A stretch of 34,570 bases of DNA, taken from Microscilla marina ATCC 23134 (GTDB taxonomy: Bacteria; Bacteroidota; Bacteroidia; Cytophagales; Microscillaceae). Positions 1-34,570 of the stretch are shown here, one piece after another (the first letter of the stretch is position 1; every line of letters starts with the position of its first letter). The position numbers were made by a program, and so were the translations under genes. Under the pieces are notes generated by a model. The model saw nothing but the letters and a program-made list of their open reading frames with translations, did no database searches and was not told the DNA's origin. The stretch lies in NCBI RefSeq assembly GCF_000169175.1, contig NZ_AAWS01000071.1:1-34570 (forward strand). Reading direction: 5' to 3'.

Positions 1-4
1 TACC

Positions 5-200
5 CTAGTGCACTGGGGATTAAATAAATGCGCTATTTATTCGAGGGTATTTTGTTTGCTGACGCACTTCAAAAAGTGCGCAGAGTTAGTTTACAATTCC
101 GATGTATATCGGAACCGGAGCTACGCAAACTTTTTTAAGTAAAGTCAGCGGGCTAAAGACTCCGAATAATGTAGTAGGAATTTAGTTTCCAGTGCACTAG
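5..200 (-). repeat. MITE-like intergenic element with 12-bp terminal inverted repeats (copy 1)
   Basis: The element is bounded by CTAGTGCACTGG at 5-16 and its exact reverse complement CCAGTGCACTAG at 189-200. Its outer 82 nt (119-200) match the reverse complement of 32881-32962 at 77 of 82 positions. The inner part differs from the second copy and carries a small hairpin (63-80) and a nested palindrome, CCGATGTATATCGG, at 99-112. It contains no ORF that looks real, and I cannot define a target-site duplication. A non-autonomous mobile element or old intergenic repeat is inferred. It ends about 15 nt before a promoter-like box upstream of dprA. Confidence 0.75.
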
Positions 201-215
201 TTTACCCAAAACAAG

Positions 216-223
216 TATATTTG
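216..223 (+). promoter_or_regulatory. Bacteroidota -7 box, putative dprA promoter
   Basis: TATATTTG matches the Bacteroidota -7 consensus TAnnTTTG and lies 23 nt before the dprA start codon. No convincing -33 TTG is visible, because the expected position falls at the edge of the repeat element ending at 200. The call rests on the -7 box and its position only. Confidence 0.4.
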
Positions 224-246
224 TCTACTCAAATCCAACTCTTTGC

Positions 247-1362
247 ATGAACAACTCTTCTTTGTATAGCATTGCCCTCAACCTGATAGACAAGGTAGGA
301 GGGGTGAAGGCGCGCCAACTGTTAAGCTATTGTGGTTCTGCCGAAGCCGTATTTAAAACCCCTAAAGCAAAATTGCTGAAAATACCCATGGTGGGCAATA
401 AGATTGTGTCTTTGATTATGCAAAAAGACATTCTACAGCAAGCCGAAGCTGAGGTAGAGAAAGCCTACAAACAAGACGTACAGATTGTTGCCTATACCGA
501 TGCCCACTACCCTGTCAGACTTAAACAATACGCTGATGCCCCTTTTGTATTTTATATCAAAGGAAAGGTCAACCTCAATGCCGAGCGTGCGGTGGCAATT
601 GTGGGTACACGGGCTGCTTCTGAGTATGGCAAAACCTTTACCGAAGAGTTGGTCAAAGAACTTAAACCCTACCAACCCCTGATAGTAAGTGGTTTGGCGT
701 ATGGTATAGACATTGCCGCACACCAGGCAAGCCTAAAGTATGGTTTGCCTACTATAGGGGTCATGGCCAGCGGCATAGATGTGGTGTACCCTACCCCCCA
801 CCTGGGTACGGCACGCCAAATGGTGCAACAGCAGGGGGGAGTAATGACCGAAGCCCGCTTTGGTACACAACCCGATGCACGAAAGTTTCCGGCACGTAAC
901 CGGATCATTGCAGCATTGGCCGACGCAGTAGTAGTGGTAGAAGCCAAAGTCAGTGGCGGAGCACTTATTACCGCAAATATTGCCAACGACTACCACAAAG
1001 ATGTGTTTGCTGTGCCCGGCGATATTCATCGAAAAACGTCGGAGGGTTGCAATAACCTGATTAAACAACACAAAGCCCACCTGATGACCAAGGCTAAAGA
1101 TGTGGCATATATTATGAACTGGGAGTTAAATGGCAAAAACAAATCGGTACAGCAATCGTTGTTATTTAATGAGCTACCCGAAAACGCGGAGGAAAAAGAA
1201 ATAGTGGTTTTGCTGCAAAAGCAACCCAAAAAAACCTTAAGCCTGGACGAAATAAGCTGGCAACTTAAAATGCCCTTGTCTAAAGTAAGCGCTTGCTTAC
1301 TCAACCTCGAAATTCAAGGTTACCTTAAGTCTCTGCCCGGCAAAAAGTTTACCTTGATTTAG
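247..1362 (+). CDS. dprA: DNA-processing protein DprA (Smf family)
   Basis: The family loads RecA onto incoming single-stranded DNA during natural transformation. The 371-residue length is typical. Residues about 1-65 form the N-terminal helix-hairpin-helix region, followed by the DprA Rossmann fold. That fold shows the core motifs AIVGTRAASEYG (117-128) and SGLAYGIDIAAH (148-159), then GVMASGIDVVYP and FPARNRIIAAL. The last 70 residues look like the winged-helix C-domain. The ATG start at 247 agrees with the usual family N-terminus. The next gene begins 19 nt after the stop, so the two are probably co-transcribed. All key motifs are intact and I see no sign of transfer. Identification is secure; whether the organism is naturally competent cannot be judged from this gene. 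Confidence 0.95.
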   Translation: MNNSSLYSIALNLIDKVGGVKARQLLSYCGSAEAVFKTPKAKLLKIPMVGNKIVSLIMQKDILQQAEAEVEKAYKQDVQIVAYTDAHYPVRLKQYADAPFVFYIKGKVNLNAERAVAIVGTRAASEYGKTFTEELVKELKPYQPLIVSGLAYGIDIAAHQASLKYGLPTIGVMASGIDVVYPTPHLGTARQMVQQQGGVMTEARFGTQPDARKFPARNRIIAALADAVVVVEAKVSGGALITANIANDYHKDVFAVPGDIHRKTSEGCNNLIKQHKAHLMTKAKDVAYIMNWELNGKNKSVQQSLLFNELPENAEEKEIVVLLQKQPKKTLSLDEISWQLKMPLSKVSACLLNLEIQGYLKSLPGKKFTLI

Positions 1363-1381
1363 TTATATAGTAAAAGCATAG

Positions 1382-2344
1382 ATGTTGGATCATTATCAAA
1401 TATTGGGATTGAAGAGAACCGCTTCGGCCGAGCAGATAAGAATTGCTTATAAGAAAATGGCGAAGCGTTATCACCCCGATAAAAACAACAATGATCCCCA
1501 CGCCGAAGAAGTATTTAAACGCATCAATGCCGCCTATCAGGTACTGTCTGACAAAACCAAAAAATACGATTACGATCACCCAACTACCACTACTGCCCGA
1601 CCAACATCTACTCATTATCGCACTTCGGAAACCACCACTACTCACCAAAAAAAATCTACTACTTATCGCGCCTCTGGCACCTATTATCAAGCTTCTTCCC
1701 GACACAAATATGAGCATATTCCGCTCAGGGTAAGGCGTATGCTACAGTTGGCCAGCGTGGTGATTGGCATTGGTGTGTTGGCGTTTGGAGTATACCTATA
1801 CGAAGTGGCTCCCCGCATATCGGCAAGGCACAGTTACGAAGAAGCCGTGGTGTTGGTGGCAGCACACAAATACAAAGAAGCCCTCAAAAAACTCAACCAT
1901 GCGGTTATATTTTACCCCCAACTGGTAGAGGCACAAATGCTGCGGGCAGACTTGAGTTACCGGGTTTTTAAGCATTACGTAGAAGCGTATGTGGGCTATA
2001 GCGAGGCAATCAAATACAGTAAAGAGGTGTTGCCGCTCAATGTGTTTTTTCTGAGGGGAATGGCGGCTTTTAAGGCACAAAAATACCGCCGGGCAATCAA
2101 TGACTTTAGCCAAACTATCTCAGACAATCCCGAAGGAAATCAGTACTCAGCCCAAGCCTATTTTTTTCGGGCCCAAGCCCAATACTATGTAAACCCTCAC
2201 CACAAAGCCTCGATTTGTAATGACCTGACCGCTGCCAAAGAAGAGGGAGTAAAAGGAGCTCACCGCCTACACTTGTTTTTTTGCGAAAGCATAGCACCAG
2301 GTGCCATCCAAAATATTGGTTTGAGCCAAGGGCTGGATTTTTAG
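1382..2344 (+). CDS. J-domain protein with transmembrane anchor and TPR-like C-terminus
   Basis: Residues 1-66 are a J domain that starts directly at MLDHYQILGL and contains the HPD motif at 31-33, which stimulates the ATPase of DnaK-type chaperones. A Thr/Ser-rich linker (67-110) follows, then one hydrophobic segment (about 120-140, LQLASVVIGIGVLAFGVYLY). The C-terminal 170 residues are helical repeats that look like TPRs, for example EEAVVLVAAHKYKEALKKLN. There is no Gly/Phe region or zinc finger, so this is a class III (DnaJC-like) co-chaperone and not DnaJ itself. It probably recruits Hsp70 at the inner membrane to partners bound by the TPR part; that role is inferred. It lies 19 nt after dprA and ends before a convergent terminator. 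Confidence 0.85.
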   Translation: MLDHYQILGLKRTASAEQIRIAYKKMAKRYHPDKNNNDPHAEEVFKRINAAYQVLSDKTKKYDYDHPTTTTARPTSTHYRTSETTTTHQKKSTTYRASGTYYQASSRHKYEHIPLRVRRMLQLASVVIGIGVLAFGVYLYEVAPRISARHSYEEAVVLVAAHKYKEALKKLNHAVIFYPQLVEAQMLRADLSYRVFKHYVEAYVGYSEAIKYSKEVLPLNVFFLRGMAAFKAQKYRRAINDFSQTISDNPEGNQYSAQAYFFRAQAQYYVNPHHKASICNDLTAAKEEGVKGAHRLHLFFCESIAPGAIQNIGLSQGLDF

Positions 2345-2433
2345 GTAAAACGCCCACAACCAGAGTAAATACCAGGGCAGCATTAAACATAGCCATATTT
2401 ATAGCTACTTAATGTTTGAAAAACAAAGCATAA

Positions 2434-2475
2434 AAAAACGACAAGTAAGCACCTAAAGCCCTACTTGTCGTTTTT
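2434..2475. terminator. Bidirectional Rho-independent terminator
   Basis: A perfect 14-bp inverted repeat (AAAAACGACAAGTA at 2434-2447 and its complement at 2462-2475) encloses a 14-nt loop. It has A-rich and T-rich outer ends, so it can work on both strands. It lies between the convergent J-domain gene and the minus-strand peptidase gene, as expected. Confidence 0.75.
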
Positions 2476-2497
2476 ATTTGGTATCAGTACCAAAAGC

Positions 2498-3898
2498 TTA
2501 GCGCACGTGCGTAATTTCCACCACCATTGCTACTACCGATTTGCCCGAACTTGCCGCCTTAAAGTTGATTTTGTCACTGCTAAACTGGGCATTTTTACTG
2601 CTTACCAGGTCTGCCGCCATTACCTTTTCTATGCGGTCTACAAACGAACCTTTGTACTTACTTAGTTGCTTGCGTATAGACCGAATATTGAGCTTTTTCT
2701 TAGAGTATAGCACGCACATGTAGTCAGTACCAATGTTATTATCCATTTTGATATAATAATCTTCGTTTGGAATGGCTACATTGTTTGACTTATAGTTGAG
2801 CGCAGGACTAATGCTGCGTTTGTGCGGGAAAATCATAAAAGTTTTTTCGCTCAGGTCGGAGCCAATGGCATATACAAAAGCGGGCTCATTGTTAGAGATA
2901 TGAATGCGAAACTGGGTGCCCGATGCATAAGGCTTTTTCATTTTATAATACCCCACTTTGTTGGTTTTACGCACATAGTCGGCTTCCATTTGATTGCCCG
3001 ATGCCAGTATAAACTTAAGTTGCCCTGATAGGTCGGCTTCGTGTGGCAAAGTCTTAGGGAAAGCAATGACCTCATAAGCGTACTTGGTAAAGTTGGCAAA
3101 GTCGTCGTATTTGATCCAGATAAATCCCCCATTGCCCCATTTGGTGCCCCAACTGTTCATGATCTCAAATGCCCCACCATACTTGTTGTCATCATAGCCA
3201 ATTACACACATGGCGTGTCCTCCATAACGCATGTTGGGGTTTTCGCTGGGTTTCCAGAAACCCTTTGCCTTAAAAAACGAGCGGGGGCATTTCATACCTA
3301 TTACTACCGGGTGCCCCGATGCCAACGATTTTTTCATTGCCCTGATCTTGAAGTTTTTGCCATATTTTCGGTCAAACAAACGGGCGTAATCTTGTATCTT
3401 ATGAGGTTTTGCTTTGCTAAAAATATTGCTTGGTATACTGGTAACACAGCTAATAGGAAACTCAGCATACTTGGGCACTCCCCGGTTTACCATTACCTGC
3501 ATGGCATCCGAAATGTGTGAACCACGTTTGCAACCTGCATCGGTTTTGTACTTAATTAGTTTGTACAAAAAACCAGGAGAATACGTATTACTGGTAATTT
3601 TTTGTTTACTCGTCCAACCATTGCTTTTTGCCTCTACAATGGTACGGGCGGCATACGCCGATGACCAACCTACACAGGTGCCATACCGTCCCTGACTTTT
3701 GGGAGTAGGACACCATTTTTTGAGCGACGATTTGGCTGGTACGCTTACATAGTCGCGGGTCATCAGCATGGCCTTCATCGGAGTGGCTTTGTATTTTTCA
3801 TCATCCATTTCCATACCCAGGCTATATTCCTGAGCAAACCCGGCAACACTCATCATTGCCAGCAAAAAGGTAAACCAATAGTGAGAATAGTGTTTCAT
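2498..3898 (-). CDS. Secreted papain-family (C1) cysteine peptidase with DUF4384-like C-domain
   Basis: A signal peptide (residues 1-22, ending at GFAQ) precedes a papain-like catalytic domain at about 50-275. The catalytic set is visible and in order: oxyanion-hole Gln69 and nucleophile Cys75 (KSQGRYGTCVGWSSAYAA), His228 (YGGHAMCVIGYDD) and Asn248 (IMNSWGTKWGNGG). The C-terminal part (about 290-466) resembles DUF4384, a beta-rich domain often attached to secreted bacterial proteases; this assignment is less certain. There is no T9SS sorting domain, so the product probably stays in the periplasm or outer-membrane space. It is encoded 400 nt downstream of a second secreted cysteine peptidase on the same strand. 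Substrate and processing are unknown. An active enzyme is expected because no catalytic residue is missing. Confidence 0.88.
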   Translation of the reverse strand: MKHYSHYWFTFLLAMMSVAGFAQEYSLGMEMDDEKYKATPMKAMLMTRDYVSVPAKSSLKKWCPTPKSQGRYGTCVGWSSAYAARTIVEAKSNGWTSKQKITSNTYSPGFLYKLIKYKTDAGCKRGSHISDAMQVMVNRGVPKYAEFPISCVTSIPSNIFSKAKPHKIQDYARLFDRKYGKNFKIRAMKKSLASGHPVVIGMKCPRSFFKAKGFWKPSENPNMRYGGHAMCVIGYDDNKYGGAFEIMNSWGTKWGNGGFIWIKYDDFANFTKYAYEVIAFPKTLPHEADLSGQLKFILASGNQMEADYVRKTNKVGYYKMKKPYASGTQFRIHISNNEPAFVYAIGSDLSEKTFMIFPHKRSISPALNYKSNNVAIPNEDYYIKMDNNIGTDYMCVLYSKKKLNIRSIRKQLSKYKGSFVDRIEKVMAADLVSSKNAQFSSDKINFKAASSGKSVVAMVVEITHVR

Positions 3899-3938
3899 AT
3901 TTTAATTATTAGGTATGTAAATTTTTGTTTAGTTTTTC

Positions 3939-3952
3939 ATAGTTAGAAGCCC
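3939..3952 (+). repeat. Short direct repeat (left copy of a pair)
   Basis: ATAGTTAGAAGCCC at 3939-3952 recurs exactly at 4081-4094 in the same 400-nt gap between the two peptidase genes. Both copies are followed by a short G-run. The meaning is unknown. Confidence 0.55.
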
Positions 3953-3954
3953 CG

Positions 3955-3982
3955 ACAGGGTGCAAGCTTTAAGCGACAAGTC
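3955..3982 (-). repeat. Dispersed repeat module, copy of the unit at 14849-14875
   Basis: On the minus strand this reads GACTTGTCGCTTAAAGCTTG followed by CACCCTGT. The same sequence, with one base deleted, occurs on the plus strand at 14849-14875. Here it directly abuts a CCGATnnATATCGG palindrome unit (3984-4015), which suggests that the two modules travel or evolve together. Confidence 0.6.
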
Positions 3983-3983
3983 G

Positions 3984-4015
3984 CAAGTCCTTAGATACCG
4001 ATGAATATCGGTGCT
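3984..4015 (+). repeat. REP-like palindromic unit, core CCGATGAATATCGG
   Basis: The unit begins CAAGTCCTTAGATA, continues with the imperfect palindrome CCGATGAATATCGG and ends TGCT. It is one of at least five closely matching copies in the window. The others are at 9469-9499, 12740-12772, 14542-14574 and 14582-14614. It lies between the C1 and C14 peptidase genes. Confidence 0.75.
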
Positions 4016-4080
4016 ATTCCCTATTCCATAGGGAGTTATAAAGTTTGTAAAGTGCTTATTTTCAGTTGTTTACAAATTTT

Positions 4081-4094
4081 ATAGTTAGAAGCCC
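4081..4094 (+). repeat. Short direct repeat (right copy of a pair)
   Basis: Exact second copy of the 14-mer ATAGTTAGAAGCCC seen at 3939-3952. It is the edge of a stretch related to the one around 3935-3960. Confidence 0.55.
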
Positions 4095-4190
4095 AATAGG
4101 GTTCTAGGGACTAGGCACACCCTACTCCGTTGAGCTCATCACAGCAAACAGCTGTAGATTCGGTTTAGAGGTAGCTACACTTTTTCTATC

Positions 4191-4223
4191 ACGTTGATTT
4201 TTTAGTGATTTATAAAACCGTAG
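4191..4223 (+). repeat. Divergent third copy of the kinase-flanking module
   Basis: The stretch contains TGATTTTTTAGTGATTTATA and then a diverged ACCGTAG. It resembles the modules at 14657-14695 (same strand) and 12663-12701 (opposite strand), which bracket the histidine-kinase gene. Similarity is clear by eye but has several mismatches and a one-base insertion. Confidence 0.45.
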
Positions 4224-4298
4224 TTAAAAACATTCAGGTTAAACTGAAAACGTGATGGATTACGGTTCGCGAAATATCCACCATAAAGCCCTCTAAAG

Positions 4299-6425
4299 TT
4301 ACTGCTTTCTAAAGTAAAAATCTCCGATAATAGACGAGTTCTCCCAAGGCGTTTGTCTACCACCCGTTTGTTGCAATACCTTTGCCCTTACCTTTTTAAA
4401 TACCTGCTCTATAGTAAGCCCCGGAACCCGCAGCATTTTGAGTAACTCTTGAGTGTACAAACCATTGGCTCCCTCACCGTCAGCAGCTACCGAGCCTGGC
4501 GCAGTAGCATAGGCTATAAAAGTTCCGGTAGGGGCAGTAGTGCTGGCCAATCCACGGGTACTTGAACGTGAACTGGTTTTGAAAGGGTTATTGCGGCAAG
4601 CATCTAAAATAACAATATTCATTGGATTGCTTGCGGCGTCCATTTCGGCAAGCACCAACCCCAGGTTTACTGAGCGGTACCTCACCTGTTGTTCTTTGTC
4701 TATTTTTGCTTTTACCGGAATGAGGTAATTTTCACCTTTTACCTGTAGCCCGTGTCCGGCAAAATAAAAAAGCCCTACGCTTCCACTTTTAATCTTATTG
4801 CCAAATTGAGTAATGGCGGTTTCCATCGTTTCTTGGTTTACATTGATGTGCTCCATTACATCAAAGCCTAATCCACGTAAAGACTTAGCCATTGCTCTGG
4901 CGTCGTTTGCCGGGTTTTTGAGCGGCGCATTGGCATAGTCAGCATTGCCTATGATTAATGCCACCCGCTTGCCTGCTACAGTATTATTTGCCACCAGGCT
5001 TTGGTAGGTAACAGTACGGCGTGAGGTAACAGTACCTGCAGCATTGCTTACTACTACCGATATTTTATTGGCGCCTTTCCGCAAGGCAACGGTCTTTCTT
5101 AAACTTTTGGTGCAATTGTCGGCAGTCACTACCTCAAATCCTCGGGTGTTTTGGGCAATGCCATTGACATATACCTTGACAAACCGTACCCTTGAAGGTG
5201 ACTTGATACAAGCATTGAGTGTGTAGTTTTTGTCGGTGGTACTGATCGAAAAGTTGCTGGGTGCATTCCAGTTTACGGTAGCCTTTACTACTGTATTTTC
5301 TACCTGGCGGGCAGTATAGCGTATTCTGCGGCTGGAACTCACCGAGCCTCCGGCATTGGTAGCCACCACCTTTACATTGTTGGTACCCTCTGACAATGTC
5401 ACCGATTTGCGAATGGTTTGGGCACAACCTCCAGTAGCCACTACCTCAAACCCACGGGTAGTTTGCAGGCGATTGTTTACATATACCTTGACACTGCGCA
5501 GGGCAGACGAAGACTTGATGCATACATCAATAGGGTAAAGTCGCTGGCGGGAGCTGGTGAGTAACCGCAGGGGAGCGTTCCAGCGAATGACAGGTTTTGG
5601 TTTGATCGTGGTGACTACCGAGTTGTTGTTTTTTACCTTGCCTACACCATATATCAGGCTGGTAACCGCATATCTTTTGTTCCAATAGGTACTAATTCTT
5701 TGCTTGGGGTAATAGTCGCGTAATGCCCACGATTGAATATACCCGGTGTTTTTAGTCAGCATTACTACCCATTCGCCGTTGCCATAACCTAAGTTGGTGA
5801 CTGAATAGCCCTGGCTCCACTTTTGGCGAATGCGGGTGGCAGGAAAGCTACTGCTTTTGATCCAGGTTTGGCTGCCATAGCCTGAGCTTCGCGACATAAT
5901 CACCGCCCATTTGCCTTGCCCATAAAACATATTGGTCACTGCATAGCCTTTACGCCAGTATTCGCTGATGCGGTTGCCAGGAAAACTGGCGTTGAGTGTC
6001 CAGTATTGGCGGGTAAGCCCACTGCTTTTGGTGCCTACTATTGCCCACAAACCATTGCCATAAGCCATGCTTGTAACAGTATAACCCCGACGCCAATAGT
6101 CGTTGATTTTTTCGCGTGGAAACGAGGTACGGGTTGCCCATGACTGTTGTCCGTAGTTGGCGCCCTTTGACATCACCACTGCCCACTTGCGCTCTCCATA
6201 CGACACACTGGTAATTTTGTAGCCCATTTTCCAGTATTTTTTGATAGACTCACGCGGGAAATAGGATTTATGAAACCAGATTTGTTGTGAGTACCGCGTA
6301 TATTTTGACATGACCAATGCCCACTTATTTTGGGCTTGGGTAGGGAAAGTATGCAATGATAAAAAAATAAAAACTGCTACTACCTGCCAGCGTAGTAGGC
6401 GCGAGAATGGTTTTGTTGACATCAT
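4299..6425 (-). CDS. Secreted caspase-like (C14) cysteine peptidase with five 46-residue repeats and two Ig-like domains
   Basis: I start at the first ATG (6425), giving 708 residues; an in-frame TTG at 6452 would add nine. A signal peptide ends near TQAQ. Next come five tandem units of 46 residues, with tryptophans at 35, 81, 127, 173 and 219 and the recurring pattern WAVVMSK...SFP...I..YW..GY.VTS..YG. This resembles DUF7477. Two related Ig-like domains follow (about 282-372 and 386-474; both begin WNAP and contain TRGFEVV). The caspase fold (485-700) starts GKRVALIIGNADY and has His558 in FYFAGHG and Cys610 in ILDACRNNPF, an intact dyad. The basic-residue specificity usual for bacterial metacaspases is family knowledge only. 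The repeats probably bind a partner or substrate outside the cytoplasm. A second secreted cysteine peptidase lies downstream. Confidence 0.88.
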   Translation of the reverse strand: MMSTKPFSRLLRWQVVAVFIFLSLHTFPTQAQNKWALVMSKYTRYSQQIWFHKSYFPRESIKKYWKMGYKITSVSYGERKWAVVMSKGANYGQQSWATRTSFPREKINDYWRRGYTVTSMAYGNGLWAIVGTKSSGLTRQYWTLNASFPGNRISEYWRKGYAVTNMFYGQGKWAVIMSRSSGYGSQTWIKSSSFPATRIRQKWSQGYSVTNLGYGNGEWVVMLTKNTGYIQSWALRDYYPKQRISTYWNKRYAVTSLIYGVGKVKNNNSVVTTIKPKPVIRWNAPLRLLTSSRQRLYPIDVCIKSSSALRSVKVYVNNRLQTTRGFEVVATGGCAQTIRKSVTLSEGTNNVKVVATNAGGSVSSSRRIRYTARQVENTVVKATVNWNAPSNFSISTTDKNYTLNACIKSPSRVRFVKVYVNGIAQNTRGFEVVTADNCTKSLRKTVALRKGANKISVVVSNAAGTVTSRRTVTYQSLVANNTVAGKRVALIIGNADYANAPLKNPANDARAMAKSLRGLGFDVMEHINVNQETMETAITQFGNKIKSGSVGLFYFAGHGLQVKGENYLIPVKAKIDKEQQVRYRSVNLGLVLAEMDAASNPMNIVILDACRNNPFKTSSRSSTRGLASTTAPTGTFIAYATAPGSVAADGEGANGLYTQELLKMLRVPGLTIEQVFKKVRAKVLQQTGGRQTPWENSSIIGDFYFRKQ

Positions 6426-6934
6426 AGTGTTGGGTACTTGATTTTTTTTCAATTAGTTGGTGCAATGAGCCACAAAACTCATTGATATTTGGTGTAATAG
6501 TGATAAACAAGCTGGAAAAACAAACAAGTTGTTTATAAAATTGCCTGGATTGATTTTTTTAATCTTACTTAAATCATTTCCTTTTTTCTTAAAAAATGAG
6601 TATATTGAATTTTTAGGATCATTACAAAATACTGCTCAGGTAAGTTATCAAATCATCAGTTTTACAACTTAAATTAGTAGCCTTATAAATGTGACTAAGT
6701 GTTTTATAATCAATAATTTGTAAATGTATATCATAGTTCAAAAACTTTATACCTGGCATTGTATCATTGCCAGACAATCAATACCAATTGCATAGCAGGT
6801 TTATGTTATGCATACGCTATCAGACAATACAAGGTTTGAAGCAGTATTTTAAGCATCAGGATTTTAATAAATCACTTGTGATTTTTAATTTTATAATATA
6901 CCCAATGGTAAGTAAATAACCATTAAGATCATCA
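6426..6934. other. AT-rich divergent intergenic region
   Basis: These 509 nt separate the minus-strand caspase-like gene from rel/spoT on the plus strand and must carry both promoters. I see no clean TAnnTTTG box, no strong hairpin and none of the dispersed repeats found elsewhere. An octamer, CAGACAAT, occurs at about 6771 and again near 6830. Confidence 0.5.
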
Positions 6935-9223
6935 ATGTTAGAAAAAATGGCGCACAAGATTGATAACCAGACTGAAGAAGAAAAAAGAGAAATTTTAAGA
7001 AGATACCGCCACTTGCTAAAAACGGCTAGTCCTTTTCTGAAAGACGGGGACGCTAAACTAATTAAAAAGGCATTTAAAACTGCGGCAGACGGGCACATAG
7101 AAATGCGCCGCAAAACGGGAGAACCTTATATCTATCACCCTATAGCGGTGGCACAGATTGTAGTAGGAGAAATTAACCTGGGACCCACCGCCATTGCAGC
7201 GGCATTGCTACACGATGTGGTAGAAGATACGGAGGTAACCATTGAAGAAATTGAAAGGGAGTTTGGCGATAAGATTGCCAAAATTGTAGACGGTGTCACC
7301 AAAATATCGTCTACCGATGTCAACGACTTTGAGTTTGACCGAAACATCTCACAACAGGCAGAAAACTTTCGTAAAATGTTGTTGACCCTTTCGGACGATG
7401 TAAGGGTGATTATGGTGAAGATTGCCGACCGGCTACACAATATGCGTACCTTGGATAGTATGGCTCGCCACAAACAACTCAAAATTGCTTCCGAAACTAT
7501 CTACATTTATGCTCCTTTAGCGCACCGCCTGGGCTTGTACAAGATCAAGTCGGAACTGGAAGACCTCTACCTTAAATACACTCATCAGGAAGCTTACCGC
7601 GACATTGCCCAAAAACTGAACGAAACCAAGGTAAAGCGTGATGCTTTTATCGAAGACTTTATTGCGCCTTTGCGTACTTCTATTACCAATGCGGGTTTTA
7701 AGGCGCGTATTTTGGGACGCCCCAAGTCTATTTATTCTATCTGGAGCAAAATGAAGGTACAAAATATCCCCTTCGAGAAGGTGTACGATTTGTTTGCCAT
7801 TAGAATAATTATAGATGTAGACTATGAAAACGAAAAACCGGATTGTTGGCGGGTATATTCGCTGGTGACCGATTCTTACAACCCAAATCCCGATCGCCTG
7901 CGTGACTGGATAAGTACCCCGCGTGCCAATGGATACGAGTCGTTGCACACTACTGTAATGGGACCTGATGGCAAGTGGGTAGAGGTGCAGATCAGGACAG
8001 AAAGAATGGACGAAATTGCCGAGAAAGGGTTTGCTGCCCACTGGAAATACAAAGAGCAAGGCAAAAACGGTAAGAAATCGTCTAAGAAAAACGGAAAACG
8101 CAGCGATAATTCAGGTTTAGACGCCTGGTTGAGTTTGATCAGAGATTTGCGCGAAAAAAGCCAGAATGGTGAGTTAACCGCCACCGAGTTTATCAATGAT
8201 TTTAGGCAAAACTTCTTTGAGAAAGAGGTTTTTGTGTTTATACCCAAAGGCGAATTGCTCACGTTGGCAAACGGGGCCACTGCCCTTGACTTTGCCTTTC
8301 ATGTGCACACCGAAATAGGGTATCGTTGCCTGGGTGCCAAAGTAAACCAAAAGCTGGTGCCGCTGAACTACCAATTGAAAAACGGCGATCAGGTAGAAAT
8401 TATCACCTCTAAAAAGCAAAAGCCAAGTGCCGACTGGTTGCGGTTTGTGCAAACCTCTAAAGCCAAAGCGGGCATCAAAGATTACCTCAAGGGGCAAAAA
8501 GAGATCACAGTAAACAAAGGGCTGAATATTTTGAAAAAGAAATTGGCAGACCTGGGGCTTACTTACAACGAAACTTTGCTCGACCAGATCAAAATATTTC
8601 TTGAACTTAAAAAGTCGTATGACTTGCTGCATGCTATAGGCAAGGGGTACATTACTCCTCAGCATATCAACAAGTTTAAGGGTTGGAAGAAAAAACGTGA
8701 TGAAGAGCAAAAAAGACTGGCTGAAGCTCCTCAAAAAGAAGTAGTTGGGAAGAAAAAATCGAAAATAGAAACCCTGTTTATTGGTGGAGAGTCTCAGATA
8801 GAGTACACCTTGGCCAAGTGTTGTAACCCCTTGCCGGGCGATGATGTGTTTGGGTTTATTACCATTCATGATGGTATAAAAATACACCGTACCGACTGCC
8901 CACAAATGGTCAAGGCAATGGCTCAACACGGCGACCGTATTATACGGGCCCAGTGGAAGTCGCAACGCGAATCAGCATTTTTGGCTATTCTAAAGGTCAA
9001 GGGCACCGACCGTATAGGACTGGTAAAAGATGTCACTCAGGTAATTTCAGGCGACTTGCAGGTAAACATCAAGTCGTTGAATATAGGACTGACTGATGAG
9101 GGCATTTTTGAGGGTACGATCAAGGTTTTTGTATACGATACTCAGCATTTAGAAATGCTCAAAGAGGAGCTCATGCAGGTAGAGGGTATTGTAGGTACCA
9201 AAAGGTGTGATACCGACGAGTAA
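6935..9223 (+). CDS. Bifunctional (p)ppGpp synthetase/hydrolase, RelA/SpoT family
   Basis: The enzyme makes and degrades the alarmones ppGpp and pppGpp and so drives the stringent response. The 762-residue length is normal for long RSH proteins. The HD hydrolase domain (about 45-200) keeps His68, His93-Asp94, Glu97-Asp98 and Asp165. The synthetase (about 235-375) has GRPKSIYSIWSKM (261-273), RLRD (321-324; the basic RxKD-type motif of bifunctional enzymes, not the acidic EXDD type of RelA) and NGYESLHTTVMGP. A TGS domain (432-490), a conserved Cys-containing motif CCNPLPGDD (near 628) and a C-terminal ACT domain (about 685-762) complete the regulatory half. Both activities should be intact. 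It is transcribed alone after a 509-nt leader region. I leave the symbol blank because rel, relA and spoT are used inconsistently in Bacteroidota. Confidence 0.95.
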   Translation: MLEKMAHKIDNQTEEEKREILRRYRHLLKTASPFLKDGDAKLIKKAFKTAADGHIEMRRKTGEPYIYHPIAVAQIVVGEINLGPTAIAAALLHDVVEDTEVTIEEIEREFGDKIAKIVDGVTKISSTDVNDFEFDRNISQQAENFRKMLLTLSDDVRVIMVKIADRLHNMRTLDSMARHKQLKIASETIYIYAPLAHRLGLYKIKSELEDLYLKYTHQEAYRDIAQKLNETKVKRDAFIEDFIAPLRTSITNAGFKARILGRPKSIYSIWSKMKVQNIPFEKVYDLFAIRIIIDVDYENEKPDCWRVYSLVTDSYNPNPDRLRDWISTPRANGYESLHTTVMGPDGKWVEVQIRTERMDEIAEKGFAAHWKYKEQGKNGKKSSKKNGKRSDNSGLDAWLSLIRDLREKSQNGELTATEFINDFRQNFFEKEVFVFIPKGELLTLANGATALDFAFHVHTEIGYRCLGAKVNQKLVPLNYQLKNGDQVEIITSKKQKPSADWLRFVQTSKAKAGIKDYLKGQKEITVNKGLNILKKKLADLGLTYNETLLDQIKIFLELKKSYDLLHAIGKGYITPQHINKFKGWKKKRDEEQKRLAEAPQKEVVGKKKSKIETLFIGGESQIEYTLAKCCNPLPGDDVFGFITIHDGIKIHRTDCPQMVKAMAQHGDRIIRAQWKSQRESAFLAILKVKGTDRIGLVKDVTQVISGDLQVNIKSLNIGLTDEGIFEGTIKVFVYDTQHLEMLKEELMQVEGIVGTKRCDTDE

Positions 9224-9468
9224 TATCAACGGCTTTGTTGTACAGGTAGCCTTGCCAAAACAATAAAGCCACTTAATAATCGAGCGATGTTATAATCAAT
9301 AGTCCATAGCTGATTCGAGTAAATGTTCACCTTGTTAAATGCTGTAAACCAGCATTTTATATGAAGATTGCGTACTCACTTTATTTTTAAAAGTGTTTCG
9401 GTTTTATGCCTAAACACCCAATTAAATAGTTTTTAAATTCATAAATGACTGATAACCGAGCCTCTGGC

Positions 9469-9499
9469 GAGTCCTTAGATACCGATGTATATCGGTGCT
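9469..9499 (+). repeat. REP-like palindromic unit, core CCGATGTATATCGG
   Basis: The unit reads GAGTCCTTAGATA and then the palindrome CCGATGTATATCGG and TGCT. It is nearly identical to the copies at 3984-4015 and 14582-14614. It sits alone between two genes of the same strand. Confidence 0.75.
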
Positions 9500-9740
9500 C
9501 AACAAAGTTAAACAGCAAACAACTTTGACTAAAATCACTGTGGAGTATTGATAATATGACAATTATAATAAGGGAGCAACCAACAAATAGTATACACATT
9601 TGATAGGTGATGCTTTACCCTGATGTGTTGTTAAATTTTTTGACCATAGCTATGGCTATGCTCGCAAAATTTGCCTCGCCTCAGAACAAAGCCTCTACCC
9701 AAAAATGGGCACTTTATTTCCTGATTACTCCCTAAAGCTT

Positions 9741-9768
9741 TTGGACTAATAAATTTATTCTATCTTTG
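9741..9768 (+). promoter_or_regulatory. Bacteroidota-type promoter of the Fur-family gene
   Basis: A -33 TTG at 9741-9743 and a -7 TATCTTTG at 9761-9768 (consensus TAnnTTTG) are 17 nt apart, which fits the known Bacteroidota layout. The box ends 67 nt before the start codon at 9836. This is the best promoter match in the window. Confidence 0.6.
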
Positions 9769-9835
9769 CGCAGAAAAACGTTGTGCAAAAAGGCGGAGAA
9801 GAGGTGCTACCACTACAAAACAAAAAGCATAAATT

Positions 9836-10321
9836 ATGGCATTGAATAATGAAGAATTTGATAAGGTAAAAAGTATTTTTGTTGCTTATCTGGAAAATAA
9901 ATCTTTGCGAAAAACCCCCGAACGTTTTGCTATACTTGAAGAAATTTATACAAGAGGTGGGCATTTCGACGTAGAGTCGCTTTATATAAGCATGAAAAAC
10001 AAAAATTACCGGGTAAGCCGGGCTACGGTGTATAATACACTGGATATTTTGGTAGACTGTGACTTGGTGATTAAGCACCAATTTGGTAAAAACCTGGCAC
10101 AATACGAAAAAGCTTATGGGTACAAGCAGCACGATCATTTGATTTGTACCGACTGCCATACTGTAGTAGAGTTTTGTGACCCTCGCATTCAGAATATTCA
10201 GAACATGGTAGGCGACCTTCTGAAGTTTGATATTATGCATCATTCGTTGGTGTTTTATGGCAAATGCAATAAACCCGACTGTAAAAATAAAGAAGAGTTA
10301 GAAATTAAAAAGGCGGGGTAA
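9836..10321 (+). CDS. Fur-family metal-dependent transcriptional repressor
   Basis: Residues about 20-85 form the winged helix with [12 protein letters not shown] (61-72) as recognition helix. The dimerisation and metal part has the HDH metal motif at 99-101, a zinc pair CTDC (104-107) and the second pair Cys144/Cys149 (CNKPDC), so the structural zinc site is complete. The length (161) is normal. The protein could be Fur (iron), PerR (peroxide), Zur or another branch; the sequence alone does not decide. It has its own promoter and no obvious partner gene; neighbours are rel/spoT upstream and a STAS protein downstream. I see no convincing Fur-box inverted repeat at its promoter, so I make no claim of autoregulation. 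Confidence 0.9.
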
Positions 10322-10479
10322 GTAAAACTACAAAAATAACCTACTCCACCGAACTTTGTCTCTGATTGTTGTACTTCTCCAAAAAACTAGTTCAGCAAAC
10401 AGGTACTGCCTTCTTTTGGATTACTTTACTTTTTCCATTTTACTAAGCGCTTACTGTCTTTGGATTAAACATTTTTACC

Positions 10480-10833
10480 ATGAATTTTAGCCATTCGATT
10501 GAAAACAATATACTGATCCTGAATTTTGAGGGCGACCTGATTGAAATTCCTCGCGATACCAAGTTGATAGAGGTAATAGAAGATGCCCTTGAGCAGGATA
10601 TTAAACTATGCGCCATCGAAATTTCAAAGTTGCGTTACATGAACAGTACCGGAATCAATACGCTGATACTGGTACTTACCAAGTTTCGTAACCGAGGCGG
10701 CGAGGTAGTACTGATTAACCCCTCTGAGCAAATCAAAAAACTTTTGATTATCACTAAGTTATCGGCCATATTTACGATTACCAAAACCAAAGAAGAGGCC
10801 ATAAGACTGCTCGAAGAGGAAGCCTCTGCCTGA
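10480..10833 (+). CDS. STAS-domain protein, anti-sigma factor antagonist type
   Basis: The 117 residues are a single STAS domain (SpoIIAA/RsbV fold): beta-rich start FSHSIENNILILNFEGDL, then LRYMNSTGINTLILVL and GGEVVLINPSEQIKKLL. In SpoIIAA-like proteins the phosphorylated serine lies in a D-S-S/T-G motif. Here Ser56 is kept in N-S-T-G, with Asn in place of Asp. By family role it would bind an anti-sigma kinase when unphosphorylated and release a sigma factor or other target. No such kinase is adjacent. A SpoIIE-type phosphatase, the usual activator class, is encoded 16 kb away (26818-30150), but a link is only inference. It lies 96 nt before purA on the same strand. Confidence 0.85.
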   Translation: MNFSHSIENNILILNFEGDLIEIPRDTKLIEVIEDALEQDIKLCAIEISKLRYMNSTGINTLILVLTKFRNRGGEVVLINPSEQIKKLLIITKLSAIFTITKTKEEAIRLLEEEASA

Positions 10834-10887
10834 CAACACACACGCGTGGTATGTACAACCATTGCACGAGGTAAGCCTCGTGTATAA

Positions 10888-12216
<1,329 letters not shown>

Positions 12217-12222
12217 TGAAGC

Positions 12223-12645
12223 ATGCAACCAATTTATTCAATCATATCAACATTACTCAGGGGCTACGGCTTCTGGGTAATTTTTTTGTTTTTGGGTCTT
12301 GGTGCTTGTTCGTCGAAGCCCCAAAAACAAGCGCGCGTGTCAAAATCAGCGGCCCTTGTCCAAATGGCCAAAGAGTTCAAAGGTAATCATCGCCTTGCCT
12401 ATATTCAACAACAAGTAGATGAAGCTTTTAGGGCATACGATGTTGCGATCAACGAAAGCAATTACCAGCGATGTGCCAATGCTTTGATTGCCTTGCGCAA
12501 AGCCAGCAAAAATGGGGTTACTGAAATGGATATACTTGCCCATGTAAAGGCCATCAATGTGAGGGCTTACGGGGTGTCGTTTTTCAAACAATTGGCTGCT
12601 TCGGCACGCTACCTAGAGAAAAAACCACTTGATTTGCCCGCGTAG
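12223..12645 (+). CDS. Small hypothetical lipoprotein
   Basis: The 140-residue product has an N-terminal hydrophobic segment and a lipobox LGAC with Cys29 as the predicted lipidated residue, followed by SSKPQKQ. The mature part (about 110 residues) is charged and probably helical, with HRLAYIQQQVDEAFRAYDVA and NALIALRKASKNG. I do not recognise a family. The start lies 6 nt after purA, so the two genes are probably read together, although no functional link to purine synthesis is evident. A Ser after the Cys suggests that it is not retained as a surface lipoprotein, but sorting rules in this group are uncertain. Confidence 0.8.
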   Translation: MQPIYSIISTLLRGYGFWVIFLFLGLGACSSKPQKQARVSKSAALVQMAKEFKGNHRLAYIQQQVDEAFRAYDVAINESNYQRCANALIALRKASKNGVTEMDILAHVKAINVRAYGVSFFKQLAASARYLEKKPLDLPA

Positions 12646-12662
12646 CTTGGGTAAATAAGGAC

Positions 12663-12701
12663 TTCCATCTACCGATTTTATAAACCGCTAAAAATCAGTG
12701 T
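12663..12701 (-). repeat. Outer module of the inverted repeat bracketing the kinase gene (left)
   Basis: These 39 nt match the reverse complement of 14657-14695 at 36 of 39 positions. They begin TTCCATCTACCGAT and contain TATAAACCGCTAAAAATCAG. They lie between the lipoprotein and kinase genes. The module overlaps the hairpin at 12670-12716. Confidence 0.75.
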
Positions 12702-12716
12702 TCTATAAAATCGGTA
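12670..12716 (+). terminator. Hairpin after the purA-lipoprotein unit, possible terminator
   Basis: A perfect 13-bp inverted repeat (TACCGATTTTATA at 12670-12682 and its complement at 12704-12716) has a 21-nt loop and starts 25 nt after the lipoprotein stop. No T-tract follows, so factor-independent termination is doubtful. The structure may instead be part of the repeat family. Confidence 0.4.
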
Positions 12717-12728
12717 ACAGGCTTGAAG

Positions 12729-12781
12729 CTTGTCGCTAAAAGCACCGATATGCATCGGTATCTAAGGACTTGAGGCTGTAG
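12729..12781 (-). repeat. Inner module of the inverted repeat bracketing the kinase gene (left), 53 nt
   Basis: This 53-nt stretch matches the reverse complement of 14533-14585 at 51 of 53 positions. It contains a REP-like palindrome (12740-12772). It ends 29 nt before the kinase start codon, so it lies in the kinase leader. Confidence 0.85.
12740..12772 (-). repeat. REP-like palindromic unit, core CCGATGCATATCGG
   Basis: On the minus strand this reads CAAGTCCTTAGATA, CCGATGCATATCGG and TGCTT. It is the inverted counterpart of the copy at 14542-14574. It forms the central part of the 53-nt inner module just upstream of the histidine-kinase gene. Confidence 0.8.
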
Positions 12782-12809
12782 AGACTACTGACCAAAGAAT
12801 ATTAAAAAC

Positions 12810-14552
12810 ATGAACTACCGCTTTTCTTACCTCTCGCTGGGTATGTTTGTGGCAAGTGTCTTCATTATTACGTTATTGTCGACGCTTAACCATGTACCAG
12901 CTACCTACAAAGCTACCGAGGTGCGGTTTTGTTATGGAGATTCGCTTGAGTGGAAAAATCCATCCTACTCTACAGCACATTGGCAACGTAATTTTTATGA
13001 CTCTAGTGGGGTATTTTGGATCAGGTTGGTGGTGCATATCACCCAACCTCCCCAACGCTTCGAGCCGCAGGGTATCACTGTAGATTTTACGGGAATGTAT
13101 GAGGTATATTGGGATGGGCAATTGTTGGGGCGTAACTATCACCCACACAAGGCTACTCAGCAAGTGCAATATGCCCCTTTACATGGCTTGTTTCTCATTC
13201 CCGATTCGTTGGGCAAAGCAGGCAGGCATCAAGTGGCTTTGCGGGTCAGGTATTTTAAAAATTATGGCAAAAGCCCCCACCTGCTAGAGAGCGATTATAC
13301 CGATTTGAATGTGGGCAACTACCTGGCTTTGGCACAAGATAGCCTTGTCAGTACGGCGTATGTACACATCATAGCAGGAGTTTTTCTGGTCATTGGCTTA
13401 TATTATTTTTTTATATTTATGGTAAGCAATCGCCACCTCCGTTTTTTGTTGTTTGCCATTATCTGTATGTCGTTTTTTGCCTTGCTTATAGTAGAGCATT
13501 TACGTTTTTATTACTATTATAACTTCACCTTTCACTATACCCGCCTGGTCATCATTGCCTTACTTACCCTGGGTATATCGGTATTGTTGCCCTTGTTTTT
13601 TATGCATCGGTTTCCGTTTAAGTACAAGCTGCGGGTGATTGGAGCAATGCTGGCAATGATTTTACCTATCTGGATTTTTGCCCAAGGCATAGACCCCAAG
13701 ACAAGTTATACTATGTTGGTATCGTTTGGGGTGTCGTTGTTTTTGGTGTTGCGTGCCATGCAGCAACGCATCGAAGGCAGCACCGAGGCGTTGTTGGGCA
13801 TTGTGGTCTTTTTCATTGCGTTTGTGTGGTTAGATAATTATGACCTGAAGTTGTTTCTAGGGTTTGGTTTCCTCATTATTTTTATGCTCTTATCATTGTC
13901 TATTCAAATGCGCAAACAGCGTCAAGAGTATGAAGCATCGTTGGTGCATTCGAGCCGACTAGAACTGGAGGTGCTGAAAAAAAATATCCAGCCTCATTTT
14001 CTGATGAACTCGCTGGCATCTATCATTGCCTGGATCGATGACGACCCAGCAGTAGGTACACGTTTTATTGCGGCACTTGCCGAAGAATTAGAGATTTTGA
14101 TTGATGTATCGAGCAAAAAACTCATTCCGCTACAGCGGGAAGTAGAACTTTGTGAATCTTACCTTGAGGTAATGAGTTTGCGCAAAGAGGTAAATTATAC
14201 CTTATATACAGTAGGGGTCAAGCCCGATGATTTGATCCCTCCAGCATTGATCCATACGGCTATAGAAAATGGCATTACACACAACCACGACAAAGATGGT
14301 AAAATGGCGTTTTATTTGAGCTTTGCACAAAACCGCTACCAAAGGCATTACACGCTGATGTCGGTAGGGGTACACCGAAAAACTGTGGCTAAAAAAACCG
14401 GGGGTACCGGACTAAAGTATATGGAGGCTCGTTTGCAGGAAAGTTTCCCAAACCGTTGGCAACTGTTGTCGAAACCGATTGAAGGAGGGTGGCAAACTGA
14501 GTTTTTTATTTATAATCGGGAGACGGGAGCTTCTACAGCCTCAAGTCCTTAG
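12810..14552 (+). CDS. 7TM sensor histidine kinase, LytS/YehU type
   Basis: A signal-like N-terminal hydrophobic segment (12-26) leads to an extracytoplasmic beta-rich domain (about 30-180) like the DISMED2 part of 7TMR-DISM receptors. Seven membrane segments follow between about 184 and 366. The cytoplasmic part is a His_kinase domain with phospho-acceptor His396 in NIQPHFLMNSLASI, an N-box in ALIHTAIENGITHN and a glycine motif GGTGLKYMEARL. It is expected to phosphorylate the LytTR regulator encoded at 14895. The two genes are unusually split by 342 nt of repeats. The last residues (SSP) and the TAG stop lie inside a repeat module, so the native C-terminus may have been changed. The ligand is unknown; this class often senses carbohydrates or small molecules. 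Confidence 0.9.
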   Translation: MNYRFSYLSLGMFVASVFIITLLSTLNHVPATYKATEVRFCYGDSLEWKNPSYSTAHWQRNFYDSSGVFWIRLVVHITQPPQRFEPQGITVDFTGMYEVYWDGQLLGRNYHPHKATQQVQYAPLHGLFLIPDSLGKAGRHQVALRVRYFKNYGKSPHLLESDYTDLNVGNYLALAQDSLVSTAYVHIIAGVFLVIGLYYFFIFMVSNRHLRFLLFAIICMSFFALLIVEHLRFYYYYNFTFHYTRLVIIALLTLGISVLLPLFFMHRFPFKYKLRVIGAMLAMILPIWIFAQGIDPKTSYTMLVSFGVSLFLVLRAMQQRIEGSTEALLGIVVFFIAFVWLDNYDLKLFLGFGFLIIFMLLSLSIQMRKQRQEYEASLVHSSRLELEVLKKNIQPHFLMNSLASIIAWIDDDPAVGTRFIAALAEELEILIDVSSKKLIPLQREVELCESYLEVMSLRKEVNYTLYTVGVKPDDLIPPALIHTAIENGITHNHDKDGKMAFYLSFAQNRYQRHYTLMSVGVHRKTVAKKTGGTGLKYMEARLQESFPNRWQLLSKPIEGGWQTEFFIYNRETGASTASSP

Positions 14553-14585
14553 ATGCCGATGCATATCGGTGCTTTTAGCAACAAG
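14533..14585 (+). repeat. Inner module of the inverted repeat bracketing the kinase gene (right), overlaps the gene end
   Basis: This stretch matches the reverse complement of 12729-12781 at 51 of 53 positions. Its first 20 nt are the end of the kinase coding region, including the stop codon. Its first part reads CTACAGCCTCAAGTCCTTAG. Confidence 0.85.
14542..14574 (+). repeat. REP-like palindromic unit, core CCGATGCATATCGG
   Basis: The unit CAAGTCCTTAGATG, CCGATGCATATCGG, TGCTT begins inside the kinase gene and provides its TAG stop. A second unit follows 7 nt later. Confidence 0.8.
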
Positions 14586-14614
14586 TCCTTAGATACCGAT
14601 GTATATCGGTGCTT
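14582..14614 (+). repeat. REP-like palindromic unit, core CCGATGTATATCGG, tandem to the previous one
   Basis: This is a second direct copy, 40 nt downstream of the first, reading CAAGTCCTTAGATA, CCGATGTATATCGG, TGCTT. A decayed third copy can be made out at about 14699-14770 (CAAGTCCTTAG, then ATCGATATGTATCAGTAT). Confidence 0.8.
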
Positions 14615-14656
14615 CAAGTTTGGGGCTGCTCTACAAGCAACTTTCAGGTTTGTAAT

Positions 14657-14695
14657 ACATTGATTTTTAACGGTTTATAACATCGGTAGATGGAA
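14657..14695 (+). repeat. Outer module of the inverted repeat bracketing the kinase gene (right)
   Basis: The 39 nt contain TTGATTTTTAACGGTTTATA and end GGTAGATGGAA. They match the reverse complement of 12663-12701 at 36 of 39 positions. With the inner modules they form a mirrored arrangement around the kinase gene. Confidence 0.75.
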
Positions 14696-14848
14696 GGTTT
14701 CTACAGTCCCAAGTCCTTAGTGCTTTAAGCTACAAGTCATCAACTATCGATATGTATCAGTATCCAGGGGCTTGTCCCTAACTATAAAAGTGAAAATAAA
14801 CAACCTTACAACCTTGACAACTACCCGCAGAACAGGTAGAAAGCTTGT

Positions 14849-14875
14849 GACTTGTCGCTTAAAGCTTGCCCCTGT
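14849..14875 (+). repeat. Dispersed repeat module, copy of the unit at 3955-3982
   Basis: The stretch reads GACTTGTCGCTTAAAGCTTG followed by CCCCTGT. It is the plus-strand counterpart of 3955-3982. It ends 19 nt before the response-regulator start codon and may therefore be part of that gene's leader. Confidence 0.6.
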
Positions 14876-14894
14876 GAGTACTACCAAATAATAT

Positions 14895-15593
14895 ATGAAA
14901 ATACTCATTGTAGAAGACGAGGCTAAAATAGCCCAATACATAGAAAAGGCTACAGTAGCTATATTGGGCGATAAAGTAACCGCCACTAAGATTATTCCAG
15001 ACTTGGTCAGCGCTTTGTACTACCTCGAAGCACATACTATAGACTTGCTGTTGTTAGACTTGAACCTGAACGGAGAGGATGGGTTTGATATTTTACAGCA
15101 GTTAGTAGCGACCTCTTTTCATACCATTATTATATCTGCCAATAAGCATCGGGCTATCGAAGCATTTGAACACGGCGTGCTTGACTTTATCCCCAAACCG
15201 TTTACCAAAGAAAGGCTCCAAAAGGCTTTTGAACGTTGGCACTTATCAGAAAAACGAGCGCCTCATCCTACCAAAAAGCTGGCGATCCGGTCTAAAGGAA
15301 AAATCAAATTGGTAGGCATAGACGAGGTATTGTATATAAAAGCTGCCAATGTGTATGCTACATTGCATTTGAAAAACGGCAGGCAAGAGTTACACGATAA
15401 GTCATTGGACAAATTGCAAATGATACTACCACCAGAGTTTATTCGTATTCATAAATCGTATATGGTAGACATTCATCAAATAAAAAATATTCTCATTCAT
15501 CAAGGCAGTAAATATGAAGCCGTACTTGGCAACGAAGTCATTATTCCGATTGGGCGCACTTATTATAAACAGTTGAAAGAACAATGGAATTGA
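14895..15593 (+). CDS. LytTR-family response regulator
   Basis: The receiver domain (1-118) starts MKILIVEDE, has acidic pocket residues Glu7/Asp8, phospho-acceptor Asp55 (LLLLDLNLNGEDGFD) and the conserved Lys101 in FIPKPF. The C-terminal part (about 130-232) is a LytTR DNA-binding domain with IDEVLYIKAANVYATLHL, LPPEFIRIHKSYMVDI and VIIPIGRTYYKQLKE. The length (232) is typical. Its partner is very likely the 7TM histidine kinase encoded just upstream, with which this regulator class is normally paired. The two genes are separated by a 342-nt repeat array, so separate transcription is possible. The target genes are unknown; I see no obvious LytTR direct-repeat site near the gene itself. Confidence 0.93.
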   Translation: MKILIVEDEAKIAQYIEKATVAILGDKVTATKIIPDLVSALYYLEAHTIDLLLLDLNLNGEDGFDILQQLVATSFHTIIISANKHRAIEAFEHGVLDFIPKPFTKERLQKAFERWHLSEKRAPHPTKKLAIRSKGKIKLVGIDEVLYIKAANVYATLHLKNGRQELHDKSLDKLQMILPPEFIRIHKSYMVDIHQIKNILIHQGSKYEAVLGNEVIIPIGRTYYKQLKEQWN

Positions 15594-15752
15594 TCGGTGA
15601 CACAAGACGGTGGCAAGATGCCTGACTCTGAAGTTTTGACGGATGGATAGATACCCGCACAAAAAACTACGGACTGCCCACTCAAGAAAACTCCCAAAAG
15701 TTTTTAATTTTGCTGGATTGAATTAGCAACCTGATTTTTTAGATATAGAGAA

Positions 15753-16937
15753 ATGAAAGCAAACATTGGTGTTTTTTTTGGCGGACGCTCGGTAGAGCAC
15801 GAAATATCGGTTATTTCTGCTTTGCAGGCAATTCAGGCTATAGACCATAGCCGTTATGATGTAACGCCTATATACATAAGCAAAGCGGGGCAGTGGTATA
15901 CTGGAGAGCAATTGTTGGATGTGGAGAATTACCGCAAACTGGATGAGTTGCTAAACAATAGCACCAAAATTATTATGTCACCCAACTTTGAAGATTACTC
16001 TTTTGTAGAAAGTGGAGCCAAGGGCTTGTTTAAAAAGCCATTGAAGGGTAAAATAGACATTGCTTTTCCGGTATTGCACGGGTCGTTTGGCGAAGATGGC
16101 GCCCTGCAAGGTTTGTTTGAACTGATGGGTATTCCTTACATTGGTTGCGATGTGTTGTCTTCGGCAGTAGGCATGGATAAAATAATGATGAAGATGGTAC
16201 TAAAGGAATCGGGCTTGCCTGTAGTAAAATATGTGTGGTTTTATAGCAAAAACTGGCAACAAGATACTACCAGCCACATAGGCAAGGTAGAACAAACTTT
16301 GGGCTACCCGGTAATAGTAAAACCTGCCAACCTGGGCTCTAGTGTAGGGATAAAAAAAGCCGCCAATCGCGAAGAACTGGAAGAAGCCATTGACTATGCG
16401 GCGGGTTTTTCGCATAAGTTATTGGTAGAGCAAACTATAGTAGACCTTAAGGAGATTAACTGTTCGGTATTGGGCAATTATGAAAATGCGCAGGCGTCTA
16501 CCTGTGAAGAACCTCTCATGAGTGGCGAGATATTGAGCTACCAGGACAAGTATGTCACCAAAGGCGGTAACAAAGGAATGAGTGGTACCAAACGCAAACT
16601 ACCCGCCGAAATACCTACCGAAATGTCGGACAAAATACAACAGTTGGCAGTAGATACTTTTCAGGTTTTGGGCTGTGCTGGGGTATCACGCATCGACTTT
16701 TTGCTAGACCAAGCCACCAACGAGGTGTATGTAAACGAGATCAATACTATTCCGGGGTCGTTGTCTTTTTATTTGTGGGAAGCCACCGATAAAAACTTTG
16801 GGCAATTGGTGAATGATTTGATTGATACGGCCTTTAAAAACTACCGCGAAAAAAACAACCTCACGTTTAGCTACGAAGAAACCAACATATTTAGTATGAG
16901 CGGCAAAGGTGGAGGCATGAAGTTGTCAAAGAGTTAG
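15753..16937 (+). CDS. ddl: D-alanine--D-alanine ligase
   Basis: This ATP-grasp enzyme makes D-Ala-D-Ala for the peptidoglycan stem peptide in the cytoplasm. Visible motifs are VFFGGRSVEHEISVIS (8-23), LHGSFGEDGALQG (108-120), YPVIVKPANLGSSVG for nucleotide binding, and VNEINTIPGSLSFYLWE near 326-342, which carries the metal-binding and glycine-rich loop residues. At 394 residues it is longer than many Ddl proteins, owing to insertions around 48-100 and a short tail (NNLTFSYEETNIFSMSGKGG). Homologous ligases that make D-Ala-D-lactate share this fold; the Ddl role is the default because no resistance genes (VanH or VanX types) are near. It is transcribed alone and followed by a hairpin terminator. 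Confidence 0.93.
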   Translation: MKANIGVFFGGRSVEHEISVISALQAIQAIDHSRYDVTPIYISKAGQWYTGEQLLDVENYRKLDELLNNSTKIIMSPNFEDYSFVESGAKGLFKKPLKGKIDIAFPVLHGSFGEDGALQGLFELMGIPYIGCDVLSSAVGMDKIMMKMVLKESGLPVVKYVWFYSKNWQQDTTSHIGKVEQTLGYPVIVKPANLGSSVGIKKAANREELEEAIDYAAGFSHKLLVEQTIVDLKEINCSVLGNYENAQASTCEEPLMSGEILSYQDKYVTKGGNKGMSGTKRKLPAEIPTEMSDKIQQLAVDTFQVLGCAGVSRIDFLLDQATNEVYVNEINTIPGSLSFYLWEATDKNFGQLVNDLIDTAFKNYREKNNLTFSYEETNIFSMSGKGGGMKLSKS

Positions 16938-16958
16938 TTTATCCCATGATTTTTGTCT

Positions 16959-17007
16959 ACAAGGATGGTTTTTAAGCAAGGTGATGTTGTTTAAAAGCCA
17001 TCCTTGT
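16959..17007 (+). terminator. Rho-independent terminator of ddl
   Basis: ACAAGGATGG at 16959-16968 pairs with CCATCCTTGT at 16998-17007. The stem extends by a G-U pair and an A/T run. A T-rich tract (GTTGTTTTT) follows. It begins 21 nt after the ddl stop codon. Confidence 0.55.
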
Positions 17008-17107
17008 GTTGTTTTTATCTATAGGCCTGCTTTTTTCTCCACTTTCACCTCCTACTTCCCGTATAGAGGAAAAGTGCCAAGGCATTTATACAAGATAAAA
17101 AAACAAT

Positions 17108-17115
17108 TATATTTG
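17108..17115 (+). promoter_or_regulatory. Bacteroidota -7 box, putative promoter of the AIPR gene
   Basis: TATATTTG fits TAnnTTTG and lies 104 nt before the ATG at 17220. No clear -33 TTG is visible at the right distance, so this is a partial match only. The intergenic stretch around it holds no convincing gene. Confidence 0.4.
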
Positions 17116-17219
17116 GAGCTTGCAAGTAATAGCAGTTTTATTATACTCGCTTTGCTAATAGTCTTATTGTTGCACAAAAGCGGTTTTTAATGCCGAATAA
17201 GTAAAAATCTTCAAATCAA

Positions 17220-19199
17220 ATGTTAACATCTACGTTTTACAGGTTAATCAACGAAGAGCTAGAGCAAATTCTTGCCAAGCACCCCAACGATGAGGCGCTA
17301 CACACTCACCGCAACCCAGAACAAAACAAGGGGTATGCTTTTTTGGTGTGGTTTTTAGATTTTTATGGGCAACAACCACTATACAATCGCTACATTACTG
17401 ATGGCAAAGATGATAGCTCTTGTGATATTATTTTTTCGAATACTGATAGCCACGAGCAAACCATATTTTATGTGGTACAATCTAAATGGGTAAGCTTAAA
17501 GGTTAGTGAAGAAGGGAGACTTTTGCGCAAAAACAAGCCTATACAGGAATACCCAAAAATAAAAAAAGAAGAGTTCAACGCTGTTATATCTGATTTTGCT
17601 ACGGTGGCAAGTGGTACCCGAAAACCTGGTAAAAATGAGAGCTTTAACAAAAAGTATGAAGAGTTAATCACCCATTTAGAACGCAACGGCAAAGCAAAAT
17701 TTATCTTCTTTACTGCAGCTGATTATAACGAGACTATAGAAGATAATATGCAAGCTTTTAAGCAAGAGTATGCCCCTAATATTACTTTAGAGCTGATTGG
17801 TATTGATCGTATACGCCGCGATTATATAGAGTTTAAGTTTAAAGAAATTGTTGCCAACAACCCCCTGGAGTACACTTATAGCCCTGAAGACACCGACATT
17901 GTATTAGACATAGAACGCTACAAAAACGGAGGAAATCCTCTCGATGACAATGCTTATTTGTCTACCCGTGACATGCTTCAGTTTGAAGGCAGAACTCAAG
18001 CCTATATTTTTACGCTGAAGCCTAAAACCATTCATACACTTTTCAAAAAATATAAATTCAAGCTATTTTTTAAGAATGTACGCAACCCCTTGCACCGGTC
18101 TAATTACAATGAAAAAATAGTAGAGACTCTGCAACGTCGTCCCGACACTTTTTGGTATTTCAACAACGGCATTACTGCCATTACCAAGCGTATTCCTGAT
18201 GTAGGCAAAAACGCGCAAACTCTTACGGTCAAAGGTCTACAAGTAATCAATGGAGCACAAACGGTCTATTCGGTATATCAAGCTTATGAAAATGCCAACC
18301 ACGACCAACGCGAAATTATGGACACTGACGCCCGCATTTCGTTTCGGTTGATTCGCTCCAGTGACGAAGATTTCAACTTAGAAATCACTCGCTTTACCAA
18401 TAGCCAAAATGCGATGGAACCCCGCGATTTTGTGGCAAACCTGGAAGAACAACGTCGTTTGCAGAATGAGTCTTTTAAGACAGCAGTTTGGTATGAAAAA
18501 CGACGAAGTGAATTTAGACTAGAAGAAAAAAAACTTCAGGAATTAGGTATTAGAGTGTTACCAAATCGTTTTTTTGTAGAAAGCTATTTAGCCTTTTGTC
18601 TACAAAGACCTACAGATGCAGTGTTTAATTCTGACAAGTTTTTTATCAAGTCTGTAGGTACAGTTAAAGGTTTATATGATGATATTTTCAATGAGAAAAC
18701 TTCTTTTGAAAACATGCTGGCAGCTGCTTTGATGTGGGAACAAATTGGTGACCATCAGGCTAGTGTAATAAACTCTCTTCTAAGTGGATTCTATATACTT
18801 CCCGAAGAGCAAAATATGGCGTTATATGTTCTGGCATTTTCTAGGGTTATCCTAAAAAAATATTTAGAGGCTACTTATCCAAACAAACTTATAAACATAG
18901 ACCAGTTTATACTTAATAATGCCTTTACCAAAGCTACTCATTATGATATTATATTTAACGCTAATGCGTATGCCTGCTATAGATTTATAGGAAGAATTTA
19001 TCTTTCTAATTTTGAAAATGTAAAATTACATGTAAAACAGCTTGTAAAGTCTAATACTTTCTATGAAGTATTGGTACACGAAGAAGAAAATAGTTCAATA
19101 GATTTAAAAGAGTTTGAAGAGGCTGCTAATAATTTAGACAAAATGATCAAATTAGCCCAAAGCATGCTTCCGACGAATAAAGAAAAAGATACAGAATAA
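17220..19199 (+). CDS. AIPR-family protein (abortive infection/phage resistance) with nuclease-like N-domain
   Basis: The central part (about 245-470) is an AIPR domain. It shows FFKNVRNPLHRSNYNEKIVE, TFWYFNNGITAITKR (310-324), LQVINGAQTVYSVYQAY and SFRLIRSSDEDFNLEITRFT. The N-terminal 180 residues resemble a restriction-endonuclease-like fold, with Asp69 (SSCDIIF) and YVVQSKW giving a D...QxK pattern at 69/87/89. AIPR proteins are known from plasmid phage-resistance loci and often accompany restriction genes. Here the gene stands alone, with ddl upstream and a secreted-protein gene 8 nt downstream. From about codon 437 the codons become markedly A/T-ended (AGA for Arg, TTA for Leu), unlike the first two thirds. 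That suggests a mosaic origin. Nuclease activity is inferred. Confidence 0.82.
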   Translation: MLTSTFYRLINEELEQILAKHPNDEALHTHRNPEQNKGYAFLVWFLDFYGQQPLYNRYITDGKDDSSCDIIFSNTDSHEQTIFYVVQSKWVSLKVSEEGRLLRKNKPIQEYPKIKKEEFNAVISDFATVASGTRKPGKNESFNKKYEELITHLERNGKAKFIFFTAADYNETIEDNMQAFKQEYAPNITLELIGIDRIRRDYIEFKFKEIVANNPLEYTYSPEDTDIVLDIERYKNGGNPLDDNAYLSTRDMLQFEGRTQAYIFTLKPKTIHTLFKKYKFKLFFKNVRNPLHRSNYNEKIVETLQRRPDTFWYFNNGITAITKRIPDVGKNAQTLTVKGLQVINGAQTVYSVYQAYENANHDQREIMDTDARISFRLIRSSDEDFNLEITRFTNSQNAMEPRDFVANLEEQRRLQNESFKTAVWYEKRRSEFRLEEKKLQELGIRVLPNRFFVESYLAFCLQRPTDAVFNSDKFFIKSVGTVKGLYDDIFNEKTSFENMLAAALMWEQIGDHQASVINSLLSGFYILPEEQNMALYVLAFSRVILKKYLEATYPNKLINIDQFILNNAFTKATHYDIIFNANAYACYRFIGRIYLSNFENVKLHVKQLVKSNTFYEVLVHEEENSSIDLKEFEEAANNLDKMIKLAQSMLPTNKEKDTE

Positions 19200-19207
19200 A
19201 ACCACCA

Positions 19208-21124
19208 ATGAAAAAAAACACCCAAAATATACAAAGACATCGCCTGTGGATAGTATTATTACTAAGTATAAGCTGTATTGCCAATGGCTGGAGTCAGCTT
19301 ACAGTAAAGCCTCATTACGCCTCAAGAGCAAGCAAAACCCAATTATCCAGGGCAAACTTGCGCACTACCCAAACTACCTTAACTTTGCCTTTTCTGGATG
19401 ATTTTACCAGCAGCAAAAAAACCGATACGGTGTGGCAAAAAAATGTGGGGGTATTCATTAATAACACCCTGGGAATTAAACCTCCTACTATAGGAGTGGC
19501 AAGTTTTGACGGAGTAGACGGTAGCGGCATTCCTTACGATATTAGCAGCAGCACCAGCCAGGGGGGAGCCGATACGCTGGTGTCGTGCCCTATAGATTTA
19601 TCAGTACAAACTCCCGCCGATAATATTTACCTGAGTTTTTATTGGCAGGCTCAAGGCTTGGGTGAGTTTCCCGACAATGAAGACTCCCTACAGCTACAGT
19701 TGAAAGATGTAAATGGCGATTGGGTAAGCATCTGGTCACAAATGGGGGGCGATAATCTCACCAATCTACCTACTGATTATACCAAACAGTTTAAACAAGA
19801 AATTTTCGCGATCAGCGACCCCAAGTATTTCCACAACAATTTTCAATTCAGGTTTATAGCCTTTGCCCGTACTTCGGGCAGCTATGATACCTGGAACCTT
19901 GACTATGTGTTTTTGGACAAAAACCGACACATCAACGACTTTGGGCAAAGCGACATTGTAATCAGTGAAGTGCCCAATTCGTTTTTAAAACGCTATAGTG
20001 CGATGCCGTTTAACCAATACCTGGCAAACGCAGCCGATGAAACAGCCGCTACCATTAGCACCAAAGCCACCAACCTCAACGGTTCGGGGTTTACCCTGCA
20101 CAACTACGACTGTGTTTTAGAAGATACCCAGTCTAATGCTTTTATCAGTACTTTGGTGAGCGTAGTACCCGCTCCATTACTCAATGCAGGAGCTTCGCAG
20201 CAGATGGAGGCCAGTGTCAGCCCTTCATTGCTCGATCCTTTTAAAAATAATGCGGCCGGGGTAAAACTTAAATATACTTTTAGGTCTTATCTGGAGGCAA
20301 GCAATCGCAACGATATTGACCAAAACGATACAATTTCGCGGGTAACGGTTTTGACAGACTATTATGCGTATGACGATGGCTCAGCGGAGTTTTTGGCGGG
20401 GGTAAACCAAAACCGGGGGCAAGTAGCTTACCGTTATGTGGTAAATGAGCCAGATACATTGACCGATGTACAAATGTATGTGGCGCGCTTGAATAAAGAC
20501 CTTACCGGACAAACTTTCATTTTTAAGGTATGGAACAACAAAAACGGCAAACCTGACTCGGTTTTGTTACAAAAAATTGTAAGCGTTACTGATATTTATG
20601 CGCCTAATATCAATGAGTTTGTAAGCGTAAAAGCAGCCCTTGAAAAAGCTTTTGATAAGTTTATACCAATCAAGGTAACTGATACCGTGTTTGTGGGCTG
20701 GCAACAAACTAACGACGATATGTTAACGGTAGGACTGGATAAAAATACCGAATCGTCAGATCAGATTTATTCTAACCTCTTGGGCGAATGGATTCAAAAT
20801 ACCGATTCGCTGGGTAGCCTGATGGTGCGCCCGGTGTTTGGTAAAGCAGAGGTGGTAGGACTTGCCCCCAAAATAGACCCCAAACAAGTAAACATTTACC
20901 CTAACCCCAATCACCAGGGCAGGTTGCATATAGAGGGTTTGGTGCTTAAGCAAATACACGTACTTACGCTACAGGGGCAAGTAGTGAAAACACTTTTACT
21001 CAAGCAAAATACTTCGCAAAGGTATGTGATGGATATTGACGATTTGCCCCCAGGCACTTATTTGTTGCATTGCCGCGATCACCGAAACCGGGCAGTGGCA
21101 AAAAGGGTTGTGATTTTGAAGTAA
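19208..21124 (+). CDS. T9SS-exported protein with type A C-terminal sorting domain
   Basis: A signal peptide (about residues 1-29, WIVLLLSISCIANGWSQ) and a C-terminal sorting domain of about 75 residues show export through the type IX secretion system. The sorting domain begins VNIYPNPNHQGRLHIEGL and ends LPPGTYLLHCRDHRNRAVAKRVVILK-like. The large middle part (about 30-560) is rich in Asp, Asn and Thr and looks beta-rich, with segments such as GADTLVSCPIDLS and YLSFYWQAQGLGE that resemble jelly-roll or MAM-like surface modules. I cannot name a catalytic function. It starts 8 nt after the AIPR stop codon, so the two may share a transcript, but nothing suggests a shared role. Base composition matches the housekeeping genes. 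Confidence 0.87.
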   Translation: MKKNTQNIQRHRLWIVLLLSISCIANGWSQLTVKPHYASRASKTQLSRANLRTTQTTLTLPFLDDFTSSKKTDTVWQKNVGVFINNTLGIKPPTIGVASFDGVDGSGIPYDISSSTSQGGADTLVSCPIDLSVQTPADNIYLSFYWQAQGLGEFPDNEDSLQLQLKDVNGDWVSIWSQMGGDNLTNLPTDYTKQFKQEIFAISDPKYFHNNFQFRFIAFARTSGSYDTWNLDYVFLDKNRHINDFGQSDIVISEVPNSFLKRYSAMPFNQYLANAADETAATISTKATNLNGSGFTLHNYDCVLEDTQSNAFISTLVSVVPAPLLNAGASQQMEASVSPSLLDPFKNNAAGVKLKYTFRSYLEASNRNDIDQNDTISRVTVLTDYYAYDDGSAEFLAGVNQNRGQVAYRYVVNEPDTLTDVQMYVARLNKDLTGQTFIFKVWNNKNGKPDSVLLQKIVSVTDIYAPNINEFVSVKAALEKAFDKFIPIKVTDTVFVGWQQTNDDMLTVGLDKNTESSDQIYSNLLGEWIQNTDSLGSLMVRPVFGKAEVVGLAPKIDPKQVNIYPNPNHQGRLHIEGLVLKQIHVLTLQGQVVKTLLLKQNTSQRYVMDIDDLPPGTYLLHCRDHRNRAVAKRVVILK

Positions 21125-21219
21125 TCCGTCTATTTTTGATTTTCAATAAGACTTAGTAAATGAAGGATGGTTTAAAATAAACTGTTTGCTTTGGATAAGA
21201 GATTGCCCTTGAGATAAGT

Positions 21220-21227
21220 TAGTTTTG
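21220..21227 (+). promoter_or_regulatory. Bacteroidota -7 box, putative rhodanese promoter
   Basis: TAGTTTTG fits TAnnTTTG. Possible -33 TTG elements are at 21203-21205 (gap 14 nt) and 21191-21193 (gap 26 nt); neither spacing is ideal. The start codon is 77 nt downstream. Confidence 0.35.
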
Positions 21228-21303
21228 GGTCAAGGGGGTAAAACATCTGCTCCAGAAGTGAAGCGTTATTTTTTGTCCACCCTTTTTAAACAGACAAAAA
21301 ATT

Positions 21304-21603
21304 ATGGATGATATCAGAGTAAACGAACTGAAAGAGCGTATGGCCAAGGGCGAAAGCTTACACATTGTAGATGTACGCGAAGACTGGGAACATGAAGAAG
21401 CCAATATCGAAGGCAGTACTTTGATTCCCCTGGGTGACTTGCCTACCCGTTTGAGCGAGCTGGATAACCTGAAGGGTGAAGAGGTAATTGTACATTGCAA
21501 GTCGGGCGGACGCAGCGGACGTGCCAAGCAATATATGACAGGGCAGGGCTTTAGCAAGGTACGCAACCTACTGGGCGGAATGGACGAGTTTTCGCAATCA
21601 TAA
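21304..21603 (+). CDS. Single-domain rhodanese-like protein
   Basis: The 99 residues form one rhodanese domain. The active loop CKSGGRS carries the catalytic Cys65 (IVHCKSGGRSGRA). Other family marks are HIVDVREDWEHEEANIEGS and IPLGDLPTRL, which continue to NLLGGMDEF at the end. Such proteins bind persulfide sulfur and pass it on, or detoxify sulfur compounds, in the cytoplasm; the acceptor here is unknown. No signal peptide is present. It is a stand-alone gene between the T9SS substrate and the TonB receptor, with its own terminator hairpin 29 nt after the stop. Confidence 0.92.
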   Translation: MDDIRVNELKERMAKGESLHIVDVREDWEHEEANIEGSTLIPLGDLPTRLSELDNLKGEEVIVHCKSGGRSGRAKQYMTGQGFSKVRNLLGGMDEFSQS

Positions 21604-21631
21604 ACTCCAGCGCCTGGTATAACAATCATAC

Positions 21632-21671
21632 AACCCACTTGACAAGTACCCAACTACTTGTTCAGTGGGTT
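21632..21671 (+). terminator. Terminator hairpin after the rhodanese gene
   Basis: AACCCACT at 21632-21639 pairs with AGTGGGTT at 21664-21671. After a two-base internal mismatch, ACAAGTA pairs with TACTTGT around a 6-nt loop. The TTTT run at 21670-21673 overlaps the end of the stem. It starts 29 nt after the stop codon. Confidence 0.65.
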
Positions 21672-21973
21672 TTGTCTATTTTATGCTGTTGTTTACTTGT
21701 ACTTTGTTACGTTGGCATACGCAACCGAGAGCAAACAACCAAAGCCAGCCACCCACAACTAGCCCCTCCAATACTTGCATAATTGCTTTTTGAGCCATCA
21801 AATCACTTAAGCTTACCTTACTACACAATTATATAAAATACTGCATTGATATACGGTACGCTAATTCATAAACTATTCACAAACAATGCTTTATAATATT
21901 AATTAATTGTTATTGTTGCCTTTCTGTATACGGTGGTTTTCTCCGTTGTTGCCTTTTTGCTGCCTTTCAAAAA

Positions 21974-22005
21974 TTGCAATTTGCCTACATCTCCTCCTTT
22001 ATTTG
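21974..22005 (+). promoter_or_regulatory. Possible promoter of the TonB-dependent receptor gene
   Basis: A TTG at 21974-21976 and TTTATTTG at 21998-22005 (seven of eight positions of a TAnnTTTG-type box) are 21 nt apart. The start codon is 48 nt downstream. This is a weak to moderate match. I saw no riboswitch or clear operator. Confidence 0.3.
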
Positions 22006-22052
22006 TGCATCATTTTTTTTGATACAAAAATATAAAACCCGAAAACAAGGAA

Positions 22053-24857
22053 ATGAAAAAGCTACTTTTACTAAATGTGCTATTACTGATAGCCACACTT
22101 TTTTGTGGCCACGCCTGGGCACAAAAAGGTGCCATAAGCGGTAAAATTACCGATGAAGACAACTTGTCTTTGCCGGGGGCAAGCATTTATATAGAGTCTT
22201 TGATGCTGGGTACAGCCTCTGACAATGCAGGGCACTTTGTATTGCTCAACGTGCCTGCGGGCAACCACACTGTAACGGTGTCTTATATAGGTTATGAGTC
22301 CGTTACCCAACAAATAAACGTCACTGCTGGACAAACTGCGTCGCTGGGGCGCCTATCAATGAAAGCCAGGGTAAGCGTAGGGCAAGAGGTAGTGATTATG
22401 GGCGATCGCCTTAAGGGGCAAGCCAAAGCCTTGAATCAGCAACGCTCTAACTATAACATTACCAATATAGTGGCTGCCGATCAGATTGGGCGTTTTCCTG
22501 ATGCCAATATTGGCGATGCTATGAAGCGTATTCCTGGAATAACTATGCAAAACGATCAGGGCGAAGCGCGCGATATCATCATTCGTGGTTTGGCGCCTCA
22601 GCTCAACTCAGTAATGCTCAATGGGGTACGTATTCCTTCGGCAGAAGGCAACAACCGTCGGGTACAAATGGATTTGATTCCGGCAGATATGATTCAAACC
22701 ATTGAGGTAAGTAAAGCCGTAACTCCTGATATGGACGGTGATGCCATTGGAGGAGCCGTAAACCTGGTAACACGTGCAGCACCTAATGGATTGCGTATTT
22801 CAGGTACACTAGCCAGTGGCTATAACTTTTTGTCTGAAAAACCTATCTGGACAGGTTCTTTGATCGTGGGTAACCGTTTCTTCAAAAATAAATTGGGGGT
22901 GATATTGAGTGCTTCGTACAACGATCATAACTTTGGTTCGGACAATATAGAGGCAGAGTGGGAAAAAACGGACAACGGTGAAGACTACCTGGCTGAGTTT
23001 CAACAACGAACTTATGATGTACAACGCATTCGCCGCAGCACCTCGTTGGCACTGGATTATAAGATTGCTCCTAACCACACCATTTTCCTCAAAGGAATTT
23101 ACAACTGGCGCGATGACTGGGAAAACCGCTACCGTGCTGATGTAGCCATTGACCCTGAACTAGACGCTAATGGCAACATGACAGGAATGTATACCGCAAG
23201 GTTTAGAAAACAAACCAAAGGGGGAATCAACAACGACCGGGTGCAAAACCGTCGTTTGGAAGACCAGCGTCAGGCAAGCCTGATGTTGTCGGGGCAGCAC
23301 TTATTGGGCAGCAAGGTAAAGCTTACCTGGGATGCCTCTGTATCGCGGGCTTCGGAGCAACGCCCCCACGAACGTTATATTCGCTATGAGGTAGAAGACG
23401 TAATGGTGAATGTAGATGTGACCAACCCTCGTTTTCCGATTAGTACTCCAATGAATGCGGGCGACTTGACCCCTGGTCGCTATCAGTTTAACGAAATGCT
23501 GGAAGAAAACCAGTTTACTTACCAAAACGATGTAGCGGGTAGAATAGACCTTGAGTTGCCCATATTATCGGGAGCCAACCAAAGTAGTTTGAAGGTAGGG
23601 GCAAGGTTTCGTAACAAAGAAAAAGTAAGGGACAACCGCTTTGATGAGTACGAAGCAAGGGTAGCAGGTTTTGAAACAATGAACGACGCTAATGTGATTG
23701 ATGTGACCCGTGATTTTTTGGCGGGTGAGCAATACAAGGCGGGCTTGTATACTTCGCCTGAGTATTTGGGGAGCTTAAACCTGTACAACACAGCCTTGTT
23801 TGACCGTACCGATAAATTGGACGAGTATGTACCAGGCAATTACCGCTCTATCGAAAACATTACAGCGGGTTACTTGATGTATACCCAAAATATTGGGCGC
23901 AAATTTTCTTTCATTGCCGGGTTAAGGGTAGAAAACACGAGCCTTACGAGCAAAGGCTTTGAGATTGATGTAGAAACTGCTTCGTCAGAGGCAGACATCA
24001 GAGAGGTAAACGGTTCGCAAAACTACACCAACTACATGCCTGCGCTGCACTTGCGTTATAACTTATCTAAACACACCATTTTCAGAGCTGCCTGGACCAA
24101 TACCATTGCCCGTCCTAACTTCTTTGACCTGGTGCCTTACCGCGAAATCAACTCAGACGACAATGCCTTGACTATTGGCAACCCATTGCTTAACCCTACT
24201 ACATCTATGAACTTTGACTTTATGGCAGAGCACTACTTCAAGTCTATTGGTTTGGTATCGGGTGGGGTATTTTATAAAGACATCAAAAACTTTATTTATA
24301 CTCAAGAGCTAAGTAACTACAACGACCCGGTAAGCGGGCAAACGTTTGAGGACTTCACCAAGCCGTTGAATGGCAACAGTGCTACCTTGTTGGGCTTTGA
24401 GGTAAGTTTCCAGCGTCAGCTTGATTTTTTGCCTGGTGTGCTCAAAGGCTTGGGAGTGTATGTAAACTATACTTATAACCAGTCTACTACCGAAGGTTTT
24501 GGTGGTGACAATCGCACCGCCGATGTAAGGCTACCTGGTACCTCGCCTCACATGGTAAATGCCTCACTTTCGTTTGAAACCAAAAGGTTGGTATTGCGGG
24601 CTTCGTTCAACTTTGCCGATTCGTATATAGATGAGTTGGGCAAGAGTGCTTATTATGACCGCTACTATGACCGCCAAATGTTTGTAGATTTGAATGGTTC
24701 TTATGCGTTTACCCAAAAGCTACGTTTCTTCTTTGAGGTAAACAACCTGACCAACCAACCATTGCGTTACTTCCAGGGAAGAAGCGACCGCACCATGCAA
24801 GCCGAATGGTACAATGTACGCTTCAGTGCTGGGCTTAAGTTTGATTTGTATAAATAA
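22053..24857 (+). CDS. TonB-dependent outer-membrane receptor, probably for phytate or its products
   Basis: A signal peptide (1-23, ending HAWAQ) precedes a carboxypeptidase-D-like domain (about 25-105, GAISGKITDEDNLSLPGASI). The plug (about 125-245) contains IGRFPDANIGDAMKRIPGIT and IIIRGLAPQLNSVMLNGVRI. The rest is a 22-strand-type barrel ending VRFSAGLKFDLYK. The plug pattern matches the TonB-Xanth-Caul subfamily (TIGR01782 type), not the SusC glycan importers, and no SusD gene follows. At 934 residues the length is normal. The next gene, 87 nt downstream on the same strand, is a beta-propeller phytase lipoprotein, so import of inositol phosphates or another phosphorylated compound is the most likely role. 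That substrate is inferred from context alone. Confidence 0.93.
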   Translation: MKKLLLLNVLLLIATLFCGHAWAQKGAISGKITDEDNLSLPGASIYIESLMLGTASDNAGHFVLLNVPAGNHTVTVSYIGYESVTQQINVTAGQTASLGRLSMKARVSVGQEVVIMGDRLKGQAKALNQQRSNYNITNIVAADQIGRFPDANIGDAMKRIPGITMQNDQGEARDIIIRGLAPQLNSVMLNGVRIPSAEGNNRRVQMDLIPADMIQTIEVSKAVTPDMDGDAIGGAVNLVTRAAPNGLRISGTLASGYNFLSEKPIWTGSLIVGNRFFKNKLGVILSASYNDHNFGSDNIEAEWEKTDNGEDYLAEFQQRTYDVQRIRRSTSLALDYKIAPNHTIFLKGIYNWRDDWENRYRADVAIDPELDANGNMTGMYTARFRKQTKGGINNDRVQNRRLEDQRQASLMLSGQHLLGSKVKLTWDASVSRASEQRPHERYIRYEVEDVMVNVDVTNPRFPISTPMNAGDLTPGRYQFNEMLEENQFTYQNDVAGRIDLELPILSGANQSSLKVGARFRNKEKVRDNRFDEYEARVAGFETMNDANVIDVTRDFLAGEQYKAGLYTSPEYLGSLNLYNTALFDRTDKLDEYVPGNYRSIENITAGYLMYTQNIGRKFSFIAGLRVENTSLTSKGFEIDVETASSEADIREVNGSQNYTNYMPALHLRYNLSKHTIFRAAWTNTIARPNFFDLVPYREINSDDNALTIGNPLLNPTTSMNFDFMAEHYFKSIGLVSGGVFYKDIKNFIYTQELSNYNDPVSGQTFEDFTKPLNGNSATLLGFEVSFQRQLDFLPGVLKGLGVYVNYTYNQSTTEGFGGDNRTADVRLPGTSPHMVNASLSFETKRLVLRASFNFADSYIDELGKSAYYDRYYDRQMFVDLNGSYAFTQKLRFFFEVNNLTNQPLRYFQGRSDRTMQAEWYNVRFSAGLKFDLYK

Positions 24858-24876
24858 TTTGAAAAGCAACAAGTAG

Positions 24877-24923
24877 TAAGCCACAAGCGACAAGTACTTA
24901 CTTTACTTGTCGCTTGTGGCTTA
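24877..24923 (+). terminator. Perfect 20-bp hairpin between receptor and phytase genes
   Basis: TAAGCCACAAGCGACAAGTA at 24877-24896 pairs with its exact complement at 24904-24923 around a 7-nt loop. A T-run (CTCCTTTTTT) follows after 8 nt. It lies in the 87-nt gap and ends 21 nt before the phytase start codon. It could stop or attenuate transcription, or protect the receptor mRNA from 3' decay. Its ACAAGCGACAAGT motif resembles other repeats in the window. Confidence 0.65.
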
Positions 24924-24944
24924 TACCTATCTCCTTTTTTAGAT

Positions 24945-26123
24945 ATGAAAATAACCAAAAACATTTACCTTGCCTGCATTACCGGGGCTATGCTCACGCT
25001 CAATGCCTGCAACAGTAACACCAAAAACGAGCAACAAGAGGCAAGTAACCCTGATACAGAAAACAATGTACAGAAGGTTCATAACACCCCAGAAATGTCA
25101 ACTGATGAGATGCCTACAGTGTTGGCAGACCTGGAAACCCAGCCTGTGCGTTCGGCAAAAGATGCTGCTGATGACCCCGCAGTATGGGTGCACCCCAACA
25201 ACAGTGGTGAGAGCATCATTATAGGTACCAACAAAAAAAAGGGGTTGGCGGTGTATGACCTGGCTGGCAAAGAATTGTTTTTTTATCCGGTGGGCAAAAT
25301 TAACAATGTAGACGTGCGCTATGGGTTTCCTTTGGCAGGAAAAAAAGTAGACATTGTAGCAGGAAGCAACCGCAGCAAAAACAGTGTAGGAGTTTGGAAG
25401 GTAAACCCTGAAACCAAAGAACTGGAAGAAGTACTGGCACGTGAACTACCCTCTAAGGTAGAAGAGGTATATGGCTTTTGTTTGTACAAAAGTGCCCAAA
25501 CCCAACAGTTTTACGCCTTTGTGGTGAGTAAAACCGGGCAAGTAGAACAGTGGGAATTGTTTGACAAGGCGGGCAAAATAGATGGTAAAATTGTACGCTC
25601 TTTTAAACTGGAAACTCAAGCCGAAGGAATGGTGGCGGATGATGAGTTAGGGTTTTTGTACGTTGCCGAAGAAACCAAGGGCGTTTGGAAATACAACGCC
25701 GAACCAGGTACTTCTCAAGGAAAACTGATTGTCGACCTTGCCAACCAACCCCAACTTGCCGAAGACCTCGAGGGGTTGACTATTTATTATGCTGCCAACA
25801 AAAAAGGCTACTTGATAGCCTCTAGCCAAGGCAATAATAGTTATGCCGTGTTTGACCGGGGCGAAGGCAATGCTTACCTGGGCAGCTTTCGCATTGGCAA
25901 CAGCGACAAGATAGATGGTACCTCTGACACTGACGGCATAGACGTGGTGAGCTTTGGTTTGGGTAAGCAGTTTCCCAATGGTTTTTTTATTGCCCAAGAT
26001 GGCACCAATGACGAGGCAGACGGCAAAGCCAATCAAAATTTTAAGGTAGTTGCCTGGGACAAGATTGTGCAATCTTCGAAAGGTAAGTTTATGTTGGACA
26101 ATAAACAAAACCCACGAAAGTAA
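24945..26123 (+). CDS. Beta-propeller phytase (3-phytase family) lipoprotein
   Basis: The lipobox LNAC places the lipidated cysteine at residue 22, so the enzyme is anchored in a membrane leaflet. After a low-complexity Glu/Asn linker the propeller starts at about residue 60. Recognised motifs are DAADDPAVWVHPNNSGESI, IIGTNKKKGLAVYDLAGKEL, NNVDVRYGFPLAG, DIVAGSNRSKNSVGVWKV, ADDELGFLYVAEETKGVWKY, ASSQGNNSYAVFDR and TSDTDGIDV with NGFFIAQDGTND. The many acidic residues are the calcium-binding and phosphate-binding sites expected in this family, which removes phosphate from phytate at neutral pH. The TonB receptor 87 nt upstream is the probable partner. The length (392) is standard. Phosphate control is likely by function, but I see no Pho box. 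Confidence 0.93.
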   Translation: MKITKNIYLACITGAMLTLNACNSNTKNEQQEASNPDTENNVQKVHNTPEMSTDEMPTVLADLETQPVRSAKDAADDPAVWVHPNNSGESIIIGTNKKKGLAVYDLAGKELFFYPVGKINNVDVRYGFPLAGKKVDIVAGSNRSKNSVGVWKVNPETKELEEVLARELPSKVEEVYGFCLYKSAQTQQFYAFVVSKTGQVEQWELFDKAGKIDGKIVRSFKLETQAEGMVADDELGFLYVAEETKGVWKYNAEPGTSQGKLIVDLANQPQLAEDLEGLTIYYAANKKGYLIASSQGNNSYAVFDRGEGNAYLGSFRIGNSDKIDGTSDTDGIDVVSFGLGKQFPNGFFIAQDGTNDEADGKANQNFKVVAWDKIVQSSKGKFMLDNKQNPRK

Positions 26124-26323
26124 GAACTATTGGTTGCTAACTGCTTAACTTGAAATGGTCACGCAAGAAATTGCCTGACCATTTTCTTTAGTGTACCTGG
26201 GTAGTGTCTGTTGAATCGTGTTTCTTGAAAAGTCCTGATAATCAGTGAATTAAAGGCTGTAAGTGAGATTTTGTGAACGCTGTCCTTTGATGCTTATAAA
26301 GCCCCATGTTTTGTTGGGTAAGC

Positions 26324-26376
26324 AAAGCTTGTCTTGTAAAGATCGGAGACTTCTTTTGACGCCTCAATTTCAAGTG
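26324..26376 (-). repeat. 53-nt dispersed repeat (copy 1, inverted relative to 31941-31993)
   Basis: The reverse complement begins CACTTGAAA, has a variable 10-nt spacer, and continues with a 34-nt block containing GAAGTCTCCGATCTTTACAA. It matches 31960-31993 at 33 of 34 positions, and the spacer length is conserved. The two copies lie in opposite orientation. Confidence 0.75.
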
Positions 26377-26523
26377 AACCTTCAGAAGATTTAAAGTAGC
26401 GGGATAATATATGAATACTTAAGGGAGCAAACTCTGTGAAACTGACAAACCAATATTTACAGATAGAACAGGCGGTGTAAAGAATGAAAATGCGCCTATT
26501 TTGTGTGGTGCAGTCTTTTTTAA

Positions 26524-26643
26524 CAACATAGTTTAGGCTTTGTATGTTGTCAATATATGCTTGGTTTCGCTAAAATGGTGATATTAAAACGGGTGCCAGG
26601 TGGAGCAGACCCACGCGATGATATGGTGGTTTTAGATATTTAG
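26524..26643 (+). pseudogene. Possible remnant of a SpoIIE/PP2C phosphatase C-terminus
   Basis: An open frame of 39 codons ends RVPGGADPRDDMVVLDI and a TAG stop. The RDD-hydrophobic-V pattern at the very end resembles the end of SpoIIE phosphatases, such as EQRDDILVIGVRL of the intact gene that starts 174 nt downstream. No start codon context or rest of the domain is visible. If real, it marks an earlier tandem phosphatase gene that has been deleted. The match is short and could be chance. Confidence 0.3.
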
Positions 26644-26817
26644 CCAGAGTAGCCTTTTATAAGTGTTTATTTTGTATATTACTTTACTGCTAATGATAAA
26701 GATTGAACGATAATTTATTTCCAGATTTCTACCAGCTTGTAAGGACGTCAATGAAGACGATGATGGATAAATCCTTTGTGTAAGTATCCTTTGAAAAAAA
26801 CTTACTGGTTTACTACT

Positions 26818-29800
26818 ATGATGAAATACTTCTTACTGGCAAGCATTTTATTTGTGAGCACTATTGCCCCCCTTTGGGCACAAATCCCTTATGTGACCAA
26901 ACACTTACCCAAACATTATGGAGGAGGAGGTCAAAGCTGGAGAGCAACACAAGGTAAGCAAGGGCTGATATACATAGCCGACAATGTAGGTGTATTGCAA
27001 TATGATGGGGTACAATGGCATAAGTTCTCCTTAAATATTAATGAGCAGGCTACTGCGGTTAGGTCTCATAATGATACTCTTTTTGTGGGAACACACAACG
27101 GTATTGGTTATTTGGGGTATGATTCTACCCGGAAAAACCGTCGATATGTATCGCTGATGCATTTGATCCCACCCAAACAAAGAAAAAATGGAAGGGTTGA
27201 CGATATTTTACCCTTAGACAAAGGAGTCGCTTTTATGAATTCACGTGGGTTTGTTTGGGTTTATCAACAGGGTAAATGCACTTATGTGAACTATCAGGAC
27301 TTGGCTATGTATGATCAAGGGCAACCTACACTGCTTGCCAAAAGTCCTAAGCGCTGGTTATACTTTAACCAACATTTATATGTAGTAGTTGGACAGTCCT
27401 TGTTTGTGTGGAATGGAGCCAAGTTCACGAAGACTGACGAATTGCAAGGTTTTAAGTATCTTGCAAACATCGCAATCATAAAAAATTATAGGAAAGATAC
27501 CTTATTAGCTTACGATCATAAAATCAGGCAGATGCGCTGGCTCTATTTGCAAAAAGGGAAGTTTAAGGCAACAAAAGTATTTCAGACTCAACTGGACACG
27601 ATGTTTGCCAAAAAACACCTCAAGGATAGGCATTTTAAGGTGTTAGAAAGTGGAATGATTGCCTTATCAGACTATCATAACCTTCGAGTATTGGATAAAA
27701 ATGGTCAAATACAACGTATGATCAAAGCCCGCCAAGACATCCCTACTATTTCTATTTATAGTTTTATGGAAGACAAACAAGGTAACTTGTGGACCATGGG
27801 TGAACAGGGCATTGGGCAAGTGCATAACCAGAGCCCATGTTCGTTTTGGGATACAAGGCATGGAGTTTCTTCTGAGACTACCTTTAGTGTAATATATGAC
27901 CACCAAACTCTTTATGTCGGAACCAGCAAGAAGCTTTTACATTTAAACAAACAAGGGTATTTTGAAAAAATAAAAGAGGTGGCTGATAGACGGGGGTGGG
28001 TTTCAGGTTTTTTGAAACATCAGGGGCAATTGTATGCCGTAGGACTAGAAGATGTTTATGAAGTACATAACGGACAAGTTAAGCCACTAGTCAAGCAATT
28101 TCAAGCCACCACATTGACTGCCTTTAAAAGTGACTCTTCTAAACTATTATTAGGCACCTATCAGCAAGGATTGTTTTTGATGACTCACAAACAGGAACGG
28201 TGGACAAAACAAAAGGTGAAAGGCTATAAAATATCGCCAAGAATATACACCATTAAAGAAGGCAAAGATGAAAGCCTGTGGACAGTCGATACGCGTTTTG
28301 GTGTGTTTAGGGTATGGCTCAATGCTGCCAAAGACAGTGTAATCAAACAAGTACATTATACCACTCAAGACGGGTTGCCTTCCAATGCGCTCAATTTTGT
28401 TTTTCAACTTAGAAATGGTCAGTTGGTTTTTGGTACAAGCAGTGGCATATATGCCTTTGATCAGGCAAAAGAGTATTTTTACCCTCACCCTGTATTGAAC
28501 CCTTACGTAAAAGGCAAACAGGTATATCACCTCTATGAAACCCAACAAGGGCATATTTTTGTACAGATGGAAGACGAAAGTACGATTGAACTGGTGATGT
28601 TAAAAATGACTGAAAACAAGGGATATGCTTTCGTTAAAAAAACATTTATGGATGTTCAAATCTCCTCTGATAAAGAATATTTAACTATTGCAGAAAAAGA
28701 TGGACAGTATGTTATAAACAAAGGCACAAGCTTGGTAGTATACAATGCTTCATGGCCCACGCAACAGGCACTTGCCTACCCTGCCATTATTCGCAAAGTA
28801 ACCATTAATAATGATTCTTTGCTGTTCAATGAAAACAATCTGCGGGCGGTTTCGCTTCATTATGAATTCAATACGCTTCGGTTCGACTATGTGGCGCTGT
28901 TTTATGCGTATAGCCATAAAAATCAATACCAGTTTAGACTCAAAGGTTTTCAGGACAAGTGGTCGTCCTGGAGCAGAGAGCGCCATGCCAACTTTACCAA
29001 CTTACCTGAAGGCAAATACCTGTTTGAAGTAAGGGCTAAAAACGTCTATGGTGACTTAAGCCAAACCGCCCGCTTTAGTTTTCAGATTGAGCCGCCTTGG
29101 TACCGTACCTGGTGGGCTTATGTGCTGTATGTGAGTAGTACTATACTATTGATGCTGGTTGTGTTGCGCCTTAACTCCCGGAGGTTGATTAAACAAAAAG
29201 AACGGTTGGAGCACAAGGTACAAGAACGTACTATAGCGCTTAGGCAGAAGCAAGAAAAAGTGAGTCAGCAAAATGAAGAACTTCAACAACAGCAAGAAGA
29301 AATTTCTATGCAAAACAAAGAACTTCAACAACAGCAAGAGGAGATTACAGCTCAACGTGATGCCATAGAGCAAAAAAATATCCAAGTAAGAAAGAGTATT
29401 GAAGCCGCCAAACTTATCCAAGACGCCATATTACCTTTTGAGGACAGAATGCAAGAAATATTTCAGCATTACTTTGTACTTTTCCGCCCTCGCGACATTG
29501 TATCAGGTGATTTTTATTGGGTAGACAGAACCAAAGATGGGAGGGATATAAGATTAGTTGCTGCTGTGGATTGTACTGGGCATGGGGTACCAGGGGCTTT
29601 TATGAGCATGATGGGCTATGCTTTACTCAATGAAATTGTGCATCAAAAAAACATTACCCGACCTGCTTCAATATTAGAGTGCCTTCGCACCAATTTAAAA
29701 CACGCGCTGAAGCGAGAAAAAACTGGCAATCAATCAGGAATGGACCTGGGGTTGTGCAGTATTCAATACCTACCCAATGACACTGTCGAGGTGGCGTTTG

Positions 29801-30150
29801 CGGGTGCCAAGTGTCCTATGTATTACTTTAGGAAAGCGTCTCAAGAACTGTGTGAACTAAAAGGCAGCCGAATATCTATTGGGATACGGCGAAGAAAGCC
29901 TCGAAACTTTGAAGAGCACAGCTTGATTTTACAACCAGGCGATTTAATATTTTTAAGTACTGATGGATATTGTGACCAGAACAATGCGGCAAGAAAAAGA
30001 CTGGGCTCACAGTGTTTTCAAGAATTACTGGCTTCACAGGCACACCAACCACTGCCCCAACAAAAAAAAGCCTTGGAACACGCCCTGGAAACTTATACAA
30101 CAGGCACAGAGCAACGTGATGATATTTTGGTGATTGGGGTGAGGCTATAG
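26818..30150 (+). CDS. Propeller-type membrane sensor with SpoIIE/PP2C serine phosphatase output
   Basis: I start at ATG 26818 (1110 residues) because the signal peptide MMKYFLLASILFVSTIAPLWAQ then fits; an in-frame TTG at 26776 would add 14 residues. Residues about 25-680 form periplasmic propeller repeats of the two-component-regulator type (QYDGVQWHKFSL, EDKQGNLWTMGEQGIGQV). A Y_Y_Y domain (about 690-755, YQFRLKGFQDKWSSWS) and one membrane helix (about 765-787) follow. A Gln/Glu-rich coiled coil comes next, with two 14-residue tandem repeats (29269-29352). The cytoplasmic PP2C domain (about 870-1110) has RPRDIVSGDFYWVD, VDCTGHGVPGAFMSMMG, LIFLSTDGYCDQN and RDDILVIGV, so the metal-binding acidic residues are kept. 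It probably dephosphorylates a STAS protein in response to a periplasmic signal. The partner is unproven. Confidence 0.92.
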   Translation: MMKYFLLASILFVSTIAPLWAQIPYVTKHLPKHYGGGGQSWRATQGKQGLIYIADNVGVLQYDGVQWHKFSLNINEQATAVRSHNDTLFVGTHNGIGYLGYDSTRKNRRYVSLMHLIPPKQRKNGRVDDILPLDKGVAFMNSRGFVWVYQQGKCTYVNYQDLAMYDQGQPTLLAKSPKRWLYFNQHLYVVVGQSLFVWNGAKFTKTDELQGFKYLANIAIIKNYRKDTLLAYDHKIRQMRWLYLQKGKFKATKVFQTQLDTMFAKKHLKDRHFKVLESGMIALSDYHNLRVLDKNGQIQRMIKARQDIPTISIYSFMEDKQGNLWTMGEQGIGQVHNQSPCSFWDTRHGVSSETTFSVIYDHQTLYVGTSKKLLHLNKQGYFEKIKEVADRRGWVSGFLKHQGQLYAVGLEDVYEVHNGQVKPLVKQFQATTLTAFKSDSSKLLLGTYQQGLFLMTHKQERWTKQKVKGYKISPRIYTIKEGKDESLWTVDTRFGVFRVWLNAAKDSVIKQVHYTTQDGLPSNALNFVFQLRNGQLVFGTSSGIYAFDQAKEYFYPHPVLNPYVKGKQVYHLYETQQGHIFVQMEDESTIELVMLKMTENKGYAFVKKTFMDVQISSDKEYLTIAEKDGQYVINKGTSLVVYNASWPTQQALAYPAIIRKVTINNDSLLFNENNLRAVSLHYEFNTLRFDYVALFYAYSHKNQYQFRLKGFQDKWSSWSRERHANFTNLPEGKYLFEVRAKNVYGDLSQTARFSFQIEPPWYRTWWAYVLYVSSTILLMLVVLRLNSRRLIKQKERLEHKVQERTIALRQKQEKVSQQNEELQQQQEEISMQNKELQQQQEEITAQRDAIEQKNIQVRKSIEAAKLIQDAILPFEDRMQEIFQHYFVLFRPRDIVSGDFYWVDRTKDGRDIRLVAAVDCTGHGVPGAFMSMMGYALLNEIVHQKNITRPASILECLRTNLKHALKREKTGNQSGMDLGLCSIQYLPNDTVEVAFAGAKCPMYYFRKASQELCELKGSRISIGIRRRKPRNFEEHSLILQPGDLIFLSTDGYCDQNNAARKRLGSQCFQELLASQAHQPLPQQKKALEHALETYTTGTEQRDDILVIGVRL

Positions 30151-30220
30151 GGGTTGTTTTAACGCTACTTGCCTTTCATTATGCCAAGCTTCTTGACCCA
30201 GTAAAGAAGGCAAAACACCC

Positions 30221-31288
30221 TTACCCACCCAATAAATCCTTCTCCAAAACTCTCCCCAACTTGTATGCTTTTTGTGCCATAAACGAATATATCTTAGGAT
30301 AATCACGTTTTATTTCTTTGAGGTCTTCGGGCGTTTTTATACGTTCTTTCATTTTTGCGATATACTCAGGGTATTCGCTCAAAGTGAGGTTTTTATTGAT
30401 GTTGTAAGCATACGCCATGAGTTTGACAAGTGATGCTTCTTGATCTAGGTATAACTTTTCTTCCAAAGGTATATGACTCCATAAATCTTCGTGATATTGA
30501 GCTATGCAAAGTGCTATTTCTTCTGGAGTATGATGCATTAAAATCTCATCATCATCATCATCTGACAAATTACTTACTCCACCTTTTGCCAATACATAAC
30601 TAGCCAAGCCCAATATTTTAAGGGCAAAACTACTGGATTTTCCCACTTCTAAGCTATGTTCATCGAGTATGTCAATGGCTGATTGTTGTGTTCTTGCATG
30701 ATTGGTAGCGCATGGATCTAACTTTTTCAACCAATCATATTTTTCCATGTACTCATCAAGGTACATGCTCAACACTTTTAATACATTGACTGCACAGTGA
30801 ACAGCCTCATACAAGCCCGCTTCACGTATCGTCTGTACTCCCCATTGTTGCTTTGTGTTTTTTGCTCCTGCTTTTAAGTTATTTAAGGCAGCACTATCTC
30901 CAAAAAAATCTGCATATTGTATGAGGGCTTTCCGCTCATCCATAATTATTTGATAGGAAAGACTTATTAAGTGTCCTGCAAAGGCTTTGTTTTGATAACC
31001 ACGCGGTGTTTCTGGGAGAGTATTACTCCAATTGATTACAAATATTCTCCTATAAAACTCAAGAGTATTTTGTTGGGGTAAATTCGCCAATTCGTCGTGA
31101 AGATGTTTGTGTGCATACGTTATAATTAAACTGTTTTCCCGAATATCTTTCCAGTCTGTAATAATAACAAAGTCTTTAGTGTGTTTTACATGTTTTAGCA
31201 GTTTCTCTGCAAATGCCTTGTATTGGTTAGCACCAAAATACTTGGGGTTGTCTTTGTGATGCAAAAAATCTATTTTGTCTAGGCTCAT
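30221..31288 (-). CDS. Hypothetical protein, AT-rich gene
   Basis: I do not recognise a family. The 355-residue product is soluble (no signal peptide or membrane helix) and mostly alpha-helical. Features are a central run of five Asp (NLSDDDDDEILMHH), a His-rich N-terminal part (LHHKDNPKYFG, LLKHVKHTKDF), and a Lys/Glu-rich C-terminus (IAKMKERIKTPEDLKEIKRD). It is convergent with the SpoIIE sensor gene (70 nt apart) and divergent from a small gene starting 53 nt from its own start, so the two starts share one short promoter region. Codons are much more A/T-ended than those of the housekeeping genes, which may mean recent arrival. The reading frame is long and intact; a real gene is likely. 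Confidence 0.7.
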   Translation of the reverse strand: MSLDKIDFLHHKDNPKYFGANQYKAFAEKLLKHVKHTKDFVIITDWKDIRENSLIITYAHKHLHDELANLPQQNTLEFYRRIFVINWSNTLPETPRGYQNKAFAGHLISLSYQIIMDERKALIQYADFFGDSAALNNLKAGAKNTKQQWGVQTIREAGLYEAVHCAVNVLKVLSMYLDEYMEKYDWLKKLDPCATNHARTQQSAIDILDEHSLEVGKSSSFALKILGLASYVLAKGGVSNLSDDDDDEILMHHTPEEIALCIAQYHEDLWSHIPLEEKLYLDQEASLVKLMAYAYNINKNLTLSEYPEYIAKMKERIKTPEDLKEIKRDYPKIYSFMAQKAYKLGRVLEKDLLGG

Positions 31289-31341
31289 ATTTTATTTATA
31301 TCTTCAAAATCATTATATTTAGTAGAATAATTATAAATGCC

Positions 31342-31644
31342 ATGGATAAAGAAACCTCATTACCTTTTTGGAAAGATATTGATGTTAGTTTTATGGATAT
31401 TGATTATGTATACAAGCAAATTGAAAGTACTCGTAAAACAATCGAAGAAACTGACGAAAAAATAAAAGCCATACAAAATGATATTCAGTTACCTAACAAA
31501 CAAACGTCCCCTTTAGACTACCAAGAAATTGAATTATTTATGAAGTTTAAAGATAGTTTAAATAACCAAATCAAATCTAATATTAATCATATCAAGTTTT
31601 TAAAAGAAGTAATTAAAGAGTTCACAAAAAAACAGAAGTTATGA
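31342..31644 (+). CDS. Small hypothetical coiled-coil protein
   Basis: The 100-residue product begins MDKETSLPFWKDIDVSFMDI and then has a long helical, Lys/Glu/Asn/Ile-rich stretch (YVYKQIESTRKTIEETDEKI and onward), likely a coiled coil. There is no signal peptide and I do not recognise a family. It is divergent from the 355-residue hypothetical gene with a 53-nt gap. Its stop overlaps the start of a 37-codon frame in an ATGA junction at 31641-31644, typical of translational coupling. The pair layout and AT-rich codons recall small accessory modules, but no function can be assigned. Confidence 0.6.
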   Translation: MDKETSLPFWKDIDVSFMDIDYVYKQIESTRKTIEETDEKIKAIQNDIQLPNKQTSPLDYQEIELFMKFKDSLNNQIKSNINHIKFLKEVIKEFTKKQKL

Positions 31645-31754
31645 TTGAGAAGTATCAGGCTGAATTAGGCTGTTCTCGAGAATATGTTCTTGAATTTATT
31701 CATACTATTCCTCAATTGGACCAGGTTTATGGCTTGCTTAAAGAGAAGACATAA
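31641..31754 (+). CDS. Very short hypothetical protein coupled to the preceding gene
   Basis: A 37-codon frame starts at the ATG of an ATGA overlap with the previous stop. The peptide starts MIEKYQAELGCSREYVLEFI and ends GLLKEKT; it looks helical. Its composition is protein-like and unlike a random shadow frame. It may be a genuine small protein or the surviving start of a truncated gene, because the next 430 nt contain no continuation and hold a dispersed repeat. A separate 62-codon frame (31684-31872) overlaps it and looks less credible. Confidence 0.45.
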   Translation: MIEKYQAELGCSREYVLEFIHTIPQLDQVYGLLKEKT

Positions 31755-32192
31755 CAATGTTAGTTGCATCCTGCCTGATGCGCATTTTAATGCATGTCAA
31801 TTTTCTATGAACATTTTCAATGCAGGGCTTGAATATTACCTGACTCGCCCGTTTCTCGCACCGAAAGTATAAGTATTTATATGTTTGCGCCAGCCAAGAC
31901 CAAAACAAAAATCCACGCTGTTTTAAGTGTTCCTTTAGGGCACTTGAAACTTATGGATAAAAAGAAGTCTCCGATCTTTACAAGACAGGCTTTCTAGCCA
32001 AATGGCTCAATAGATTTGAAATATTACCGAGCTTTGCATTCGCAAACAAGTCTGGAGATTTGTATTCATTTAAATTTTTAAGTCTCCTAAATGAGGACTT
32101 TTAACAACCAACCTCGATTATAGCGCCTGGGGGTGATTATTAATAACACATTGTCCAGGGCTTAAAAGAACGGGTACCCTCAGAACTTTAGC
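31755..32192. other. Intergenic region with dispersed repeats
   Basis: These 438 nt hold the 53-nt repeat copy (31941-31993), a region with an imperfect AAGTCTCCT/AGGACTT hairpin (about 32080-32101) and, at 32151-32180, a sequence (GGGCTTAAAAGAACGGGTA) that resembles the last 35 nt of the window. No credible gene is seen. Confidence 0.45.
31941..31993 (+). repeat. 53-nt dispersed repeat (copy 2)
   Basis: This copy begins CACTTGAAA, followed by a 10-nt variable spacer and the conserved 34-nt block at 31960-31993. It is the inverted partner of 26324-26376. The pair encloses the SpoIIE sensor and the divergent hypothetical genes. Confidence 0.75.
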
Positions 32193-32618
32193 TCATCCAT
32201 AAAAATATTTATTCTTCCATATATATTTGGCGTTTGTATGACAAGCATCTTTTATAACAAACTCAAGCGGCTTTTTTAACGAATCAAAGGAATTGTTCCA
32301 ATCTTCAAGGATAGCTTGAAAGTCCACCTCTGGTCTATTCTTTTTAAAGAAAACAATTCCTGCCTCATTTGTTGTCATAAATACTCGTAAATATTGGTCT
32401 TCGGTAACCTCTGTCCTCTCAAACCTTAAGTCTAGAAAACCTGTTTTCACTACCACTAATTTTATAGGGTACCTGGGGTTAAACAGTTCTATGTTTTCAC
32501 TATAAAACTCTTGGTACAAGGCTTTAAAATCACTCTCCAAATCTTCTATTTTGGATAAGTTAAATTTTAGACCGATCAAATTTTTTAGCGTTATTTCGGA
32601 AAAAGTTGTTTTATCCAT
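32193..32618 (-). CDS. Hypothetical protein
   Basis: I start at ATG 32618, giving 141 residues from MDKTTFSEITLKNLIGLKFN; an upstream in-frame TTG at 32666 would add 16 less protein-like residues. The product is soluble and of mixed alpha/beta character (IKLVVVKTGFLDLRFERTEV, YLRVFMTTNEAGIVFFKKN), and ends YIWKNKYFYG. I do not recognise a family. The small acidic alpha/beta form would fit an immunity-type protein, but no toxin partner is visible, so I do not propose this. It is on the same strand as the next gene upstream (33043-34443) but separated by 424 nt of repeats. Confidence 0.6.
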   Translation of the reverse strand: MDKTTFSEITLKNLIGLKFNLSKIEDLESDFKALYQEFYSENIELFNPRYPIKLVVVKTGFLDLRFERTEVTEDQYLRVFMTTNEAGIVFFKKNRPEVDFQAILEDWNNSFDSLKKPLEFVIKDACHTNAKYIWKNKYFYG

Positions 32619-32880
32619 TGTTTTTATCTGAGTGAACTTGTTTAGTATCTTGCAAGACTTCCCCAATTAAAAGTGAGTGTTTTCCTACTTGGCGTACTGA
32701 GGTTAGTTAAACTAGAAGTTGCTGTATACATAGTGTCATATAGTAGTTTTAATTCCTGTTTTGCTTGCCCGAAAACTGCATTAGATAAGCCCGCAGCAAA
32801 TAGGCGTGCATTAAAGCGCCTAAGCCTTGGGTAAGGCGCTTGAAACTAAAAGTAGCATCAACGCAAGGGATGTCCTGGCT
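32619..32880. other. Intergenic sequence left of the second MITE-like element
   Basis: The stretch is AT-rich with no credible gene. It holds a short hairpin (AAGCGCCT at 32814-32821 with AGGCGCTT at 32834-32841). That hairpin is followed by TGAAAC, which recalls the CACTTGAAA start of the 53-nt repeat. Its meaning is unclear. Confidence 0.4.
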
Positions 32881-33019
32881 CTAGTGCACTGGAAACTAAA
32901 TTCCTACCACATTATTCGGAGTCTTTAGCCCACTGGCTTTACTTAAAAAAGCTTGCATAGCTATGTTTGCGCCTCGCCTGACTGCATTATTCACCCACAT
33001 TCTATCCCCAGTGCACTAG
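32881..33019 (+). repeat. MITE-like intergenic element with 12-bp terminal inverted repeats (copy 2)
   Basis: The 139-nt element runs from CTAGTGCACTGG (32881-32892) to CCAGTGCACTAG (33008-33019). Its first 82 nt match the reverse complement of 119-200 at 77 positions; the interior is shorter and different. It ends 23 nt from the stop codon of the minus-strand gene at 33043. It encodes nothing recognisable. Confidence 0.75.
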
Positions 33020-33042
33020 GTGGGAATAACGTTTTTTTGTGG

Positions 33043-34443
33043 CTAACTATAACTCACCTCTACAATAAACAAGCTATCAGCTCCCATGACTGGAATATAG
33101 AGTTTTTGCTTGTTTTCATCATAATGCCATTGGTGGGCAGGTGCTACCCAAGATTCTACTTTTTCTTGTTCGTCCTCCAAAAATAAAGCTTGGTGAGGCG
33201 ATTTTGCCCGCCAAGCTTCAAAATTTGCACGCCAGACTTGAATGGCTTGCTCATATTGGGAAGAACTTGGGTTGATAAAATCGGAAGCCTTAGGCTTGTT
33301 TGGTTTTTCAGGTGATGGTTGAATTACAGGAAAAGCTTCAAGTGGAGGGATACTGAAAAAGATTTGTCCAGAAGGTTTATATGCAATAAAAAAAGGTGAA
33401 TAATTACCTCTCCCTGAGAAGTAAAATTTTTGATCTTGATCTATATATACCAAATCCCAATAATATTTACGGTAACCTTCTGGGTCAGATGGAAAAAGCT
33501 TATGCTGTTTTTCTACTAGTTCAATAGGTATTTTAAAGGAAAATATTTGCTTCGGTCTTTTTTCTCCAAATTTCCATTGTTCTACTGTAATTACGTGAGG
33601 AGTTTTTGAGTTGACAGGGCGAGATATATAAATATAGTTTTGAGATGGTTCTACAACGATATTGCTGACTTCTTCTAAGGTTGGCTCAAAGACTGCATAC
33701 TGGTAAATATATTCATAATTTAACCCTGTATTTATATTAAACTCCACAGAGTTTTGTTGGTACCCCAAAGGTATTTCGTTTGTCGGTAATGCCTCCAGGA
33801 TTGTTTGAATAGATGTTTCTTGCGACTTGTAAGACAAACAATTTCCTGTCAAATCAAAGGAATATTCATCTATTTTTGTGGTAGGTTTCTTAAATACCCT
33901 ATTAAAGTATCCAGGGGGTTTGTTACCTATAGGGCGTTCAATACTATTTTGAAAATCTATTGGACTATATTGAATATCTAGGGCTTGTATTCCTTTTATA
34001 TGAACTAATTGTGTTTTGAGGTCTATCCAAGCATCCAGTTGTGAATAATTTATGTCTTTTTCTGACTGAACTAGCTTAATCTCTTTAAGTTGGTTAGTTG
34101 CCAAGTAGTAAACATATAACCTGTTACTATTCACCAAATAAGGGTGGTTTTCTTTTTGAACAGTATAACGAATGCAACTTGTGTCATAAAATATAAGCAA
34201 GTACTCAGGAAGGTAATAACGAATATGGGGAGCTATGAGTTTTTTGTTTGCATAGGCTGTATTGTAATAGTGGTTGAAATCATCTTTTGTGTAAAGTTTC
34301 TCTGGTTCGTTGCTTAACACCAACATGTCCTCATCAAATACAATTAAGTCAAAAAAACGCTGTAAACCTTTGTGCGGATGCCAGCCCCAAGGAATTTCAG
34401 CTAGTAAGTTATAATATTTTATGTCGCTATTGCTTTGTTCCAT
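33043..34443 (-). CDS. Hypothetical protein, possibly propeller-like
   Basis: The 466-residue product has no signal peptide, starts MEQSNSDIKYYNLLAEIPWG and is rich in Tyr, Phe and Pro. Recurring short beta-like stretches (RLYVYYLATNQLKEIKLV, YIYISRPVNSKTPHVITVEQ, KFYFSGRGNYSPFFIAYKPS, KLYIPVMGADSLFIVEVSYS) suggest a beta-propeller or similar repeated beta fold. A Pro-rich linker (VIQPSPEKPNKPKASDF) precedes a helical segment (QVWRANFEAWRAKSP). I do not recognise the family. The start codon overlaps the end of a reading frame entering from the right window edge, as in an operon. The gene is AT-rich compared with the housekeeping genes. Confidence 0.65.
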   Translation of the reverse strand: MEQSNSDIKYYNLLAEIPWGWHPHKGLQRFFDLIVFDEDMLVLSNEPEKLYTKDDFNHYYNTAYANKKLIAPHIRYYLPEYLLIFYDTSCIRYTVQKENHPYLVNSNRLYVYYLATNQLKEIKLVQSEKDINYSQLDAWIDLKTQLVHIKGIQALDIQYSPIDFQNSIERPIGNKPPGYFNRVFKKPTTKIDEYSFDLTGNCLSYKSQETSIQTILEALPTNEIPLGYQQNSVEFNINTGLNYEYIYQYAVFEPTLEEVSNIVVEPSQNYIYISRPVNSKTPHVITVEQWKFGEKRPKQIFSFKIPIELVEKQHKLFPSDPEGYRKYYWDLVYIDQDQKFYFSGRGNYSPFFIAYKPSGQIFFSIPPLEAFPVIQPSPEKPNKPKASDFINPSSSQYEQAIQVWRANFEAWRAKSPHQALFLEDEQEKVESWVAPAHQWHYDENKQKLYIPVMGADSLFIVEVSYS

Positions 34444-34570
34444 ATGTAATGTTTTTCTTAACAGGTTCGATATCTGGGTATATTGATTTCCCTTTTTGAT
34501 TCATGTAATCACATATTTCTTCTACGTTGTGCCAAGTCTTCCACAGGAGACTTAAAAGAGCGGGTGCTGG
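34427..34570 (-). CDS. Partial reading frame entering from the right edge
   Basis: A frame open from the window edge to a TAG at 34427-34429 encodes 47 residues, including LLWKTWHNVEEICDYMNQKG and IYPDIEPVKKN. It overlaps the next start codon (34443) by 17 nt. Composition looks protein-like. However, the first 30 nt resemble a repeat also seen at 32151-32180, so the start of the gene or its reality cannot be judged without upstream sequence. Confidence 0.4.
   Translation of the reverse strand, partial: PAPALLSLLWKTWHNVEEICDYMNQKGKSIYPDIEPVKKNITYGTKQ

Follow-up and report, generated by a model that had tools for sequence, protein, structure and literature searches.

The histidine kinase locus and its flanking repeats

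The window, by which we mean the whole 34,570-nt stretch of DNA that was analysed, carries a histidine kinase gene followed by a response regulator gene, with a copy of a short repeat on either side of the kinase gene. It belongs to a genome of 9.77 Mb in 135 contigs (G000), and a second genome of the same genus (G001) served for comparison. The relevant features of the window are listed below.

12223-12645, plus strand: upstream ORF of 140 aa without Pfam match, collinear in G001
12663-12782, plus strand: left composite copy, made up of outer hairpin, spacer, a single 26-nt unit and GGCTGTAGA end; 120 nt absent in G001
12670-12716, plus strand: outer hairpin of the left copy by folding, 13-bp stem and 4-bp inner stem, -17.9 kcal/mol, z -4.6
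12744-12769, plus strand: 26-nt inner unit, second site of the left copy (AAAAGC^TTGAGG)
12810-14552, plus strand: histidine kinase of 580 aa (Pfam PF06580), final codons and stop in the right copy
14530-14696, minus strand: right composite copy with two occupied inner sites; changes in the 3' arm break its outer stem (-2.4 kcal/mol, z +0.5)
14545-14570, minus strand: 26-nt inner unit, second site of the right copy
14585-14610, minus strand: 26-nt inner unit, first site of the right copy
14895-15593, plus strand: response regulator with LytTR domain (Pfam PF00072 and PF04397)
9471-9496, minus strand: 26-nt unit outside the composite, in TTGAGC^TCGCCAG context
3987-4012, minus strand: 26-nt unit outside the composite, in AATAGC^TTGCGAC context

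An earlier sequence-only reading had described two modules in mirrored order around the kinase, and alignment of both pairs reproduced this order together with its coordinates. The outer module at 12663-12701 matches the reverse complement of 14657-14695 at 36/39 positions, and the inner module at 12729-12781 that of 14533-14585 at 51/53. Longer ungapped matches were obtained on the inner side (12729-12808/14506-14585, 83% over 80 nt) and on the outer side (12662-12709/14649-14696, 88% over 48 nt). The right copy contains a second inner unit at 14585-14610, which was missing from the earlier list, while the first inner site of the left copy is empty.

None of 200 shuffles folded as well as the left outer hairpin. 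The right outer part alone scored no better than chance (z +0.5) and the whole right copy had a z of -0.4, from which the outer stem is predicted to be lost in the right copy. With this stem broken, the left and right modules are alike in sequence and not in fold. At the gathering threshold, Rfam gave 0 matches in the window.

In G001 the upstream ORF, purA, the kinase gene, the LytTR gene and ddl are collinear with the window, with 92-98% nucleotide identity in the main blocks and an alignment spanning window positions 3.1 to 24.7 kb. The G001 kinase has 95-96% protein identity, the same neighbours and the same orientation, and both composite copies are absent around it. Since the locus is collinear and equally oriented without either copy, the repeats came or went around a resident gene. 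On the left, window positions 12662 and 12783 meet at one G001 point with a 3-nt overlap, which defines a 120-nt insertion opposite a clean empty site. On the right, 263 unaligned window nucleotides face 83 nt of other sequence in G001, a stretch of which partly resembles the element's end, and this site is therefore not a clean empty one. The spacers of the same-strand gene run measure 164 and 342 nt in the window versus 40 and 172 nt in G001. The kinase gene also takes its last codons and its stop from the right repeat (window 14545-14552), so that the protein end has changed: the window kinase ends in NRETGASTASSP, that of G001 in NRETGVGSR.

We also examined 80 kinase loci, the best 80 of 232 stretches encoding kinase relatives, the G001 record included. 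In 79 of them the LytTR gene follows the kinase immediately on the same strand (77 by a script rule plus two with a two-base overlap); in the exception, L154, it lies upstream on the same strand, so that the two genes share a strand in 80/80 loci. Paralogs in G000 and G001 keep the same pairing. None of the 80 loci has the modules near the kinase. By these comparisons, the kinase appears to be the resident gene of a conserved kinase/LytTR pair.

A composite repeat dispersed in the genus

When the 151-nt left block was used as a query against G000, with 40 of 403 candidates scored, at least 57 matches were found, and the bracketing pair is therefore not private to the kinase. From these matches we took 35 G000 stretches, in which 43 outer-module copies were laid out. 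The copies share a common build, beginning with TCCATCTACCGATTTTATAA and continuing with the outer hairpin, a spacer, two optional 26-nt sites and an end reading GGCTGTAGAAG or similar. The element is about 105-170 nt long, intergenic and non-coding, and its 26-nt inner unit reads ACCGATATNCATCGGYATCTAAGGAC. By script count, 13 copies have no inner unit, 21 have one and 9 have two; the inner units of the 30 filled copies are all downstream on the same strand, with 0 on the opposite strand.

An outer-core search with a 29-mer, allowing up to three mismatches, returned 29 plus-strand and 22 minus-strand cores in G000 (n=51) and 3 and 5, respectively, in G001 (n=8), against 0 for the reversed-sequence control. 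The 51 cores follow a looser pattern than the 43 copies, with inner units scored within 150 nt downstream: an inner unit occurs downstream on the same strand in 27, on the opposite strand in 1 and upstream in 2, and the end motif is present in 41. The composite was found in 2 of 15 family genomes, both of this genus, and not in the other 13. No genome contig matched an exact 28-mer from the outer core, in a collection from which the genome itself and very near records may be missing.

The cores are clustered in G000, with 7 neighbour pairs within 5 kb versus 1.3 expected. Two of these 7 are plus followed by minus, which leaves one such pair besides the kinase bracket. When 51 cores were placed at random, on random strands, in 9.77 Mb without regard to contig borders, a plus-then-minus neighbour pair 1-2.5 kb apart arose in 9.5% of trials, so that such a bracket is not particularly improbable by chance. 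Judged from the common build, the outer and inner modules are parts of one composite element and define no 2-kb cassette. Because the composite runs from outer to inner, two oppositely oriented copies give a mirrored order without further cause.

Over 40 distinct copies, 90.7% of outer-stem pairs are kept, versus 89.7% in shuffles. Cells changed on both sides number 21 versus 11.4 in shuffles, a value that 3 of 500 shuffles reach. The number of pairs with a both-side change is not outstanding (106/500 shuffles reach it), nor is that of further pair types (15 versus 15.2; 366/500). These alignments lend weak to modest support to a kept outer hairpin.

Immediately upstream of the outer module there is often an additional module containing …TTTACAGCATTTAACAAGGTGAACATTTACTC… (L017, about 339 nt, L018, L025 and L028); inspection by eye also showed it on the other strand of the window, around position 9,300.

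To compare filled and empty sites, orthologs were sought in G001, with 32 matches for 38 segments. For 30 of the 43 G000 copies (27 places, three pairs sharing one) there is no collinear outer module at the aligned G001 place, by a test that a diverged copy could escape. Three copies are common to both genomes at the aligned place; of the remaining ten, five have only one aligned flank or a contig end and five were without an orthologous stretch among those compared. Many sites differ by more than one element, which leaves few clean junctions. At L019, L034, L014, L009 and L001, inspection by eye revealed an insertion of TCCATC...GTAGAAG with CT on both sides and a single CT in the empty site; L001 holds a tandem pair with a variant start. 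L013, which directly adjoins an older end, is a sixth insertion site with flanks CT/TT (by eye). Hence a CT target-site duplication, as in a MITE, was seen by eye at six sites, one of them as CT/TT. The window's left site would fit CT flanks if two substitutions are allowed. L017 is a clean site as well, with a 338-nt insertion that contains the composite and the …TTTACAGCATTTAACAAGGTGAACATTTACTC… module upstream of it. As G001 is the sole other genome of the genus compared, what distinguishes an insertion here from a loss there is limited to the clean junctions and the CT duplication. At one orthologous spacer (L032:3962-4082 versus G001 L090:2409-2573), G001 has a composite-like element, 71% alike, on the opposite strand. 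The element itself may thus turn; the strand difference may go back to such a turn, long past, or to a separate insertion.

A mobilising enzyme was sought among the Y1 transposases. G000 has seven Pfam Y1 matches at six places, four of which are copies, 84-98% alike, of one element of about 1.7 kb that we take to be IS605-like. In the Y1 stretches tested, matches to the composite were at most 17 nt, and we rejected these elements as the source of the composite ends. The stretches around the IS605-like loci contain none of the modules, and hence no autonomous partner with the same ends. Genes that we regard as RAYT-like, for one of them with a Pfam Y1 match, occur at two places in G000 and as five matches in G001. 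No modules were found in the stretches examined around these two genes and five matches; other palindromes lie beside the RAYT-like genes, which were set aside as a mover on this ground. One of them, L042:1414-1953 (179 aa, Y1), is set among numerous copies of a different hairpin repeat (CTTGGTCTGCTTCGCTAAAGACCAAG and its relatives) at 1129-1188 and 1983-3170, spaced about 130-174 nt apart. The second (L098, G000:C25:58991-59494) has a third palindrome, TTGCTTGTG...CACAAGCAA, on both sides (by eye).

A check for a longer element covered 15 further stretches with 16 outer cores at 230 nt each, three of which were cross-compared. None of the 16 visibly ends a long shared element, and the 230 nt hold the short element. 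No mobilising enzyme was identified among the Y1/IS605-like and RAYT-like genes examined. From the hairpins, the short targets and the example of the IS200/IS605 and REP systems, our guess is that a Y1-type, hairpin-recognising enzyme might act on the composite in trans.

The 26-nt unit and related repeat systems

The 26-nt inner unit is the least ordinary part of the locus. Its 25-nt core has 249 copies in G000 and 224 in G001, and 0 in the other 146 of 148 genomes sampled across the order; the 148 represent 80 genera. Immediately to the left of the unit, AGC stands in 56/56 cases from the G000 stretches examined, most of them within composites, and the left flank ends in GC in 11/11 G001 units. 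A flank-independent search gave 30 more distinct units in G001; in 26 of them the left side is NGC, and in 28 the right side begins with C and then TTG, TCG, TTA or TTT. The unit occurs in several contexts: the two composite sites, GGTGTAGC^TTGCGACTTG, GTTGAGC^TCGCCAGAGG, GCTAATTGC^TTGCTGCTACTT and TTGTAGC^TTATAGC, the last of which was seen empty in G001. Empty counterparts, accepted at a loose threshold of 27/40 bases across the junction and mostly other copies of the same repeat, were found for 46/56 and 7/11 units. One orthologous filled/empty pair has the unit in G001 and lacks it in G000 (L093 versus L002, 38/40). The insertion point is ambiguous by one base. Several different repeats thus have GC^TT/GC^TC sites at which the unit is found in some cases and missing in others.

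We see about even odds for a nested, Russian-doll arrangement of mobile repeats in this Bacteroidota genus. A 26-nt hairpin with some 220-250 copies per genome would insert at GC^TT/GC^TC sites of at least five repeat contexts, one of its hosts being a 105-170 nt composite that is still spreading into spacers with CT duplication, and a hairpin-recognising enzyme would act in trans on one or both. If this is true, the 26-nt hairpin would be among the smallest units with proposed site-specific insertion. With 92-98% identity in the main blocks here, G000 and G001 permit a base-by-base comparison of occupied and unoccupied sites for very small non-coding elements, and the pair also lets the enzyme be looked for.

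In their behaviour the repeats appear close to cyanobacterial SDR5 and pneumococcal BOX, by which analogy they would be a new example of such repeats. SDR5 is a small dispersed repeat of cyanobacteria described as a unit inside other repeats (PMC4390886, citing Elhai et al. 2008). The 26-nt unit likewise lies inside other repeats and is found filled and empty, at the loose threshold given above, at one fixed point of a short target; it probably differs in sequence, and it differs in phylum and in its target, GC^TT/GC^TC rather than HIP1. BOX of Streptococcus pneumoniae has end modules, a variable number of middle modules, hairpin-forming potential and an intergenic location (PMC3049150). The composite, with constant end modules, a variable number of middle units, a hairpin and an intergenic location, resembles BOX in build, whereas its middle unit also occurs outside the composite, in other repeats.

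Like a MITE, the composite is short, non-coding and dispersed, with the CT duplication at the six sites seen by eye. Its terminal inverted repeat appears weak (about CTTC-A common to both ends, by eye), and no autonomous partner was found for it among the loci examined. REP/REPIN and RAYT systems involve high-copy intergenic palindromes (PMC3116915, PMC2817692, PMC6006769). High-copy intergenic palindromes and two RAYT-like genes are present in G000 too, but the modules do not flank these genes in the stretches examined, and no GT(A/G)G was seen by eye at the foot of the outer or inner hairpin consensus. No paper on these Microscilla repeats was found in a search that excluded most subscription papers, and absence from print is not claimed.

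Origin of the repeat bracket

We consider it highly probable (roughly 0.88) that two copies of a modular genus repeat inserted independently, in opposite orientations, on either side of a resident kinase gene. The composite copies most likely would have inserted one at a time, after the split from the G001 lineage, into the two spacers next to the kinase, and their opposite orientation alone would yield the mirrored order. The direction of change would be insertion here rather than loss in G001, and an enzyme in trans would move the composite. Effects on the kinase would probably go no further than a lengthened spacer RNA and an exchanged C-terminal tail. One of three origins that had been put forward from the sequence, repeated insertion of paired REP modules, agrees with this account as regards the insertion of paired modules; their assignment to the REPs is not borne out. 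For the kinase itself, the repeat bracket is ordinary.

The other two origins fare poorly. An inversion hot spot would make the bracket a phase-variable segment, in which exchange between its inverted copies would turn the kinase around with respect to the LytTR gene. At 36/39 and 51/53 identities and 2.0 kb from each other, the two copies are in principle of sufficient length to recombine now and then, and inversion may occur rarely within a population, but the kinase has a single orientation in G000 and in the repeat-free G001. As far as could be tested, it stands fixed beside the LytTR gene in related genomes, this gene following directly on the same strand in 79/80 loci. Together with the membership of the copies in a dispersed family, this makes a switch very unlikely. 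A Pfam scan of eight window proteins, from neighbouring ORFs, gave no recombinase. Inverted repeats around a gene say little in favour of a switch if they belong to a dispersed family and are missing in a close relative. Scarcely credible is a cassette-like unit of about 2.0 kb in which the kinase and the repeats moved together: inverted ends and a transposase-free interior, as in a non-autonomous unit, are opposed by the G001 kinase, in the same place without either end, and by two insertions with different flanks. The supposed ends belong to a dispersed composite, with 51 cores in G000 and 8 in G001, single copies of which lie beside many other ORFs. The modules are thus scattered by many genes, as expected had the mirrored order no special meaning, while this order recurs in one other plus-then-minus pair within 5 kb.

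We regard it as improbable that the elements are regulatory RNAs under selection around kinase genes, such as hairpins for the attenuation or processing of transcripts. Their position in the spacers of a same-strand gene run, the z of -4.6 for the left hairpin and the excess of both-side changes (21 versus 11.4 over 40 distinct copies) would suit such a role. On the other side stand the absence of the elements at the G001 locus and of an Rfam match at the gathering threshold, further pair types not above shuffles (15 versus 15.2) and the predicted loss of the outer stem in the right copy (z +0.5, whole copy -0.4); moreover, a kept stem is also expected of a mobile hairpin.

Further repeat pairs were observed. 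G001 contains a different repeat of about 100 nt twice in direct orientation, in the two spacers around a short stretch before a STAS gene (L063:6809-7150); both copies are missing from the window (10320-10445). Near the window ends, an inverted pair at 110-200/32881-32971 is 90% identical over 91 nt (TAGTGCACTGGGGATTAAAT) and is accompanied by a further one at 4-25/32999-33020, with a similar motif in the G001 stretch L075. Another inverted pair, of 78 nt and 77% alike, is found 5.5 kb apart at 26324-26401/31916-31993.
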